A stretch of DNA of 64,000 nucleotides from Nostoc sp. UHCC 0302 (GTDB lineage Bacteria; Cyanobacteriota; Cyanobacteriia; Cyanobacteriales; Nostocaceae). Below, one piece after another: positions 1 through 64,000 of this stretch; positions within the stretch are counted from its first letter, which is position 1, and each line of letters opens with the position of its first letter. The stretch is taken from the NCBI RefSeq assembly GCF_038096175.1, contig NZ_CP151099.1:2048501-2112500 (forward strand). The letters are read 5' to 3'. The translations under genes were made by a program, and so were the position numbers. The notes beneath the pieces were generated by a model. That model saw nothing but the letters and a program-made list of their open reading frames with translations, made no database searches and was not told the origin of the DNA.

Positions 1-270
1 AACATAAGCGCGTAAATTATCTACATCTGATAGATAAATGAATATGTTCAAGATTCTCACCATATTTACCATTTTTTGACCTTCGATTATTGCGAAATTT
101 AAACTCTCCTACAATTGGGTGTGTATTATTTTTCAATCTTGCCCTCGTAGGTAGTATCATCTTAAATGATTCATCTTCTATATTATGCTAATAAAATTTA
201 TCAAACTTCATAAGCTTCTGAGTAAATATTTTTACCCTAGCGTTGCTGTTTAATTTAAGGAGTTCGGACA
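1..270. other. Non-coding region upstream of the first kinase gene
   Basis: AT-rich sequence with no convincing ORF, RNA gene or repeat. It ends in a Shine-Dalgarno-like AAGGAG about 10 bases before the ATG of the sensor kinase. I see no recognisable promoter that I would defend. Confidence 0.5.
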
Positions 271-3200
271 ATGCGTCCTCTCACCCTTCAAGTTTCAAAG
301 CTTGCTAAAAGTGTGCAGTTGCACCACATACTTGTAGTGCCATTTATACTGCAAATTTCTCTAGCTGTAGGGCTAACTGGGTGGCTATCAATACAGAATG
401 GGCAACGCGCAGTCAATGAAGTTGCAATCCAGCTCCGAAGTGAAATTATGGCTCGCATCCAACAGTATCTTCAAACATATGTTGAAACGCCTTATAAAAT
501 CAATCAATTAAATGCTAATGCCATCGAACTGGGTGAACTTAATGTAAAAAATTTATCAGCATTAGAACAACACCTTTGGTATCAATTAAAGACGTTTGAT
601 AAAGTAACAGCAGTTTACGTTGGGTCGCAATATGGAGAACACGTTGCGGTTGAAAGAGCGGATGATGGTCGGTTTCAGGTGAAACTTTCAGGGGAGTCCA
701 CTGGGCATGAGATTCGGATTTATGCCGCAGATCAGCCGGGGCATTACACTAACCTTTTAAGATCCAAGCCTAATTACGATCCGCGGACTCGTCCTTGGTA
801 TCAATCGGCAGTTCAGTCTAAGACAGCGAACTGGGGTGGAATTTATAAACTGTTTGCTACGCCCAAATATGTGCTGAATGCCAGCTTACCGATTTATGAT
901 CATCGCGGTAATCTGTTAGGGGTTGCTGCCGTAGATTTTTCACTCACTGGAATCAGTCAATATCTGCGGACTCTGAAAATCGGGCGATCGGGCGAAACCT
1001 TCATCATCGAACGCCGCACAGGATTGCTGGTTGGCAGTTCCGCCACTCAACAACCCTACGTGATTACAAATCCAGCAGCCCCATTCACATCACAGAATCC
1101 TGTTCGAGTCAAGGCGATCACAAGCAATGATATCTTGACGCGACGCACCGCTGAATATTTGCAGCAACGCTTTGGAAATTTAACCCAGATCACTGAAAAA
1201 CAACAACTTGATTTTGACATTGAGGGTCAACGGCAATTTTTACAAGTTGTGCCAATGAAGAATGAGCAAGGGTTGGACTGGCTGATCATCGTGGTCGTTC
1301 CCGAACGGGATTTCATGGATCAAATCAATGCGAATACTCGCACAACAATTGTGCTTTGTCTGGGTGCGTTTGTACTCGCAACTGTACTGAGCATTTTAAC
1401 AGCTCGCTGGATTACACAGCCGATTCACCGACTGGGGAGTGCAGCAAAAGCGATCGCAGCAGGAAATTTAGACCAAAGAGTTTCTGTCAAAAGTACAACC
1501 GAGCTAAACTCTTTGGCACAGTCTTTTAACCAAATGGCGCAACAGTTACGTGAATCCTTTTTAGCCCTAGAGCAAACCAACGAAGAATTAGAAAGGCGAG
1601 TCAAGCAACGCACGATAGAACTCGGCGAGAAAAATGCCCAACTTCAGCGGGAAATTCGAGACCGTCAAAAAGTAGAGGCAGCACTGAAAACATCTGAGGC
1701 AGAACTCCGGTTAATGTTCGCTGCCATGACCGACATGGTAGTGGTTTTTGATGCGGAGGGTCGTTACCTAAAGTATGTGCAAACGAAGTATGTGCTGACA
1801 CAATCCTTTGCTTACAAACCTGATATGGATCGCATTGGCAAAACAGTTCATGAAGTTTTACCTAAAGAAATAGCCAATCTAATATTTGATGCTATTCAGC
1901 AAGCGTTGGAGCTGAGAGAGCAGCCCAGAAATCCTGATGGAAGTCGCAAGAATGTTTTCGTTGAATACCATTTGTCGGTGAAGAATCGAGAAACCTGGTT
2001 TTTAGCTAGTGTCTCCCCATTATCTGAAAATGCAGTACTTTGGGTTGCTCGTGATATCACCAAGCTCAAAAAAACCGAAGCCGCGCTTAAGAAAGCTAAA
2101 GAAACCGCAGATGCTGCCAATCTAGCCAAAAGCCAGTTTCTCTCCAACATGAGCCATGAACTACGGACTCCTCTTAACATTATCCTTGGCTTTACTCAAT
2201 TGATGCTGCGGAATCGCTCGCTCAACTCGCAGCAGCAGGAATATCTGGACACGATCAATCGCAGTGGTGAAGACTTACTAACTTTAATTAACGATGTGTT
2301 GGAAATGTCCAAAATTGAAGCTGGTAGAGTCATCCTTAATGAAACAAATTTTGACCTCTACGGGCTTCTAGATCGACTGCAACAGATGTTTGCTTTGAAA
2401 GCTCGGTCAAGAGGATTACAACTCATTTTTGAGCGATCGCGTACAGTTCCTCAATATATCTGTGCCGATGAGAGTAAATTGCGCCAAGTTCTCGTTAATC
2501 TGTTAGGAAACGCAATTAAGTTTACGCAGATAGGTGCAGTGACGTTGCGTGTAGCAACTCCTAGCCAAAATATTACAGCGGAGGAAGCTATCACCCTGAA
2601 CTTCAGCGTCGAAGATACGGGTTGCGGTATTGCTGACTCTGACTTTAATCGCCTATTTGAGCCATTCGTCCAAACGGAGGCGGGACAGAAAGCTCAGGAA
2701 GGTACTGGACTTGGATTACCCATCAGCCAGCGATTTGTACGGCTCATGGGCGGAGATATAAAGGTAAATAGCACTGTAGGAAAAGGCTCAATTTTTACGT
2801 TTGATATCCGAACTAGTGCAGTAGTTCTGGATACCTTGCCAACGCCTGCGCCGAGTCGGCAAGTTATCGGTTTAGAAAAGGGACAACCCAGCTATCGCAT
2901 TTTGATTGTTGAGGACAAACTAGAAAATCGGCGGCTTCTCGTTGACTTGTTGACCCCCATTGGCTTTGAGGTGCGGGAGGCAGTAAATGGCCAAGTCGCG
3001 ATCGACCTTTGGCAAAGCTGGTCGCCTAACTTAATCTGGATGGATCTGCGGATGCCAATTATGAACGGATTTGAAGCAACCCAGCATATAAAAGCGGCAG
3101 GCGCTCAAGCTCCGGTGATTATCGCTTTGACTGGAAGCGCATTTGAAGAAGACCGCTTAACAGCTCTATCCGTAGGCTTTGATGACTTTGTGCGTAAGCC

Positions 3201-3528
3201 ATTTCGGACGACCGTGATTTTTGAAAAGATGGCTGAACACTTGGGCGTTCGCTATATTTATGCTAATGAAGTGGAAAATAGGGAAGGAATATCTTGGCTT
3301 TCTAATGCTTCATCCTTGACACATGATTTGCTAACAGTTGCAGATTTAAGCGTAATGCCCAGCGACTGGATCGAGCAACTGCATCAGGCGGCGCTCCGAA
3401 TCAATGCTAAAGAAATCCTCATGCTGATTAAGCAAATTCCTGAGCAGCATGATCACCTGATTAAGGGGTTAACCAATCTCGTAGACTGCTTCTCTTTTGA
3501 AGAAATTATTGTATTAACTCATCGCTAG
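271..3528 (+). CDS. Hybrid sensor histidine kinase (Cache-HAMP-PAS-HisKA-HATPase-REC)
   Basis: Membrane-bound hybrid histidine kinase of 1085 aa. Order: N-terminal transmembrane segment (about residues 20-42); extracytoplasmic double-Cache-like sensor (about 45-350, with a typical DPRTRPWY motif); second transmembrane segment (about 355-377); HAMP; coiled coil; one PAS domain (about 475-600); HisKA with SHELRTP and phospho-acceptor His629; HATPase_c with the N, G1 (DTGCGI) and G2 (GTGLGL) boxes; receiver with phospho-acceptor Asp925 (WMDLRMP); and about 90 C-terminal residues that could be a degenerate phosphotransfer domain. AAGGAG precedes the ATG at a good distance. Small-molecule sensing and phosphorelay are the family role; the ligand and output are unknown. 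It stands alone, with no promoter of the CYTCA class found elsewhere in this window. Confidence 0.9.
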   Translation: MRPLTLQVSKLAKSVQLHHILVVPFILQISLAVGLTGWLSIQNGQRAVNEVAIQLRSEIMARIQQYLQTYVETPYKINQLNANAIELGELNVKNLSALEQHLWYQLKTFDKVTAVYVGSQYGEHVAVERADDGRFQVKLSGESTGHEIRIYAADQPGHYTNLLRSKPNYDPRTRPWYQSAVQSKTANWGGIYKLFATPKYVLNASLPIYDHRGNLLGVAAVDFSLTGISQYLRTLKIGRSGETFIIERRTGLLVGSSATQQPYVITNPAAPFTSQNPVRVKAITSNDILTRRTAEYLQQRFGNLTQITEKQQLDFDIEGQRQFLQVVPMKNEQGLDWLIIVVVPERDFMDQINANTRTTIVLCLGAFVLATVLSILTARWITQPIHRLGSAAKAIAAGNLDQRVSVKSTTELNSLAQSFNQMAQQLRESFLALEQTNEELERRVKQRTIELGEKNAQLQREIRDRQKVEAALKTSEAELRLMFAAMTDMVVVFDAEGRYLKYVQTKYVLTQSFAYKPDMDRIGKTVHEVLPKEIANLIFDAIQQALELREQPRNPDGSRKNVFVEYHLSVKNRETWFLASVSPLSENAVLWVARDITKLKKTEAALKKAKETADAANLAKSQFLSNMSHELRTPLNIILGFTQLMLRNRSLNSQQQEYLDTINRSGEDLLTLINDVLEMSKIEAGRVILNETNFDLYGLLDRLQQMFALKARSRGLQLIFERSRTVPQYICADESKLRQVLVNLLGNAIKFTQIGAVTLRVATPSQNITAEEAITLNFSVEDTGCGIADSDFNRLFEPFVQTEAGQKAQEGTGLGLPISQRFVRLMGGDIKVNSTVGKGSIFTFDIRTSAVVLDTLPTPAPSRQVIGLEKGQPSYRILIVEDKLENRRLLVDLLTPIGFEVREAVNGQVAIDLWQSWSPNLIWMDLRMPIMNGFEATQHIKAAGAQAPVIIALTGSAFEEDRLTALSVGFDDFVRKPFRTTVIFEKMAEHLGVRYIYANEVENREGISWLSNASSLTHDLLTVADLSVMPSDWIEQLHQAALRINAKEILMLIKQIPEQHDHLIKGLTNLVDCFSFEEIIVLTHR

Positions 3529-3836
3529 GGTAGCAGAAAGCAGGGTATCATTTGTATTAGCTATTACGTAAAATGCTCTAATACGAATTCTTTCAATGAA
3601 AGTAACATATCGTTCATAGTAGCGCTTAAGCGCTACTACAAGCCTGATTTAATTTGTCATCATATTTTAGATAAACGGTATAAATTAGACTTCCGCTAAC
3701 ATTATTTTTGATGATCATCTGCTCAGGCATTATGGCTGTCGCTAGGTAGTTTAGGACATCAACTGAACATAAAACCCAGACACCAAAAGACTTTCAAACT
3801 TATTCCCTGTTCCCTGTCCCCTGTCCCCTGCTATAT
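3529..3836. other. Intergenic region with a perfect palindrome and heptamer repeats
   Basis: No gene. It holds a perfect 22-bp palindrome at 3617-3638 (TAGTAGCGCTT and its complement), which could act as a terminator for the kinase or simply be a dispersed repeat. A run of CCCTGT-type heptamers lies near 3806-3832, of the kind common between Nostoc genes. Confidence 0.5.
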
Positions 3837-4590
3837 TTATGGTTCACCAATCAACATAAAACCTGCCCAATCTAATGGGTGGGGATATTTTTTCATTGTG
3901 GTCAACATAGCTTGCCGCAGTGCATCTGCCTTATCAGGGTGGCGCTGGATTTGGCGATAGAATTCAGTCATCAGTAAAGCAGTTGCATCATCAGGTACTG
4001 ACCATAAAGAGACTATTACACTGGGAACTCTCGCAGCAACCAAGGCACGGGATAAGCCAACAACTCCATCTCCAGTGATCTTGCCTCGCCCGGTGTTGCA
4101 AGCACTGAGAACGACTAATTCAGCGTTCAATTTGAGGTCAAGAATTTCACTGGCGAAAAGAATACCATTCTCTTCTGTTGAGGTTTGCTCCTTCGCTGTG
4201 GGATCGGGAGCAAGGGCGATCGCACCTGGTATTCCTAATCCGTGAAAGTCGCTGAGTAATCCGTGGGTTGCTAAATGAACTATCTTAGAACGGCTCATCT
4301 GTTGAATCACCCTTGATTTGTTTGCGTTTTCACCAATCAGGGCTGTTGTGTGAAAGATTTGAGCGATCGCTTTGGCTTCACCCGCTTGGTCTAGAATTTT
4401 TTGCGATAAATTCAAACGTTTTTGGTGAAAGGCGATCGCTTTTACATACAAGTCTGCCCCATAATAAGCATTCCCTAAATTTCCTAATGCCTGGGCTGTT
4501 TGAGATCGCTCATCAACTAAATTCCGGTTGCTTGCTGATTACCCAATACAGCAGCGATTGCCTTCTCTTCTCCTCTAGAATCGTTCGTGA
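3837..4590 (-). pseudogene. 3' remnant of a TPR-CHAT protein gene
   Basis: The intact part (3837-4451) encodes a CHAT domain, the caspase-like peptidase fold. The catalytic pair is visible as HLATHG (His) and LSACNTG (Cys), followed by the usual GxGVVGLSRAL and LIGEP ending. Upstream of the first Met the same frame continues as tetratricopeptide sequence (ALGNLGNAYYGADLYVKA) and then hits a stop near 4540. The TPR sequence resumes in another frame (EEKAIAAVLGNQQATG) and soon meets another stop. Family members usually have many TPR units and over 800 residues, so this is a frameshifted, 5'-deleted gene. Whether the CHAT part is still translated cannot be told. Confidence 0.75.
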
Positions 4591-4945
4591 ACTAGACGCT
4601 GCACGGTAAGCCTTTGCGTAGCCGTGTCGCTTTGCGAATCATGTACCCCTACCCTATGATGCTACGTCTGAGAAGGGCCTTACGGCACTGCGCGGAGCAC
4701 AATCGCTCTGGATTTTAGATTCTCTTTCCAACTTCTCAGAAAACGCAGAGATCAGCTTTACTCCTAGCAGACTAGAAAACCAATACTTTTTCTGTTCTGT
4801 CAAGCTCTAAATGACATCTACTATATTTGCAAGTGCCGGAGGCATTCGCTACTAGCACAATATGAAAGAAACATATTTTTGTGAGTTTTCTGAAAACCTT
4901 GCTGGATAGGGATTCTTAAATGGGTTTCTTAAGAGTCAAGCTCTG

Positions 4946-4974
4946 TTGACAATTTGTAACAAACTTGTTATATT
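4946..4974 (+). promoter_or_regulatory. Sigma70-type promoter of psb34
   Basis: A perfect TTGACA at 4946-4951 is followed after exactly 17 bp by TATATT at 4969-4974, about 30 bases upstream of the psb34 ATG. The spacer contains TAACAA-AC-TTGTTA, a short inverted repeat that may be an operator. It is unlike the CYTCA-type promoters elsewhere in the window, which have no -35 box. Confidence 0.6.
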
Positions 4975-5006
4975 TATTTACATAACTAAACAAAAAAGAA
5001 AAAACT

Positions 5007-5177
5007 ATGTACACTACTGTTAATGAAGACGGCATTCTCAACAACTATGCAGCTGAACCCAAGGTGTACTATGCTGAGTACCCTGCAATTTGGGAACAAC
5101 GCAAATACCTTTTACAAAGTGTGTTCGCTACTTTAATAGTCACAACTTTAGTTTTGATTGCTTTTAGCGTGAGCTAA
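5007..5177 (+). CDS. psb34: Psb34-like small membrane protein (ssl1498 family)
   Basis: A 56-aa protein with the hallmarks of the ssl1498/Psb34 family. There is a soluble N-terminus with LNNYAAEPKVYYAEYP, then one transmembrane helix (about residues 35-54), ending in AFSVS. In cyanobacteria Psb34 binds photosystem II assembly intermediates and is related to high-light-inducible proteins at their CP47 docking site. That role is family knowledge; the sequence shows only the fold and motif. It is monocistronic, with a strong promoter upstream and a terminator downstream. Assigned by pattern recognition of the conserved N-terminal motif. Confidence 0.75.
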   Translation: MYTTVNEDGILNNYAAEPKVYYAEYPAIWEQRKYLLQSVFATLIVTTLVLIAFSVS

Positions 5178-5226
5178 GACTTTTCGACTTCAATATAGCT
5201 ATATCTCATCGTCAATCTCCCCCTCG

Positions 5227-5253
5227 CCTCAGCTTACACAGCTGGGGTTTTTT
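5227..5253 (+). terminator. Rho-independent terminator of psb34
   Basis: Stem CCTCAGCT / AGCTGGGG (with one G-T pair) around a short loop, running directly into a six-T tract, about 50 bases after the psb34 stop. Confidence 0.7.
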
Positions 5254-5545
5254 GCACTGATAGTATAAATTACATTATTTAAGTATTAATGCGTAGCGTG
5301 TACTTTGCACTCGCCCTTCGCCTTGAGCTCTGACGAGAGAAGGGCAATGCAAGGGGTTAAAAACCCGCACGTTTATCGTCCCTTGCACAGTTTCAAAGGA
5401 GAAGATTTAGTAGTCTTCTCCCAAAGGGAGACGCCTGCCGTAGGATGACCGTTCGCCAGTATCAACTAACTCCCAATCTGGAGTGTCTGAATTTAAGGAA
5501 GAGGTTCTTTTATGATGCTCTTTTACAGTTTCTAATCTTCAGCTC
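5254..5545. other. Repeat-rich intergenic region
   Basis: No gene seen. It contains Nostoc-type dispersed palindromic repeat pieces (GCGTAGCG..., and TTCTCCCAAAGGGAGACGCC near 5418-5437). It separates psb34 from the convergently oriented carbonic anhydrase gene. Confidence 0.4.
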
Positions 5546-6367
5546 TCAATTTCCCTGATTTGATCCTCGATAAATTCGCTCCATCTGCTCTGGAGAGAGG
5601 CGTTTCATTGGAAACCACTCAAATGCAGGAATAGGTTGTTTTTCTGGAGAATTAACGTCATTTTGCTGGGTTTGAGGCGGATGGGCTACTACATTAGTAT
5701 TTGGAAACTTATCCAAGCGCGTCTCATTTATCTCTGATTCTGGAACCTGGGTTTGAGGCAAGACATAGGCGTGCTTCTGCGGATCGTATGCTAAAACTTC
5801 TCCTGTTTCAATATGATAAATCCAAGCATAAATGTTCAGTTCCCCCTGATAGAGCTTAGAGTGAATCACCGGATACGTTCGCAAATTTTCAATTTGGGTA
5901 AGAACATTTTCGGCAATCATAATTTCTAGCAGTTCTTCGCCGTCATAGTGACTGTAGTGGTCTAGAACCAGTCTTCGGGTAGCCTCCGCATATTTAAGCC
6001 AATCATGCACGAGCGGCATTTCATCGCTCAGGCTGTGTAACTTCATTAATCCTTTCATTGCGCCGCAATGAGAGTGACCACAGATAATAATTTGCCGAAT
6101 ATCTAAAGCTTGAACAGCATATTCAATTGTAGCTCCTTCACCACCATTAGTTGCCCCATATGGTGGAATTATGTTGCCTGCATTGCGAATGACAAATAAT
6201 TCACCGACTTGGGCTTGTGTAATTAGATTTGGATCGAGACGCGAATCGGAACAGGTAATAAATAATACCCTGGGCTTTTGCTCGTGTGAAAGTTGCTCAA
6301 ACAGTTGTTGATGTGCCGAAAAATAGCTAGATTTAAATTCACGTAGACCTTTAATTAATTTCTTCAT
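5546..6367 (-). CDS. ccaA: Beta-class carbonic anhydrase (CcaA/IcfA type)
   Basis: Zinc enzyme interconverting CO2 and bicarbonate; the cyanobacterial CcaA group works inside carboxysomes. The zinc and catalytic set is visible: Cys39-x-Asp41-Ser-Arg43 and His98-x2-Cys101, with AGNIIPPYGA and GGEGATIEYAV between them. The long C-terminal extension beyond about residue 200, ending EQMERIYRGS, is characteristic of CcaA rather than short bacterial beta-CAs. The ATG at 6367 is chosen over a TTG five codons upstream because CcaA proteins begin MxxLIxGLxxF. A downstream partner is absent. It is probably constitutive; no CYTCA-type box is present. Confidence 0.88.
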   Translation of the reverse strand: MKKLIKGLREFKSSYFSAHQQLFEQLSHEQKPRVLFITCSDSRLDPNLITQAQVGELFVIRNAGNIIPPYGATNGGEGATIEYAVQALDIRQIIICGHSHCGAMKGLMKLHSLSDEMPLVHDWLKYAEATRRLVLDHYSHYDGEELLEIMIAENVLTQIENLRTYPVIHSKLYQGELNIYAWIYHIETGEVLAYDPQKHAYVLPQTQVPESEINETRLDKFPNTNVVAHPPQTQQNDVNSPEKQPIPAFEWFPMKRLSPEQMERIYRGSNQGN

Positions 6368-6789
6368 TACCAAGTTCCACAAATATTCGTGTGTTAGGAG
6401 CCAAATTAGAGAGCGGATTGAGGAAGTAAAAAGCGATCGCTTTTCACGATTTTACAATTGAGAAAGATTACTCTATCATAGGTCAGCTTAGTGCTTGAAA
6501 TATCCTCTCTGATTTACTCCTGTTGATTTTTTCGCCTTGGGAACTCCGTTCGTTAGCAGGTCAAGTTACGACAAGAGAACCCTAAAGGCGAACCTATAGA
6601 CTATTACAATATATTACTAATGTGTACAAATATAAAAAAAGTGCTAGTCACGATTGGAACTGGCGCTAGTTTTGTGTAAATTTCAAACAGGACAATTGGC
6701 TATTATCTGCTAACTAGAGCAATATTCAGCTTCAAATACACTAAATAGTTAGCTAATATCACTTTAGAGAGATTGATTCTATTTAGGAT

Positions 6790-7015
6790 TTACCCAAAGC
6801 GATAGAAGACATCAGCAACATCAGGATTTGTTGCATTAATTAATTGAATTGAGATTAATACCCCATCCCTGACCAGCAGTGTCTCCACTCCAAACAAAGA
6901 ATATATCTCGCCCATATCTAAAAGGAGTTTGGAAAGTGCCATTTACAGGAGCGCTGTAAATGCCTTGGTTATTTAAATCTTGGAAAATCACTCGACAAAA
7001 TTGTTTGTATAGCAA
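6790..7015 (-). pseudogene. Short remnant of an unidentified gene, frameshifted
   Basis: Reading the minus strand gives about 55 codons of protein-like sequence (for example GIYSAPVNGTFQTPF, then RDIFFVWSGDTAGQGWG). These meet a stop and continue in another frame as NPDVADVFYRFG before a second stop. This looks like the 3' end of a gene that lost its start and gained a small insertion (duplicated ATTA). I do not recognise the family. The remaining sequence at 6383-6789 and 7016-7238 has no supported feature. Confidence 0.3.
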
Positions 7016-7238
7016 CTGAAGTATATGTTAGGACGTTAAATGAATAGCTATATCAACTCTCTCCCGAAAATTTTCGATAGTACCAACGCAATTAATCACA
7101 CGTGCGATGCCTGCGGCAATCACAAAGGGGAACGTTTATGCCAAATTTTAATATCATGCTCACCTTAATAATAAAGTAAATTTTTACCTTTTTCTTGGAA
7201 GATCAGAAATATACTACTTACCTGCATCAACTAATCAG

Positions 7239-8597
7239 ATGGACATAATTAAATACACTCTGAGTGAATATCAGATGCCTACTGCTTGGTACAACATCCA
7301 AGCTGACTTGCCACAAGCCTTACCACCAGTTTTAAATCCTGGTAATGGTAAGCCAATTACATCAGATGATTTATTACCTCTATTCCCATTGGCACTGATT
7401 GAACAAGAAGTTAGTCAACAAAGATGGATTGAAATACCAGATGTAGTACGCTCTATTTATTGCCAATGGCGACCGACTCCTCTTTATCGCGCCCGTCGTT
7501 TAGAAAAAGCTTTGGATACACCTGCCAAAATTTACTACAAGTATGAAGGTGTTAGTCCTTCTGGAAGCCACAAACCGAATACGGCAGTCGCCCAAGCATA
7601 CTACAACAAACAAGCTGGGGTCAAAAGACTAACTACTGAAACCGGAGCAGGACAGTGGGGTTCATCTCTAGCATTTGCTGGGGCGCTATTCAACCTAGAA
7701 GTCTTAGTTTACATGGTAAAAGTCAGCTACCAGCAAAAACCTTACCGTCGAGCGTTAATGGAAAGCTACGGTGCGAAAGTAATTGCTAGTCCAAGTACTG
7801 AAACTCAAGCAGGACGCCAAATTCTTGCAGAACATCCCAACAGCACAGGCAGTTTGGGTATTGCTATTAGTGAAGCTGTGGAAGTCGCTGCTGCTGATGA
7901 AGAAAGTAAGTATGCTTTAGGCAGTGTTCTCAATCACGTACTCCTGCATCAAACTGTGATTGGGCAAGAAGCACTTACTCAGTTAGAGATGGCAGAAGAT
8001 TATCCTGATATTGTAATTGGCTGCACAGGTGGAGGTAGTAACTTTGCCGGAATTACCTTTCCATTTCTCGGTGCTAAACTGCGAGGCGAACGAGATATAC
8101 AAGTAATAGCTGTCGAACCAGCTGCTTGCCCATCATTAACTCGTGGCAAATATGCTTACGACTTTGGTGATACTGCTCAGTTAACTCCACTGACCAAGAT
8201 GCACACTTTAGGTAGTGGATTTGTACCTGAAGGCATCCATGCCGGTGGTTTACGTTATCACGGTATGGCTCCCCTAGTCAGTCATATTGTGAATTTGGGA
8301 TTAGTTCAATCACGTGCTGAACACCAACTCGGTTGCTTTGCTGCTGGATTAACTTTTGCAAAAGCAGAAGGAATCTTACCAGCGCCAGAAGCAAACCATG
8401 CAGTCAAAGCAGCGATTGATGAGGCAAAGCTTTGCAAAGAAGAAGGAAGAAGCAAAACTATCCTGTTCAATCTTTGCGGTCATGGACACTTTGATATGCA
8501 AGCTTATATCGATTATCAAGCTGGACGGCTTGTGGATACTGAATATAGTGCTTCCGAAGTGGCAATGGCGCTCGCAGGATTACCTGTAGTTAACTAG
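7239..8597 (+). CDS. TrpB2-type tryptophan synthase beta-like PLP enzyme
   Basis: 452-aa fold-type II PLP enzyme of the TrpB2 (TrpB-like) family. It is longer than canonical TrpB (about 400) and has the N-terminal extension with PLFP/ALIEQE. PLP lysine is Lys112 in GSHKPNTA; the phosphate-binding loop is [20 protein letters not shown] is the substrate loop. Family knowledge: TrpB2 makes tryptophan from indole and serine without TrpA, or uses related substrates. No trpA is nearby, so here it may salvage indole. It stands alone and faces hypE across a strong hairpin. The start is the first ATG; no clear ribosome-binding site, so Met13 is an alternative. Confidence 0.85.
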
Positions 8598-8608
8598 TTA
8601 CTTATAAT

Positions 8609-8643
8609 TTATCTTGTGCTGTCAGTGCTGAAGCACAAGATAA
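8609..8643. terminator. Perfect 12-bp hairpin between convergent trpB2 and hypE
   Basis: TTATCTTGTGCT at 8609-8620 and its exact complement at 8632-8643, with an 11-base loop, starting just after the trpB2 stop. There is no long T-tract on the plus side, so it may be a 3'-end stabiliser or a dispersed palindrome rather than a classical terminator. Confidence 0.5.
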
Positions 8644-8803
8644 CACCATCGGGGGCTGATATGATGTCCGGTAAATTATCCATAGTTAAGCCGCCAGGTC
8701 AGACCACCAGTGAAAATTGGTTAAACCATATACACAATCAGGCTGGTCAATCCAATTAAAAATTAAAAATGTAAAATTAAAAAAAGTGACAAAAGAAGAC
8801 TAT

Positions 8804-9850
8804 TCAGCAAATGCGTGGTAATTGTTCTCCACTGAGCATATCAACAATTCGAGTAGAACCGATTTTACTTTTTATTGTCACCAGTCCTGAAGATATTTGT
8901 GTGACTCTGCCAATAATCTGGGTTAATGTGCCGGCAGGGTGCAAATGCATTACTTCTAGCGCTTTTTCAACATCTGCTTTTGGGATAAACATGACAAACC
9001 GTCCTTCATTGGCGATATAAAGGGGGTCAAAACCTAAAATTTCGCAAGCACCCTGCACATCTTCACGAATGGGAATCGAGTTTTCATCAATTGCAATTTC
9101 AACTTTTGCTGCTTCAGCAATTTCATTTAATGCACTTGCTAAACCCCCACGAGTTAAATCTCGCATACAGTGAATTTCTATTCCAGATGCCAACAGTGCG
9201 AGAACTAAATCAGCAAGTGGGGCTGAGTCACTTTCTATAGCTGTCTCAAATTCTAAACCTTCTCTAACTGCCATAATCGCAATTCCATGCCGCCCAATAT
9301 CTCCATTCAGCAGTAGAACATCGCCTAGTTGCACGCTTTGAGGCGCAATGATTTGGGAATGCTCGATAATGCCAATACCTGCTGTGTTAATAAAAATGCC
9401 GTCTCCTTTACCTCGATTTACTACTTTGGTGTCACCTGTTATAATCTGCACTTTGGCGGTTTTAGCTGCTTGCTGCATAGATTGCACGACTTGCCAAAGA
9501 GTTTGAGTTGGCAATCCTTCTTCGATAATGAAACCAACACTCAAATAAAGTGGGCGGGCGCCGCACATTGCTAAATCGTTGACAGTGCCATTCACTGCTA
9601 AAGAACCAATATCACCACCTGGAAAAAATAGTGGTTGGACAACGTAAGAATCTGTTGTCAAAGCTAACTGTTGTTGCTGAATGGTAAACCTGGCTGCATC
9701 GTGCCGGACATTTAGGAGCGGGTTATCAAAAGTTGCTAAAAACATCTTTTCAATGAGTTGATGCATTAGCTTGCCACCCCCACCATGTGCTAGCAGGATG
9801 TTAGGATACTGGGTTATAGGAATGGGACATGATAGTGAGAAATTTTCCAT
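8804..9850 (-). CDS. hypE: Hydrogenase maturation protein HypE (carbamoyl dehydratase)
   Basis: HypE dehydrates the thiocarbamate on its own C-terminal cysteine to a thiocyanate, providing CN ligands for the Fe of the [NiFe] site together with HypF, HypC and HypD. The 348-aa sequence has the PurM/AIR-synthase-like ATP fold: LLAHGGGG near the start, [29 protein letters not shown], and [11 protein letters not shown]. It ends in the diagnostic PRIC with the carrier Cys as last residue. It is the last gene of the ATPase-DHOD-hypD-hypE run; 9 bases separate it from hypD. Confidence 0.95.
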
Positions 9851-9859
9851 TATTTATAT

Positions 9860-11005
9860 TTATATAATGTTTGCGATTTGCCGATAGCGATAGTAAGCTG
9901 CACATGATCCTTCTGATGACACCATCGGCGCACCAAGGGGATGTTCTGGAGTGCAATAGCTACCAAAGGCAGGGCATTGATGAGGTTTTTTGACTCCTTG
10001 TAAAATTAACCCACTGATACATTGAGCAGATTCTTCAGTTTTCTGATTAGCAAGAGGAAAACGTTTTTGTGCGTCGAATTCAATATATTTCTGGCGAAGC
10101 TTTAGCCCACTTTCTGGTATTTCGCCTATTCCCCGCCATTTGCGATCGCCCCTCGCAAATACTTCGTTGATCATTTGTTGAGCGGCTTGATTTCCATCAC
10201 GGCGGACTGAACGAGTGTACTGATTTTCAACTTGCGATCGCCCCTCTTGTAACTGTTTCACACATAAGTACACGCCTTGCAAAATATCTAATGGCTCAAA
10301 TCCCGTAACTACTATAGGGACGTGATATTTTTGCGAGATTGGTTCGTATTCGGTGTAACCCATCACAGTACAGACGTGTCCAGCTGCCAAAAATCCTTGC
10401 ACACAATTATCTGGTGAAGCCAGAATAGCCTCCATTGCTGGAGGTACTAGGACGTGTGACACTAGTAAGGAGAAATTTTTTATCCTTTGTTCATGTGCTT
10501 GGTAAATAGCCATTGCTGTAGCAGGTGCAGTGGTTTCAAAGCCGACTGCAAAGAATACAACTTGTTTGCTGGGATTGGCTTGAGCAATTTTCAGCACATC
10601 TAAGGGCGAGTAAACAATACGAACGTCTCCCCCATTCGCCTTAACTGTTAATAAATCTCTTTGTGATTGATCAGCTTTGTTTTCTGTTTGTCCTATTTCC
10701 TTGCTGCTCCTGCTTCCTGGCACTCGTAGCATATCGCCGAAGGAACAAAAAATCACTTCCGGAAGTGAAGCGATCGCGATTGCTTGATCAATTAACTCCA
10801 CAGGGGTAACGCAAACAGGACAACCAGGGCCGTGAATCAGGGTAATTTCTTGAGGTAAAAGCTCATCTATGCCAAATTTGACAATAGAATGAGTTTGTCC
10901 GCCGCAGATTTCCATAATCGCCCAAGGTTGGTTAGTAATTTGTGCGATCGCTTGTGCATAATGTTGCGCGATCGCAGCATCACGATATTCATCAACGAAT
11001 TTCAT
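9860..11005 (-). CDS. hypD: Hydrogenase maturation protein HypD, with an in-frame insert
   Basis: HypD is the Fe4S4 scaffold on which Fe(CN)2CO is built together with HypC. Visible motifs: [53 protein letters not shown], and the C-terminal cluster cysteines near [29 protein letters not shown]. Between RVPGS and DLLTVKA (residues about 97-114) lies a hydrophilic stretch rich in S, K, Q and E. Other HypD proteins I know have only about three residues there; it is likely a repeat-derived insertion in a surface loop. 18 bases downstream of the DHOD-like gene. Confidence 0.94.
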
Positions 11006-11023
11006 AGTAATAAATTAAAACTT

Positions 11024-12058
11024 TTAACCGAAGTAATATGATGTGTCATGAGCAGCTTTCCATTCAGGTTTATAACTAGCCAGCGATCGCATATACTGGG
11101 CGCGTTCAAAAGCACTGGGATTTGGGCAATGCTTTTGACTCATACTTCCCTGCATTTGCTGTACTGATTCGTATTCGTATTTTTGCATCCATTCACGTAT
11201 TTCCTGCTCTATGACTCGAATGTGGTTAATACCATGTCGTAGCAGTACTGAGCAAAGCATCGTAATCTTGGAACCAACCATGAGCATTTTTAAAGCATCT
11301 TCGCCCCGATGAATACCGCTTGTTGCAGCTAAATCAGCATGAATGCGACCGTAGAGAATTGCAATCCATCGCAGAGGTAATCGCATGGACTGGGGTGTAC
11401 TTAACAATACATTAGGTTCAACATCCAGAAGATTGAGATTAATATCCGGCTGGTAAAAACGGTTAAATAGAACCAAAGCATCAGCACCCGCCTCATCCAA
11501 ACGTTTTGCTATATTTGCTGTATTTGTGAAATACGGGCTGAGTTTGACTGCTACGGGGATAGTTACTACTGCTTTGACTGCACAAAGAATATCAATATAA
11601 GTCTGCTCAATTTCACTACTTGTTAGTTCCATATCGGTAGGAACGTAGTAAATATTCAATTCTAGTGCATCTGCTCCTGCTTGCTGAATTTGTTTGGCAT
11701 AGTTTGTCCATCCACCGACAGATGAGCCATTGAGACTAGCAATAATCGGAATGCTCACCTTTTGCTTGGCTTTGTGGATATGCTCTAAATAAGTTTCTGG
11801 CCCCACCCGAAAGCTAGTTGAGTTAGGGAAGTAAGTTAAGGCTTCAGGAAAACTTTCAGTGCCTTGGGTGAGGTGATGGTGGAGTTCATAATATTCTAGG
11901 CGCAACTGTTCTTCAAACAGCGAATGCATAACTACTGCTGCTGCACCAGCATCTTCCATACGCTGGATGTTATCAATGTCCTCAGAGAGAGGTGATGCAG
12001 AGGGAACAAGAGGCGATCGCAATTTCATTCCCATATAAATTGTAGTTAAATCCATCAT
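11024..12058 (-). CDS. Dihydroorotate dehydrogenase-like flavoprotein (non-canonical PyrD family)
   Basis: 344-aa FMN-binding TIM-barrel of the DHOD/PreA superfamily. Typical features are LRSPLVPSASPLS at the start, ASLNGSSVGGW, ALELNIYY, VAVKLSPYF and TSGIHRGEDALKMLMVGS. It is annotated in cyanobacteria as DHOD-like; true pyrimidine function is doubtful because such genes sit beside nifJ and hydrogenase loci. It may reduce an unsaturated substrate using ferredoxin or another donor (inference). AGGAG lies six bases before the ATG. It is in the middle of an operon with the P-type ATPase 20 bases upstream and hypD 18 bases downstream. Confidence 0.82.
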   Translation of the reverse strand: MMDLTTIYMGMKLRSPLVPSASPLSEDIDNIQRMEDAGAAAVVMHSLFEEQLRLEYYELHHHLTQGTESFPEALTYFPNSTSFRVGPETYLEHIHKAKQKVSIPIIASLNGSSVGGWTNYAKQIQQAGADALELNIYYVPTDMELTSSEIEQTYIDILCAVKAVVTIPVAVKLSPYFTNTANIAKRLDEAGADALVLFNRFYQPDINLNLLDVEPNVLLSTPQSMRLPLRWIAILYGRIHADLAATSGIHRGEDALKMLMVGSKITMLCSVLLRHGINHIRVIEQEIREWMQKYEYESVQQMQGSMSQKHCPNPSAFERAQYMRSLASYKPEWKAAHDTSYYFG

Positions 12059-12078
12059 CTTTACTCCTGTTTTTAAGA

Positions 12079-14682
12079 TTATGTAGAAGCTTGTTTTTTT
12101 CTGTGCAAAATCTTCAGTAACTCAAACCAAAAAATACTGAAAACTCCTGCGGTTAAACAAATTGCCAAATCAATTGGATGTAGGATAGAAAAGCTAAACA
12201 GATGCCGTAAAAAAGGCAAGTAAAGTACAAAAGCTAGAAAAACTAACGCCCCTCCTAACACCCACCACAAAGCTATATTTTGCAAATTTACTGGGGAGTT
12301 ACTGCGCGTAGCTTGCTTCCCCGTAAGGGTACGAGAGCGCAACATCTCCCAAATGGTTTGTGACCAAGAGCGATTGGTCAAAATCAAGCTGAGGTTAGCA
12401 ATGATCAGAGTAGTAAAAGTCAAGGCGCGGGCATCTAGTTCTCCCTGACCTCGATATAGAGCAGTAACAAATACTATTAGTAAAACTAGTAATATTCCTA
12501 CACCTTGCAGCAATGCTAAACCCAAAGTTTGCTTGCTAAATAGCGGTTCTTTAGGATTTCGGGGGGGACGACGCATCACATTGGCTTCAGGTGGCTCTGC
12601 TTCAAAAACTACTGAGCAGGCTGGGTCAATAATTAAGTGTAAAAAGGCAATGTGAATTGGTAATAATACTAGTGGCCATTTAAACAACACCGGAATTAAA
12701 GACATACCAGCAATGGGGACATGAACTGCTAAGGTATAAGCCATCGCTTTTGTGAGGTTGTCAAAGATGCGGCGACCGAGTTTAATAGCTGCAACGATGG
12801 ATGAAAAATCATCGTCAAGTAATACTAAGTCTGCGGCTTCACGGGCTACATCTGTGCCTCGCCCTCCCATTGCTATGCCAATGTGGGCTGATTTTAATGC
12901 CGGGGCATCATTCACACCATCGCCTGTCATAGCGACAATTTCGCCATTATTTTTTAAAGCATTGACCAAACGTAGTTTTTGTTCAGGTACAACTCTGGCA
13001 AAAATATTGACTGTCTTGATTCTCCGGGATAATTCAGCATCATCCATCTGATCTAGTCCTGATCCAGTAATGACTTCATTTGTAGACATCAGACCAATTT
13101 GACGAGCAATATTTTGGGCAGTACTGGGATAGTCACCTGTAATCATGACTACTTGAATGCCAGCGGTGTAACATTCCTGGATAGCGCTTTTCACAGTTGG
13201 ACGAACGGGATCGGCTAAACCTACCAATCCAATAAACTGGAAATTGAAATCATGTTGCTCTACTGGGAGGTCTGTGTACTGGAAGTATGCTTTAGCTACA
13301 CCCAAAATTCGCAAGCCAGCGCTAGCCATCTCATTAATTTGTTGAGATAGGTGCTGCATCTGTTCTGAAGTGAAATGACATAAATCTGCGATCGCTTCTG
13401 GTGCACCTTTGGCTGCAATGATGTAGTCTAAACCATCAGGTGACTGCCAAACATGGGACATAGCCAGCAATTGTGGCGATAGTGGATATTCACGAATTAA
13501 TTGCCAGTCGTCATGTAGATGTTCAGTATGTGCTAAATAATTATTACCAAGGTCTTTAAAAGCCTTCTCCATTGGGTCAAAGGGGTCTTTTTGACTAGCT
13601 AAAATACTAAATTCGACGATTTGATGGAAAGTTTCTGGTAGTTCCTCCCGTTCGTGTAAGCTGAGTTCGTAAAGCTCATTTTCTGCGAACAACTGGCTGA
13701 CTGACATCTGATTAAAAGTCAGCGTACCCGTCTTATCAACACAGAGTACCGTTGCTGAACCTAATGTTTCCACAGCAGGCATTTTGCGTGCTAAAACGTG
13801 TTTTTGCGAAATCCGCCACGCACCCAAAGCCAAAAAGATTGTCACCACAACGGGAAATTCATTAGGCAAAATCGCCATTGCTAATGCTAAACCAGCTAAA
13901 AACCCATTTAGCCAATTACCTCTGGTGATACCGTAAACTATGACAATGACAGCGCAAATGGCGATCGCTACAACAGCGAGTTTTTTCACCAACTCTCCGG
14001 TTTCCTTTTGTAATAAGGTTTCTTCCGGACTCACTGTTTGCAAAGCTTTACCAATCTTGCCAATTTCCGTATATATACCAGTGGTTTGAGCTTCGGCGAT
14101 ACCTTGACCTTGAACAATCAACGTCCCAGAGTAAACAAAAGGCAAGTCATCGCCACCAGGACGCGCCATTTCTCTTCTACTACCCGCAACCTTGCGTACT
14201 GGTATCGATTCACCTGTAAGTAGAGATTCATCAACTGTGAGGTAAGTAGATGATAAAAGTATGGCATCAGCAGGGACGCGATCGCCTTCAGCCAAAACTA
14301 GAATATCTCCCCGCACAACTTCACGACCGGCAATCCGTTTTTGTTTGCCATCACGAATTACCAAAGCACGCGGGCTGGATAAATCGCGCAGTGCTTCTAA
14401 AGCACTCTCTGTTTTATGCTCTTGATAGAGAGTGATACCCATAATAAAGAACACAAAGCCGAGTAGAATTAGTGCATCTTGCGCCTCACCCAAAAAGACA
14501 TAAATCGTACCACAAGCAACAAGTAGCAGAAAAATTGGCTCTTGCAAAACTTCAGAAGCCAACGCCAAAATACTACGTTGCTTACTGGAGGGCAATTCGT
14601 TATAACCTTCTCTCTTCAACCTATAAGCGGCTTCTTGTTCAGAAATTCCAGTAATAGTTTTGAGGTCAAGTTGATAACCCAT
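12079..14682 (-). CDS. P2-type cation-transporting ATPase
   Basis: 867-aa P-type ATPase. Order: cation ATPase N-terminal domain; M1-M2; actuator with LTGESIPV; M3-M4 with PNEFP in place of the usual PEGLP of Ca2+ pumps; phosphorylation motif DKTGTLT (Asp near 315); nucleotide domain; hinge MTGDGVNDAPALK; and six C-terminal helices. The ion is not certain: the M4 motif departs from SERCA-type pumps and resembles the PEEFP group of unassigned pumps. Residues about 781-795 (RSRTLTGKQATRSNSP) are an in-frame dispersed-repeat insertion in a cytoplasmic loop near the C-terminus. GAGGAAAC precedes the ATG. First gene of the run leading into hypD-hypE; it may also be reached by read-through from nifJ. 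Confidence 0.88.
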   Translation of the reverse strand: MGYQLDLKTITGISEQEAAYRLKREGYNELPSSKQRSILALASEVLQEPIFLLLVACGTIYVFLGEAQDALILLGFVFFIMGITLYQEHKTESALEALRDLSSPRALVIRDGKQKRIAGREVVRGDILVLAEGDRVPADAILLSSTYLTVDESLLTGESIPVRKVAGSRREMARPGGDDLPFVYSGTLIVQGQGIAEAQTTGIYTEIGKIGKALQTVSPEETLLQKETGELVKKLAVVAIAICAVIVIVYGITRGNWLNGFLAGLALAMAILPNEFPVVVTIFLALGAWRISQKHVLARKMPAVETLGSATVLCVDKTGTLTFNQMSVSQLFAENELYELSLHEREELPETFHQIVEFSILASQKDPFDPMEKAFKDLGNNYLAHTEHLHDDWQLIREYPLSPQLLAMSHVWQSPDGLDYIIAAKGAPEAIADLCHFTSEQMQHLSQQINEMASAGLRILGVAKAYFQYTDLPVEQHDFNFQFIGLVGLADPVRPTVKSAIQECYTAGIQVVMITGDYPSTAQNIARQIGLMSTNEVITGSGLDQMDDAELSRRIKTVNIFARVVPEQKLRLVNALKNNGEIVAMTGDGVNDAPALKSAHIGIAMGGRGTDVAREAADLVLLDDDFSSIVAAIKLGRRIFDNLTKAMAYTLAVHVPIAGMSLIPVLFKWPLVLLPIHIAFLHLIIDPACSVVFEAEPPEANVMRRPPRNPKEPLFSKQTLGLALLQGVGILLVLLIVFVTALYRGQGELDARALTFTTLIIANLSLILTNRSWSQTIWEMLRSRTLTGKQATRSNSPVNLQNIALWWVLGGALVFLAFVLYLPFLRHLFSFSILHPIDLAICLTAGVFSIFWFELLKILHRKKQAST
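12303..12340. repeat. Dispersed repeat inside the P-type ATPase gene
   Basis: GCGTAGCTTGCTTCCCCGT followed by AAGGGTACG is the common Nostoc intergenic repeat theme (imperfect palindrome around CTTCCCCGTAAGGG). Here it lies in frame within the ATPase coding sequence. Confidence 0.5.
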
Positions 14683-14879
14683 ATTTTGTTTCCTCGATTT
14701 GGGTGAGATATATCGTGAAATCCTCTATTTATCTTTCTTTTGCGCGGCAGTCGCTACAAGTTGGGGAACCCGCCCAAAGCGCTGCCTTGTCTTTGCGGTT
14801 CGTTCAAATATTCTTTTAGGTTGTGAATAAGTTTTACACAGAAACACAGAGAAGAAAGATTAGGAGAAATCTTGAGTAT
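14683..14879. repeat. nifJ-ATPase intergenic gap with repeat pieces
   Basis: 197 bases without a gene. It contains CGCTACAAGTTGGGGAACCCG and related pieces of the dispersed repeat seen at 28402-28476 and 43424-43542. No strong terminator after nifJ, so transcription into the ATPase-DHOD-hypD-hypE run is possible. Confidence 0.4.
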
Positions 14880-17800
14880 TCAATAACTTCTTGCAGCCAA
14901 ATATTGATACATTTGCCAGCGGGTTTTTACATCTGCTTGAGCTTCTTTAAGTAGCTGCTGTGCCGCTTCTTCGTTACTCTTAGTCAACATTTTGAAGCGG
15001 TTTTCTAGATACATATATTGCTCTAGCGGTAACTTTGGTGTGCGTGAATCAAGTTGTAGTGGGTTTTCTCCTTGCTTAATGCGATCTGGATTAAATCGAT
15101 ACAGTAACCATTGACCTGAATCAACAGCAGCTTTTTGATTCTGCATTGCTGTACTCATGTTGATACCGTGGGCAATACAATGGCTGTAGGCAATAATTAG
15201 CGATGGTCCTTGATAAGCCTCGGCTTCTAAGAATGCCTTGAGGGTGTGTTCATCTCTTGCGCCCATTGCGACGCTGGCAATATAGACATTGCCATAAGTC
15301 ATCGCCATTAAACCCAAATCTTTTTTAGGTGCAGCTTTACCCCCAGCCGCAAATTTGGCTACAGCTGCTTTGGGTGTGGCTTTGGACATTTGTCCACCTG
15401 TATTGGAATAAACTTCAGTATCAAGAATGAGAATATTAACATTGTGTCCACTGGCTAAAACGTGATCTAGTCCTCCAAAGCCGATATCGTAACCCCAGCC
15501 ATCACCACCAATAATCCAGACACTCTTTTTCACTAAGTAATCAGCAATACTCAGGAGTTGCTTGGCTTTGTTTGTCAGTGGTGATTGACTAGTGATAATT
15601 GCTTCTAACTGTTGCTTCAAGATAGCAATTCGTTCGCGTTGTTCCCAAATATCAGCCTCGTCTTTTTGTTCGGCATTGAGGATACTATTTGCCAGTTCCT
15701 CACCCACATTTGTTGCCAGTTGTTTGAGTAATTCAGCGGCAAATTCTGCCTGTTTATCAATTGAGATACGAAAACCAAGTCCAAATTCGGCGTTATCTTC
15801 AAATAACGAATTTGACCAAGCTGGCCCACGTCCTGCGGCGTTGTGCGTCCAAGGGGTAGTAGGTAAATTACCGCCATAGATAGAAGAACAACCAGTGGCG
15901 TTGGCAACAATCATGCGATCGCCAAACAGCTGTGTTGCTAACTTAATATAAGGTGTTTCGCCACAACCAGCGCAAGCTCCAGAAAATTCAAACAATGGTT
16001 CTTGCATTTGCTGTTGGTTAATATGAGTCAGTTTTAGATGACTTCTATCTGGATTGGGAATATCCAAAAAGAAATCCCAATTTTCCCGTTCTTGTTCGCG
16101 TAATGGTCTTTGCAGTTCCATGTTAATGGCTTTGCGTCGTAGTTCTGATTTATTCTTCGCCGGACAAACATCTACGCAAATACCGCAACCAGTACAATCT
16201 TCTGCTGCAACTTGGATAGTGTATTTCAAACCTTTCCAATCGTGGTCTTTAGCATTGGTACTCTTAAACATTGATGGTGCATTTTCTAACTGCTGCGGTT
16301 CGTAAACCTTACTACGGATAACGCTGTGAGGACACACCATCACGCATTTACCACACTGAATGCAGACATCTGTATCCCAAACGGGTATTTCTTGGGCAAT
16401 GTTACGCTTTTCCCATTTCGCTGTACCAGTGGGATAAGTACCGTCTGCTGGTAAAGCACTAACTGGTAGTTCATCCCCTTCACGGGCAATCATTTTACCT
16501 AAGACATCACGGACAAAAGCAGGTGCAGTGTTAGGGATTGGGGATTCGGAAAACTCTTCCCCAGTCCCTAGTCCCCATTGCCCCTTATCCCCAGAGGGGG
16601 CCCCGAGTTCCCTAGTCCCCACTTCATGTAGATTCTCTAATGTGGTATCTACTGCTTTGAGGTTCATCTGCACAATTTCGTCACCTTTCTTGCCGTAAGT
16701 CTTGCGGATGGACTTTTTGATTTCTGCGATGGCTTCTTCTCGTGGCAGTACACCCGATAAGGCAAAGAAACAAACCTGCATTACCGTGTTAATTCTTCCA
16801 GCCATGCCTGCTTGACGGGCAACTTTATAGGCATTAATTACATAAAATTTCAGACGCTTTTGAATAATTTGCTCTTGTACTGATGGCGGCAGATGATGCC
16901 AAACTTCATCCTTTTCATAAGGAGAATTCACTAAGAATGTTCCGCCTGGTATAATGTCTTTTAGGATAGGAAATTTTTCAATAAATTCCCATTGATGGCA
17001 AGCAACAAAGTTAGCTTTACTGATTAAATAGGTCGAGCGAATTAATTGTGAACCAAAGCGTAGGTGCGAAACTGTGACAGAACCTGATTTCTTAGAATCG
17101 TAAACAAAATAACCTTGAGCATAATTGTTTGTTTCTTCTCCAATAATTTTGATTGAGTTTTTATTAGCGCCTACTGTACCATCTGCACCCAAACCATAAA
17201 AAATTGCTCTAACTATTTTGTCTGGTTCAACGCTAAATTCGGGGTCATAATTCAAGCTGGTGTGAGTAACATCATCGTTAATACCGATGGTAAAATGATT
17301 TTTTGGTTCAGCCGCAGCAAGGTTATCGAAGACGGCTTTAATCATCGCTGGTGTGAATTCTTTAGAAGATAAACCGTAACGACCACCAACTACTTGAGGA
17401 GGGGAAGAGAGAGACACGGGGAGAGTGGGGGAAATGCTTTGCCGTGCTTTCGATGCTTCATAAATTGCATTTACCACATCTAAATAAAGAGGTTCACCAG
17501 ATGCACCAGGTTCTTTGGTGCGGTCTAAAACTGCTATAGAACGGGTAGTTGCTGGCAATGCGGCGACAAAGCGTTTGGCATCAAATGGGCGATATAGCCT
17601 TACTTTCAAAACGCCTACTTTCTCGCCACGGGCGTTGAGGTAATCTATTATTTCATGTCCAGTCTCACAACCGGAACCCATCAGCACAATAACTCTTTCG
17701 GCTGCTGGGTCGCCGTGGTATTCAAATAGTTGGTACTGTCGCCCAGTCATCGCGGCAAATTCATCCATGACTTTCTGGGTAATGTCTGCACAAGCGAAAT

Positions 17801-18509
17801 AGTAAGAATTTACAGTTTCCCTGGCTTGGAAGTAAACATCAGGGTTTTGTGTTGTACCGCGCAAAACTGGTTTTTCGGGGGTGAGGGCGCGTGAACGATG
17901 GGCGAATACTAATTCATCGGGAATGAATTCTCGCAAGTCATCTTCTGTTAAAGTTTCTATTTTGTTAATTTCGTGGGAGGTACGAAAGCCATCAAAAAAG
18001 TGTAGGAACGGTATTCGTGATTCTAAAGTTACTCGTGTTGCTATTAAAGCAAAGTCTTGTGCTTCTTGGACTGATGCGGCACAAAGCATAGCAAAACCAG
18101 TGCCACGCGCTGCCATGACATCGCTGTGGTCGCCAAAAATGGAGAGGGCTTGTGCAGCTAGCGATCGCGCGGCAATATGAAATACTGTAGGTGTTAATTC
18201 CCCAGCAATTTTGTACATATTTGGGATCATCAACAATAATCCCTGCGATGCTGTAAATGTGGTTGTTAGTGAACCAGTTTGCAAAGCACCATGTACAACA
18301 CCAGCCACACCTCCTTCACTCTGCATCTCTACTACCGAGGGAACAGTACCCCAAATGTTGCGTTTTCTTTGATTAGCCCAAGCATCTGACCACTCAGCCA
18401 TTGGTGAAGAAGGAGTAATGGGATAAATAGCAATGACTTCATTGAGTCGATAGACGACTTGGGCAACAGCCTCATTGCCATCTATGGTTGCAAATGTTCT
18501 GTTCTTCAT
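14880..18509 (-). CDS. nifJ: Pyruvate:ferredoxin (flavodoxin) oxidoreductase NifJ/PFOR
   Basis: Homodimeric PFOR of 1209 aa, oxidising pyruvate with CoA to acetyl-CoA, CO2 and reduced ferredoxin/flavodoxin. Order: domain I (YPITPSSPMAEWSD), domain II, CoA-binding domain, two-cluster ferredoxin domain (CIQCGKCVMVCPH and CTGCGICVDVCPA), and the TPP domain with CAGCGETPYIK, GDGWGYDIGFGG and EVYSNTGGQ. Two low-complexity stretches lie in frame: residues about 352-370 (ISPTLPVSLSSPPQ) and about 630-660 (GAPSGDKGQWGLGTGEE). Both are encoded by G-rich heptamer repeats and sit in domain linkers. AGGTG precedes the ATG. Its promoter is of the shared CYTCA class, which fits dark or low-oxygen induction supplying electrons to Hox hydrogenase or nitrogenase. 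Confidence 0.96.
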   Translation of the reverse strand: MKNRTFATIDGNEAVAQVVYRLNEVIAIYPITPSSPMAEWSDAWANQRKRNIWGTVPSVVEMQSEGGVAGVVHGALQTGSLTTTFTASQGLLLMIPNMYKIAGELTPTVFHIAARSLAAQALSIFGDHSDVMAARGTGFAMLCAASVQEAQDFALIATRVTLESRIPFLHFFDGFRTSHEINKIETLTEDDLREFIPDELVFAHRSRALTPEKPVLRGTTQNPDVYFQARETVNSYYFACADITQKVMDEFAAMTGRQYQLFEYHGDPAAERVIVLMGSGCETGHEIIDYLNARGEKVGVLKVRLYRPFDAKRFVAALPATTRSIAVLDRTKEPGASGEPLYLDVVNAIYEASKARQSISPTLPVSLSSPPQVVGGRYGLSSKEFTPAMIKAVFDNLAAAEPKNHFTIGINDDVTHTSLNYDPEFSVEPDKIVRAIFYGLGADGTVGANKNSIKIIGEETNNYAQGYFVYDSKKSGSVTVSHLRFGSQLIRSTYLISKANFVACHQWEFIEKFPILKDIIPGGTFLVNSPYEKDEVWHHLPPSVQEQIIQKRLKFYVINAYKVARQAGMAGRINTVMQVCFFALSGVLPREEAIAEIKKSIRKTYGKKGDEIVQMNLKAVDTTLENLHEVGTRELGAPSGDKGQWGLGTGEEFSESPIPNTAPAFVRDVLGKMIAREGDELPVSALPADGTYPTGTAKWEKRNIAQEIPVWDTDVCIQCGKCVMVCPHSVIRSKVYEPQQLENAPSMFKSTNAKDHDWKGLKYTIQVAAEDCTGCGICVDVCPAKNKSELRRKAINMELQRPLREQERENWDFFLDIPNPDRSHLKLTHINQQQMQEPLFEFSGACAGCGETPYIKLATQLFGDRMIVANATGCSSIYGGNLPTTPWTHNAAGRGPAWSNSLFEDNAEFGLGFRISIDKQAEFAAELLKQLATNVGEELANSILNAEQKDEADIWEQRERIAILKQQLEAIITSQSPLTNKAKQLLSIADYLVKKSVWIIGGDGWGYDIGFGGLDHVLASGHNVNILILDTEVYSNTGGQMSKATPKAAVAKFAAGGKAAPKKDLGLMAMTYGNVYIASVAMGARDEHTLKAFLEAEAYQGPSLIIAYSHCIAHGINMSTAMQNQKAAVDSGQWLLYRFNPDRIKQGENPLQLDSRTPKLPLEQYMYLENRFKMLTKSNEEAAQQLLKEAQADVKTRWQMYQYLAARSY
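16531..16622. repeat. Heptanucleotide repeat tract inside nifJ (insert A)
   Basis: A run of TAGGGATTGGGGATT / AGTCCCTAGTCCCCA units, the degenerate G-rich heptamer repeat abundant between Nostoc genes. It is read in frame and encodes a roughly 30-residue hydrophilic linker before the ferredoxin domain. Confidence 0.65.
17400..17455. repeat. G-rich low-complexity tract inside nifJ (insert B)
   Basis: GGGGAAGAGAGAGACACGGG followed by GAGAGTGGGGGAAATGC, read in frame as a Ser/Pro/Leu-rich linker directly before the conserved VVGGRYGLSSKEF. Confidence 0.5.
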
Positions 18510-18568
18510 CTTCTTGCACCTGTGTAAGTCTCTAAGGGCTAGTAATGACTAAGCTGAATCTACTTTTG

Positions 18569-18601
18569 ACATTAGGATAAGAAGTTGAGAAACTTGTGAA
18601 G
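18569..18601 (-). promoter_or_regulatory. CYTCA-class promoter of nifJ
   Basis: Reading toward nifJ: box CTTCACAAGTTTCTCA (18586-18601), 11 bases, then -10 TAATGT (18569-18574), about 60 bases before the ATG. Same architecture as ten other sites in the window. Confidence 0.8.
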
Positions 18602-18707
18602 AAGTAAAAGGGATTGGGGACTGGTTGAGCGCTTTGTTATTAAAACGTTTATTGTGCAACCATCTTTGAAAAAATGATTCCTTGCGTCAAGCTAGTGGAG
18701 GATAAGT

Positions 18708-18935
18708 TTAAGTTTGCAGATTTTGTAAGTAATTCAGTGTCTCTTGTACTTCTTTGGTATCAAGGATACTAAGAGCGAAGCCGATATGGACAATTACGTA
18801 ATCATCAATTTTTGCTTCGGGAAGGTAAGCAAGAGATACTTCTTTTACTACTCCACCAAAGCTAACTTTTCCTGTTCGCATTAGTGCTTCTGCTTCATTG
18901 ATACTGACAATTTTTCCTGGGACTGCTAAACACAT
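18708..18935 (-). CDS. hypC: Hydrogenase maturation chaperone HypC
   Basis: 75-aa HypC/HupF/HybG family chaperone starting MCLAVPGK. The N-terminal Cys2 binds the Fe(CN)2CO moiety and HypD. The rest (VSFGGVVKEVSLAYLPEA, DYVIVHIGFALSILD) is standard. It carries the ligand set to the large hydrogenase subunit, here presumably HoxH. CAGGAG precedes the ATG; 6 bases downstream of hypF and last in the hoxW-acs-hypF-hypC operon. Confidence 0.96.
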   Translation of the reverse strand: MCLAVPGKIVSINEAEALMRTGKVSFGGVVKEVSLAYLPEAKIDDYVIVHIGFALSILDTKEVQETLNYLQNLQT

Positions 18936-18941
18936 TGGTTT

Positions 18942-21245
18942 TTACTCCTGATTTATTAATTCACGGGAAGCTGCCATTAATTGTCCTAGTGCAATACCTC
19001 CATCATTGGGTGGAATGATTTGATGCCAATAAGGGCGAAAGTTCTCTTCTTGTAAACGGTAAATAGTTCTCTCAGCCAAATAACGATTTTGAAAACAGCC
19101 GCCTGTTAACACAATTTTTCCTTCACCGACATACTTTGCTATAGCAATAGTAATTTCAACTAGTGTATTATGAAATTTAGTTGATATATGCCCGATTGCT
19201 AAACCGTTATCAATATCTTCGAAAATTCCTTTGACTATCAATGCCCAATCAACAACTAATGGTGAACAATTATCTATTTCTGAAGGCTGAATAATTGTAA
19301 ATTGATAATATTCTTTGGTTTGAAAATGTGAAATGGCAAATTCTAGCTCCATTGCTGCTTGTCCTTCAAATGAAGACTGTTGACGTAATCCCACTATTGA
19401 GGCGATCGCATCGAATAGCCGACCCATACTAGAAGTTAGTGGTGTATTCAAATGTCTTTTGAGCATTGGTTGCAAAACTTCTAACTCTTGAGGGTAAAAA
19501 GCTTGCAATGGTGCTAACTTTTTCATTTTAAAAAGTGTGTCTCCCCAGAGTTCATAAAGTAAACCTATAGCTACACGTCTGGGCTGCTTAATCGCTTTTT
19601 CGCCTCCTGGAAGAGGAAACATCCGCAGATGAGCGACACGTTGAAATGATGTTTCTGTAATTAAAAGAAATTCACTTCCCCAAATTTTGCCGTCTAGCCC
19701 GTAACCAGAACCATCCCAAGCAATACCTAATACAGAACCTGAAAGCTGGTTTTCTGCCATACATGAAAGGACATGAGCATAGTGATGTTGCACGGAGATG
19801 ATAGGAACGCTCAAATTGTGTGCATATTGGGTAGAAAGGTAATCTGGATGTAAATCACACGCTACAACATCAGGTTGAAAATCGTAAATTTTTTTGAAGC
19901 TGTCAATTACATTTTTAAACCTATCAAAAGCCTGAATTGTATCTAAGTTTCCTATATGTTGGCTAATTAAAATTTGTTGATTAATAGAAATAGCAATAGT
20001 ATTTTTTAAATGTCCTCCCACAGCCAGAATATTAGATTTGGTGTTAATTGGAATTGCTAGAGGAGCATAGCCACGGGCGCACCGTAACACCATTGGACGT
20101 TCCATGAAAACACGTACAATCGAATCATCAACAGGATGGTGAATTGGGCGATTGTGAATTAAAAATATATCTACAATTCTCCCCAAACGCTCAATTGCCT
20201 CAGATTCGTCTATACAAATTGGTTCATCAGCAAGATTGCCACTAGTAGCTACTACAGGAAAATTTAATTTCGCCATAAGTAAATGATGTAATGGCGTATG
20301 GGGCAACATAATACCGAGATTAGGATTACCTGGGGCGACATCAGCAGCAATTTGAGATTTAGGATTTGGGATTGGAGATTTCTCCAGCAGGACAATAGGG
20401 GCTTGAGGCGATCGCAACAACTGTTCTTCTAGATTTGAAACTTTGCAATGTGCTTTGACTAACTCCAAAGTTGGATACATCAAGGCAAACGGTTTTTCTG
20501 GCCGTTGTTTGCTAATACGTAACTGTCTTACGGCATTTTTACATCGGGCATCTACTATTAAATGAAATCCGCCTAATCCTTTAATAGCAATAATTTTACC
20601 TTGGCAAATTGCATCTGCTGCCATTTGCAAAGCAGCGTCATGGAATGCTAAAACATTACCTTCTCTATCCCATAACTCTAAGTGAGGGCCGCACTGAGGA
20701 CAAGCATTCGGTTGCGCGTGGAAACGGCGATCGCTAGGATTATCGTACTCAGCTTGGCAAGTATCACACATTACAAAGTTTTTCATTGTAGTGTTGGGGC
20801 GATCGTATGGCAAGGCTTCAATGATGCTGAAACGAGGCCCACAGTTGGTACAGTTTGTAAAAGGATAGCTGTTTCGGCGATTTATTTGTGTAAATATCTC
20901 ACGCAGACAATCTGAGCAAGTGGCTATATCTGGTGAAATTAGGGCTGTTTTTTCACCACCAATACTGTTACGAATCTCAAATTTTTGATAGCCGATGGGG
21001 TTAAGAAATATAAATTCTAGCTTTTTAATTACAGAATGCGAAGGTTTTTCTTTTTCAATAGATAGAAGGAATATTTCTAGTTGGTTGTAACTACCTTCGG
21101 CTTCAATAAAGACACCTTGAGCAGAATTGTTTACCCAACCTACAAGTCCTAATTTGCTTGCCAAGTGGTAGATGAATGGACGAAATCCTACTCCCTGGAC
21201 AATACCTTGGATCGTTATTTGCAAGCGTTGTTTGTCATGAGTCAT
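18942..21245 (-). CDS. hypF: Carbamoyltransferase HypF
   Basis: HypF makes the CN precursor: carbamoyl phosphate plus ATP gives carbamoyl-AMP, and the carbamoyl is then moved to HypE's C-terminal Cys. Order: acylphosphatase domain (GIVQGVGFRPFIYHLA), two C4 zinc fingers (CSDCLREI...CTNCG; CDTCQAEYDNP...CPQCG), YrdC-like domain (IAIKGLGGFHLIVDA, KQRPEKPFALM), and Kae1-like carbamoyltransferase (VQHHYAHVLSCMAE, GIAWDGSGYG, LTGGCFQNRYL). Start taken at MTHDKQRLQ because an upstream Met would overlap the preceding gene and lengthen a conserved N-terminus. Residues about 288-298 (SPIPNPKSQI) come from a heptamer repeat at 20351-20381. Confidence 0.95.
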   Translation of the reverse strand: MTHDKQRLQITIQGIVQGVGFRPFIYHLASKLGLVGWVNNSAQGVFIEAEGSYNQLEIFLLSIEKEKPSHSVIKKLEFIFLNPIGYQKFEIRNSIGGEKTALISPDIATCSDCLREIFTQINRRNSYPFTNCTNCGPRFSIIEALPYDRPNTTMKNFVMCDTCQAEYDNPSDRRFHAQPNACPQCGPHLELWDREGNVLAFHDAALQMAADAICQGKIIAIKGLGGFHLIVDARCKNAVRQLRISKQRPEKPFALMYPTLELVKAHCKVSNLEEQLLRSPQAPIVLLEKSPIPNPKSQIAADVAPGNPNLGIMLPHTPLHHLLMAKLNFPVVATSGNLADEPICIDESEAIERLGRIVDIFLIHNRPIHHPVDDSIVRVFMERPMVLRCARGYAPLAIPINTKSNILAVGGHLKNTIAISINQQILISQHIGNLDTIQAFDRFKNVIDSFKKIYDFQPDVVACDLHPDYLSTQYAHNLSVPIISVQHHYAHVLSCMAENQLSGSVLGIAWDGSGYGLDGKIWGSEFLLITETSFQRVAHLRMFPLPGGEKAIKQPRRVAIGLLYELWGDTLFKMKKLAPLQAFYPQELEVLQPMLKRHLNTPLTSSMGRLFDAIASIVGLRQQSSFEGQAAMELEFAISHFQTKEYYQFTIIQPSEIDNCSPLVVDWALIVKGIFEDIDNGLAIGHISTKFHNTLVEITIAIAKYVGEGKIVLTGGCFQNRYLAERTIYRLQEENFRPYWHQIIPPNDGGIALGQLMAASRELINQE
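20351..20381. repeat. Heptamer repeat inside hypF
   Basis: GAGATTTAGGATTTGGGATT followed by GGAGATT matches the dispersed heptanucleotide theme GGATTTG and is translated in frame between PIVLLEK and the conserved VAPGNPNLG of the YrdC-like domain. Confidence 0.55.
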
Positions 21246-21264
21246 TTGAAAGCATAGATGTAAT

Positions 21265-24054
21265 TTATGTGATATCAATTTGGGCTTTGACTACAGTAGG
21301 ATCGTCTGTGCGTTCGATATGAAAACCAAGTTTTTCACAAACTTTTTGCATGGCATAATTGTCAGCCAAAATATCAGCTGTGACGGTGCTGAGTTGCTCA
21401 TCTCGACTAACTTGCAGTAACCGTCGCAGTAACTCGGTTCCTATACCCTGGCACTGATAGCGATCGCATACCACAATAGCGAATTCTGCCTCATTCGTAC
21501 CATGTATTTTACTTAACCGACCGACTGCCAAAATTTTCCGTGTTTGCGTTTCAGGATTTTGATATTCGGCAATTAGGGCTATTTCGCGATCATAGTCAAT
21601 AAAGCAGATGCGTGTTAATCGTTCATGGGCTACTCTCGACTGGAGTTTAATTAAGTGGAAATAACGAAAATAAACACTTTGCTCTGAGAGTGTGTTGTGA
21701 AATTGCACCATCAACGGTTCATCTTCTGGACGGATAGGACGAATGGTAACTGGAGTTCCATCTCTCATCGTCCACTTGCGAACATATTGTGTAGGATAGG
21801 GTCGAATCGCTAACTTTGGTAGTTGCTCCTCCTTAACATTTGGTTCGTGCAGGATTATCCGTGCATCGAGGGCAATCAATTGCTCAGATGAAGCTAGCAA
21901 CGGGTTAACATCGATTTCTTTAATCCAACGCTGTTCTACCACTAATTGGCTAAATATCACCATTAATTGTTCAAGGGCAACCATATCAACACTTTTACGC
22001 CCTCGAACTCCTTTGAGCGCTTTGTAAATCTGCGTTTGCTCCATCATGCGTCGTGCTAAAGTGGTATTGAGGGGTGGAAGTGCGATCGCGCGATCGTGAA
22101 AAACTTCGACTAGTTGTCCACCTGTGCCAAAAAGCAACACCGGGCCAAATTGTGCATCCAGACTACTACCGATAATCAATTCATAACCACCCATTTTTAC
22201 CATTGGCTGCACCGTTACACCCAAGAACAGTTGAGTAGAGACGCGATTCATCGCGTCTTTACAAAGGTCGTGTTGTAGTTTCTCGTTTAAAGAGGATTCA
22301 ATTGTGCGGTAAGCGTGTTGTACAGCTTCAGCATCTTTTAGATTTAACTGCACACCGCCAACATCGGTTTTATGAGTAATAATCTCGGAAAACAGCTTTA
22401 AAACAACTGGATAGCCAATTGTTTCTGCACATTGAATTGCTTGATCCTCGCTCTTAGCAACACAAGTGGCGACCACCGGAATACCATAAGCAGCTAATAT
22501 CTGCTTTGATTCAAACTCTGTGAGAATAGTTCGCTGTGCCTGACGTGCTGATTGGATAATTTTTTCCACACAGTTACGGTCTGGTATCCCTGATGAGGAA
22601 TCAAGTGCAGGCATTACGGGAGTTTCATAGATACCACGCAAGTTATAGCTAGACTGCCACATATAACTAAACATCCGAGCAGCAGTGTCAGGGTAAGGAT
22701 ATGTGGGGATATGGTGACGATTGAGAATCATCTCACCTGCTGCTACATCTGCTCCTCCCATCCAACTAGCAAGGATGGGTTTACTAGCCATCTGCGCGTA
22801 GGGTTTCAATTGCTCGGCTGTTTGGGTGGGGTCTGTCATTGCTTGAGGAGTGAGAATCACCAATAAGCCGTCACTGTTGGGATCTTTAGCAGCAATTTCC
22901 AACGCTTGGGTATATCTTTGTGGGTCAGCGTCGCCCAGAATATCAATCGGGTTGCCGTGGCTCCAATGTGTTGGTAATAGTTGGTTAAGGGATACGCTTG
23001 TTTCTTCAGAAATTGTGGCAATTTCTCCACCAGCAGCAATCAGAGCATCGGTAGCAAGTACCCCTGGCCCACCTGCGTTAGTTAAAATTGTCAGACGTGG
23101 CCCTTTGGGACGGGGTTGTTTTGCTAATACTTCCGCCATATCGAATAAGTCAGAGATGCTATTGACGCGCAACACCCCACAACGCCGGAAAGCTGCATGA
23201 AGAACCTCATCACTTCCTGTAAGTGCGCCAGTATGAGAAGCTGCTGCCTTAGCTGCTGCTTCAGTACGTCCTGCTTTAATCACAATAATCGGTTTAGTTA
23301 AAGCAACTTCCCGCGCTGCTGACAGAAATGCTCGCGCATTCCCAATTGATTCCATGTAAATAACAATACTTTTAGTATGCGGGTCATCACCAAGGTAGTA
23401 AATCAAATCTCCCCAACCCACATCCAGCATTGAGCCAAGGGAAACAAAGGCGCTAAAACCAACGTTTTCTCGAAAACTCCAATCAAGGATAGCAGTGCAA
23501 AGCGCTCCACTTTGACTAATAAAGCCCACATTTCCAGGACGCGCCATTGTACTGGCAAAAGTCGCATTCAAACCTGTGCGCGGACTCATCACACCTAAGC
23601 AATTCGGCCCAATAATCCGCATTTTGCCGCGATGCGCTTGCTCAAGTATTTGCTGTTCTAAGGCTACACCCTCAGTACCAGCTTCTTTAAAACCAGCACT
23701 GAGGATAATTGCACTTTTCACACCTGCATCCACGCACTTAGCAATAATGTCTGGGACTGTTGGTGCTGGGGTGGCGATAACTGCCAAATCAACTAGTTCT
23801 GGGACATCAAAGATAGTTGGGTATGCTTTGATTCCCAATATGCTGTGCCGCTTGGGATTGACAGGGAAAACAGTTCCACCAAAAGGATTGCTAATCAAAT
23901 TCCATAGTAAGGTGCGCCCAACACTACCAGTTTTTTCGCTAGCACCAATTACAGCAACACTTTTTGGGGCAAAAATAGCATCAAGGGGGTTAGCTTTTTC
24001 GGTTCGTAAAATATCATAGGCGCGTTCGACGGATGACTGGGTAGGTTTTTGCAT
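21265..24054 (-). CDS. ADP-forming acyl-CoA synthetase fused to a GNAT acetyltransferase
   Basis: 929 aa. Order: CoA-binding domain ([20 protein letters not shown]), succinyl-CoA-ligase-like domains ([20 protein letters not shown] with the phosphohistidine), ATP-grasp domain (about 500-720, [22 protein letters not shown]), and a C-terminal GNAT domain (about 760-929, [15 protein letters not shown]). It may be an acetate:CoA ligase (ADP-forming) making ATP and acetate from acetyl-CoA, or a Pat-like protein acetyltransferase with a regulatory synthetase half. The complete catalytic His motif leaves the former open. Placement beside PFOR and hydrogenase genes suits fermentation. Residues about 598-607 (DAMNRVSTQ) come from a palindromic repeat inside the ATP-grasp domain. 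Confidence 0.87.
22235..22262. repeat. Palindromic repeat (GTAGAGACGCGAT) inside the acyl-CoA synthetase gene
   Basis: GTAGAGACGCGAT, two bases, then ATCGCGTCTTTAC: a 13-bp inverted repeat with one mismatch. A second copy of the same element is intergenic at 36459-36486. Here it is translated in frame as AMNRVST. Confidence 0.85.
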
Positions 24055-24085
24055 GAGTTGCTATTACCTGTGGTGGAAATATATT

Positions 24086-24559
24086 TTAAAGAAGTAAGCT
24101 AAAATTTTCGTCAATAATTTGGGTAATTTTTTGTAAAGCGATCGCCACTCCAGTCTCGGCAATTGGTGATAAGCTGTAGCCTAATTCAAAGTTTTCTCCT
24201 GGGACTTTTATCCACCAAGCTGGTGGACAACGACCGTAAATAGCTTGAGTCAGAGCAAGAAGCGATCGCGGATCGGCTGTATGTCCGGCGATGACGTTAA
24301 AAGATTCAGGTGAAAGCGATTGTACTTGCACCTGCGAACTTTCAGACATTAAACAAGCATCGATAAAGATTGCTAAATCAGCATCGGCTAAAGTTTCAGC
24401 AAGTTCAGGAGTGAGTTGGTGGACAGCAAGAGATTTCACGTTTGATAGTTGCAATGCCTTAGCTACTCGCTGCCCAATGCCATCATCACTACGCAATTCA
24501 TTACCGTAACCAATCGCGATCGCCTCCGGCGGGGCGTAGCCCATCGCATTGTAAATCAT
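24086..24559 (-). CDS. hoxW: Hydrogenase maturation endopeptidase, HoxW-like
   Basis: 157-aa HyaD/HybD/HycI-family protease that trims the C-terminus of the [NiFe] large subunit after Ni insertion. The metal-contacting residues are visible in GYGNELRSDDGIG (Glu/Asp), IFIDAC (Asp) and AGHTADP (His). The only large subunit in the window, HoxH, has a C-terminal extension after DPCLSCSTH, so HoxH is the likely substrate. First gene of the hoxW-acs-hypF-hypC operon; its CYTCA-class promoter sits 28 bases upstream and mirrors that of rogue psbA. Confidence 0.85.
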   Translation of the reverse strand: MIYNAMGYAPPEAIAIGYGNELRSDDGIGQRVAKALQLSNVKSLAVHQLTPELAETLADADLAIFIDACLMSESSQVQVQSLSPESFNVIAGHTADPRSLLALTQAIYGRCPPAWWIKVPGENFELGYSLSPIAETGVAIALQKITQIIDENFSLLL

Positions 24560-24586
24560 ACTTTTTAGCTATCTAATCCTGTTTAG

Positions 24587-24619
24587 AAGTTAGGTCAAAA
24601 ACTTGAGGAACTTGTGAGG
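24587..24619 (-). promoter_or_regulatory. CYTCA-class promoter of the hoxW operon
   Basis: Reading toward hoxW: box CCTCACAAGTTCCTCA (24604-24619), 11 bases, -10 TAACTT (24587-24592). It is the left arm of a perfect 17-bp inverted repeat whose right arm serves psbA. The predicted leader is about 20 bases. Confidence 0.85.
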
Positions 24620-24635
24620 TAAGATTTGAACCAAT

Positions 24636-24668
24636 CCTCACAAGTTCCTCAAATTCTTTTTCTAACTT
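24636..24668 (+). promoter_or_regulatory. CYTCA-class promoter of rogue psbA
   Basis: Box CCTCACAAGTTCCTCA (24636-24651), 11 bases, -10 TAACTT (24663-24668). It leaves a leader of about 175 bases before the psbA ATG, long enough for post-transcriptional control. Confidence 0.85.
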
Positions 24669-24849
24669 CAAGGTATAGATGCTCAACTATTGCATTAATT
24701 AGCTTGAAAACTCACTGCCTTATTCAGATGGGTCGTAATTATCGCCAGAATCTATATTTGAAACAACAATCGATCAAGTAAAAAAGATAGACATCCGCCA
24801 AAAGTAGTTAAAAATTTTTGAACTTGTAATTGCTTAGGAGGTACAGACT

Positions 24850-25920
24850 ATGAGTACCATTGTCCAACGCCAAAAAGAATTCAATTTTTTTGATTTATGG
24901 GATAGGTTTTGTAGCTGGATTACTAGCACAGAAAATCGGATTTATATTGGCTGGTTTGGTGTGTTGATGATTCCCACCTTGCTGGCTGCCACCACCTGCT
25001 TTATTTTGGCTTTTATTGCTGCTCCTGGCGTAGACATGGATGGCATACGTGAGCCAATCATGGGTTCACTGATGGATGGTAATAACTTAATTACAGCCGC
25101 AGTTGTGCCGACCTCTGCTGCCATTGGTTTGCACTTTTATCCTATCTGGGAAGCTGGATCAGTAGATGAATGGCTCTACAATGGTGGCCCATATCAATTG
25201 ATTGTGCTGCATTTTCTTATTGGTATTTGGTGTTTATTAGGGCGATTTTGGGAACTGAGCTATCGTTTAGGAATGCGTCCCTGGATAGCAGTTGCCTATT
25301 CTGCACCCGTCATTGCCGCTACTTCAGTTTTGCTAGTTTATCCCATTGGCCAAGGTAGTTTTTCTGATGGTTTACCTTTGGGAATTGCTGGAACTTTCCA
25401 CTTTATGTTAGCTTTCCAAGGCGATCATAATATTCTCATGCACCCGTTCCATATGTTGGGTGTAGCAGGTATATTCGGCGGCGCACTGTTGAGTTCGTTG
25501 CATGGTTCTTTGGTGACTTCAACGTTAAGTCGGAATACTGATGAAAATGAATCAATTAATGCCGGATATAAATTGGGTCAGAAGAAAGTCACCTACAATT
25601 ACTTGGCAGGACACTACGGCTTCTTGGGACGGTTGTTGATTCCTACCTTTGCTAGTAAAAATCATCGTGCTTTCCATTTTTTATTAGCAGCATTACCAAC
25701 AGTAGGTATTTGGTTCGCAGCGATGGGTGTATGTTCGATGGCATTTAATATCAATGGCTTGAACTTTAATCATTCCATCTTAGATAGTCGGGGTGAAGTA
25801 ATTAGAACCAACGCTGATGTGCTGAACCGTGCCAATCTTGGTATAAATGCAATGCACGCTCCTAATGTCCATAATTTCCCTTTAGTTCTGTCTAGCGGTC
25901 AACCGATTCCAGTTAGTTAA
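24850..25920 (+). CDS. psbA: Rogue (sentinel-type) photosystem II D1 protein
   Basis: 356-aa D1 homologue with five transmembrane helices, behind a strong AGGAGG. In standard D1 numbering it keeps TyrZ161, D170, H190, H198, H215, H332, H337 and S264. It changes Mn-cluster ligands and neighbours: E189D, N181H, E333A, D342V and A344S, with a short tail SGQPIPVS. Position 130, which tunes the pheophytin, is Phe instead of Gln/Glu ([12 protein letters not shown]). Such a D1 can probably assemble into PSII but not build a working Mn4CaO5 cluster. This matches the rogue/sentinel D1 group reported to switch off oxygen evolution during dark nitrogenase activity. It lacks the Gln-Asp pair at 127-128 of chlorophyll f synthase, so it is not that enzyme. 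It diverges from hoxW and shares its operator. Confidence 0.93.
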
Positions 25921-25953
25921 AGATTGCATCCATCCATTTTTATAGTTGTTTTC

Positions 25954-26000
25954 AACCTGCCTGTGATTATGATATAAGCTAATATTGCAGGCAGGTTTTT
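25954..26000 (+). terminator. Rho-independent terminator of psbA
   Basis: Perfect 10-bp stem AACCTGCCTG (25954-25963) / CAGGCAGGTT (25988-25997) running into a T tract, 34 bases after the psbA stop. The loop is long (24 bases). Confidence 0.7.
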
Positions 26001-26094
26001 GCAGTGGTGAGTTATGGAAAACTTGCAGGTTGGAGAGAAGATAGTAAATGAGTTTCGGCTACGGTAATCATGAGACAAGCTGTAAGGCGGTTCT

Positions 26095-26484
26095 ATGTCT
26101 AAAACAAATTCTCAACAGATCATTAATACTGCCGTTACTCTCGTAGAGAGGTATGCAGAGGGGAAACGCAATTTTAGTGGCGCGAACTTGGGTAATGCCG
26201 ACTTGCAGGGTGTTGATCTCAAAGGAGCTGATTTCAGCTACGCTGACTTGAGTGAAGCTAATTTAAATGGTGCTAATCTTAGAGGCTGTGACTTCAGCTT
26301 TGCAAATCTCAGTCAAGCTAATTTGCAAGATGCTGATCTTCGGGGAGCCTTATTGTTTTCCACCGATCTCCGTCAAGCTGAGTTCAAGGGAGCGAAACTG
26401 GAAAAAGCAGATTGCGATCGCAATACTCATTTCCCTCAGAATTTTGATCCAGTGCAAGTGGGATTGCAGATTAAAGAGAGGTAG
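26095..26484 (+). CDS. Pentapeptide-repeat protein
   Basis: 129 aa with about 15 consecutive A(D/N)LxX repeats (residues about 25-105: FSGANLGNADLQGVDLKGAD and onward), forming a right-handed quadrilateral beta-helix. The N-terminal segment (LVERYAEGKRNF) is the cap found in many cyanobacterial members. Function unknown; predicted cytoplasmic as no signal peptide is seen. A related protein lies at 56781-57350. It follows psbA after a terminator and may be transcribed separately; convergent with hoxH. Confidence 0.82.
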   Translation: MSKTNSQQIINTAVTLVERYAEGKRNFSGANLGNADLQGVDLKGADFSYADLSEANLNGANLRGCDFSFANLSQANLQDADLRGALLFSTDLRQAEFKGAKLEKADCDRNTHFPQNFDPVQVGLQIKER

Positions 26485-26520
26485 AAGTATAGGCTAAGTA
26501 GGATGGCGTAAATAATTAAA

Positions 26521-26556
26521 GGTTTGTAGTGAGGTCTGAAGCCCTCACTACAAACC
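26521..26556. terminator. 14-bp hairpin between convergent pentapeptide gene and hoxH
   Basis: GGTTTGTAGTGAGG and its exact complement CCTCACTACAAACC around an 8-base loop. It is a common Nostoc repeat form placed where a bidirectional terminator would be expected. The CCTCA inside it is not followed by a second half-site, so it is not counted in the promoter class. Confidence 0.5.
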
Positions 26557-26658
26557 AATTTCATTCAATATTTTTACATTAGTTGCTATAGTTTGAATTA
26601 TTCTCATCGGCTTACTTACACAACTCCTCGGTTGGGCAGATAATCTTACTGATGTTTC

Positions 26659-28107
26659 CTAATCTCGCCAAACTTCATTAACAATGCTCCCATCTTTCCC
26701 AACTAATTGAATATGCAAGGGCATTTGTCCGGCTGCATGAGTTGAACAACTTAAACAAGGGTCAAAAGCTCTGATTCCCGCTTCAACACGGTTTAACATA
26801 CCTTCAGGGATTTCTGAACCGTGAATAAAGTGTCGTGCAATTTGTGCTACTGTGCGATTCATTGCCAGATTATTCTGACCTGTGGCAATTACTAAATTTA
26901 CTTTCTGAAGTAACCCATTTTCATCAACTTGATAATGGTGAAATAATGTACCGCGTGGTGCTTCACTTACACCTACTCCTTCTAGTTGGTTGATGCCAGC
27001 ATCAGCACGCAATTTTTTAGACATTAAATCTGGGTCATCTATTATAATTTCTATGCGTTCAATGCAAGCCAGAATTTCAATTAACCGGGCGTAGTGATAG
27101 AAAAATGATGAAGTGACAGTGCCTTTACCTCTGTCTCTAAATTCTCTCAATTCTGCATCAGCTAAAGGTGTACCAATATGACTGCAAATATTCAGACGCG
27201 CTAGCGGCCCTACCCGATAAATACCACTATCTAAACGACAATAATCGCTTTGGTCAGGATAACCTAAAGGGCGGTAGTAGGGAGACTTTAAATAAGAATC
27301 TGGTTGAACTGCTTCACCGATAAATTCTTGATAATGAGTTGGATCAAGCTTATCAGCAATGATATTCCCGGCGCTATCTACAAAACGAATATGTCCGTCG
27401 TAGTTCTCCCACAAACCATCAGGAGTGACTAAACCCATAAATAAGCTAGGAAAATTCCCGAAGGTTTGCACTTCTTTTTCATAATCATTGAGTAAGCCTT
27501 TAAATCTACCCAGTGCATCTAATATTGTGGTGCGTACTTCTGGGATACGGTTCTGAATATGAGTGCGTCCTTCTATCGATAATGGTTCGCGGACACCACC
27601 AGGAACCGCCCATGATGGGTGTATTTTTCGCCCTCCTAATTGTTCAATAATCTCTTGTCCAAATTGACGCAAGCGAATTCCGCCACGCGCCAGTTCAGGT
27701 TCGGCTGCAATTAAGCCAAATAGATTGCGTTTTTCGGGGTCGCTATCCATTCCTAATAATAAATCTGGGGCGCTGAGGTGAAAGAAACTCAGGGCATGGG
27801 ATTGGATAATTTGTCCCAAATTCATCAAACGACGCAGTTTTTCGGCTGCTTTAGGAATTGTAACTGCAAGGATGCGATCGCCTGCTTTGGCAGAAGCTAA
27901 TAAATGACTCACCGGACAAATTCCACAAATTCGCGCTGTAATTCCTGGCATTTCCCAAAGCGGACGACCCTCACAAAACTTCTCAAAACCACGAAACTCT
28001 GTGACATGAAAGCGAGCATCGCTTACTTGTCCTGTATCATCCAGATAAATACTGATTTTGGCGTGTCCTTCAATGCGGCTAACTGGATCAATAATTACTT
28101 TTTTCAT
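26659..28107 (-). CDS. hoxH: Bidirectional [NiFe]-hydrogenase large subunit HoxH
   Basis: 482 aa, the catalytic subunit of NAD(P)-linked hydrogenase. The four Ni/Fe cysteines are in [10 protein letters not shown] (L1) and [10 protein letters not shown] (L2). The protein continues for about 24 residues after DPCLSCSTH, the extension removed by HoxW. Other landmarks: SRIEGHAKI near the N-terminus and the central region [10 protein letters not shown]. It reversibly converts H2 to protons and electrons. It is last in the hox series and separated from the CBS gene by a 455-base gap with repeats, so it may have its own promoter. Confidence 0.96.
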
Positions 28108-28562
28108 AACTATATCTACTGCTTAGCTAAGATAGGTTTAAATCAAGATAATAAATTGAAATACCAACCAATGAAATCAGCTTTCTAAGCAGTTTTTACC
28201 TTCTGTTTTCTACCTTTTAGAAAGCATTTATAAAGTAAAAATAAAATTACTGTAGTGGCGTGTGAGGCACATATTTCAATATAGTTGGTTACAAAAAGTT
28301 TTGGTCAAGCGCCTAACGTACCGTGTTGTATAGCGGTGCGTTAGGTTAATGCCACATAACACACCCTACTGGCGTGACCGGATTAAAATAGTGGATTAAT
28401 AAACCGCAGAGGCGCAGAGAAGCCAGTGCGTTGCGGGGGTTCCCCCCGTTGTAGCAACTGGCGCGACACAGAGAGAGAAAAGAAAATTGTCTTAATGTTT
28501 TATGCGCTAAATTAGCCCGGTCACTCTACTACTTAAGCGAGCAATTTAATATATTGAGGAGC
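28108..28562. repeat. Gap upstream of hoxH holding two dispersed repeats
   Basis: No gene. 28311-28370 is a copy of a repeat whose inverted relative lies at 59935-59992 (TAGGGTGT... paired with ...GGTGTGTTAGGC). 28402-28476 (CGCAGAGGCGCAGAGAAGCC, then GTAGCAACTGGCGCGACACAGAG) is the complement of the element at 43424-43542. A single GTGAGG near 28254 has no partner half-site. Confidence 0.55.
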
Positions 28563-29183
28563 TTACCCACTACACCAAGTGTCATAGATTCCTTTCGCTT
28601 CTGGATATTCATCACAGTATTCTTCAAAAGCTGTTTTCAAAACTTTCTCTGCCCGCTGATGTGCTATCTCGGCTTGTAATTCCTCGATTACATCCCAAGC
28701 CGCAGCACACTCTTCTGAACGGATACCTTGTTGATCGCAAACGGTACGAGCTTTTTTAATTTCGTCCTGAAGCTGTTGTTCTAACAAGAGAATATAGGGT
28801 TGCTCAAGAAAGTTACTATTAGCTAGAATGTCAGCCAGGGAAATGATGCCCAGTAGTTTGCCTTGAATAACAGGCGCTCTCTGTAAATTATGGTCGGCAA
28901 ATAAACGTGCTACGTATTCTAAACCCAGGTCAGGATTGACAACGATACAAGGTTTGGTCATCACCTCATAAACACGCGTACTACAAGGATCTTTAGCATA
29001 AGCAATCACTTTATAGACAACATCTTTTTCGGTAATAATGCCGTAAGCATCCTGTTCATGGTGACGATCTACTACCAGCGCTTTCCAGTCCCTTGCCCTT
29101 AAGAGTCTAACTGCTTCAGCCACCGTTGCTGAACTGCGAATCGTAGCAACATCTTTAGTCATAATGTCAGATGCTTTCAACAT
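28563..29183 (-). CDS. Tandem CBS-domain protein
   Basis: 206 aa: two CBS domains (residues about 1-60, MLKASDIMTKDVATI; about 65-125, VYEVMTKPCIVV...LGIISLADIL) followed by about 80 helical residues (ELQAEIAHQRAEKVL). CBS pairs bind adenine nucleotides and act as energy sensors. It lies between hoxY and hoxH, so it could tune the hydrogenase or its assembly with ATP/AMP or NAD(P)H status (inference). The start is the ATG at 29183, with GGAGAG directly upstream; a TTG four codons earlier is less likely. Confidence 0.85.
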   Translation of the reverse strand: MLKASDIMTKDVATIRSSATVAEAVRLLRARDWKALVVDRHHEQDAYGIITEKDVVYKVIAYAKDPCSTRVYEVMTKPCIVVNPDLGLEYVARLFADHNLQRAPVIQGKLLGIISLADILANSNFLEQPYILLLEQQLQDEIKKARTVCDQQGIRSEECAAAWDVIEELQAEIAHQRAEKVLKTAFEEYCDEYPEAKGIYDTWCSG

Positions 29184-29307
29184 AATTCTCTCCAAATTTT
29201 TAATGATCCTGATGCAATACAGGCTATTGAAAGAGGCAGAAACTCTTTAATATCTGATGTGTGAGTCCTGTATTTTGTACTCACTTTCTTACAAACTGCT
29301 ATAACTG

Positions 29308-29760
29308 CTAAAAATGTGAGCTTTCTAAGTTTCCTTGTAATTTATTAGTCCTGTTATGCATTTGCATCCATTGAAAAGCAGTAATGTTTAATAATAAACC
29401 CACAAGGAATAACAAGATCATCAAGGCTATCTGATACCAGAAAACTGGCTGGACAAATAAATCTAAAATCACGTGTAGTAAGTTCATGATGCTGTAAAAG
29501 ATAGTTAAGCCAAAATGGATCATGCGATAACGCTTGGAATCAGTAAAAGCAGTGGCAATAATTGCCAGCATTGGTAGTACAAAAAAGCTTAACATCAACC
29601 ACATAATTACAGAAATATCATTGATGTTTGTAGCTTTTTGAGCTTCGACAACAGATAAGCCATGAAAAAGCGGCATTAAGCCTAGTTGTGTATGAAATAG
29701 TATTCCTAAGAGAAATACTGTCCAAAGAGCAATGATTCTTTCTCGATAATTAACTGCCAT
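29308..29760 (-). CDS. Small four-helix membrane protein in the hox operon
   Basis: 150 aa with four predicted transmembrane helices (about 8-28, 45-70, 80-103, 110-135) and no motif that I recognise. Unidentified proteins between hox structural genes are a known feature of Anabaena/Nostoc-type hox operons. It could anchor or regulate the complex, but nothing in the sequence demonstrates that. Confidence 0.7.
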   Translation of the reverse strand: MAVNYRERIIALWTVFLLGILFHTQLGLMPLFHGLSVVEAQKATNINDISVIMWLMLSFFVLPMLAIIATAFTDSKRYRMIHFGLTIFYSIMNLLHVILDLFVQPVFWYQIALMILLFLVGLLLNITAFQWMQMHNRTNKLQGNLESSHF

Positions 29761-29832
29761 ATTTGCTTATGAAATTATTTTGTAAGTGCTTTACCTTTAA
29801 CTTAGATAAAAAAATCTGAGTAAATTGTGAAG

Positions 29833-30378
29833 TTAACCAAACTTGATAAATTCACGTCCTTCTAGCTGCGGTTTTTCTCCTCTTAAGAGTGGCTCTAAGA
29901 CTGCTTTAATCCGAGTTGCTGAAGGTGGACATCCTGGTAAATAAATATCAACTGGTACTACTGTATGCACTGGTATCACACGATCTAGTAAGGTTGGTAC
30001 AATACCAGGCTCATGGGGAATTGTGCCGTGAATGTCGGCTGCTTCGATGTAACAACGCTGGAGAACTGGTTCGGCACTACCTAAAGGGTTGCGTAAAGCA
30101 GTAACATTACCAGTAACAGCACAATCGCCAAAAGAGACAAGAATTTGCGATCGCTCTCTTACTATCTGAATCATTTGCAGATGATCTTCATTAGCAACTG
30201 CACCTTCAACTAACACCACATCCACCCCTTGAGGATATTCTTTGGCATCAGCAAAGGGACTATAAACTAAATCTACTTGTACTGCTAAATCAATTAGCCA
30301 TTCATCCAAATCGAGGAAAGACATATGACAGCCAGAACAGCCGCCTAGCCAAACCGTAGCTAATTTTAAACGAGTCAT
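29833..30378 (-). CDS. hoxY: Bidirectional hydrogenase small subunit HoxY
   Basis: 181 aa, carrying the proximal [4Fe-4S] cluster that passes electrons between HoxH and HoxU. Cluster ligands are seen in [25 protein letters not shown] and [12 protein letters not shown]. The short length without a Tat signal or extra clusters is typical of the soluble bidirectional type, unlike uptake HupS. Confidence 0.95.
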
Positions 30379-30437
30379 TTTCTTTTTTTATGAGAGTATA
30401 AATGGATAGCAAATAAATGATAATTTGACCTTAGCAC

Positions 30438-30962
30438 TCAGGACTTTAGTGCAACTTCTTGCCATTCTTGTACAACGTATTCGGGGATTGAGATATTAAT
30501 GAAATGTTGTGTATCTACAGGTATACTAATTAACAAACTTTGAGTGGGCAATTGAGGTAAAATATCCTTAAAGTCATACTGACCGATAGTTGGTGCAGGT
30601 GCTTCATCTAGGAAAATATCGGGAGCAGTCAATACTTTACCTGTATCGCTAGTAATCTTCAGAGGGAAAGGATGGAACAGTTCTTGAGAACCAGGAAATC
30701 CCACTAATCGGAGATTTATTGAAGATATTTTATTGCTATTAGAATGAACTCGCTTGAAAAGGACAACCTGCCAATAATTTCCCAATTCATCATTTAATTT
30801 TTGTTGTGAGCGATATACTATTTCTCCAGGCGCTTCTTCTAATTGAATAACAGCAGCAATCACCTGTTGAGATATGAAGCTTGCTAAACCCACGTATATA
30901 TATATTGTTAATATTCCTAGCAATAGGAGCCACCAAAAGGTTTTTAAGATGCGGCGTAACAT
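30438..30962 (-). CDS. Unknown membrane-anchored protein in the hox operon
   Basis: 174 aa: a short basic N-terminus, one transmembrane helix (about 9-30), then a soluble domain of mixed strand/helix character. No family recognised. It starts 36 bases after hoxU and ends 59 bases before hoxY, so it is cotranscribed. As with the other accessory genes, a membrane link for the otherwise soluble hydrogenase is possible but unproven. Confidence 0.7.
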   Translation of the reverse strand: MLRRILKTFWWLLLLGILTIYIYVGLASFISQQVIAAVIQLEEAPGEIVYRSQQKLNDELGNYWQVVLFKRVHSNSNKISSINLRLVGFPGSQELFHPFPLKITSDTGKVLTAPDIFLDEAPAPTIGQYDFKDILPQLPTQSLLISIPVDTQHFINISIPEYVVQEWQEVALKS

Positions 30963-30998
30963 TAGGTTTACCTCGTTGTGCTAATTCATGATCAGTAG

Positions 30999-31715
30999 CT
31001 AAAGAAGCCATTGCTGCTTCTCCCGAGCTGTAATCAGGAAATCAAGTTTGGCGCGATCGCGTTTCATTTCACCGACGCTCGAACCTTTATCAAAAAGCGC
31101 ACCTGTTGGGCAAGCATTAACGCATTTGCCGCAAGAAGTACAAGTATCTGAGGTTCCCCAAGGCTGATTTAAATCAGTGATTACATGAGAATTCGTTCCT
31201 CTACCCGCCATATCCCAAGTGTGCGCTCCTTCAATCTCGTCACAAACACGGACGCAACGAGTGCAAAGAACACAACGGTTATGGTCAACACCAAAGCGAT
31301 CATGAGAAACATCGACTTTGCGATCGGGAAAATGATAATCCAAACGCACGTGATCCATACCCATCTCAATCGCTAAGTCTTGCAATTCACAATTACCATT
31401 AGCTACACAAACCGAGCAAATGTGATTGCCTTCAGCAAATAGCATTTCGATAATTGTGCGACGATATTTTTGCAGGCGATCGCTATTTGTCTCAACTTCC
31501 ATACCTTCAGTAACTTTCGTCACACAAGCAGGTTGGAGTTTATTACTGCCAGCAATTTCTACTAAACAAAGCCGACAAGCCCCCACATCTCCAACTCCTT
31601 CTAAGTGACACAAAGTCGGAATGTGAATTCCTGCATCCTGCGCTGCTTGGAGAATAGTTTCCTCCTCACGGGCGCTAATTAACTGTTCATTAATGGTTAA
31701 AGTTTTTACTGCCAT
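30999..31715 (-). CDS. hoxU: Bidirectional hydrogenase diaphorase subunit HoxU
   Basis: 238 aa, related to the N-terminal part of complex I NuoG. Contains the [2Fe-2S] set [15 protein letters not shown], the [13 protein letters not shown] cluster, and two ferredoxin-type motifs [11 protein letters not shown] and [12 protein letters not shown]. It connects HoxF/HoxE flavin chemistry with HoxY. The start is the ATG of MAVKTLTIN, with GAGGTG just upstream and the usual HoxU N-terminus; an ORF extension of 11 codons is rejected. Confidence 0.95.
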
Positions 31716-31770
31716 TTTCACCTCGCTTTTTGAGTCATTCATCAGCACAAGACTGATTCTTTTGAGTTAC

Positions 31771-32601
31771 TCAACGAAACTCAGCCCGCTTAATCTTTGC
31801 CCGAAAGAACTCTGAGTAACTCTCTGTCCCAAACCACCAGCCTGCACTTATCTGAGAGGGAATTGTAAATCCGCCAAAAGTCTGTTCTTTTTGAAATTCT
31901 CCACCAAAGGGAATGTAAGTATAGCTACCGTTTTCCGTATGTTCTCCCCAACGTGGGAAAAAAACCTTCAGCAGTTTACCGTCAAGGTCTGTAACCAGTG
32001 TCAGCGTTATAGGCTCAGCATTAACTTTCAAACTAGCTTGGATAGTTTTCTCATCAATTGCCTTCCAAGTTACGTTGCGTTGAGGTAGCAAAGCAGAAGG
32101 CAGCCAGAAAAATTCTCCTGCGAATCGTCCAATAGCAGAGCGAGTAATATCAGGACTGTGGGCATTTACTAATGGAATCAATCCCCAAAGAGCAAAGCGC
32201 ATTCGACCTGAGTTGTTTGCATAGTAATCTACTCCCATAAATTTAAACAAACCGCTACCAATAACTGGTTTCCAAACAAATCCTTTTAGTGCTGAGGTAA
32301 TCTGTTTGGCTCGCATCGGTATCCACGGTTTATCCTGCGCCATCCTAAAACTGCCACTCATTTCCAGGCTGACAGATGAAGCAAGAGGAGTTCCCGGCGC
32401 AATGGCATGGAAAAAGTAGCGTTGCACAGGAAGAGGCAATTCTGCAACCATGTCTTTAGTGAAACGATCGCCTGTTGGCACTTCTTTAAGCGATCGCCAA
32501 ATCCTATCAACTTCTTTTTCATTCCTTACCTGGATGATGACTAAAGTGATGAATGCGATCGCCAGCATTGCACCAATGCCAAAGAAAATTTTGGTAAACA
32601 T
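31771..32601 (-). CDS. DUF6544-like membrane-anchored protein between hoxF and hoxU
   Basis: 276 aa with an N-terminal transmembrane helix (about 6-25) and a large soluble domain. Landmarks: ELPLPVQRYFFHAI, SLEMSGSFRM, GVDYYANNSGRM, WLPSALLP, and IPSQISAGWWFGTE. The pattern resembles the DUF6544/6920 family of uncharacterised proteins; that assignment is from memory of the motif and moderate in certainty. The gene is wedged without a gap between hoxF and hoxU, an order I do not know from standard hox operons. The ATG at 32601, with AGGTGGGG upstream, is preferred over a GTG three codons earlier. Confidence 0.72.
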   Translation of the reverse strand: MFTKIFFGIGAMLAIAFITLVIIQVRNEKEVDRIWRSLKEVPTGDRFTKDMVAELPLPVQRYFFHAIAPGTPLASSVSLEMSGSFRMAQDKPWIPMRAKQITSALKGFVWKPVIGSGLFKFMGVDYYANNSGRMRFALWGLIPLVNAHSPDITRSAIGRFAGEFFWLPSALLPQRNVTWKAIDEKTIQASLKVNAEPITLTLVTDLDGKLLKVFFPRWGEHTENGSYTYIPFGGEFQKEQTFGGFTIPSQISAGWWFGTESYSEFFRAKIKRAEFR

Positions 32602-32610
32602 TTGCCCCAC

Positions 32611-34245
32611 CTATTTAGATATGGCGGTTTCTTTAATCAAAGCCAAGTACTCATCACGGAAATAACGCAAAGTACTAAATACCGGATTGGGTGCAGACTG
32701 CCCAAGACCGCACAAGCTTGTATGTTTCACCATGTCACATAGTTCTTCTAGCAATTCCAAATCAGCAAAGGATGCTTTACCTTCGCTAATCTTCGTCAAC
32801 AATTTATATAACTGCACCGTCCCCACCCGACAGGGAATGCATTTACCGCAAGATTCGTCCATGCAAAACTCCATGAAAAAGCGTGCGACATCCACCATGT
32901 TGGTAGTTTCATCCATGACAATCATGCCGCCAGAACCCATCATCGAACCAAGTTGAGTGAGTGATTCATAATCCACTGGACTATCAAAAGCTGATGCTGG
33001 AATACATCCCCCAGAAGGGCCACCAGTTTGCACTGCTTTTACCGCACCGCCATTCGGTACGCCACCACCCATTGCTTCTACAATTTGCCGCAGTGAAGTT
33101 CCCATCGGTACTTCTATCAAACCTGTATTACGGATTTTGCCAGCCAAGGCGAAAACCTTTGTACCTTTGCTCTTTTGAGTGCCAATGCTGGCAAACCATT
33201 CAGCACCTTTGCGGATAATAGGTGCAACATTGGCGTAAGTTTCAACGTTATTAATTAAAGTAGGATAGCCCCATAAACCAGACTCGGCAGGATAGGGTGG
33301 ACGGGGATGAGGAGTACCGCGTTTACCTTCAATAGAAGCCATTAAAGCAGTTTCTTCACCACAGACATAAGCCCCAGCACCGATACGAATATCAATTTTG
33401 AAATCAAATCGAGAATCGAAAATTTGACTGCCTAAAATATCAAGGTGTTGCGCTTGACGAATTGCAGTTTGCAGACGGTTGATAGCAACGGGATATTCTG
33501 CCCGGATGTAGATGTAGCCTTGGTTTGCACCTATAGCATAGGCTGCGATCGCCATTCCTTCTAAAACGCGATGGGGATCGCTTTCTAGAACGCTGCGATC
33601 CATAAATGCCCCTGGATCACCTTCATCAGCATTGCAAATTACGAACTTGCGTTCTCCTTTTGCTTTAGCAACTGTTGCCCATTTCAAACCTGTAGGATAA
33701 CCAGCACCACCACGTCCCCGTAAACCACTGCGAGTAATAGTATCTACTACCTCGCTAGGAGTCATCTCCCGCAAGACATGGTAAAGGGCTTGATAACCTT
33801 TGGCAGCAATGTAAGATTGAATGCGTTCTGGATTAACTTTGCCACTGTTTTCTAAAACAATCGGCATCTGGGATGTAAAAAATGGATGCGTTAAATCACC
33901 TTGTTGGACTGTTGTTTCTCCTCCATTGAGAGCGGCGATAATTGAAGGTGCAGCATCAGGTGTAACTTTCTCGTAGAGTGTACCTAGACTCTCTGCTTCG
34001 TGAATAGAATCTTCCCTACTCCCCACTTCTACTAATGGCCCTTGACAGCACAAACGCATACAGCCAACGCCACGAACTTCCACTGTTTCAGTCAAACCTT
34101 CTGCTGTTACAGCCTCTTCCAAACGCTGTTTGACTACTTGTGAATTGGCAGATAGACAACCAGCTGCAACACAACAGCGAACTTGCACAGGTTTCTCTGA
34201 AGCAAGTTCTTTTTGGGCAATTTCAATTAACTCAGGTAAATCCAT
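32611..34245 (-). CDS. hoxF: Bidirectional hydrogenase diaphorase subunit HoxF
   Basis: 544 aa, FMN/NAD(P)-binding subunit (NuoF homologue) with the N-terminal thioredoxin-like [2Fe-2S] domain ([12 protein letters not shown]...[10 protein letters not shown]). FMN/NAD motif [45 protein letters not shown], and [4Fe-4S] ligands [12 protein letters not shown] with a later Cys. Its start overlaps the hoxE stop by 14 bases, indicating translational coupling. Confidence 0.96.
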
Positions 34246-34765
34246 CTTGCAACCATCCTTTGATGCGAACGCATACTGATTCAGGAGTTTGATTGCCTAA
34301 AACAGTGCCATCAAACACTACAGCAGGTGCAATTCCACAAGCACCTAAACACCTTGCTGTTAGCAGTGAAATTTGACCATCTGCTGAGGTTTCACCAGCG
34401 TGGATGTGGGCGGAGTTTTCTACATTTGTCAGGATAGCTTGAGCGCCTTTGACGTAACAAGCCGTACCCGTACACACCACACAAGTATGTACGCCATTAG
34501 GTGCAAGTGAAAACAAATGGTAAAACGTGGCAACTCCATAAACTCGACTAGGCGGCAGTTTGAGATTGTGAGCGACGTAAATCAATACATCCTTTTCTAA
34601 ATAGCCAAAAAGTTCCTGTGCTTTATGCAATATCTCAATGAGTGCATCTTGTTGATACTGGTAGCGTTTGATAGTTGCATCAAGCATCTTAAAGCGCTTA
34701 TCACCGCGAGTTACGGAGGGTGTTTTTGCGGCGTTTTTAGTTTTAACAGCAGATGCTGAATTCAT
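34232..34765 (-). CDS. hoxE: Bidirectional hydrogenase diaphorase subunit HoxE
   Basis: 177 aa, NuoE-like thioredoxin-fold [2Fe-2S] protein; ligands in [10 protein letters not shown] and CLGACGIAP. It is the likely contact for ferredoxin/flavodoxin in cyanobacterial Hox. Start chosen at MNSASAVKT (34765): the predicted -10 element lies at 34814-34819, so transcription begins near 34807 and the longer ORF starting at 34828 would lie upstream of its own transcript. GAGG precedes the chosen ATG. The Met at 34801 would leave almost no leader. Confidence 0.93.
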
Positions 34766-34813
34766 GGTTTGAGCCTCTGGTCTCTTCAGGATGTTCTGCA
34801 TCTCACAACTAGA

Positions 34814-34846
34814 ATGATAGGAGAACAATTTGAGAAACTTGTGAGG
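34814..34846 (-). promoter_or_regulatory. CYTCA-class promoter of the hoxE operon
   Basis: Reading toward hoxE: box CCTCACAAGTTTCTCA (34831-34846), 11 bases, -10 TATCAT (34814-34819). The box overlaps the 5' end of the longest hoxE ORF, which is one reason to shorten it. Confidence 0.85.
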
Positions 34847-34907
34847 ACAGTAAGTGGATTTTCGGCGTTGCTGGATGATGTAATGATTTTGTCACGCTAG
34901 ACGCGAA

Positions 34908-34951
34908 GGCATAGAGAATAGATTTTCAAGGCATAGAGAATAGATTTTCAA
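34908..34951. repeat. Perfect 22-bp tandem duplication in the hoxE-pfkA gap
   Basis: GGCATAGAGAATAGATTTTC plus AA, two adjoining copies (34908-34929, 34930-34951), upstream of the hoxE promoter. The rest of 34847-35176 shows no gene. Confidence 0.85.
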
Positions 34952-35176
34952 AGATGTTTATCTGCAATTAAGCAATGCCTAAAGCTAAAATCCTTGCTAG
35001 GACTCTTTGTTGGGGGTAGGATGTAGTCAGAAATTAAGAAAAATAGAATAAAAGTGCGAACATTAATAAACTTCTTGATCACTACACCCCATACCCCACA
35101 CCCTACACCCAAAAGACTTATAAATAATAGGTTTGCCGTTATCAAGCGTGCCATTCGCCTAATACCTTAGTTAGAT

Positions 35177-35209
35177 CCTCACAACTTCCTCAGATTTTTG
35201 ACTTAACCT
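35177..35209 (+). promoter_or_regulatory. CYTCA-class promoter of pfkA
   Basis: Box CCTCACAACTTCCTCA (35177-35192), 11 bases, -10 TAACCT (35204-35209), about 95 bases before the pfkA ATG. Confidence 0.82.
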
Positions 35210-35303
35210 CAACATATAGCCAAAACAGGGTTCAACAGCGAGGTAGAAGACAATATTTCTTCTGCCTCCTACCTCCTGCCTTTCTTGTTGAGGTGTCATT
35301 ACC

Positions 35304-36401
35304 ATGCAAAAACGACTTGGGATTCTGACTAGTGGTGGCGATTGTCCTGGACTCAATGCTGTAATTCGGGCAGTTGTAAACCACGCCACCCTCACTTATA
35401 ACTGGCAGGTAGTGGGTATTCCTTATGCGACTAGAGGGCTTTTAGAGAGAAAGGCAATTCCTCTGAGCATACATGGTCTAGACCTACGTGGCATTGACCC
35501 CTTGTTGAATATGGGAGGCACGATTCTGGGTAGCATCAACAAAGGGGATACTCTAGCTCATGTTGACGAGATTATTGCAGGTTATCATGCTTTAGAACTA
35601 GATGCCTTAATTGGTATTGGTGGAGATGGCAGTTTAGCAATTCTCAACCAACTGCAAAGCAAAGGAAATTGGCAGTTTGTTGCCATTCCGAAAACAATTG
35701 ATAATGATGTAGGCAAGACAGAAAGAGTAGTTGGATTTGATACTGCTGTCAACACGATTGTTGATGCCCTAAATCGTTTGACATTTACAGCTGCTAGTCA
35801 CGATCGCGTGATGATTGTCGAAGTCATGGGACGCCACGCTGGTCATTTAGCACTGCACTCTGGCATTGCAGGCGGGGCAGATGTGATTTTGATTCCTGAA
35901 ATTACCTACACAATTAAAGGTGTGTGCGAGCATTTGGCAGAATTACGCTGCTGGGGACGCAGATTTGCAATTGTAGTTGTGGCGGAAGGCGCGCAAATAG
36001 CAGCCGATTCATCTAACTATCCATCCTGTGAAAAGCCATCCTGTGGTATGGGTCAATATATTGCCGATGAAATTCGCCGTTGCAGTAACAATCAAATTGA
36101 CATTCGAGTTTCCGTTTTAGGACATATCCAACGAGGTGGTATTCCTTCAGCTTTAGACCGTTTGGTAGCAACAGCTTTTGGTAAAGCTGCGGTAGATTTA
36201 TTAGCTGATGGGCAATCTGCACAGATGGTAGCTTGGCAAAATGGACAAGTTGTAGCAGTTCCTTTAGAGGCAGTCTTGGCTTGCAGTCCATGTCTTGTAG
36301 ATCCCAATAATTTCTTAGTGCAAACTGCGCGATCGCTCAGTACTTACCTTGGCAATCTCACTCCGGCGATCGTCAAAACGCAATTTAATGACACTTTGTA
36401 A
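35304..36401 (+). CDS. pfkA: 6-phosphofructokinase (ATP-dependent type)
   Basis: 365 aa. Phosphorylates fructose-6-phosphate in glycolysis. Motifs: TSGGDCPGLNAVIRA, GIGGDGS (Gly after GGD indicates ATP rather than PPi as donor), PKTIDNDV catalytic Asp, EVMGRHAGHLA, and LGHIQRGG. GAGGTG precedes the ATG. Sharing the promoter class with nifJ and hox links glycogen breakdown to fermentative electron disposal. A small internal duplication (YPSCEKPSCG) lies near residue 235. Confidence 0.93.
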   Translation: MQKRLGILTSGGDCPGLNAVIRAVVNHATLTYNWQVVGIPYATRGLLERKAIPLSIHGLDLRGIDPLLNMGGTILGSINKGDTLAHVDEIIAGYHALELDALIGIGGDGSLAILNQLQSKGNWQFVAIPKTIDNDVGKTERVVGFDTAVNTIVDALNRLTFTAASHDRVMIVEVMGRHAGHLALHSGIAGGADVILIPEITYTIKGVCEHLAELRCWGRRFAIVVVAEGAQIAADSSNYPSCEKPSCGMGQYIADEIRRCSNNQIDIRVSVLGHIQRGGIPSALDRLVATAFGKAAVDLLADGQSAQMVAWQNGQVVAVPLEAVLACSPCLVDPNNFLVQTARSLSTYLGNLTPAIVKTQFNDTL

Positions 36402-36732
36402 AAAATCAAGTTCAAAGTTATGCCAATTTGAGAAAAGAATATGACAAATAGATCATCTGTAGAGACGCGATTCATCGCGTCTTCACCCAAGGATGTGTTG
36501 CAATCATTAATTGAATTGGTATTACCTGACATTGAACATTAACGTTTTAATTGCTAGAACCCTTGATTTTTAAAGCTATTTGGGGAATGAAACAGCCCTG
36601 CTTGCCAAGGGGGATTTAGGGGGATCTACGACGATTTTGGTTTTGTTCCAGAGATGTGTGTACACCGTAGCCTTACCAATGAGGGATGGCGTTAGCCGGG
36701 GGTGAATTTTTCTTATAACTCATTTAGGATTG
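36402..36732. repeat. pfkA-receiver intergenic region with palindromic repeat copies
   Basis: Convergent gap with no gene. At 36459-36486 is the second copy of the GTAGAGACGCGAT / ATCGCGTCTTCAC palindrome found inside the acyl-CoA synthetase gene. A G-rich element (CCAAGGGGGATTTAGGGGGA, near 36606-36625) follows. Confidence 0.7.
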
Positions 36733-37122
36733 CTATAGATGGATAACTTGATTCCAATTAAGAATTCTACAGATGTCATCAACTAATTCTTGGGGTAGAC
36801 AAGGCTTAGTAATTACCCCTGCTACTCCTAAATCTCTCAACTGCTTTTGTTCGCTAGGTTGAGCTTTAGCTGTCAGCATAATAATAGGAATGTCACAGGT
36901 TGCAACAGTTGCCTGTAGCTGCTTAAAAGTAGTTGGCCCATCTATCTCAGGCATCATTACATCTAGTAAAATGGCATCAGGATGCTCAGATGCTGCAATT
37001 TTTATTCCTTCGCTACCTGAAGATGCTGTTAGTATATCCCAGCCAGCCACTGATTCTAACGAGATTTGAATAATTTCCCGCACACTATCTTCATCATCAA
37101 TTATCAATAGCCGCTTTTTCAT
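36733..37122 (-). CDS. Single-domain response regulator (receiver only)
   Basis: 129 aa, one REC domain: acidic pair IIDDED, phospho-acceptor Asp in ILLDVMMPEIDGPT, MLTAKA, and the conserved Lys in ITKPCLPQ. No output domain, so it is a phosphorelay shuttle or a partner-binding regulator, not the DNA-binding protein of the CYTCA promoters. The ATG of MKKRLLIIDDE is chosen over an ORF start 13 codons upstream. It is divergent from the kaiC-like cluster, and both have a CYTCA box, so it probably belongs to that signalling set together with the PAS kinase. Confidence 0.88.
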   Translation of the reverse strand: MKKRLLIIDDEDSVREIIQISLESVAGWDILTASSGSEGIKIAASEHPDAILLDVMMPEIDGPTTFKQLQATVATCDIPIIMLTAKAQPSEQKQLRDLGVAGVITKPCLPQELVDDICRILNWNQVIHL

Positions 37123-37251
37123 CTTTTTTACCCTTTGTTTTTCTACAGATACTTTTATCAATCAAAACACTAGTATTGATTAGTAAATTATCTTTTGATT
37201 GTGATTTCAAGTAATAGGATTAGAAAATTAGTCTAATATCCTAATAACAAA

Positions 37252-37284
37252 ATATTAACCAATGATTGTGAAGATTTTGTGAGG
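37252..37284 (-). promoter_or_regulatory. CYTCA-class promoter of the receiver gene
   Basis: Reading toward the receiver gene: box CCTCACAAAATCTTCA (37269-37284), 11 bases, -10 TAATAT (37252-37257). The remaining 37285-37585 gap has no gene. Confidence 0.75.
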
Positions 37285-37585
37285 AAATAAAAATTTAAAT
37301 AAAACCAATAGAACTAGTAGTAAAAATATCTCACAACCCAATATTATTTCTAGGTTGCTAATTAGTAGCGGTAGGTTGAGCAAGATGGTAATTTTTGAAT
37401 AAGAATGAATTAATTAGGAAATATCTAATAGTAAAATAGGAACCTTGTTGGATATTTATCACAGGATTCTGGGGGCTGTACTACAGCCGCGTCTGAGTTA
37501 ACAAGACAGCTTTTGAGAAGATGATAATCATTTTCAATAGCTATTTTTCCAGATAATCCATTGGTTTTGCGAAAGGATTACGCTT

Positions 37586-37618
37586 CTTCACAAAATCCTC
37601 ACAAACTTTCTATAAATT
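37586..37618 (+). promoter_or_regulatory. CYTCA-class promoter of the kaiC-like cluster
   Basis: Box CTTCACAAAATCCTCA (37586-37601), 11 bases, TAAATT (37613-37618); TATAAA two bases earlier is an alternative -10. It shares the AAAAT centre with the divergent receiver promoter. Confidence 0.75.
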
Positions 37619-37720
37619 AGTACAAGGAAATAGAAGCAAGGTCGTTTTTAGAGTTAATTTTTATTAGAAATACTAGCCCCTACTGTTGTGATTACTCTCA
37701 AATAAGCATTTAGGTGAGAT

Positions 37721-39433
37721 ATGAATAAAGAAAAAAATAATACACAGCTAAAACCTACAATGCTTGCTAAATGCCCAACTGGTATTCAAGGTTTAGATGA
37801 AATTACTTATGGGGGGTTACCACAAGGAAGACCAGTACTACTTTGTGGTAGAGCAGGTTGTGGCAAAACACTGATGGCAATGGAATTTTTGGTACGGGGT
37901 GCTACCTTATTTGATGAACCAGGCGTATTTATGGCCTTTGAAGAAACTGCTGAGGAGTTAACCCAAAACGTTGCTTCCTTGGGGTGGGATGTAGCAGAAC
38001 TAATCAAAGAAAAAAAATTAGTAATTGACCACGTTCAAGTTGAGCGCAGTCAGATTCAAGAAACAGGCGAATATGACCTAGAAGCATTATTTATTAGATT
38101 AGGCTATGAAATTGATGCGATCGCAGCTAAAAGAGTAGTCATCGACACACTAGAAGTATTATTTGGTGGTTTAGATAACGCTGCGATCGTGCGAGCCGAA
38201 TTACGGCGATTATTTCTGTGGCTTAAAACCAAAGGTGTCACAGCTATCATTACCAGTGAAAGTGGAGAGAATAGCCTCACACGACATGGTTTAGAAGAAT
38301 ATGTTTCAGATTGTGTCATCCGCGTAGAGCAGCGTGTCAGTAATGAACTTTCAACCCGGTGGTTACAAATTATTAAGTATCGTGGTTCTAGGCACGGCTC
38401 AAACGAGTATCCATTTTTGATTAAGGAAGATGGTATTTCCGTTCTCCCAATTACCTCTGTCGGCTTAGATTATCCAGTCACAACCGAATGGATACCTAGT
38501 GGTATCAAACGCCTCGATACCATGTTGGGAGGACAAGGTTTTTTTCGTGGTAGCAGTATCTTAATTTCCGGTACGGCGGGAACTGGTAAGAGTTCATTTT
38601 GCGCTCATTTTGCTGATGCTACTTGTAAAAGAGGAGAAAAATGCCTTTATTTCGCCTTTGAAGAATCTCCCCAACAGATTATTCGCAATATGCGTTCTAT
38701 TGGTATCGATTTAGAGACTGCGGTTAATAAAAAATTACTCAAATTCCAAGCCTTACGCCCAACGTTTTATGGTTTAGAAATGCACCTTGTGAATATGCTG
38801 AGTACAGTTAATGACTTTCAACCTAATGCAGTCATTCTCGACCCCATATCTAACTTAACTTATGGTAGTAGCGATATTCAGATGAAATCTTTTATGATGC
38901 GCCTGATAGATTATCTGAAAACAAAAAATATCACAACAATTTTTACAAATTTAAATGAAGCTAATAGTGCTTTTGTAGAATATACAGAGATAGGGATTTC
39001 TTCATTAGCTGATACTTGGATACTGCTGCGAACTGTAGAGAGTAATGGTGAGCGCAATCGTTTAATTCATGTACTTAAATCTCGCGGTATGTCACACTCT
39101 AATCAAGTACGAGAATTTATTTTAACTACTGAAGGGCTACAGTTATTAGATGTGTATTTAGGGACGGAAGGTGTACTCACAGGTACAGCAAGAATTATAC
39201 AAGAAGCTAAAGACAAATCTGCTGCTATGGCCCGCCAACAAAAAATTGAGCAAAAACAGCGTGAGATTGAACGTAAACGTTTACTGACCGAAGCACAAGT
39301 CAAAGCTATACAAGCTCAATTTGAAATTGAAAAGAAAGAAATTGAAAGGTTAATTTCTCTCGAAAAGACACAAGAACAAGTTTTATTAGATGAACAAAAA
39401 CAAAGATTACATTTGCGCCAAGCTGACACATGA
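37721..39433 (+). CDS. KaiC-like double-ATPase protein
   Basis: 570 aa with two RecA/KaiC domains: P-loop 1 CGRAGCGKT (about 43-51) with AFEETAEEL, and P-loop 2 GTAGTGKSS (about 284-292) with AFEESPQQI; both catalytic Glu pairs are kept. The KaiC phosphosite pair Ser-Thr (S431/T432 in Synechococcus) aligns to Ser427-Ser428 in GISSLADTW. The C-terminus (about 505-570) is a charged coiled coil instead of the KaiA-binding tail. This suggests a KaiC2/KaiC3-type homologue outside the core clock, possibly an autokinase timing or stress-signalling device. AGGTGAG precedes the ATG. It heads a cluster with two KaiB-like genes and a PAS kinase. Confidence 0.88.
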   Translation: MNKEKNNTQLKPTMLAKCPTGIQGLDEITYGGLPQGRPVLLCGRAGCGKTLMAMEFLVRGATLFDEPGVFMAFEETAEELTQNVASLGWDVAELIKEKKLVIDHVQVERSQIQETGEYDLEALFIRLGYEIDAIAAKRVVIDTLEVLFGGLDNAAIVRAELRRLFLWLKTKGVTAIITSESGENSLTRHGLEEYVSDCVIRVEQRVSNELSTRWLQIIKYRGSRHGSNEYPFLIKEDGISVLPITSVGLDYPVTTEWIPSGIKRLDTMLGGQGFFRGSSILISGTAGTGKSSFCAHFADATCKRGEKCLYFAFEESPQQIIRNMRSIGIDLETAVNKKLLKFQALRPTFYGLEMHLVNMLSTVNDFQPNAVILDPISNLTYGSSDIQMKSFMMRLIDYLKTKNITTIFTNLNEANSAFVEYTEIGISSLADTWILLRTVESNGERNRLIHVLKSRGMSHSNQVREFILTTEGLQLLDVYLGTEGVLTGTARIIQEAKDKSAAMARQQKIEQKQREIERKRLLTEAQVKAIQAQFEIEKKEIERLISLEKTQEQVLLDEQKQRLHLRQADT

Positions 39434-39460
39434 ATAGAGATTTTTGTTACGGTTAAATAT

Positions 39461-39790
39461 ATGAATCCCCTATCTCAATCTAGCCATACAGTAGAAGAAA
39501 TTTGGGAGTTACGGCTATATGTAGCTGGACAAACTCCTAAGTCTTTAAAAGCATTTGCCAATCTGAAAAAAATTTGTGAAGAATACCTAGAGGGTAAATA
39601 TCGTATTGAAGTAATTGACCTCATAGAAAATCCCCAATTAGCTAAAGGGGATCAAATATTAGCTATTCCAACTTTAGTGAGAAAATTACCTGAGCCTGTT
39701 AAGCAAATAATTGGAGACTTATCTAATACTGAAAAAGTCTTAGTAGGGCTAGATTTACGTAAATTAAATATTACAGAAGAGTGGCCATGA
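39461..39790 (+). CDS. KaiB-like protein 1
   Basis: 109 aa, thioredoxin-like KaiB domain: [19 protein letters not shown], then [38 protein letters not shown], and KPLPEPV-like [13 protein letters not shown]. In clocks KaiB binds KaiC after changing fold. Here it probably binds the adjacent KaiC-like protein. Its stop overlaps the start of the second KaiB gene (ATGA). Confidence 0.88.
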
Positions 39791-40146
39791 ATAATTCAAA
39801 CCAAACTAACGATAGTTCGCATGAACTAATTATAGAATCTACCGAAGATTTTGAAAAAGCGCTAGCAAATACAGACATACAAAAATATGTTTTACGTTTG
39901 TATGTAGCTGGCAATACCCTTAGATCAATGCGTGCTATTCAAATGCTGAAAAGAATTTGTGAAAAATATTTAAAAGGACGCTATGAAATGGAAATTATTG
40001 ATATATACCAACAACCTGAGATTTTAGAAAAAGACCATATATTTGCTGTGCCTACTTTAATCAAAGAGCTTCCGCCACCTTTACAACAGTTGATTGGCGA
40101 TTTAACAAATGTTGATAAGGTGATCGTTGCTTTAGATATTTCTTGA
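39787..40146 (+). CDS. KaiB-like protein 2
   Basis: 119 aa with the same KaiB fold: [58 protein letters not shown]. About half-identical by eye to the preceding KaiB, so a tandem duplication that has diverged; an N-terminal tail of about 35 residues is extra. Start taken at the ATG overlapping the previous stop instead of a GTG two codons earlier. Confidence 0.87.
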
Positions 40147-40332
40147 AAAAATCCTGAGATTCAAAGATAGCTCAAAATTATTGGTAACTGAACAACTATA
40201 CCTTTTAAGTATTCCTCTATTGCTAAAGCTATAGGTAGGAAATACACGGGAAAGTTATTTTTATCTATCAACGAGTTGAGGGTATTGTACCATCAATTAC
40301 GAACTACGAATTAGTAATTAGTCGGTGAATAG

Positions 40333-43266
40333 GTGATTGTAGTGAAAACACGCGAAGAACTTGAACTAGAAAATATAGCTCTACGTAATCAAATACAGGT
40401 CTTAGAAGAGACATTTAGAGCTATTAGAATGGGAGAGGTAGATGCTTTAGTTATATCTAGCCCTCAAGAAGAACGAATTTTCACTTTGCAAGATACTGAT
40501 TATCCTTACCGTGCTTTTTTGCAAGAGATGCATGAAGGCGCTGTGACTATAGATGAGCATGGAACAATTCTTTACTGCAATCACCCTTTAGCGGTAATGC
40601 TCAAAAAGCCACTAGAGAAAGTAATCGGCTCTAACTTTGAAGATTACATAGCGCCACAAGAAAAACAGGTATTTCAAGGATTATTTCGCCAAGCAAAGCA
40701 GGAATTTTGTCGAGGAGAAGTTTACTTAATTGCTGAGGATGAAACTCAAATACCTATTTATTTGTCTTTTAAGCCATTGCAAATAGATGACGTAGCCGTT
40801 ACTTGCATAGTAGTAACCGACTTAACCGAGCAAAAACGTAATGCAGAAATTGTAGCGGCTGAAAGACTAGCAAACTCTATTCTCGAACAAGCAGCCGAAG
40901 CTATTATTGTTTGTGATCAAAGTTGGCAAATTATTCGTGCTAATCAAGTAGCACAGCAACTGTGTGGGAAGAATCCATTATTTCAACAATTTGATTTGTC
41001 GTTTCCGCTGCAATGTCATCGTTGCAGCGGCTATCAAAAAATAGAAGAGTGTTTATTTACCAATCAATTAGCAAATTGCCAGCAAAAGCAAGAAGTATTT
41101 TCAGTATCTAGCTTGCTACAAGGTCAATGTTTTCAAGGAGTAGAAGTATTCTTAAACCGCGAAGATAGTAGCGAATTTCATTTACTGTTGAGTGCGGCTC
41201 CATTATTAAATTTAGACAAGCAACATATTGGTAGTGTAGTGACGCTGACAAATATCACAGAGCGCAAACAGATAGAAGAAAAAATAGCAGAGATGGTAAT
41301 CCGTGAACAAGCTGCTCGTGCAGAAGCAGAAGCAACCAAAAATAGTTTATCTAATATATTAGAGAGCATTAGCGATGCTTTTGTAGCTATCGATACTAAT
41401 TGGTGCTACACCTATGTTAATCAAAAAGCAGCAGAAATTTTTGGGAAGAAAGCAAAGGATTTAATTGGTAAAAATATTTGGCAAGAATCTCCCTACATAC
41501 TTAGTCATAATTCTTATAATGATTATTTACAAGCTTTAAATGAGCAACGTTTTATTCAAGTAGAAAAATTTTATTCATCGAGCCAACGCTGGTTTGAAAA
41601 GCGCATTTATCCTTCTTTGGAAGGTATATCAATTTTTTTAAAAGAAATAACTAAAGAAAAACAGACTGAGATTGCTTTACAAGAAAGTGAGGAACATTTA
41701 AGATTAGCTTTAGAAGCTTCTCAGATGGGAACTTGGGATTGGAATATTCTGACTAACCATCTCAAATGGTCAAGCCGTCAAGAGCAATTATTTGGTATAA
41801 CTCCGGGTAGTTTTGCTGGTAACTATGAAGCTTTTCTCGCCTGCCTCCATCCTGAAGATAGAGGAGCAATTCACCAAAAAGTAATTGATGCTAAAGACAA
41901 TAACTCTGAATATTATGTAGAATTCAGAGTTATTTGGACTGATGGTAGCATTCATTGGATTGCAGGAAAAGGAAAATGTATCTATGACGACGAAGTTACA
42001 GCAATACGGATGCTTGGTACTTGTTTAGATATTACCCAACGCAAGCAAGCGGAAGCTGCTTTGCAACAAGCAAAAGCAGAATTAGAAATTAAAGTTGCAG
42101 AGCGAACTACTGAATTATCTCAAGCAAATTCACACTTACATAGATTAATCAACATTCTGACAGCAACTATTAACCAACAAACAAAAACTGAAGCTCAACT
42201 ACGTGAAGCAGAACGCCGTTGGCGTAGCTTATTAGAAAATGTGCAGTTGTTAGTTATCGGACTTGATAGAACAGGTAAAGTTGAATATATCAATCCTTTC
42301 TTTTTAGAATTGAGTGGGTATACGCAAGAAGAAATTTTAGGTAAAGAATGGGTTGCCAATTTTATTCCGCAGCATCAGCAAGATAATATACAAAAGGTTT
42401 TTGTAGAAACGTTAGAGGAAGAATTACATTCTCACTACCAGAATCCAATTATTACGAAATCTAAAGAAGAACGCGTAATTGCTTGGAACAATACGTTACT
42501 ACGAGATTCACAAGGCAGAAAATTAGGTACGATGAGCATCGGTGAAGATATTACAGAACGCTACGCATTAGAAAAAATCAAGAATGAGTTTATCTCAGTT
42601 GTTAGTCACGAATTACGTACCCCCATGACTTCGATCCAAGGAGGTTTAAGCTTATTGAAAACTGGTTTGGTAAAGCTTGATTCTGAACAGGCTAAGCGGA
42701 TCATTCAAATTGTGTCAGACAGCTCTGAACGCTTAGTCAGAATAGTAAATGATATTCTAACCTTAGAAAGGTTGCAATCAGGACAATTCACTTTAAATAA
42801 AGAAAAAACTAATGCTACTGAGTTATTAATAGAATCTACAGAATTAATGCAATTAATAGCTAATGAATATGGGGTTAATTTATCAGTTTTACCTCAATCC
42901 ATTGAATTAACAGTTGATAAATATCGGATTATCCAGGTACTAACAAATTTGCTGAGTAATGCGATTAAGTTTTCACCTAAAGGGTCTAATGTATTAATAA
43001 CAGTAGAAGAAATCAAAACAAAAGATGGTCAAGCTTCAGATGCATTATTTAAGGTACAAGACCAAGGTAGAGGGATTCCTGCTAACAAGTTAGAATCTAT
43101 TTTTGAGCGGTTTCATCAAGTGGATGCTTCCGATTCTCGTCAGCAAGGTGGAACAGGTTTAGGCCTGGCTATTTGTCGCAATATAGTAGAGCAACACAAC
43201 GGGCAAATCTGGGTTGAAAGTCAAATAGGAGCAGGTAGTATTTTTTACTTAAGGCTACCTTTATAA
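40333..43266 (+). CDS. Multi-PAS sensor histidine kinase
   Basis: 977 aa, soluble. N-terminal coiled coil, then about four PAS/PAC units (residues about 60-175, 180-310 with a Cys-rich CHRCSGYQKIEEC loop, 335-450, 450-575), a coiled coil, a fifth PAS (about 630-745), HisKA with SHELRTP (His759), and HATPase_c ending in GTGLGLAICR. The PAS at 450-575 has the DWNILTNHLKWSSRQEQLFG signature. The CxxC-type loop could bind a metal or respond to redox (inference). Start is GTG at 40333; a second GTG at 40342 with AGGTG upstream is equally plausible. It follows kaiC-kaiB-kaiB and is likely the SasA-like output or input partner. Confidence 0.88.
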   Translation: MIVVKTREELELENIALRNQIQVLEETFRAIRMGEVDALVISSPQEERIFTLQDTDYPYRAFLQEMHEGAVTIDEHGTILYCNHPLAVMLKKPLEKVIGSNFEDYIAPQEKQVFQGLFRQAKQEFCRGEVYLIAEDETQIPIYLSFKPLQIDDVAVTCIVVTDLTEQKRNAEIVAAERLANSILEQAAEAIIVCDQSWQIIRANQVAQQLCGKNPLFQQFDLSFPLQCHRCSGYQKIEECLFTNQLANCQQKQEVFSVSSLLQGQCFQGVEVFLNREDSSEFHLLLSAAPLLNLDKQHIGSVVTLTNITERKQIEEKIAEMVIREQAARAEAEATKNSLSNILESISDAFVAIDTNWCYTYVNQKAAEIFGKKAKDLIGKNIWQESPYILSHNSYNDYLQALNEQRFIQVEKFYSSSQRWFEKRIYPSLEGISIFLKEITKEKQTEIALQESEEHLRLALEASQMGTWDWNILTNHLKWSSRQEQLFGITPGSFAGNYEAFLACLHPEDRGAIHQKVIDAKDNNSEYYVEFRVIWTDGSIHWIAGKGKCIYDDEVTAIRMLGTCLDITQRKQAEAALQQAKAELEIKVAERTTELSQANSHLHRLINILTATINQQTKTEAQLREAERRWRSLLENVQLLVIGLDRTGKVEYINPFFLELSGYTQEEILGKEWVANFIPQHQQDNIQKVFVETLEEELHSHYQNPIITKSKEERVIAWNNTLLRDSQGRKLGTMSIGEDITERYALEKIKNEFISVVSHELRTPMTSIQGGLSLLKTGLVKLDSEQAKRIIQIVSDSSERLVRIVNDILTLERLQSGQFTLNKEKTNATELLIESTELMQLIANEYGVNLSVLPQSIELTVDKYRIIQVLTNLLSNAIKFSPKGSNVLITVEEIKTKDGQASDALFKVQDQGRGIPANKLESIFERFHQVDASDSRQQGGTGLGLAICRNIVEQHNGQIWVESQIGAGSIFYLRLPL

Positions 43267-43423
43267 TTTTGTCTTTTTTATCATAATAAAATCCTAGTTC
43301 GTAAGTGAGCCGTCAAGAAAAATTCAATGGAACATTTTAGTCTAGACAGTCCACTACATTAAAATTCCTGGCGTTGCTGAATTTGAGTATGAAAGTCAAA
43401 AATTCAAACTCTCAAACTCTTAT

Positions 43424-43542
43424 TCTCTGTGCCTCTGCGCGACGCCACTTGCTACAACGCGGCGGCACTTCCTTCAAGCCGGCAAAGCCGTCCAACGGAG
43501 TGCCTTGGAAACCCGCGCAACGCAGTGGCTCCTCTGCGTGAT
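43424..43542. repeat. Dispersed palindromic repeat element
   Basis: TTCTCTGTGCCTCTGCGC at one end and CAGTGGCTCCTCTGCGTG at the other flank a G+C-rich centre with GCCACTTGCTACAACGCGG. It is related in inverted orientation to 28402-28476. Non-coding, unlike the flanking A+T-rich DNA. Confidence 0.65.
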
Positions 43543-43643
43543 ACAAATTCATATCTTTACTCAGCAATGCCATTCATATTCTTATTATGCAACGCCAACT
43601 TATCTATATTTGCAGTATTTTTCTGTAGATTATTTAGCCACAC

Positions 43644-43676
43644 CCTCACAAGTTCCTCAAATAATCTTTCTATAAC
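43644..43676 (+). promoter_or_regulatory. CYTCA-class promoter of PEP synthase
   Basis: Box CCTCACAAGTTCCTCA (43644-43659), 11 bases, -10 TATAAC (43671-43676). The predicted leader to the ppsA ATG is about 230 bases and contains dispersed palindromic repeat sequence, so part of it may be a later insertion. Confidence 0.85.
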
Positions 43677-43912
43677 CATAAGTGTGAGATGACTATCAAT
43701 ACGGTTCGCATAAGATCCTCCCGCCTACGGCTACCCCCTTAAAAAGGGGTAAATTAAAGAATATAGCTCCTTTAAGGAAGTAAAGGAGGAAAATAGCCTC
43801 CCAATTTATCGGGGGGTTGGGGGGATCTTTTCTTTGAGCGATAAACAAGCTAACCGAACCTTATTGAGACGACTATAACCCTCGCGATTAGCTTGATAAA
43901 AGGAAATTTTCC

Positions 43913-46369
43913 ATGCCAGAAGCACTAGTTAATCAACAAACTACTCATCAATTTTCCCAAGAAAACGCCTTGGTATTACCTTTAAACCAAGTTGGAATTG
44001 CAGATATATCTCTAGTAGGTGGCAAGAACGCTTCTTTGGGAGAAATGATTCAGCAGCTTGTACCTAAAGGTATCAAGATACCCACAGGTTTTGCTACTAC
44101 AGCTTATGCTTATCATTATTTTATCTCTTCAGCAGGTTTGGAACCTAAATTACGGCAATTGTTTGCAGATTTAAATATAGAAGATGTGAACAATCTCCAT
44201 TCTCTTGGAAAGCAAGTACGAGCTTTAATGCTACAAACTCCATTTCCACTAGAATTGCAACAAGCAATTACTCAAGCTTATCAAGACCTTGAAGAACAAT
44301 ATGGTACTAATACTGATGTCGCAGTCCGTTCTAGCGCCACAGCAGAAGACTTACCTGATGCTAGCTTTGCCGGACAGCAAGAGACCTACCTCAATGTCCA
44401 CGGATTGCAAGGTGTACTAGAAGCTTGCCATAAGTGCTTTGCCTCAATCTATACTGACCGTGCTATTTCCTACCGTGAACTCAAAGGCTTTGACCACTTT
44501 AGCATAGCCCTCTCGGTAGGCGTACAAAAAATGGTGCGTTCTGATTTGGCAACATCTGGAGTGATGTTCTCAATTGATACTGAAACAGGTTTTCAAGATG
44601 TAGCATTGATTACTGCTGCCTATGGTTTGGGAGAAAATGTAGTACAAGGTGCAGTAAATCCTGATGAGTATTTAGTATTTAAACCTACCCTAAAGCAGGG
44701 ATATCGCCCAATTTTAGAAAAGCGACTGGGTACAAAAGAAATCAAAATGGTCTACGATACTGGGGGATCGAAATTGACCAAAAATATACGTGTTGCGGCA
44801 AGCGATCGCCTAAAATATGCCCTTAGTGATGAAGAAATTTTACAATTAGCCCAAGCTTGCTGCCTTATTGAAGAACATTACTCACAAGTCCGTGGTGTCT
44901 ACACACCAATGGATATTGAGTGGGCAAAAGACGGTATTACCAATGAACTTTTTATCGTGCAGGCGCGTCCCGAAACAGTACAATCTCAGAAATCGAAAAA
45001 TGTTCTCCGCACTTATCAGTTACACCAAAAGAGTGAAGTGTTGAGTACAGGGCGGAGTGTGGGTGAGATGATTGGGCAAGGTAAAGCCAGAGTGATTTTA
45101 GATGTGCATCAAATTAACCAGTTTCAACCTGGAGAAGTGCTAGTCACAAATCGCACCGATCCCGACTGGGAACCAATTATGAAACGTGCTAGTGCAATTG
45201 TCACTAACCAAGGTGGGCGTACTTGCCACAGTGCAATTATTGCTAGAGAAATAGGTATTCCGGCAATAGTTGGTTGTGGTAACGCCACCACTGTATTGAA
45301 AACAGGGCAAGAAATTACTGTTAGCTGTGCAGAAGGTGAAACTGGCAAAATTTACCAAGGTTTATTGCCCTATGAAGTAACAGAATTAGCATTGGAGAAA
45401 TTGCCCCATACTCATACCAAAATTATGATGAATGTGGGCAATCCAGAAGAAGCATTGAGTTATGCTGCTATCCCTAATGATGGAGTGGGATTAGCACGAA
45501 TGGAATTTATTATTGCTAATCATATTAAGACACATCCACTAGCATTAATTCACTTTGATGAATTAGAAGATCAGTTTGCCAAGTCTCAGATTGCCGAGTT
45601 AACTGGCCAATACGAAGATAAAACCGCGTACTTTATCGATAAACTAGCTCAAGGTATTGGCGCGATCGCAGCTGCTTTTTATCCTAAACCTGTGATTGTG
45701 CGCCTGTCAGACTTCAAGAGTAATGAATATGCTAACCTTTTAGGCGGCAAGCAGTTTGAACCCCAAGAAGAAAACCCGATGCTGGGGTGGCGTGGTGCTT
45801 CTCGCTACTACGATGAACGCTACCGTGCAGGCTTCGCTTTGGAATGTCTAGCGATGAAGCGTGTACGTGATGACATGGGTTTAACTAATGTAATTTTAAT
45901 GGTTCCATTTTGTCGTACTCCCGAAGAAGGTCAGCGCGTGCTATCAGAGATGGCAAAGCATGGTTTGGTGCGGGGAGAAAACAGTTTGCAGGTCTATGTG
46001 ATGTGCGAGTTACCAAGTAATGTGCAATTGGCTGATGAGTTTTGTGAAATCTTTGATGGGTTCTCAATTGGCTCGAATGACCTGACACAATTAACATTAG
46101 GAGTAGATAGAGATTCTGAATTAGTAGCGCATTTATTTGATGAACGTAATGAAGCTGTGAAGCGGATGATTGCCAAAGCTATAGCCACAGTTAAAAAGCA
46201 CGGGCGCAAAATAGGAATTTGTGGACAAGCACCCAGTGACTATCCAGAATTTGCTCAATTTTTGGTTCAACAAGGTATTGATTCTATCAGCCTTAACCCT
46301 GACTCTGTATTGAAAACTCTTTTAAAAATAGCAAGTACGGAAGAAGGTAGTTCTAGTCAGGTAATTTAG
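43913..46369 (+). CDS. ppsA: Phosphoenolpyruvate synthase
   Basis: 818 aa; pyruvate + ATP + H2O to PEP + AMP + Pi. Order: ATP-grasp-type pyruvate/PEP-dikinase domain (LVGGKNASLGEM, VRSSATAEDLPDASFAGQQ, MFSIDTETGF), phosphohistidine domain with GGRTCHSAIIARE (His439), and PEP-binding TIM barrel (RLSDFKSNEYANLLGG, NPMLGWRGASRYY, GSNDLTQLTLGVDRDS, GICGQAPSDYP). AAGGAAA precedes the ATG. With pfkA and nifJ in the same promoter class it would set the direction of carbon flow around pyruvate; simultaneous induction with PFOR suggests PEP recovery or recycling. Confidence 0.94.
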   Translation: MPEALVNQQTTHQFSQENALVLPLNQVGIADISLVGGKNASLGEMIQQLVPKGIKIPTGFATTAYAYHYFISSAGLEPKLRQLFADLNIEDVNNLHSLGKQVRALMLQTPFPLELQQAITQAYQDLEEQYGTNTDVAVRSSATAEDLPDASFAGQQETYLNVHGLQGVLEACHKCFASIYTDRAISYRELKGFDHFSIALSVGVQKMVRSDLATSGVMFSIDTETGFQDVALITAAYGLGENVVQGAVNPDEYLVFKPTLKQGYRPILEKRLGTKEIKMVYDTGGSKLTKNIRVAASDRLKYALSDEEILQLAQACCLIEEHYSQVRGVYTPMDIEWAKDGITNELFIVQARPETVQSQKSKNVLRTYQLHQKSEVLSTGRSVGEMIGQGKARVILDVHQINQFQPGEVLVTNRTDPDWEPIMKRASAIVTNQGGRTCHSAIIAREIGIPAIVGCGNATTVLKTGQEITVSCAEGETGKIYQGLLPYEVTELALEKLPHTHTKIMMNVGNPEEALSYAAIPNDGVGLARMEFIIANHIKTHPLALIHFDELEDQFAKSQIAELTGQYEDKTAYFIDKLAQGIGAIAAAFYPKPVIVRLSDFKSNEYANLLGGKQFEPQEENPMLGWRGASRYYDERYRAGFALECLAMKRVRDDMGLTNVILMVPFCRTPEEGQRVLSEMAKHGLVRGENSLQVYVMCELPSNVQLADEFCEIFDGFSIGSNDLTQLTLGVDRDSELVAHLFDERNEAVKRMIAKAIATVKKHGRKIGICGQAPSDYPEFAQFLVQQGIDSISLNPDSVLKTLLKIASTEEGSSSQVI

Positions 46370-46405
46370 CCATAGCTATCTCCTGAGCCACAGTGAGTAT
46401 AATGA

Positions 46406-46909
46406 TTATTTTGCAAAATTAGGAGCGATCGCAGCCATGATCAAGAGAAAGGCAATCTCTAGCAAATAGCTGATACAGACACTACGATTCAGCAAACCAT
46501 CCCACAGATAACCTTTATGTTGGGGAGTTGGACTGCGCTTGAAAGTATAAGTCCAACTCCCGTAGATTTTAGGACTCAACAAACCATAAGTATTAATGAA
46601 AATGGACTCAATTTGAGCAATGCGGGGATAAAAACCACGCTGAAAATGTTTCCATTGACTTTCAAGAATCCAGAAAAATATGGGTATAGCACAACCCATA
46701 ATAGCAATGGTAATGGCATTTTGTTTTTCTTTTAACATCAATCCTAAAACAGCACTAGTACCAGTAATACCCAGCGCTTTGATGATCCAAATCTGCTTAT
46801 TATAGTCTTCGATAGTAGTTTGCAGAAAAAAGTATTCCTGTTTGAGCAAATCTAGTTCAAAATCATCTAGCGGACTCGAATGAGATTCAGTAGATGGTGG
46901 TGTAGACAT
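46406..46909 (-). CDS. Unknown membrane protein
   Basis: 167 aa: a hydrophilic N-terminus, amphipathic helix (DFELDLLKQEYFFLQTTIED), paired transmembrane helices (about 42-60 and 66-85), a soluble middle part with GLLSPKIYGSWTY, and a final transmembrane helix (about 143-163). The helix-TM-TM plan recalls small SLATT/S-4TM-type pore proteins associated with conflict systems, but I could not match a family. It is downstream of the cyclodipeptide synthase gene by about 155 bases on the same strand, and convergent with ppsA. Confidence 0.6.
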   Translation of the reverse strand: MSTPPSTESHSSPLDDFELDLLKQEYFFLQTTIEDYNKQIWIIKALGITGTSAVLGLMLKEKQNAITIAIMGCAIPIFFWILESQWKHFQRGFYPRIAQIESIFINTYGLLSPKIYGSWTYTFKRSPTPQHKGYLWDGLLNRSVCISYLLEIAFLLIMAAIAPNFAK

Positions 46910-47065
46910 TGGTGAATACTGAGTTCACTGAGACTAAAATAGAGTTAATTTAAAAATGAAAATACTGGTTGTTTTTTAACCTGTAATTACTGGCCATTTA
47001 AATTATTTTCCATTTATTAATATTAAAATTTTTGGCAGTATTGATAATTTATAAGACTAGCAATA

Positions 47066-48220
47066 TCATCTACCTTTAAGATGTAAAGAAACATGGATAA
47101 TTTTTTTTAGGCTATCGGGAACACCAGAATAATGCCCTTCGGCAATTTCTCCTAAAATCTTTAATAAAGAGCCTGGATAAATCATTATTGATAAGTCGTC
47201 TTTAACAAGACAGGCAAAAATAGCTAATTCTTCGAGTAAATATCTAGATGACAATTCTACATAACTATCAAAATTTTCAGTATTTTGTTCAAAGTGCCGA
47301 AGGACAAACTCTTTCACAGAAGATTTAACTGAATTGGCAAAATTCTCATTCTGTCTAATAATATTTTTTAATTGTTCATAATATTTAAAATAATCTTCTG
47401 TTTTTTGTATTTCTGAGCAAAAGATTACATTAAAAAGACAGTTAGCAGTGTAATTATCAAAAACATAACTTGCATTATCTACATACTCTCTTCCTAAAAT
47501 TAGTGCCTTGTTAAGGGACTGTTTTTCATTTAAACCTTGATTTATTTGTAAAGTAATTCGATGTATGCTATCACCAATCAAAACAGTGCATTTTTTAAAA
47601 TGTTTACTAATCCAATCCGTCATTCCTATTAATCTTGCTATGGAAAAATTTTTACTTTCTAAACTTATCCCTAAAAAACAATGTTCATATATATCAAGTT
47701 CATGCCTAGCAACTTGTGGGATAACTGCTGCAATTTCTACCCGATATTTTGGTCTAGTCGAAAATACTATGCCCTTGTGAGGATTGACTAGTTTTTCAAA
47801 ATCAGCATACTTCATTCTAACCAAATGAGCATAAGAATAAGCGTAGAATGCAACCTCTTGATTTTTAGCTAAATCTTGCCACCAAAAAACCTCCATATTG
47901 TAAAGTTCCCCGAAGGGAGGAAGTGTCCCAAATTCGCAATAGGGGAATAAATGCTCAAATTCTTTCTGCTGAAGTAATCTACCTTTGTTTATATCTAAAG
48001 CTGCTTGGAGAGAGCCTACATTGGCTTGTAAACTGGCTGGTAAAAGAGTCACAGCTATTTTTTGTCCGTCAATTTCTACTAGTACAGCTTCAATTAAATC
48101 CATTCCTAACGTATATTTATATGTTGTAAGTTCTTGTGACGTATGAGCAAGTGAATAATGAATCGTTTTATATTTAATTTTGTGAAAATTGAGGAATTCT
48201 TGAAGTTGCTGGATAGACAT
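47066..48220 (-). CDS. YbaK-cyclodipeptide synthase fusion
   Basis: 384 aa. Residues 1-150 are a YbaK/ProX-type aminoacyl-tRNA deacylase domain (LFPYCEFGTLPPFGELY; SYAHLVRMKYADFEKLV), but the usual catalytic Lys of the AKxV motif is Glu44. Residues about 160-384 match tRNA-dependent cyclodipeptide synthases: FLGISLESKNFS with the acyl-accepting Ser186, VLIGDSIHRITLQ, LNKALILGREYVD, Tyr327 and Glu331 (YLLEE spacing as AlbC Tyr178/Glu182), and Tyr348-Pro349. Residue 189 is Ser, not Asn, pointing to the XYP subfamily. The product would be a diketopiperazine from two aminoacyl-tRNAs; the amino acids cannot be predicted. No oxidase, P450 or methyltransferase lies beside it. ATG chosen over a TTG two codons earlier. 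Confidence 0.85.
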   Translation of the reverse strand: MSIQQLQEFLNFHKIKYKTIHYSLAHTSQELTTYKYTLGMDLIEAVLVEIDGQKIAVTLLPASLQANVGSLQAALDINKGRLLQQKEFEHLFPYCEFGTLPPFGELYNMEVFWWQDLAKNQEVAFYAYSYAHLVRMKYADFEKLVNPHKGIVFSTRPKYRVEIAAVIPQVARHELDIYEHCFLGISLESKNFSIARLIGMTDWISKHFKKCTVLIGDSIHRITLQINQGLNEKQSLNKALILGREYVDNASYVFDNYTANCLFNVIFCSEIQKTEDYFKYYEQLKNIIRQNENFANSVKSSVKEFVLRHFEQNTENFDSYVELSSRYLLEELAIFACLVKDDLSIMIYPGSLLKILGEIAEGHYSGVPDSLKKIIHVSLHLKGR

Positions 48221-48294
48221 AAGCAAAGTAAGGTAATTTATTAAGAAATCAAATTTTTAAATATCAACTTAATATAACCATAACAAAAGTTAAA

Positions 48295-51200
48295 CTAGGA
48301 AGAACTATCTGTGTTGTCACACACCTTTAAATCTTTTCGATTATGAGAATTGTTGGCAAAATAGTCCTTGAGCCAATTACGCCCTCTTGCCAAAAGACGC
48401 TCAAAATTTTCAATTGACCATAGCCGAACAGTTCCATTTACAGAACTTGTGGCTAGCATCTGTCCATCGGGGCTAAAACTAACACTATAAACCGCTCCCT
48501 CATGGTCTTTGAATTCTTGCACTAATTGCCCCTGTAAGTCCCACAGACAGGCTGTACCATCGGCAGAACCAGTGGCTAGCATCTGTCCATCGGGGCTAAA
48601 ACTGATACTCCAGACCCAGTTTTTGTGACCTTTGAATTGTTGTAATAACTTACCTTGCAAATCCCACAGGCGGGCTGTACCATCGGCAGAACCAGTGGCT
48701 AGCATCCGTCCATCGGGGCTAAAACTGACACTCCAAACCCAGCCCTTGTGACCTTTAAATTGTTGTAATAACTTACCTTGTAAATCCCATAGGCGGGCAG
48801 TATTATCGGCAGCACCAGTGACTAGCATCTGTCCATCCGGACTGAAATTGACGCTCCAAACTGGATTATTGTGTTTAAATTCTTGTAGTAAGTTGCCTTG
48901 CAAGTTCCACAAGCGAGCTGTACCATCCTCAGATGAGGCAGTAGCAAAATACTTACCATCTGGGCTAAAACAGATGCTCCAGACCCAGCCTTTATGACCT
49001 TTATATTCTTGTAGTAAATTGCCCTGTAAATCACACAGATGGGCAGTACCATCTTCTGAACCAGTGGCCAGTTTCTGTCCATCGGGACTAAAACTAACAC
49101 TCAAGATAGGGCCATCATGATCTTGAAAAGGATTACCAATAGCATTGCCTTGTAAGCCCCACAGGCGGGCAGTTTTGTCAGATGAGCCAGTGGCTAGCAT
49201 CTGTCCATCTGGGCTGAAACTGACACTCCAAACCAAGCCCTTATGACCGTTGAATTTGGCTAAATGCTTGTTTCTTGAGTTCCACAGGCGAACTATGCCG
49301 TCAGCAGAGCTGGTGGCGATGTGTTGCCCATCGGGGCTGAAACTGGCACTCCAAACAAAGCCCTTATGATCTTTAAATACAGCCAATTGATTACCTTGTA
49401 AGTCCCACAGACGGGATGTGCCGTCAGCAGAGCAAGTGGCAAGGTGCTGACCATCGGGACTAAAACTGACGTTATATACCCAACACTGATGGCCTATAAA
49501 TTCTTGCTGTAGCTTGCCTTGCAAGTCCCATAGGCGAGCAGTACCATCAGATGAGGCAGTAGCAAAGTGCTTTCCATCAGGACTAAAACTGATGCTATAA
49601 ACTGTAACCCCATTGACTAGAAATTTATCCCAAGAGTTATTTTGTAAATCCCATAAGCAGACATGACCGTCAGATGAGGCAGTAGCAAGGTACTTTCCAT
49701 CCGGTGGACTAAAACTAACGCTCCAAATCCAGCCCTTATGAACTTGGAAAGATTCACCAATCTGATTACCTTGTAAGTCCCATAGGCGGGCCGTACCGTC
49801 GGCAGAGCCAGTAGCAAGATATTTACCATCAGGACTAAAACTGACACTCAAAACCCAACCCTGATGACCTTTGAGTTCTTGTTTTAAGTTACCCTGTAAG
49901 TCCCACAGGTAGGCAGTATGGTCAGTCGAACCCGTAGCAAAATACTTACCATTGGGGCTAAAACTGACGCAATAAACCCAGCCCTGATGACCTTTGAATT
50001 CTTGTTTTAAGTGACCTTGTAAATCCCACAAACGGGCAGTATTATCTTCTGAGCCAGTAGCTAAATACTCACTATCAGGGCTGAAATTGACGCTATAGAT
50101 AGTTGTTGGGTGTGCTTGAAATTGATTCTCCTCTCTGATGTTGTCAAGAATCTTCTGCAATGTAGCTTTTAATTGGGGAGCGTGACAATTTTGGGGTAAC
50201 AGTCCATCTTGAATGTTATTCTGAAACTCTTGTCCAGCACGCATCGCTGTCAGTAATGCTTCTAACTCAGAAGACTCAAATTGTAGCAAAGCATCTTTCG
50301 CCATCTGCTCAATTTGTTTGATTTTGCGTTGACGCTGTAGCCGCTTCCAGATTGCTTTAGCCAAAACATCTAAGAAAATTTCATAGTAATCAGCAGCTAG
50401 TGGGCGGATAATTCGAGCCTCGCCTTGACTAAGTTTATTTAGCCATTGATAAACCCTTTCTATCTCAAGTTTTTCAGTTTGGTTTGGTTCTGCGTTAACG
50501 TAATCACATAAATCTTTGGCTTTGAGAGCAAGTTTATCACCAGATGGTGTAACTAAGTAGTAAAAGAGACGATAAGAAGTATCAATATTGAAATCAGTCT
50601 TGAAATCTTCCAGCTTTTGATCGAGATGATCTTGGACAATTTGCTCTGATTTGCCTAAGTTTATATAGCTTTGTTTTTCTAGGCTGTGAGAAAGAGATTC
50701 ACCACTTATTTCCTGTTTCCATAGACGCAGCATTACCAGTTGGAGGTAAGGAGTTTCAAACCTCTGTTCTGACTGTGCTTGCGAAAGAGCTATATCATCC
50801 AAAACTGCTGTAACTAAGTCTAGTTCAATACTGACTAATTCATCTTTGATAGATTGAATAATTGTAGAATCGAGCAAATTATCTACAATAGGTTCTTTTT
50901 TGACAAAACTTGAGGATATGTGTAAGTAATACGGGCATAATTTAACTATATCTTTTTTAAAGATATTAAGTTTTTGAATAGTATTGCTGTGAAGACAAAG
51001 GAGCAAATTAATATTTAATTCTGGATGATTAATTGCACGAAAAATTTCATCTAAAAATAATTGTGTTTTATCTGTAGGAGAAGGGGTTAAGTATTCCTCG
51101 AACTGGTCAAGGATAATGAAGATCTTAGCACTCTCATCAATATTAATAAGCTTTGTCCATGCCTGTAAAGTGTCAGTAAATGATAAATCTAAGTGAGGAA

Positions 51201-52230
51201 CTTCGATATTTACTATATCTTTAATAGATTTCTTAATTTGCAACAATAAATTATCTAATGGTTTGCCTTCATACCAACAATTAAATAGGGTAACTGCTAA
51301 TTTTGGCTTGCCAGATGTTTGCATATTTTGTTCTGCTGCTTGATGCAGATAATAAGCAACACCATCTCGCAAAATTGTACTTTTACCTGCACTACTGTCA
51401 CCGTAGAGTACGGTTAACTTTGATTTACACAAGTTATCAAGGATAGTTTGCTGTCGGTTATATTCAGCAATTGGTTTCTCAATTGCATCCTGTGCTGATT
51501 GGCGGTTCAGATGTTTGATTGCTATACGATTGTCTAATAAGTTACGGAAGATGCGACCTTTAAAATGGTCAAGTTTAGACAGGGCATCTTCACGAATAGA
51601 AATGAGGAAATGAAGATTCAAACTAGAGTTATTAACAGCTTGAGAAAATTCATCAGCGAAGGTGTCTTGAACACTATCGTTGAAGAAATCAAAATAGTCC
51701 TCGAACTGATCTAGGATAATAAATAACCTACCGTTCTCATCTTCTTGGTGAACAATCTCTATCCAAGCCTTCAAGATATCGGTAAAAGAAGGTTGTTCTG
51801 GATTTTTAGTAATAGCTTTGAGTGCTTGCTCAAATTGTTGCTTAATTTCACGTGGTGATTCAGTATCGAAAAGACTAGTTATTTCTGCTTCCAATTGTTT
51901 CTTGATCCCTGTCAGTGGATCTTGCCAAGACAAACTATCATCTAATTCGCCTTTCAGTGGAGGAAAAACGATCGCACCCCACCCTGGCTTACCAGTTGTT
52001 TCTTGGTTTTCCAAGGCAGCTTGACGCAAATTATAAGCAACACCCGCCCGCATGAGCGAACTTTTACCTACACCACTAGCCCCATAGACAACTGTCAGCC
52101 TTGAAGCCCACAAATTTTGAATCACTATTTGTTGCTCTTTTTCTCGCCCAAAGAAGAACAACTTATCTGTTTGTGAATAAGGAATTAGTCCTTTGTAGGG
52201 TGCAGGAATCTCAATGCTATCACAGTACAT
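48295..52230 (-). CDS. Double P-loop STAND NTPase with 14 WD40 repeats
   Basis: 1311 aa. Two related NTPase modules in tandem: GASGVGKS (50-57) with Walker B FIILDQFEDY (170-179), and GDSSAGKS (277-284) with FIILDQFEEY (371-380). Both have arms typical of the nSTAND1 group (FFGREKEQQ at the N-terminus). Then come a helical winged region (about 430-700) and 14 WD40 repeats (about 715-1285; units FSPDGQMLATGSADGTARLWDLQG), fitting two seven-bladed propellers. High identity between blades suggests ongoing repeat shuffling. STAND proteins act as signal-triggered switches in bacterial conflict and cell-death responses; an effector is probably supplied by the preceding MPE-SIR2 gene, which ends 32 bases upstream. 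Confidence 0.9.
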   Translation of the reverse strand: MYCDSIEIPAPYKGLIPYSQTDKLFFFGREKEQQIVIQNLWASRLTVVYGASGVGKSSLMRAGVAYNLRQAALENQETTGKPGWGAIVFPPLKGELDDSLSWQDPLTGIKKQLEAEITSLFDTESPREIKQQFEQALKAITKNPEQPSFTDILKAWIEIVHQEDENGRLFIILDQFEDYFDFFNDSVQDTFADEFSQAVNNSSLNLHFLISIREDALSKLDHFKGRIFRNLLDNRIAIKHLNRQSAQDAIEKPIAEYNRQQTILDNLCKSKLTVLYGDSSAGKSTILRDGVAYYLHQAAEQNMQTSGKPKLAVTLFNCWYEGKPLDNLLLQIKKSIKDIVNIEVPHLDLSFTDTLQAWTKLINIDESAKIFIILDQFEEYLTPSPTDKTQLFLDEIFRAINHPELNINLLLCLHSNTIQKLNIFKKDIVKLCPYYLHISSSFVKKEPIVDNLLDSTIIQSIKDELVSIELDLVTAVLDDIALSQAQSEQRFETPYLQLVMLRLWKQEISGESLSHSLEKQSYINLGKSEQIVQDHLDQKLEDFKTDFNIDTSYRLFYYLVTPSGDKLALKAKDLCDYVNAEPNQTEKLEIERVYQWLNKLSQGEARIIRPLAADYYEIFLDVLAKAIWKRLQRQRKIKQIEQMAKDALLQFESSELEALLTAMRAGQEFQNNIQDGLLPQNCHAPQLKATLQKILDNIREENQFQAHPTTIYSVNFSPDSEYLATGSEDNTARLWDLQGHLKQEFKGHQGWVYCVSFSPNGKYFATGSTDHTAYLWDLQGNLKQELKGHQGWVLSVSFSPDGKYLATGSADGTARLWDLQGNQIGESFQVHKGWIWSVSFSPPDGKYLATASSDGHVCLWDLQNNSWDKFLVNGVTVYSISFSPDGKHFATASSDGTARLWDLQGKLQQEFIGHQCWVYNVSFSPDGQHLATCSADGTSRLWDLQGNQLAVFKDHKGFVWSASFSPDGQHIATSSADGIVRLWNSRNKHLAKFNGHKGLVWSVSFSPDGQMLATGSSDKTARLWGLQGNAIGNPFQDHDGPILSVSFSPDGQKLATGSEDGTAHLCDLQGNLLQEYKGHKGWVWSICFSPDGKYFATASSEDGTARLWNLQGNLLQEFKHNNPVWSVNFSPDGQMLVTGAADNTARLWDLQGKLLQQFKGHKGWVWSVSFSPDGRMLATGSADGTARLWDLQGKLLQQFKGHKNWVWSISFSPDGQMLATGSADGTACLWDLQGQLVQEFKDHEGAVYSVSFSPDGQMLATSSVNGTVRLWSIENFERLLARGRNWLKDYFANNSHNRKDLKVCDNTDSSS

Positions 52231-52262
52231 AATTTTCTCTTATTCTCAGTTTTTAATGTTTA

Positions 52263-54419
52263 CTACTGTTTTTTCAGTTTGTTGTTCAATTCATCAAAAT
52301 ATATTTCTAAAGATATTTCACTCATGATTTCTACATCTTTATTCTTCCAAAGGAACTTATCCAAAGCATCAGGTTTTGGGTGAACTGCCCACCATGTTTG
52401 TGTCTTCCTTTTTTCTTTCTCTGGCAACAAGCGGTGTAAAATGACACGCTGATGCCAATAGCGTAGGCTATATCCTAAAAACCAAATATGGCTGTTGTTG
52501 AGTTTGCCTAACAGATAGCTTGGCAGTAAATCCACAGGTTTGTTATCGGCATAAGCTAAATAGTCAATAAAATGATCTTCTGTGATCGCAAAGCTTTTTC
52601 TTGGGCGTTCTGGCAAATCAACAGGGCCATAGAGTTTTAAGATGACTGGACGCTCATTGAGTGAAAAGTCTGAATATTCGTTAGCAGTTCCTGGCGGAAT
52701 CGGTTTTAGTTGACCTATTTGAACTACTGGTGAATCCTTATTTCCCTCAATTTCATGTTCAAATCTTTGATGGACAAACTGTTTAACAATCTGTCCTTCG
52801 CTATCTTCAGCACCTGCCGTATAAGAAACTAAATCGAATGGCTGCTTGGCATTTATAAAGGCTTGTTCTAGTGTTCTGTCAAAATTGGTCGTTACTATTA
52901 GTTGATAACGAGTTTTTTCACCTAAACTTTTAATCCTAGCGGAATAGCCCATCTCATCCATGAAACGAGGAAGTTTAGCTAAGAACTGATGCAATCGGTT
53001 AGGTTTGTATTCTTTTTCAGTGATGGCTGCGATTGTCTCTTTGATGTTCTCTTCACCCTCACTCAGAAGATTGAAGTATTGCGACACATTCTGAAGATCC
53101 AGTCTAGTTACAAATTGTGTCATAATTGGACAGTTAGCAGGCAAATTTTCTTCGTCGCATAACGGACAACGCATTCTCTGTAAGTATTTATGGCTTCTAT
53201 CTAGGTAAGCAGCGACTTCTACACTAGTAGGTGGATAGTCACTGTTCAGGTTCCATTCCCACGGTTTGGGTGCCAAATTTGGATCTTGTGAGCGATCGCA
53301 TAAGTTAATATCTGCTCCCAAGAAAGGAATGACTAAGCCATTTTTGATTTTGGGAATTAGCCAATCGAAGTGTTGTTTAAGCGTGTTTTGTATTTCGTCT
53401 GGCAATATTCCAATACTTGGGATATTTCGGTTTCTAATCTCTTTTTTTGGAAGTTCAAAGGTGATATACCCATCCTCATGGGACTTTGCTGTGTGTTTGC
53501 ACCAGTAGTTGCCATTATCATCCCAGAGGCGCAGATATACGATTCCTTTATTAGTTTCAAAATCAAGGTGTACAAAATTGTAACCATTGTGATAACCACG
53601 GTTGCTGTAGCTGGAACCAGCTGGAATAATTACACAGTTTCCTGTTGTCCCAGTTACTTGATAAGCTTTAGCTTGATGCTGATGACCGCATAGAAGAAAA
53701 TGACACCCATCGTTGTCTTGAAGACGTTGTGTGATTAGATCGCGTTCAAATTCAGCTAGCAATTCTAACGGATGATGCAGCACCGCAATCCGAACCTCAT
53801 CACTAGCTATTTTGTGGAGGGCATCATACAATTGAGGTTCTCCAACAATTAGTTTTCCATCATCATTTACTTCTCCTCTTTCATTTACCCGCCCAGCCAT
53901 TAAAGCAGAGTTTAGACCAAGCAATGCTACCCGCTTTCCATCGATCGATAGCCTGCGGATACTGCTGTAGTCAGGTTGAGTCTGATGTGTGTATTGAGTA
54001 ACAAATTCTCTATAGGCTTCAAAGGGTTCCCGCAGGCGATCGCATTTTTTTTTGTTCGTCAGCCAATCTTTGACCTGCTCATTAGACTCAAAGGGCTGGA
54101 GGATAGAATTTGGTAGCAATTCAAAGGCACTGCGATCGAGGTCGTGGTTGCCTGGTACAATAAACAGCTGCTCGGCAGTTAACCCAGTTGCTTGAAGCAC
54201 AGGCTCGAATAAATTTTCCCACGCTGCTGTATATTCTTCCTTTTTACCAGCGTGAGCCACATCACCACTAAAGATGATGAAATCAATCTTTGCCAAGTCT
54301 GGACTGATTTTCTCCCGCTCCTCAATATCTCTAATTAAGGCATCACGTACAACCTGCCTGTCAAATTCTTTCCCCTTCTGATGCCAATCTGAAAGATGAA
54401 GCCAAGTCATTCCCGCCAT
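52263..54419 (-). CDS. Metallophosphoesterase-SIR2-like fusion protein
   Basis: 718 aa. Residues 1-320 are a calcineurin-like phosphoesterase (LHLSDWHQKG, FSGDVAH, VPGNHDLD, LHHPLE, CGHQHQA: all five metal motifs). Residues about 335-718 are a SIR2-like domain: VIPFLGADINL, IVTTNFDRTLEQAF, ILKLYGPVD, AITEDHFIDYL, and WFLGYSLRYWHQRVI. Four cysteines (CPLCDEENLPANCP and a neighbour) may bind zinc. SIR2-like domains without the deacetylase zinc core are NAD-degrading effectors in many anti-phage systems; here fused to a nuclease/phosphodiesterase-like partner. It shares an operon with the STAND-WD40 gene. AGGGAG precedes the ATG. Confidence 0.85.
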   Translation of the reverse strand: MAGMTWLHLSDWHQKGKEFDRQVVRDALIRDIEEREKISPDLAKIDFIIFSGDVAHAGKKEEYTAAWENLFEPVLQATGLTAEQLFIVPGNHDLDRSAFELLPNSILQPFESNEQVKDWLTNKKKCDRLREPFEAYREFVTQYTHQTQPDYSSIRRLSIDGKRVALLGLNSALMAGRVNERGEVNDDGKLIVGEPQLYDALHKIASDEVRIAVLHHPLELLAEFERDLITQRLQDNDGCHFLLCGHQHQAKAYQVTGTTGNCVIIPAGSSYSNRGYHNGYNFVHLDFETNKGIVYLRLWDDNGNYWCKHTAKSHEDGYITFELPKKEIRNRNIPSIGILPDEIQNTLKQHFDWLIPKIKNGLVIPFLGADINLCDRSQDPNLAPKPWEWNLNSDYPPTSVEVAAYLDRSHKYLQRMRCPLCDEENLPANCPIMTQFVTRLDLQNVSQYFNLLSEGEENIKETIAAITEKEYKPNRLHQFLAKLPRFMDEMGYSARIKSLGEKTRYQLIVTTNFDRTLEQAFINAKQPFDLVSYTAGAEDSEGQIVKQFVHQRFEHEIEGNKDSPVVQIGQLKPIPPGTANEYSDFSLNERPVILKLYGPVDLPERPRKSFAITEDHFIDYLAYADNKPVDLLPSYLLGKLNNSHIWFLGYSLRYWHQRVILHRLLPEKEKRKTQTWWAVHPKPDALDKFLWKNKDVEIMSEISLEIYFDELNNKLKKQ

Positions 54420-54495
54420 TTTAATTTCTCCCTAGAGGAGTCAAGGGTAATTGGGAATTAAGAAGAAAATTTTCCCTATTACCCTTGACCAGTAT

Positions 54496-54795
54496 TTAGA
54501 GGATCTGTTCTGCAACTTCTATTTGTAATAGCGATCGCACATTTTCGATTTGATTGACAATAGTTGCCACCGACGAGCCAGCAAACAACAGCCCTACAGC
54601 CGCCGGGGTGTTATTTACCAAAGTAGCAACCACTGAACCAGAGTCACCACCAGCCGAAAGATTGGTAGTAACTATCTGATCCTTGAAACGGGCTGTCCTC
54701 CCGTTACCATAGCCCACATCAATAGTGGCACTAATCGCCGTAATTCTACCGCTTGTGAAGTTTGTGGTGCGTCCAGTTATTATTTTATTTCCTCA
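54496..54795 (-). pseudogene. 3' fragment of a trypsin-like serine protease gene
   Basis: About 98 codons reading ITGRTTNFTSGRITAIS and then AGGDSGSVV, the active-site Ser motif of chymotrypsin-fold proteases, ending in a complete C-terminus. Upstream the frame meets a stop (TGA near 54797) with no start codon, and the His and Asp of the triad are missing. Similar proteases accompany STAND-type conflict loci in cyanobacteria (family knowledge), so this may be the decayed third member of the locus. Confidence 0.65.
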
Positions 54796-54797
54796 AT

Positions 54798-55256
54798 AAA
54801 ATCGGTTTTATATTTAATACTATGTCAATATTCGTAAATTTTATTTACCCCAGCTAAAGTTTCTCTAATCGATTTACAAGGTATTCCTAAATATTAGAAA
54901 ATAACTTAATTTAAGTATCAACCTATAGATGTAGTTTTCAAGAGAGTTTCTATCTATCTAAAGAAGAGTTTTAGGCTCATATCCTACGTCTTTAAGATGA
55001 GGATAATTATACTAATTTGAACATGGAGTAGTTGTAAAATAGACTGGATTAGAATTCATAAAAATTATAGAAGAGGCTTTTACCTATCTTTAATTTTGGA
55101 ATAATTTCCCCATACCTCTTATCTCGCAGCCACCTGTTGATAAAAATCTGATCAAAACTGAAGAATATAGACTGCGTACACTTCTTAAAAATTTCTAACT
55201 AATCAATAATTAAAAACCAATAAATACCTATTAAATCCACGAAATTTTGTTTAAAG
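54798..55256. other. AT-rich intergenic region
   Basis: About 460 bases without ORF, repeat or hairpin that I can support. It probably includes the deleted part of the protease gene and sequence downstream of the amino-acid dehydrogenase. Confidence 0.5.
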
Positions 55257-56356
55257 CTAAGAAAAATATTCCTTAGCAATACATACCCGTCGTTGAGCAA
55301 GTTCTACGGCAATCTGTCGTGGTAGCCTGTCTGTTTGGGTAGCTCGTTCTAACACTAGCGTCGTATTGTGGCAAATTTTCTCAGCAATAGTCTCAAAAGC
55401 TATTGTCTGATTTCCACCATCATACTCAACCGCAGCACAGATTATGCCCCCTGCATTGGCAATGAAATCAGGTACTACAAGAATATTCCGTTGATGACAT
55501 ATCCTTTCGGCTGTTTCCTTGAACGGGATGTTAGCACCTGAGACCACGAGGTGAGTTTTCAAGCGAGCAACATTATCAGCATGAATGACATCAGGTCTGG
55601 CGGCTGGTATCCAAATATCGCATTCAATGTCAATAACTGCGTCCCGGTCTAGCTTGTCTCCTTGTGGATAGTCAATGACACTCTTACCAGAATTTTTGAG
55701 TTTGATTAACTGCTTTACATTGATTCCTTGAGGATTAAACAGCGCCCCTTGAGAATCTGCTACTCCTACAAGTAGCGTCCCTTGAGCAGCTAAGAAGCGA
55801 GCAGCGTGTTTGCCGACCGAACCAAAACCTTGAATTACAATACGGCTACCTTTTAAATCGAGGTGGCAAAACTTACTGGCAACTTCTGTACAGACACTAA
55901 GACCAAAACCAGTAGCACCAATTTCATCTAAGGGGATACCACCCATTGCTCTTGGTAGCCCAACAGCCCGACCAATTTCTGACTTGACCCAAGCCATGCA
56001 CTGTTCATCTGTTCCCATATCGGGGCCGGGGATATACTCAGTAATATCCTTGATGGCACGGGCAAAGGTACGTATCAAATGTTCTTTATCTGCCAAGGGC
56101 TGTTTTGGGTCAGCTAGAATTGCAGATTTGCCGCCACCGTAGGTTAACTCAGCAGCAGCATTTTTCAAGGTCATGGCTCGCGCTAGTCGAAAGACTTCTT
56201 CTGTAGTCACATCTACTGCCATCCGTACTCCACCGATCGCAGGGGTACAAGCAATATTATCAACTACGACGATCGCTTTTAAATCCGCTTCTCTTTCGTA
56301 GATGTGAATAATCTTGGCAGGGCTAGATCATCAGCAAACCGAAAAATATTATCCAT
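55257..56356 (-). pseudogene. Glu/Leu/Phe/Val-type amino-acid dehydrogenase, frameshifted near the N-terminus
   Basis: From 56222 down, an intact 321-codon frame gives the catalytic and NAD-binding domains of an ELFV dehydrogenase (TYGGGKSAI, PGPDMGTDEQCMAWV, VIQGFGSVGKHAARFL, VPDFIANAGG). Family members start earlier. Upstream, the same frame continues as IIHIYEREADLKAIVVVDN, CTPAIGGVRM, while the real start MDNIFRFADDLALP is in the next frame, so a one-base indel near 56320-56325 separates them. It is either a recent pseudogene or a sequencing error; the rest is uncorrupted. It would oxidatively deaminate an amino acid to a 2-oxo acid with NAD. Confidence 0.75.
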
Positions 56357-56402
56357 TGGGATTGGGGATTGTCTTAATTACGAATTACGAATTGGTACAA
56401 CT

Positions 56403-56710
56403 CTATCCTTTGCCTGGGCCACCACTTAAAATTACTAATGGTGATTTCTCCGCATAAGCGCCTACTACAGCATTCACCATATTCAACCCGCCAACACTGT
56501 AGGTAACAACCGCTAAACCCAAACCCCGAATCCGGGAGTAAGCATCAGCAGCAAAGCCTACACAGGGTTCGTGTGTCATCACAATGGGTCAATCTTGCTG
56601 GCTGCTAGTGCATCAAATAGCGTTAGGGCAAAATCCCCAGGTATGCCAAACGCGTGTTTTACGCCCTGCTGGTATAAGATATCAAATATATGCGGTGCTA
56701 GTTGAGGCAT
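56403..56710 (-). pseudogene. N-terminal fragment of a TPP-dependent 2-oxo acid decarboxylase
   Basis: Starts MPQLAPHIFDILYQQGVKHA, FGIPGDFALTLFDAL, then after a one-base frameshift near 56585 continues VMTHEPCVGFAADAYSRIRG, GLAVVTYSVGGLNMVNAVVG, and AEKSPLVILSGGPG. It then stops where several hundred residues should follow. This is the pyrimidine-binding domain of the pyruvate/indolepyruvate decarboxylase family. Directly upstream of the amino-acid dehydrogenase: the pair would turn an amino acid into its aldehyde. The same two enzyme types (ScyA, ScyB) begin scytonemin synthesis, but other scy genes are absent, so that link is weak. Confidence 0.7.
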
Positions 56711-56780
56711 TTTCTACCTCTCCAAAGACTGTTTTCTCAGAACCGACTATCAGCAGACAACTAATTTCCAGGTTCTAACA

Positions 56781-57350
56781 CTATTTATGCATAGTACCGT
56801 CAGGCATAATTGTCCCAGTTAAAAAAGCTTCACTCATATCTGTTGCATTTAAATTCGCCCCAGTCAGGTTTGCCTCACTCAGATTGGCATCGCTTAAATC
56901 AGCACCACTCAAGTTAGATTCTCGCAAATCAGCTTTCCACATTCTGACTCCGCTCATTTTTGCATCACTCAAATTTACACGCTGCAAGTTTGCCGCACTG
57001 AGTGAGGCCATATGCAAAGTAGCATCACATAAGTCTGCGCCACAAAGATATGCACCACTCAGGTCTGATTCATTGAGGTTGGCAGTTGTCAGTGTAGCTT
57101 CACACAAATCAGCACCACTAAAAATCACTTCAGATAAATTTGCGTGTTCTAGGTTCGCACCTTGAAGATTGGCTTTACACAAATTAGCTCCACTCATAGA
57201 TGCTTTTGCTAGGTTAGCACCTCTTAGGTCTGCTCTACCAAAGTCTATACCGCCCAAGTGAACACCCTGTAGGTCTGCTTTTGGTAAGGCAATACCGTGG
57301 AAGTTCCGTTCTCCTGCTGCATATCGATTTAGAAGTTCTTTAACGTCCAT
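56781..57350 (-). CDS. Pentapeptide-repeat protein
   Basis: 189 aa, about 30 pentapeptide units (A(D/N)LxX) from residue 15 to the end, after the cap MDVKELLNRYAAGERNFHG. Predicted right-handed beta-helix, cytoplasmic. Paralogous in plan to the protein at 26095-26484 but longer. The start at 57350 fits the family N-terminus; a longer ORF adds 14 codons. It has a CYTCA-class promoter, placing it in the same regulon as the hydrogenase genes. Function unknown. Confidence 0.82.
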   Translation of the reverse strand: MDVKELLNRYAAGERNFHGIALPKADLQGVHLGGIDFGRADLRGANLAKASMSGANLCKANLQGANLEHANLSEVIFSGADLCEATLTTANLNESDLSGAYLCGADLCDATLHMASLSAANLQRVNLSDAKMSGVRMWKADLRESNLSGADLSDANLSEANLTGANLNATDMSEAFLTGTIMPDGTMHK

Positions 57351-57445
57351 AACCTGAAGTTTTCCGTAGTTAGCTGAAAATGCTGTTAACAAAAAAACTA
57401 ACGATATATATTGAAAAATTAAGCTGAATTATGTTCTCAATTTCA

Positions 57446-57478
57446 AGAGTAAAGGAAAAAGATGAGGAACTTATGAGG
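57446..57478 (-). promoter_or_regulatory. CYTCA-class promoter of the pentapeptide gene
   Basis: Reading toward the gene: box CCTCATAAGTTCCTCA (57463-57478), 11 bases, -10 TACTCT (57446-57451), about 95 bases before the chosen ATG. Confidence 0.75.
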
Positions 57479-57537
57479 AAGCTATACTGTTTTGGATTTG
57501 AAATTTTAGATGCTGAAAGATTTACTGGTCATAGCTT

Positions 57538-57923
57538 TTAGCGCTTCATTTGGCGAAAATCACAATCACAACTGCTGTATTTATTAAGAGCAAAGATTCT
57601 CGGTGTCAACTCAGCTTTTCGCAGTATCAGCCATTGCCCCAGGCTGACAATGACACCAAAGATAACACCTGCGATAAACGAAGCTTATCTCCTATGGAAA
57701 CGCTAGCGCGAACGGCTATCGCACACAGAATAATATTGTCTGGAAATCTGAACGGGTCTGCTCTCAAACTGATGATCAATGGCACAACAATGAATGAAGA
57801 GAGCAATAAGCCAAGGGACAAGCCCGCAACGCTTATTAACGCCCAGTAGCGACCGAGGTAACCCAAGCGAAACTGCAACACCCACTCCTGAATGCCAAAC
57901 ATTGTCATCCAAAACACGATCAC
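57538..57923 (-). pseudogene. Broken small membrane protein gene
   Basis: Protein-like sequence in two frames: EWVLQFRLGYLGRYWALISV plus following hydrophobic residues, then after a repeat insertion (57680-57715, CTCCTATGGAAACGCTAGCG type) VIFGVIVSLGQWLILRKAEL to a stop at 57538. The QWLxLR motif repeated at both ends is typical of a family of small multi-helix cyanobacterial membrane proteins of unknown function. The 5' end merges into further repeat sequence at 57924-57950. Confidence 0.55.
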
Positions 57924-57999
57924 CTACGGTGGGCGTTCCGCCATCGCTGCACTCACGTAATCAAGCATTGGTCGTGTTTTACCCGTGTATTACAGAGGG

Positions 58000-58114
58000 G
58001 AATTAACGTGAAATCGGGATTTTGGGAAGTTGCAACTATTATTTTGATAAGGTGCGATCGCTGAAGGCGGATTTTGGGTTTCAATCCCTAATAGGGATTT
58101 TGGGAAGTTGCAAC
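58000..58114. CRISPR. CRISPR relic: two repeats and one spacer, no cas genes
   Basis: A complete 37-base repeat at 58078-58114 begins GTTTCAATCCCTAATAGGG and ends GGAAGTTGCAAC. It has the short internal dyad (AATCCCTA / TAGGGATT) and the GTTTCAAT end common in cyanobacterial arrays. A second copy at 58000-58036 shares the last 21 bases exactly but is degenerate in its first half, as terminal repeats often are. The spacer is 41 bases (58037-58077). No cas gene lies in the window. The 58115-58378 tail has no further repeat. Confidence 0.65.
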
Positions 58115-58378
58115 GTTGCAGCCAAGTTTGGGTCTTGGCAACTTTTGGTGATCTTGGTTGGGGTAAGGCAGAAGGAGGAAGAAGGAAAGATATAATTAAG
58201 ATACTTCAAACTTCGCTCCATCAAACATTTGAGGGATAAGCCTCAGCAAGCCCTATGTCGGTGCTAACTCACTTCTTACCAGATTCAAACAATCTGAAAC
58301 TTGAGAGTTGCCTTGTTGACGAAATAAAAACTCATCGCTAATAGTATCGCTTGCTTATTTCACCCCATATTTTAAAAA

Positions 58379-58738
58379 TTATTTACGGGACATTATAATA
58401 ATGCCAACTAAGATGAAACTTACGGCAGTTACCTGTTTAAATGTCAAACTTTCTTTAAATAACCAGTGAGAAATAAAAGTAATTGAAATGAATACAATTC
58501 CTTGAGAAGTTGGGACTACTATAGAAACTGGGAGTTGATCAAGTGATTTGGTTAATAGGAGCAAACCTGTGCAGTAAGCAATTAGAGCAGTAAGAAACCA
58601 AGGAGAAGCGATAGTTACAAGAATGCTGCTAGAATTATTGAGAGCCAAACGTGATTGTTTGAGTAAAATAGTACCAATGCAGTTACAGCAAGCAGATACA
58701 GCAACTAGTAACCAAGGTTGGTCTAAAAATTTAATCAT
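58379..58738 (-). CDS. Small EamA/SMR-like DMT-superfamily membrane protein
   Basis: 119 aa with four transmembrane helices (about 10-28, 38-60, 68-92, 98-117). The last two match half of an EamA domain (VSIVVPTSQGIVFISI; LTFKQVTAVSFILVGIIIM), and the overall size equals SMR transporters. It probably works as a homo- or heterodimer in export of a small molecule; substrate unknown. Neighbours give no clue. Confidence 0.7.
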   Translation of the reverse strand: MIKFLDQPWLLVAVSACCNCIGTILLKQSRLALNNSSSILVTIASPWFLTALIAYCTGLLLLTKSLDQLPVSIVVPTSQGIVFISITFISHWLFKESLTFKQVTAVSFILVGIIIMSRK

Positions 58739-58963
58739 TAGTATTTATCCATTGGTTGAAAATTTTTATCTATCTAAATTAGTTATTGCTGCTAGTTTAT
58801 TTATCTCACTATAAATCTTGTATAACGCCCTCCTTCACAAACTTAAACAAGGGCATACAAGTTCCTTAGCTTAATCAGCTATTTCATAATTTGTTAACGT
58901 GCCACTAACAGTAAATCTCTTATTCAATGCTCAAGCTCATCTTTATCTAAAACTGGTATGACA

Positions 58964-59866
58964 TTAAATTTTCGAGCATTTACCTGTAAGCATATCTTTT
59001 AAAATTATCGAATATTCAGCAAATGAAATATACACTGTTTGCTCAGACATAGGATTTTTTTGAGGAAATGGTCGAGTGTAAGTATTAGACTTAGAGTGAT
59101 GTAATGAATGTTCTAAAGAATGATTATTGGTAAGAAATAAAAAGCATTTTTCTAAAACACCATGTGGTTTCAAGTTCCTATTTTTTAAATTACGCTCTTC
59201 TAACTTTCCTTCTACAATTAGGTTGCCATGTTCTATCAGTTCACTATGATGAATCATTAAAGATCCCATCCAACAGGTAAGGGCATAAGGAATTACAATT
59301 TGAAGCAGATTTACTTTTAATAGTAAATGAGAGCTATAACCAATTCCGCCCCAAAAAATAGCCCGCATTAAAAGAGAAACTCCTAGTTTTTTAAAGGAGT
59401 ACTGCTTTTTAAGTTTTGGCTCATGCAATATTTTAAAATTAACCACAAGTACAAGAAATATATTTCCTAAAAATACTTCACAAAAGTTATAAATAACTCG
59501 AAGAGAACGCTTTTTAATCTCTCCTAAAGGATAAAACTCTATATCTTGATAAGTATTTACTTGAGAATGATGAGAAGGATGCACTATATCAAAAATTTGA
59601 TGATCGAGAAATATCATCCAGGATAAAACTGAGTAAAAAAACTTATTGTGAATGCCAGGTAAATATTCATGCCAACATTCATGCATAAACAGTGCTAACA
59701 AACAAAAAAGATAACCTCCTGGGAAGACGATTAAAAAAAAAGGCAAAATATTTGCTGAACTATATATATAAGGAATAAAAAACAAATAGATAAACCAAAA
59801 TAATGAAGCAATAAAAAGTTTAACAGTCTGGGAGTATGGAACTTGGCTGCTAGTAATAGTCTTCAT
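58964..59866 (-). CDS. Membrane fatty-acid desaturase/hydroxylase-type di-iron protein
   Basis: 300 aa, four to six transmembrane helices, and the three histidine clusters of membrane di-iron enzymes: HECWH (about residue 60), HPSHH (about 95), and HSLEHSLHH (about 255). The spacing fits the fatty-acid desaturase superfamily, which also includes carotenoid ketolases and hydroxylases. The first box HxxxH with HECWHEYL and the compact length recall CrtW-like members, but I cannot decide the substrate. Start taken at the second Met (MKTITSSQ); an upstream Met adds five residues. Confidence 0.72.
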   Translation of the reverse strand: MKTITSSQVPYSQTVKLFIASLFWFIYLFFIPYIYSSANILPFFLIVFPGGYLFCLLALFMHECWHEYLPGIHNKFFYSVLSWMIFLDHQIFDIVHPSHHSQVNTYQDIEFYPLGEIKKRSLRVIYNFCEVFLGNIFLVLVVNFKILHEPKLKKQYSFKKLGVSLLMRAIFWGGIGYSSHLLLKVNLLQIVIPYALTCWMGSLMIHHSELIEHGNLIVEGKLEERNLKNRNLKPHGVLEKCFLFLTNNHSLEHSLHHSKSNTYTRPFPQKNPMSEQTVYISFAEYSIILKDMLTGKCSKI

Positions 59867-60610
59867 ATTTTCATGTCTCACAATGATAGTGTTTGTAGTA
59901 ATACCTAAAAGACTATTTATAAAGTAAATTTTAAGTAGGGTGTATTAAGGCTAAAGCCTTAATACACCGTGTTACAAGGCGGTGTGTTAGGCACTTTGAT
60001 GATTTTTTTGTGACAAATCATTTGGAAATATGCACCTAACACAATGCCAGTTACTTGTCTTCTTCCCCCTTAACTTTTACCCAAAATATTGTAAAACTGC
60101 ATTCTATAAATTGTCTATTAGAAATAGCTGACCTCAAGAAACTCATGTTTTTCATAAAAGTTTATCGAACCAAAGATATTGTTTCAAAAAAAACATAAAT
60201 AATCAATATTTATGCAACAACTTCTGACTTTTCTCGGAATACGGAAAAAGAGGAGTGGTTGCAATACCCCGTTAACAGTGTAAATAGCGATTTTATTGAT
60301 AAGTTGTCGTGAAGCGATTTTGAAGAAAAGGTGATCACCGAAGACATCCATCGATAGCTCATTGTAAGATGGGCATATATACAGAAATCCTTATAGCGAA
60401 CTCTCATTATTCGATTGTGTCCTTTTAGGCACATCAAACACATTAATCGCCCCCAGAAGGGGGTATTTTTCTGGCGGTAGTGGCTCAAGCAGTGCCTCGC
60501 AATATTGGCCTGTGTTAGCGTCTGGTACAAATATCAAAAAATTGTAAACCAAAGAGCCATGTTTAGCGATCGCCCAGCAGACGCTTTTCGATTGGGGCAT
60601 GGCTATGAGT
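59867..60610. other. Intergenic region with repeats and a doubtful decayed ORF
   Basis: 59935-59992 is a dispersed repeat related to 28311-28370, with a perfect TGTATTAAGGCT / AGCCTTAATACA dyad. At 60391-60600 (minus strand) an ORF with protein-like sequence (FLIFVPDANTGQYCEALLEP) is followed in other frames by weaker similarity-like sequence down to 60190. It may be a decayed gene, but no family is recognised. Confidence 0.35.
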
Positions 60611-60611
60611 A

Positions 60612-60717
60612 TTAGGGACTTCCAAAAAATAAATTATCCAAAATTATTTGTACATTTTTAGGGGCGCAAGGCCTTGCGCCCCTACGATAGGATGTTTTTT
60701 AAACTGGAAGTCCCTTA
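60612..60717. mobile_element. MITE-like element
   Basis: About 106 bases bounded by imperfect 13-bp terminal inverted repeats (TTAGGGACTTCCA and TGGAAGTCCCTTA, one mismatch). Further matching extends inward: AAAAAATAAATTATCC on the left and GGATGTTTTTTAAAC on the right. A perfect 26-bp palindrome (TAGGGGCGCAAGG and its complement, 60659-60684) sits in the centre. It has no coding capacity, so transposition would need a transposase elsewhere. TA at both edges may be the target duplication. Confidence 0.7.
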
Positions 60718-60875
60718 GACGGGTTGAGCGTTTAAACAAGCCCCTTCTCTACTCAAACGTGGAGAATCGGCTGATTTACTTGACCAAATGCAAACTTTGA
60801 GTCAAAACATTCAGTGGCGAGCGCCGCTAAACTATAACCTCCGAGATTCAATATTTTACCAAATTCCATCAATAA

Positions 60876-61076
60876 GGACGATTAAGCTATTCTCAAGTAG
60901 CAGCAATGAAAATGCCTATTGGCAGTGGTGCTATCGAGAGTTTAATTCGCCAAGTAGTTAATCTAAGGCTTAAAGGTAATGGCAAGTTTTGGTTGTTGGA
61001 AAATGCCGAAGCAATATTACAGCTCGATGCCAATGGGCTGCGGGAAGTTGGTCTACTTTTTGCAACTCTATTTTGA
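60876..61076 (+). pseudogene. C-terminal stub of a transposase gene
   Basis: About 66 codons containing KMPIGSGAIESLIRQVVNLR, LKGNGKFWLLENAEAILQL, the C-terminal GSG-E-S motif with the last catalytic Glu, as in ISKra4-like or related DDE transposases. It lacks everything N-terminal (a stop lies directly upstream), and the usual end is altered. IS family is a best guess. Nearby sequence at 60718-60875 shows no intact frame. Confidence 0.6.
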
Positions 61077-61156
61077 CGGTTAGGCTCTATCCTGCTTAAC
61101 CCAAGTTTCTTGCGTTGCACCCTTCATTTATCCAATCATTAGCTATCTAGCAACTG

Positions 61157-62491
61157 CTATAACAATATTTCGTCAGCATCCAACGCTGATAAGGGATTTT
61201 CTGTGTCTATCCATGAAACTTGCGCTTCTAGCTTGTCACAGCACTCACGCACTAAACGTAAACCAGCATCTAATGGCAGTTGAGCAGTTGTTGGGGTAAA
61301 CTCTTGTAATATCTCGGCTTCTATCGTTTGATAGCGATCAAGGTCTTGGCTCAGTTTTGCCAAAAAATTTGCTCCTTCGCCAGTGTCACTCATAGCAAAC
61401 TGCAAAATTGAATCGACGTAAGCCTTGACTTTGGGGTTTTTGATTCCTTCTGTAGCTGAGGTATAGAGCAATTCACCACTGAGATATTCAAAATCTGGTA
61501 CATGAAGGCGATCGCCTACTAATTCAAATATCTGCATTCCTTTAGCTGGTCTCACTGTTAACTTCTCGCTCCTAACTCGATGAGCTGCATTATCGAGCAG
61601 TGTAATTACAGCTAAAATAACTGAAGGATAGTTACTATCTATACATCTTATTTCAACAGTGCCGAGTTTGTTGAGTCTAACTGGATTCCAAGCTGACTTA
61701 AGTAAGCTGCCTCCCGCTTCTAAAAACAGGTGAGGTTCGATTCCGGCTTTTTCCATCGCTTGCAGCCAAGCATAGTAACGAGCGAACTGCTGCTCAACTA
61801 AACCCTCAACACTCTCGGCATAAGGCATGAGTCCGCCGACAGATTGTAAATTAGTATAAACTCCTTCCCAGCCAAAGGTTTCGCTACCTCGATAACGAAT
61901 TGTATGCGCGGCTAGCCCGATCGCCTGTCCTTCATAAAAGGGACACGCCCGTGTCAGAGAAATAAGGGCTGAGTCGCAAGCTGTAGCTAAATTGTAGATA
62001 TTGAGTAGCTCTTCTCGCTCTTTTGATGTCGAGTTGTATGATACGGCAACACGAGGGTTAATTACTCCAGGCGGGACTTCCAAATGCAGATGTGTGCCAG
62101 TACATTTGCCGGCGTGCAAAAATTTTTCATAGCCGACAGTCCGTGCTTGGATATGATAATTAGGGCGATCGCGCATCACTGGCATGATATGCAATGGATA
62201 GCTAGACAGAGGATAAAGCCGTAAACCCATCTGTCGCGCTACAGCAAGCGCCAATTTGAGATTTTTAAGATAAACTCTTGCTAGTTCTGTACCACTATAG
62301 GCAGGAGGTGTATTGATCTCCACCATACTCTTGACGAACTCAGGCACAAAGTAACTTGGGTTTAAACCTTGTGCTTGCGCCATTAAATGACAACCCTGCA
62401 AAAACTCATCAGCGCGATCGCTCAGATGACCAACTTCATCTACCAGAAAAAACTCTTGTTCAAGACCGATACGACGCTTTACTACATCCAT
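61157..62491 (-). CDS. Glutamate-cysteine ligase-like (GCS2/carboxylate-amine ligase family) protein
   Basis: 444 aa. GCS2-family fold: GLEQEFFLVDE (metal-binding Glu pair), CTGTHLHLEVPP, IRYRGSETFGWEGV, GTVEIRCIDSNYPS. Cyanobacterial GshA belongs to this family, but many members are generic carboxylate-amine ligases. It could make gamma-glutamylcysteine or a related amide. The ATG is the first Met of MDVVKRRIGLEQEF. It lies downstream of the alpha/beta hydrolase by about 150 bases on the same strand and may be cotranscribed from that CYTCA promoter. Confidence 0.78.
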   Translation of the reverse strand: MDVVKRRIGLEQEFFLVDEVGHLSDRADEFLQGCHLMAQAQGLNPSYFVPEFVKSMVEINTPPAYSGTELARVYLKNLKLALAVARQMGLRLYPLSSYPLHIMPVMRDRPNYHIQARTVGYEKFLHAGKCTGTHLHLEVPPGVINPRVAVSYNSTSKEREELLNIYNLATACDSALISLTRACPFYEGQAIGLAAHTIRYRGSETFGWEGVYTNLQSVGGLMPYAESVEGLVEQQFARYYAWLQAMEKAGIEPHLFLEAGGSLLKSAWNPVRLNKLGTVEIRCIDSNYPSVILAVITLLDNAAHRVRSEKLTVRPAKGMQIFELVGDRLHVPDFEYLSGELLYTSATEGIKNPKVKAYVDSILQFAMSDTGEGANFLAKLSQDLDRYQTIEAEILQEFTPTTAQLPLDAGLRLVRECCDKLEAQVSWIDTENPLSALDADEILL

Positions 62492-62647
62492 ATCGTTAAT
62501 AAATGTCTAGCTTTGCTTCTAAGGATAAGCTGACACGGGGAACATACCCCTACTAGCATTTACAAAAATTTTTGCTATGGCTTTAAGATTGAGGACTAGG
62601 AAAACATTCCGTCATTTTTCCACCCAATCCCTAATCCCCAGTCTTTT

Positions 62648-63316
62648 TTACTTGAGGTAATGCGTAAACCATTCACTCGCCAGTTGTGCTGCTGCTGCTA
62701 ATGTACCTGGTTCTTCAAATAAATGGGTGGCTTCGGGAATAATCTCCAACCGTTTTAGCGATCGCAACTGTTCTAGTGCATCCTCATTCATTGCGATCAC
62801 TGGCATATCGTAACCCCCAACAATCAACAATGTTGGCGCTTTGACATGAGGTAACACTGAACCAGCTAAATCCGGTCGTCCACCACGAGAGACAATAGCC
62901 TGGACAACTTCTGGACGTTCTGTAGCGGCAACCAAGGCTGCGCCGGCTCCTGTACTAGCACCAAAGTAAGCAACTTTTAGGTGTCGGGTGTCTGAGTTAT
63001 GTACCAGCCAATCTGTAGCGCCAACTAACCGCGATGCCAACAAACCAATATCAAAGCGTAAATGTCTTGTCCGCAGGTCAATTTCTTCTTCTTCCAGAGT
63101 CAGTAAGTCAATTAATAAAGTTGCGAGTCCTGCCTGTTGTAAGACTCCAGCAACATAGCGATTGCGGGGGCTGTGACGGCTGCTACCACTGCCATGAGCA
63201 AATAAAACTATGCCCGTAGCACCCTCTGGAATCACTAAATTACCCTCTAAGTTAACCTCACCTGCTGTCACTGACACCAGATGTTCACGGGGGTGCTGTG
63301 TTAATGTTCTATCCAT
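62648..63316 (-). CDS. Dienelactone-hydrolase-like alpha/beta hydrolase
   Basis: 222 aa alpha/beta hydrolase. LFAHGSGSSRHSPRN forms the oxyanion region, the nucleophile elbow is FGASTGAGAAL, the acidic residue lies in VGGYDMPV, and the final His in EATHLFEEPG. Cyanobacterial relatives are often next to phosphoribosyltransferase or stress genes; substrate unknown. The start is the Met at 63316, with GGAG nine bases upstream; a Met five codons earlier is less well placed. Its CYTCA-class promoter diverges from that of hsp20. Confidence 0.8.
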   Translation of the reverse strand: MDRTLTQHPREHLVSVTAGEVNLEGNLVIPEGATGIVLFAHGSGSSRHSPRNRYVAGVLQQAGLATLLIDLLTLEEEEIDLRTRHLRFDIGLLASRLVGATDWLVHNSDTRHLKVAYFGASTGAGAALVAATERPEVVQAIVSRGGRPDLAGSVLPHVKAPTLLIVGGYDMPVIAMNEDALEQLRSLKRLEIIPEATHLFEEPGTLAAAAQLASEWFTHYLK

Positions 63317-63391
63317 AAACTCAATCTCCATTTATGAGTCAAGTAGCTCACCTTTTGCCGCCTTGTTGTTTAGAATGTGAACTCTACTTTG

Positions 63392-63424
63392 AGGTTAGAA
63401 ACAAAATGTGAGGAAGACGTGAGG
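63392..63424 (-). promoter_or_regulatory. CYTCA-class promoter of the alpha/beta hydrolase gene
   Basis: Reading toward the gene: box CCTCACGTCTTCCTCA (63409-63424), 11 bases, -10 TAACCT (63392-63397). Only the centre departs from consensus. Confidence 0.78.
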
Positions 63425-63575
63425 AATTTTTTAATCAAATGACCCAAAAACTTAGAAGATTAATCCAAGGAGTAGTTGAATAAGTTAATATTTCGGAAGA
63501 ATAACTCAGTTATTAGCCAATAACAAACCCATTGCGATCGCTTCGTCTAAATCAATAAAACAATATCAACCACTT

Positions 63576-63608
63576 CCTCACAAGTTCCTCAAATTTTTCT
63601 TTTAATTT
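63576..63608 (+). promoter_or_regulatory. CYTCA-class promoter of hsp20
   Basis: Box CCTCACAAGTTCCTCA (63576-63591), identical to that of psbA, hoxW and ppsA, 11 bases, -10 TAATTT (63603-63608), leaving a leader of about 150 bases. Confidence 0.83.
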
Positions 63609-63764
63609 AAAAATGGTGGCACAACTCTTTTGCAAACAAGAAAGATTCTGCCACCATCTCCCCAGTAGCTTGCTACATCCAGCCCACACTGAGGTTAAAG
63701 CTGCAAGGGTAGCAATCAAGTTGAAATATCAAGTTTTAAATTACGAATATTGGAGGCAAAGATT

Positions 63765-64000
63765 ATGCCGATTACTCGTTGGGAACCGTTTCAAGAAATT
63801 GAACGTTGGGAGCCTTTGCGGGAGATTGAGCATCTGCAACAACGGATGAACCGCCTGTTTGAGCGGATGATCCCCAGTGGGAATGGAGGAGTCTCTGCAC
63901 TTACCTTTATACCCTCCGCCGAAATGGAAGAAACTGCTGACGCAGTTAACCTCAGACTAGAAATTCCGGGACTAGAATCTAAAGATTTGAATGTGGAGGT
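63765..64000 (+). CDS. Small heat-shock protein Hsp20 (alpha-crystallin family), 5' part
   Basis: The first 78 codons of an Hsp20 that runs off the window. MPITRWEPFQEIERW, then EHLQQRMNRLFERM, a short Gly-rich linker, and the start of the alpha-crystallin domain (FIPSAEMEETADAVNLRLEI, PGLESKDLNVEV). GGAGG lies nine bases before the ATG. An ATP-independent holdase against protein aggregation. Association with this promoter class makes it part of the low-energy or low-oxygen programme, as Hsp20 proteins are in other bacterial dormancy regulons. Confidence 0.9.
   Translation, partial: MPITRWEPFQEIERWEPLREIEHLQQRMNRLFERMIPSGNGGVSALTFIPSAEMEETADAVNLRLEIPGLESKDLNVE

Follow-up and report, generated by a model that had tools for sequence, protein, structure and literature searches.

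A YbaK-fold/cyclodipeptide synthase fusion linked to SIR2-like and STAND-WD40 genes in cyanobacteria

Background

The cyclodipeptide synthases (CDPSs) known at the time of PMC2922099 were stand-alone proteins according to its available text, which also records one CDPS induced in an annelid antibacterial response. NYH-type CDPSs with C-terminal fusions to a methyltransferase, a P450 or an ABC transporter appear in the available portion of PMC5816076, and that of PMC5767969 mentions fused methyltransferases and does not contain the word 'editing'. The protein described here differs from these in being an XYP enzyme whose added domain, a tRNA-editing fold, stands at the N-terminus. The CDPS of known structure closest to the protein described here, 9j61 from Streptomyces sapporonensis, is also stand-alone and is named by no paper in the open literature searched.

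The trans-editing proteins of the YbaK/ProX type keep a catalytic lysine and a cluster of asparagine, glycine and histidine, residues of the editing site. A YbaK-like fold stands at the N-terminus of a larger protein in SadB (9qzk, Z 17.4) and in Maqu_0641 (3mem, Z 16.4, titled a putative signal transduction protein in the PDB), as it does in our protein. The partner domain in these two, unlike ours, is HDOD, and no CDPS is known in proteins of this kind.

STAND conflict systems of multicellular bacteria, as set out in the available texts of PMC8195603 and PMC7159879, have in common with our locus an nSTAND1 NTPase (named in PMC8195603), a repeat sensor, swapped effectors and a small membrane protein. 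The conflict-system effector domains named there include TIR, calcineurin, PNPase, trypsin and SIR2. The terms 'CDPS', 'dipeptide' and 'YbaK' are absent from these texts, and the combination of a constant SIR2-like core, nSTAND1-WD40 and a CDPS that marks our locus was not found in them.

We recognised no earlier description of a YbaK-CDPS fusion in the open literature (subscription papers and bioRxiv files lay mostly outside the search), and among the best-ranked literature matches listed we recognised none that places a CDPS in a STAND, NACHT or anti-phage system. In the available text of papers containing both 'cyclodipeptide synthase' and 'YbaK', the terms stand in lists of separate proteins. 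The corresponding portion of PMC9437257, in which 'fused' and 'editing domain' occur together, is unrelated, and the Trichoderma genome paper PMC3218866 contains the CDPS term together with 'stand', 'NTPase' and 'NACHT'.

A YbaK-fold/CDPS fusion protein

The window, a stretch of 64,000 nucleotides from Nostoc sp. UHCC 0302, contains a gene for a protein that combines the two folds:

47066..48220, minus strand: YbaK-like/CDPS fusion protein, 384 aa (ORF, Pfam, NCBIfam, PDB sequence matches, AlphaFold model)
47777..48220, minus strand: N-terminal YbaK/ProX-fold domain, residues 1-148 (Pfam tRNA_edit, fold match to 3op6, column comparison)
47069..47758, minus strand: C-terminal XYP-type CDPS domain, residues 155-384 (TIGR04539, 9j61, residues)

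The ORF runs from an ATG at 48220 to a stop ending at 47066, and an in-frame TTG lies 6 bases 5' of the ATG. Pfam places tRNA_edit at residues 25-144 (2.1e-9, 37.9 bits against a curated cut-off of 25.5) and CDPS at residues 178-335 (1.9e-12, 47.8 bits against 27). With NCBIfam TIGR04539 the protein reaches 98.7 bits (cut-off 45); with the YbaK_EbsC equivalog it reaches only 18.4 bits, below the cut-off of 153.25. The best PDB sequence matches are 9j61 for the CDPS half (E 1.8e-52, residues 158-384) and the YbaK-like protein lpg1207, 3op6, for the other half (E 9.1e-26, residues 1-147). An AlphaFold model built from 25 rows (fusions with CDPS-only and YbaK-only relatives) has a pLDDT of 88.8 and a pTM of 0.84, and an earlier model from 7 rows was weak (67.7 and 0.50). 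Compared with PDB chains preselected by Foldseek, the model matches both AlbC and YbaK. A fusion of this kind had been proposed in the initial annotation; with profiles, sequence matches and model concordant, we confirm that one protein, encoded on the minus strand, consists of a YbaK/ProX-fold domain (1-150) and an XYP-type CDPS (155-384). A chance ORF or an assembly join is ruled out because a single ORF is matched by both the YbaK and the CDPS profile in 11 loci, ten of them cyanobacterial loci beyond the window.

The C-terminal half of the model is closest to 9j61 (Z 32.0, 220 aligned residues, rmsd 1.8, 41% identity), followed by 5ocd (Z 24.1) and AlbC, 3oqv (Z 16.8, 200 aligned residues, rmsd 3.5), and by these matches the class-I aaRS-like CDPS fold is predicted to be present. 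The CDPS signatures noted from the window sequence, Ser186, Tyr327 with Glu331 and Tyr348-Pro349, hold up well: they are invariant in a 7-row alignment of fusions, and their equivalents are intact in 11/11 fusions. They correspond to Ser37, Tyr178, Glu182, Tyr202 and Pro203 of AlbC. The Tyr-Pro pair marks the XYP type. Position 40 in AlbC numbering is Ser, Asn or Thr among the 11 fusions; S189 is listed among the CDPS residues of the window protein, and position 40 (Ser for Asn) is the one catalytic position at which the window protein and 9j61 differ. The larger difference from 9j61 is the YbaK domain in front of the CDPS and the conflict-type operon around it.

At six positions picked as pocket-lining by AlbC numbering, the window protein is identical to 9j61 (F, G, L, G, I, M), as are the fusions L013, L014, L015 and L066; L029, L027, L028, L064, L065 and L067 deviate at one or more of them. 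9j61 is probably the bicyclomycin CDPS BcmA; S. sapporonensis is a bicyclomycin producer. The core of bicyclomycin is cyclo(Ile-Leu) according to the available text of PMC5930311. For this reason a Leu/Ile-type product, such as cyclo(Leu-Ile) or cyclo(Leu-Leu), is a reasonable guess for the window CDPS and nothing firmer. Formation of a cyclodipeptide from aminoacyl-tRNA is the activity predicted from its residues. No product was obtained in E. coli from an XYP CDPS of the cyanobacterium Lyngbya confervoides, as stated in the accessible part of PMC5816076.

Distribution of the fusion

A contig search confined to close relatives returned 11 loci. Four are full fusions, in Nostoc paludosum (91%), N. 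parmelioides (90%), Amazonocrinis nigriterrae (79%) and a Prochloraceae MAG (63%), and the other seven match the YbaK part alone. The genome carrying the Prochloraceae match has a second fusion copy (47%), and a further copy at 36% occurs in a genome of the same class and another order. An order-wide profile search gave matches in 30/388 genomes, those in G001, G029 and G767 by short fragments only; the neighbourhood counts below rest on samples of about 388 cyanobacterial genomes. We examined 38 CDPS loci including the window, leaving L087, whose CDPS contains stops and which gave no ORF, uncounted.

A YbaK-like part is present in 11/38 of these loci: the window, L013, L014, L015, L029 (also L016 or L002), L027 (also L008), L028 (also L024), L064, L065, L066 and L067. 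In L064 the N-terminus of the fusion is disrupted and only 97 bases of contig precede the match; the YbaK match in L066 and L067 spans only about profile positions 5-95. In a CDPS-domain tree of 41 rows, fragments excluded, the window, L013, L014, L015, L029, L027, L028 and L064 form one clade (95/90), and the YbaK fusion label needs 3 changes, by either repeated joining or repeated loss. Because L065 and L066/L067 fall elsewhere in this tree, the fusion would appear either to predate the window's clade or to have arisen repeatedly outside it.

A search of viral contigs returned no relative of the fusion. Among 72,556 plasmid records 5 match it, none over 80% of the protein. A match in Cupriavidus carries no annotation.

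Genomic context

Three genes on the same strand flank the fusion gene in the window:

52263..54419, minus strand: calcineurin-like phosphoesterase with a SIR2_2-like domain, 718 aa (Metallophos 7.8e-15, SIR2_2 1.4e-15; KLYG)
48295..52230, minus strand: nSTAND1 NTPase with C-terminal WD40 repeats, 1311 aa (Pfam nSTAND1 1.9e-50, WD40; Walker A intact)
46406..46909, minus strand: small putative membrane protein, SLATT-like by our reading and an uncertain member (no Pfam match)

Upstream of the fusion gene, the SIR2/phosphoesterase and STAND genes are separated by 32 nt and the STAND gene lies 74 nt from the CDPS ATG; the membrane-protein gene lies 156 nt downstream of the CDPS gene. Between the STAND and CDPS genes a simple scan lists no terminator-like site, and the numbers of promoters and terminators reported by such scans are close to those for shuffled sequence.

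The fusion is adjoined on the same strand by a SIR2 core and a STAND gene in 7/7 close loci with readable flanks, namely the window, L013, L014, L015, L029, L027 and L028. The order is SIR2, STAND, CDPS in the first five, CDPS, SIR2-TIR, STAND in L028 (where the ORFs overlap if the first start codon is used), and CDPS followed by a single SIR2-STAND ORF in L027. The SIR2_2-like core has invariant Cys, TTxxD and KLYG residues in all seven. L013 and L014 share flanks, and the window shares with both only a remnant ORF; a pentapeptide-repeat-like ORF is common to the window and L014. The flanks of L015, L029, L027 and L028 differ, with transposase genes on one side of L028. Because four of the loci are closely related Nostocaceae and L027 and L029 lie in one MAG, the linkage represents about four independent lineages. 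We regard the linkage of the fusion to SIR2-like and STAND-WD40 genes as well supported.

Walker A is intact in 5/7 loci: the window (which has two P-loops), L013, L014, L015 and L029. The NTPase of L028 reads GQT, with Gln in place of the Walker A Lys. In L027 the P-loop region is missing and the SIR2 core runs directly into the middle of the nSTAND1 profile, so that the ORF looks as if a deletion had joined the SIR2 and STAND genes. L027 and L028, sister copies whose CDPS catalytic residues are intact, may be either decaying operons or cases in which the CDPS is independent of NTP hydrolysis by its partner. The SIR2 protein of L029 (tested as L016) has no further Pfam domain, which makes the CDPS the obvious enzyme at that locus. 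The case of L027 as a second such locus is weakened by its lack of the P-loop region in the SIR2-STAND ORF and by an adjoining patatin gene.

The membrane protein was considered as a partner of the CDPS and is ruled out, as it tracks the phosphoesterase: it occurs at the four phosphoesterase-type fusion loci and at L117, where no CDPS was seen, and was not seen at L027, L028 or L029. PADLOC gave weak PDC-M50A matches to this protein, partial matches of the phosphoesterase half to PDC-S60 (2.2e-41) and to an 'Effector, Endonuclease' model (3.9e-34), and no model matching the fusion protein. Against the NCBI antiphage models that it resembles, the phosphoesterase falls far below the cut-offs (116 versus 790 and 69 versus 420 bits).

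The fusion might instead be an ordinary diketopiperazine CDPS that lies beside a defence-like operon, both on one mobile segment. The likeness to the Streptomyces enzyme, the transposase genes flanking L028 and the degenerate NTPases of L027 and L028 beside an intact CDPS would all suit this explanation, as would P450 genes next to relatives in the same tree. Tailoring genes, however, are missing from the operon. The window neighbours are the STAND, SIR2/phosphoesterase and membrane-protein genes, a PEP-utilising enzyme and a Glu/Leu dehydrogenase, with no tailoring gene beside the CDPS; no P450, oxidase or methyltransferase is among the recurrent neighbours of the seven loci, and a Pfam survey of 10 of their flanking ORFs found no tailoring enzyme save a truncated P450 in L029, a fragment of 159 aa lying 8.2 kb from the CDPS. 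The linkage moreover survives three arrangements and sequence divergence to as little as 35% identity, at loci whose outer flanks mostly differ. We consider this explanation unlikely, with appreciable weight left to it.

The neighbourhoods of the other 31 CDPS loci are of another kind. The SIR2/STAND group occurs in none of them (BLAST clustering at E 1e-8, within 7 kb, some contigs being short). Of the 31, 20 have a TerB-family gene no more than 7 kb away, on the same strand in 16 of these 20, and such a gene was found at 0/7 STAND-linked loci; TerB was assigned by Pfam on one locus and by BLAST clustering for the others. L030 encodes a protein of 454 aa in which TerB (Pfam) is fused to a CDPS (local profile). 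P450-like genes are present in four loci (Pfam p450 in L069, L070 and L072; in L068 by BLAST only, a fragment without a Pfam match), and NACHT genes, by Pfam, in three (L066, L079, L088). It does not hold that all YbaK-CDPS fusions sit in STAND operons, since L065, L066 and L067 do not. Gene neighbourhoods thus indicate that cyanobacterial CDPSs of this subfamily are partnered in at least two alternative ways. This speaks against a purely immune origin for the CDPS family, and also against ordinary diketopiperazine clusters as the setting of most such CDPSs.

SIR2-STAND operons lacking a CDPS

A profile of the SIR2 core matched 17/388 genomes at 24 places, three of which are known fusion loci, and we examined 14 of the other 21. 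A STAND gene adjoins the core in 13/14, the fourteenth (L128) reaching a contig end, and the Walker A lysine is kept in all 13 of these STAND genes. The 14 stretches, six of them truncated at contig ends (L117, L118, L120, L123, L127 and L128), gave no CDPS or YbaK match; the CDPS is therefore accessory to the operon. The CDPS carriers do not form one group in a SIR2 tree of 20 rows (4 changes, at least 2 forced), for which reason the CDPS gene appears to have either joined SIR2-STAND operons or been lost from them more than once.

A Pfam survey of these further SIR2 proteins, L128 left out, found a phosphoesterase in L117 and L120, TIR in L118, L119 and L121, CHAT in L125, a phosphorylase in L123, L126, L127 and L129, trypsin in L130, a ParA-like domain in L124 and no further domain in L122. 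Judged by this domain content, the SIR2 and nSTAND1-WD40 pair is probably a modular conflict-type operon with swapped effector domains.

The His of the SIR2 LHG motif is the usual catalytic residue. The core reads KLYG in 7/7 fusion loci and xLYG in 10/14 other loci (KLYG in 8), and LHG in none, so the SIR2-like domain could bind rather than cleave. Such a binding domain would suit a CDPS that is not a toxin and whose cyclodipeptide instead serves as a signal, activating another member of the operon (the SIR2-like/phosphoesterase protein, TIR or the membrane protein), much as cyclic nucleotides act as messengers in CBASS and ADP-ribose derivatives in Thoeris. The intact CDPS residues, the further effector-type domains of the operon (phosphoesterase, TIR) and the small membrane protein at 4/7 fusion loci are in keeping with such a signal. 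However, the LYG substitution is also found at CDPS-less loci and so does not track the CDPS, the membrane protein follows the phosphoesterase instead, and there is no known cyclodipeptide receptor; a messenger of this kind seems to us distinctly unlikely.

The YbaK half

The N-terminal half of the model matches 3op6 (Z 20.5, 147 aligned residues, rmsd 2.2, 35% identity) and YbaK, 1dbu (Z 16.0, 146 aligned residues, rmsd 2.5). Its Glu44 aligns with the Lys of stand-alone YbaK relatives, for which the comparison set was 3op6 and 7 loci, with L018 left out. The replacement of the catalytic Lys by Glu44 had been noted in the initial annotation for the one protein, and it is borne out beyond that claim: Lys44 is present in 0/11 fusions versus 8/8 stand-alone relatives, and so is His129. 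Asn125 is found in 0/11 versus 7/8 and Gly127 in 1/11 versus 8/8, so that residues kept by YbaK/ProX proteins are replaced in 10-11 of the 11 fusions. Position 44 is acidic in 8/11 (7 Glu, 1 Asp) and Ser or Asn in the remaining three. The structural positions Leu116 (11/11) and Phe124 (10/11) are retained.

These columns indicate that the deacylase site of the YbaK half is degenerate. An active deacylase is rejected on the loss of Lys44, Asn125 and His129 in 11/11 fusions, and proofreading by hydrolysis is unlikely because the deacylase Lys and His are gone in all of them. Among the roles first suggested for this domain, proofreading of the substrate thus meets a degenerate site, and protection of the cell from tRNA draining is unsupported, the conflict-type operon suiting draining as the purpose at least equally well; selecting or holding a charged tRNA is possible. 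The fold match and the frequent acidic residue at position 44 would be in keeping with a YbaK domain in which Glu44 does the work of the Lys, whether to hydrolyse or proofread aminoacyl-tRNA on behalf of the CDPS or to protect tRNA pools. Given these losses, and with Ser or Asn at position 44 in three fusions, we consider this very improbable.

Despite its lost residues this half is still constrained: comparison of the window with L015 gives a dN/dS of 0.16 here and of 0.42 in the CDPS half. Over six pairs the closest are noisy, the CDPS half of L013 and L014 giving 1.72 at a dS of 0.015.

Proposed function

Our tentative reading, whose chances we would put slightly below even, assigns the fusion to a SIR2-like/nSTAND1-WD40 conflict-type operon as its CDPS component, a STAND-controlled effector that consumes aminoacyl-tRNA and whose YbaK half binds without hydrolysis. 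The context suggests a role in cell defence rather than in antibiotic making. From the architecture, the intact CDPS residues, the lost deacylase residues and the linkage, we infer triggering, product, target and outcome as follows. The WD40 part would sense an intruder or the damage that it causes, and the STAND NTPase would assemble with the SIR2-like protein, an assembly that would release or recruit the CDPS. The CDPS would transfer an aminoacyl group, perhaps Leu or Ile, from aminoacyl-tRNA onto Ser186 and join a second to give a cyclodipeptide. Certain charged tRNAs would be depleted, or the cyclodipeptide would accumulate, or both, and the infected cell would be slowed or stopped. The YbaK fold, presumably no longer hydrolytic, may be kept to bind aminoacyl-tRNA, a ligand or the STAND/SIR2 partner and would in this way control the CDPS.

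Several observations on the loci speak against the effector reading. The STAND partner is without the Walker A lysine in 2/7 loci, CDPS relatives occur in TerB and P450 contexts, and L065, L066 and L067 lie off SIR2-STAND operons. The window CDPS, moreover, need not be the effector because the SIR2 protein there already carries a phosphoesterase.

A related idea, possible and in our judgement doubtful, is a peptide-bond-forming branch of STAND immunity that consumes aminoacyl-tRNA: under an NLR-like receptor, the tRNA-dependent cyclodipeptide would be the immune messenger or toxin, and the dead editing domain would act as a gauge of tRNA or ligand.

Conclusions

The larger finding is a CDPS inside a STAND-type operon, a context that went unnoticed in the initial annotation. 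The operon is compact, and its proposed function is testable with a single Ser186 mutant. If our tentative reading of the fusion as a STAND-controlled CDPS is true, bacterial immunity would have a new output in a CDPS coupled to an NLR-like receptor, either an attack on charged tRNA or a cyclodipeptide signal. Such coupling could explain some CDPSs that seem inactive when expressed alone, and it would give a use to a proofreading fold stripped of its chemistry.

Gene neighborhoods of CDPS genes

The most common recurrent neighbor of cyanobacterial genes for XYP-type cyclodipeptide synthases (CDPSs) is a TerB-family gene, found at 20 of the 31 CDPS loci that do not have the SIR2-STAND genes (L030, L031, L066, L067, L070–L073, L075, L076, L078–L086 and L088). 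One of these loci carries three consecutive CDPS genes (L030:7098-11010), one of which encodes a CDPS with a fused N-terminal TerB domain, and a separate TerB gene is also found among the three. NACHT NTPase genes with HEAT repeats occur near the TerB-linked CDPS genes of L066, L079 and L088, and the N-terminal domain of the NACHT NTPases in L066 and L079 is NNH2.

Genes flanking the operon and partial copies of the fusion protein

In the window, a 73-amino acid ORF (54496-54717) shows an 86% match to part of a 382-amino acid protein. The gene for the latter is located upstream of the operon at two other loci encoding the YbaK-CDPS fusion, L013 and L014. The window ORF is apparently a remnant. 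Patatin-like phospholipase genes adjoin two divergent copies of the operon (L027:11909-13045 and L028:13237-14487); the two are 48% identical, and Pfam was run on the one in L027. Upstream of the operon in L029, from a Prochloraceae genome, are a truncated P450 of 159 amino acids (8127-8606) and a kinase with a fused FGE-sulfatase domain (9169-10932).

Short decayed copies of approximately residues 1–46 of the fusion protein are found twice elsewhere in the window's own genome (G000:C1:3379780-3379917 and 2199186-2199314), as well as in two relatives (L006 and L007). These copies are about 50% identical to the fusion protein and are interrupted by stops.

The SIR2-like core and its STAND partner

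The SIR2-like core that partners nSTAND1 genes bears swapped domains, both in the window (52263-54419) and in 14 further loci without a CDPS match (L117–L130). The STAND partners in L027 (5973-9770) and L028 (4535-7780) have no Walker A motif; the P-loop region is missing in the former, and the lysine is replaced by glutamine in the latter. Within the SIR2-like core, LYG replaces the usual LHG in the window and in 10 of the 14 further loci; in L122, L126, L127 and L128 the motif was not seen at its expected position. The LYG-bearing SIR2-like core is possibly a non-hydrolytic adaptor.
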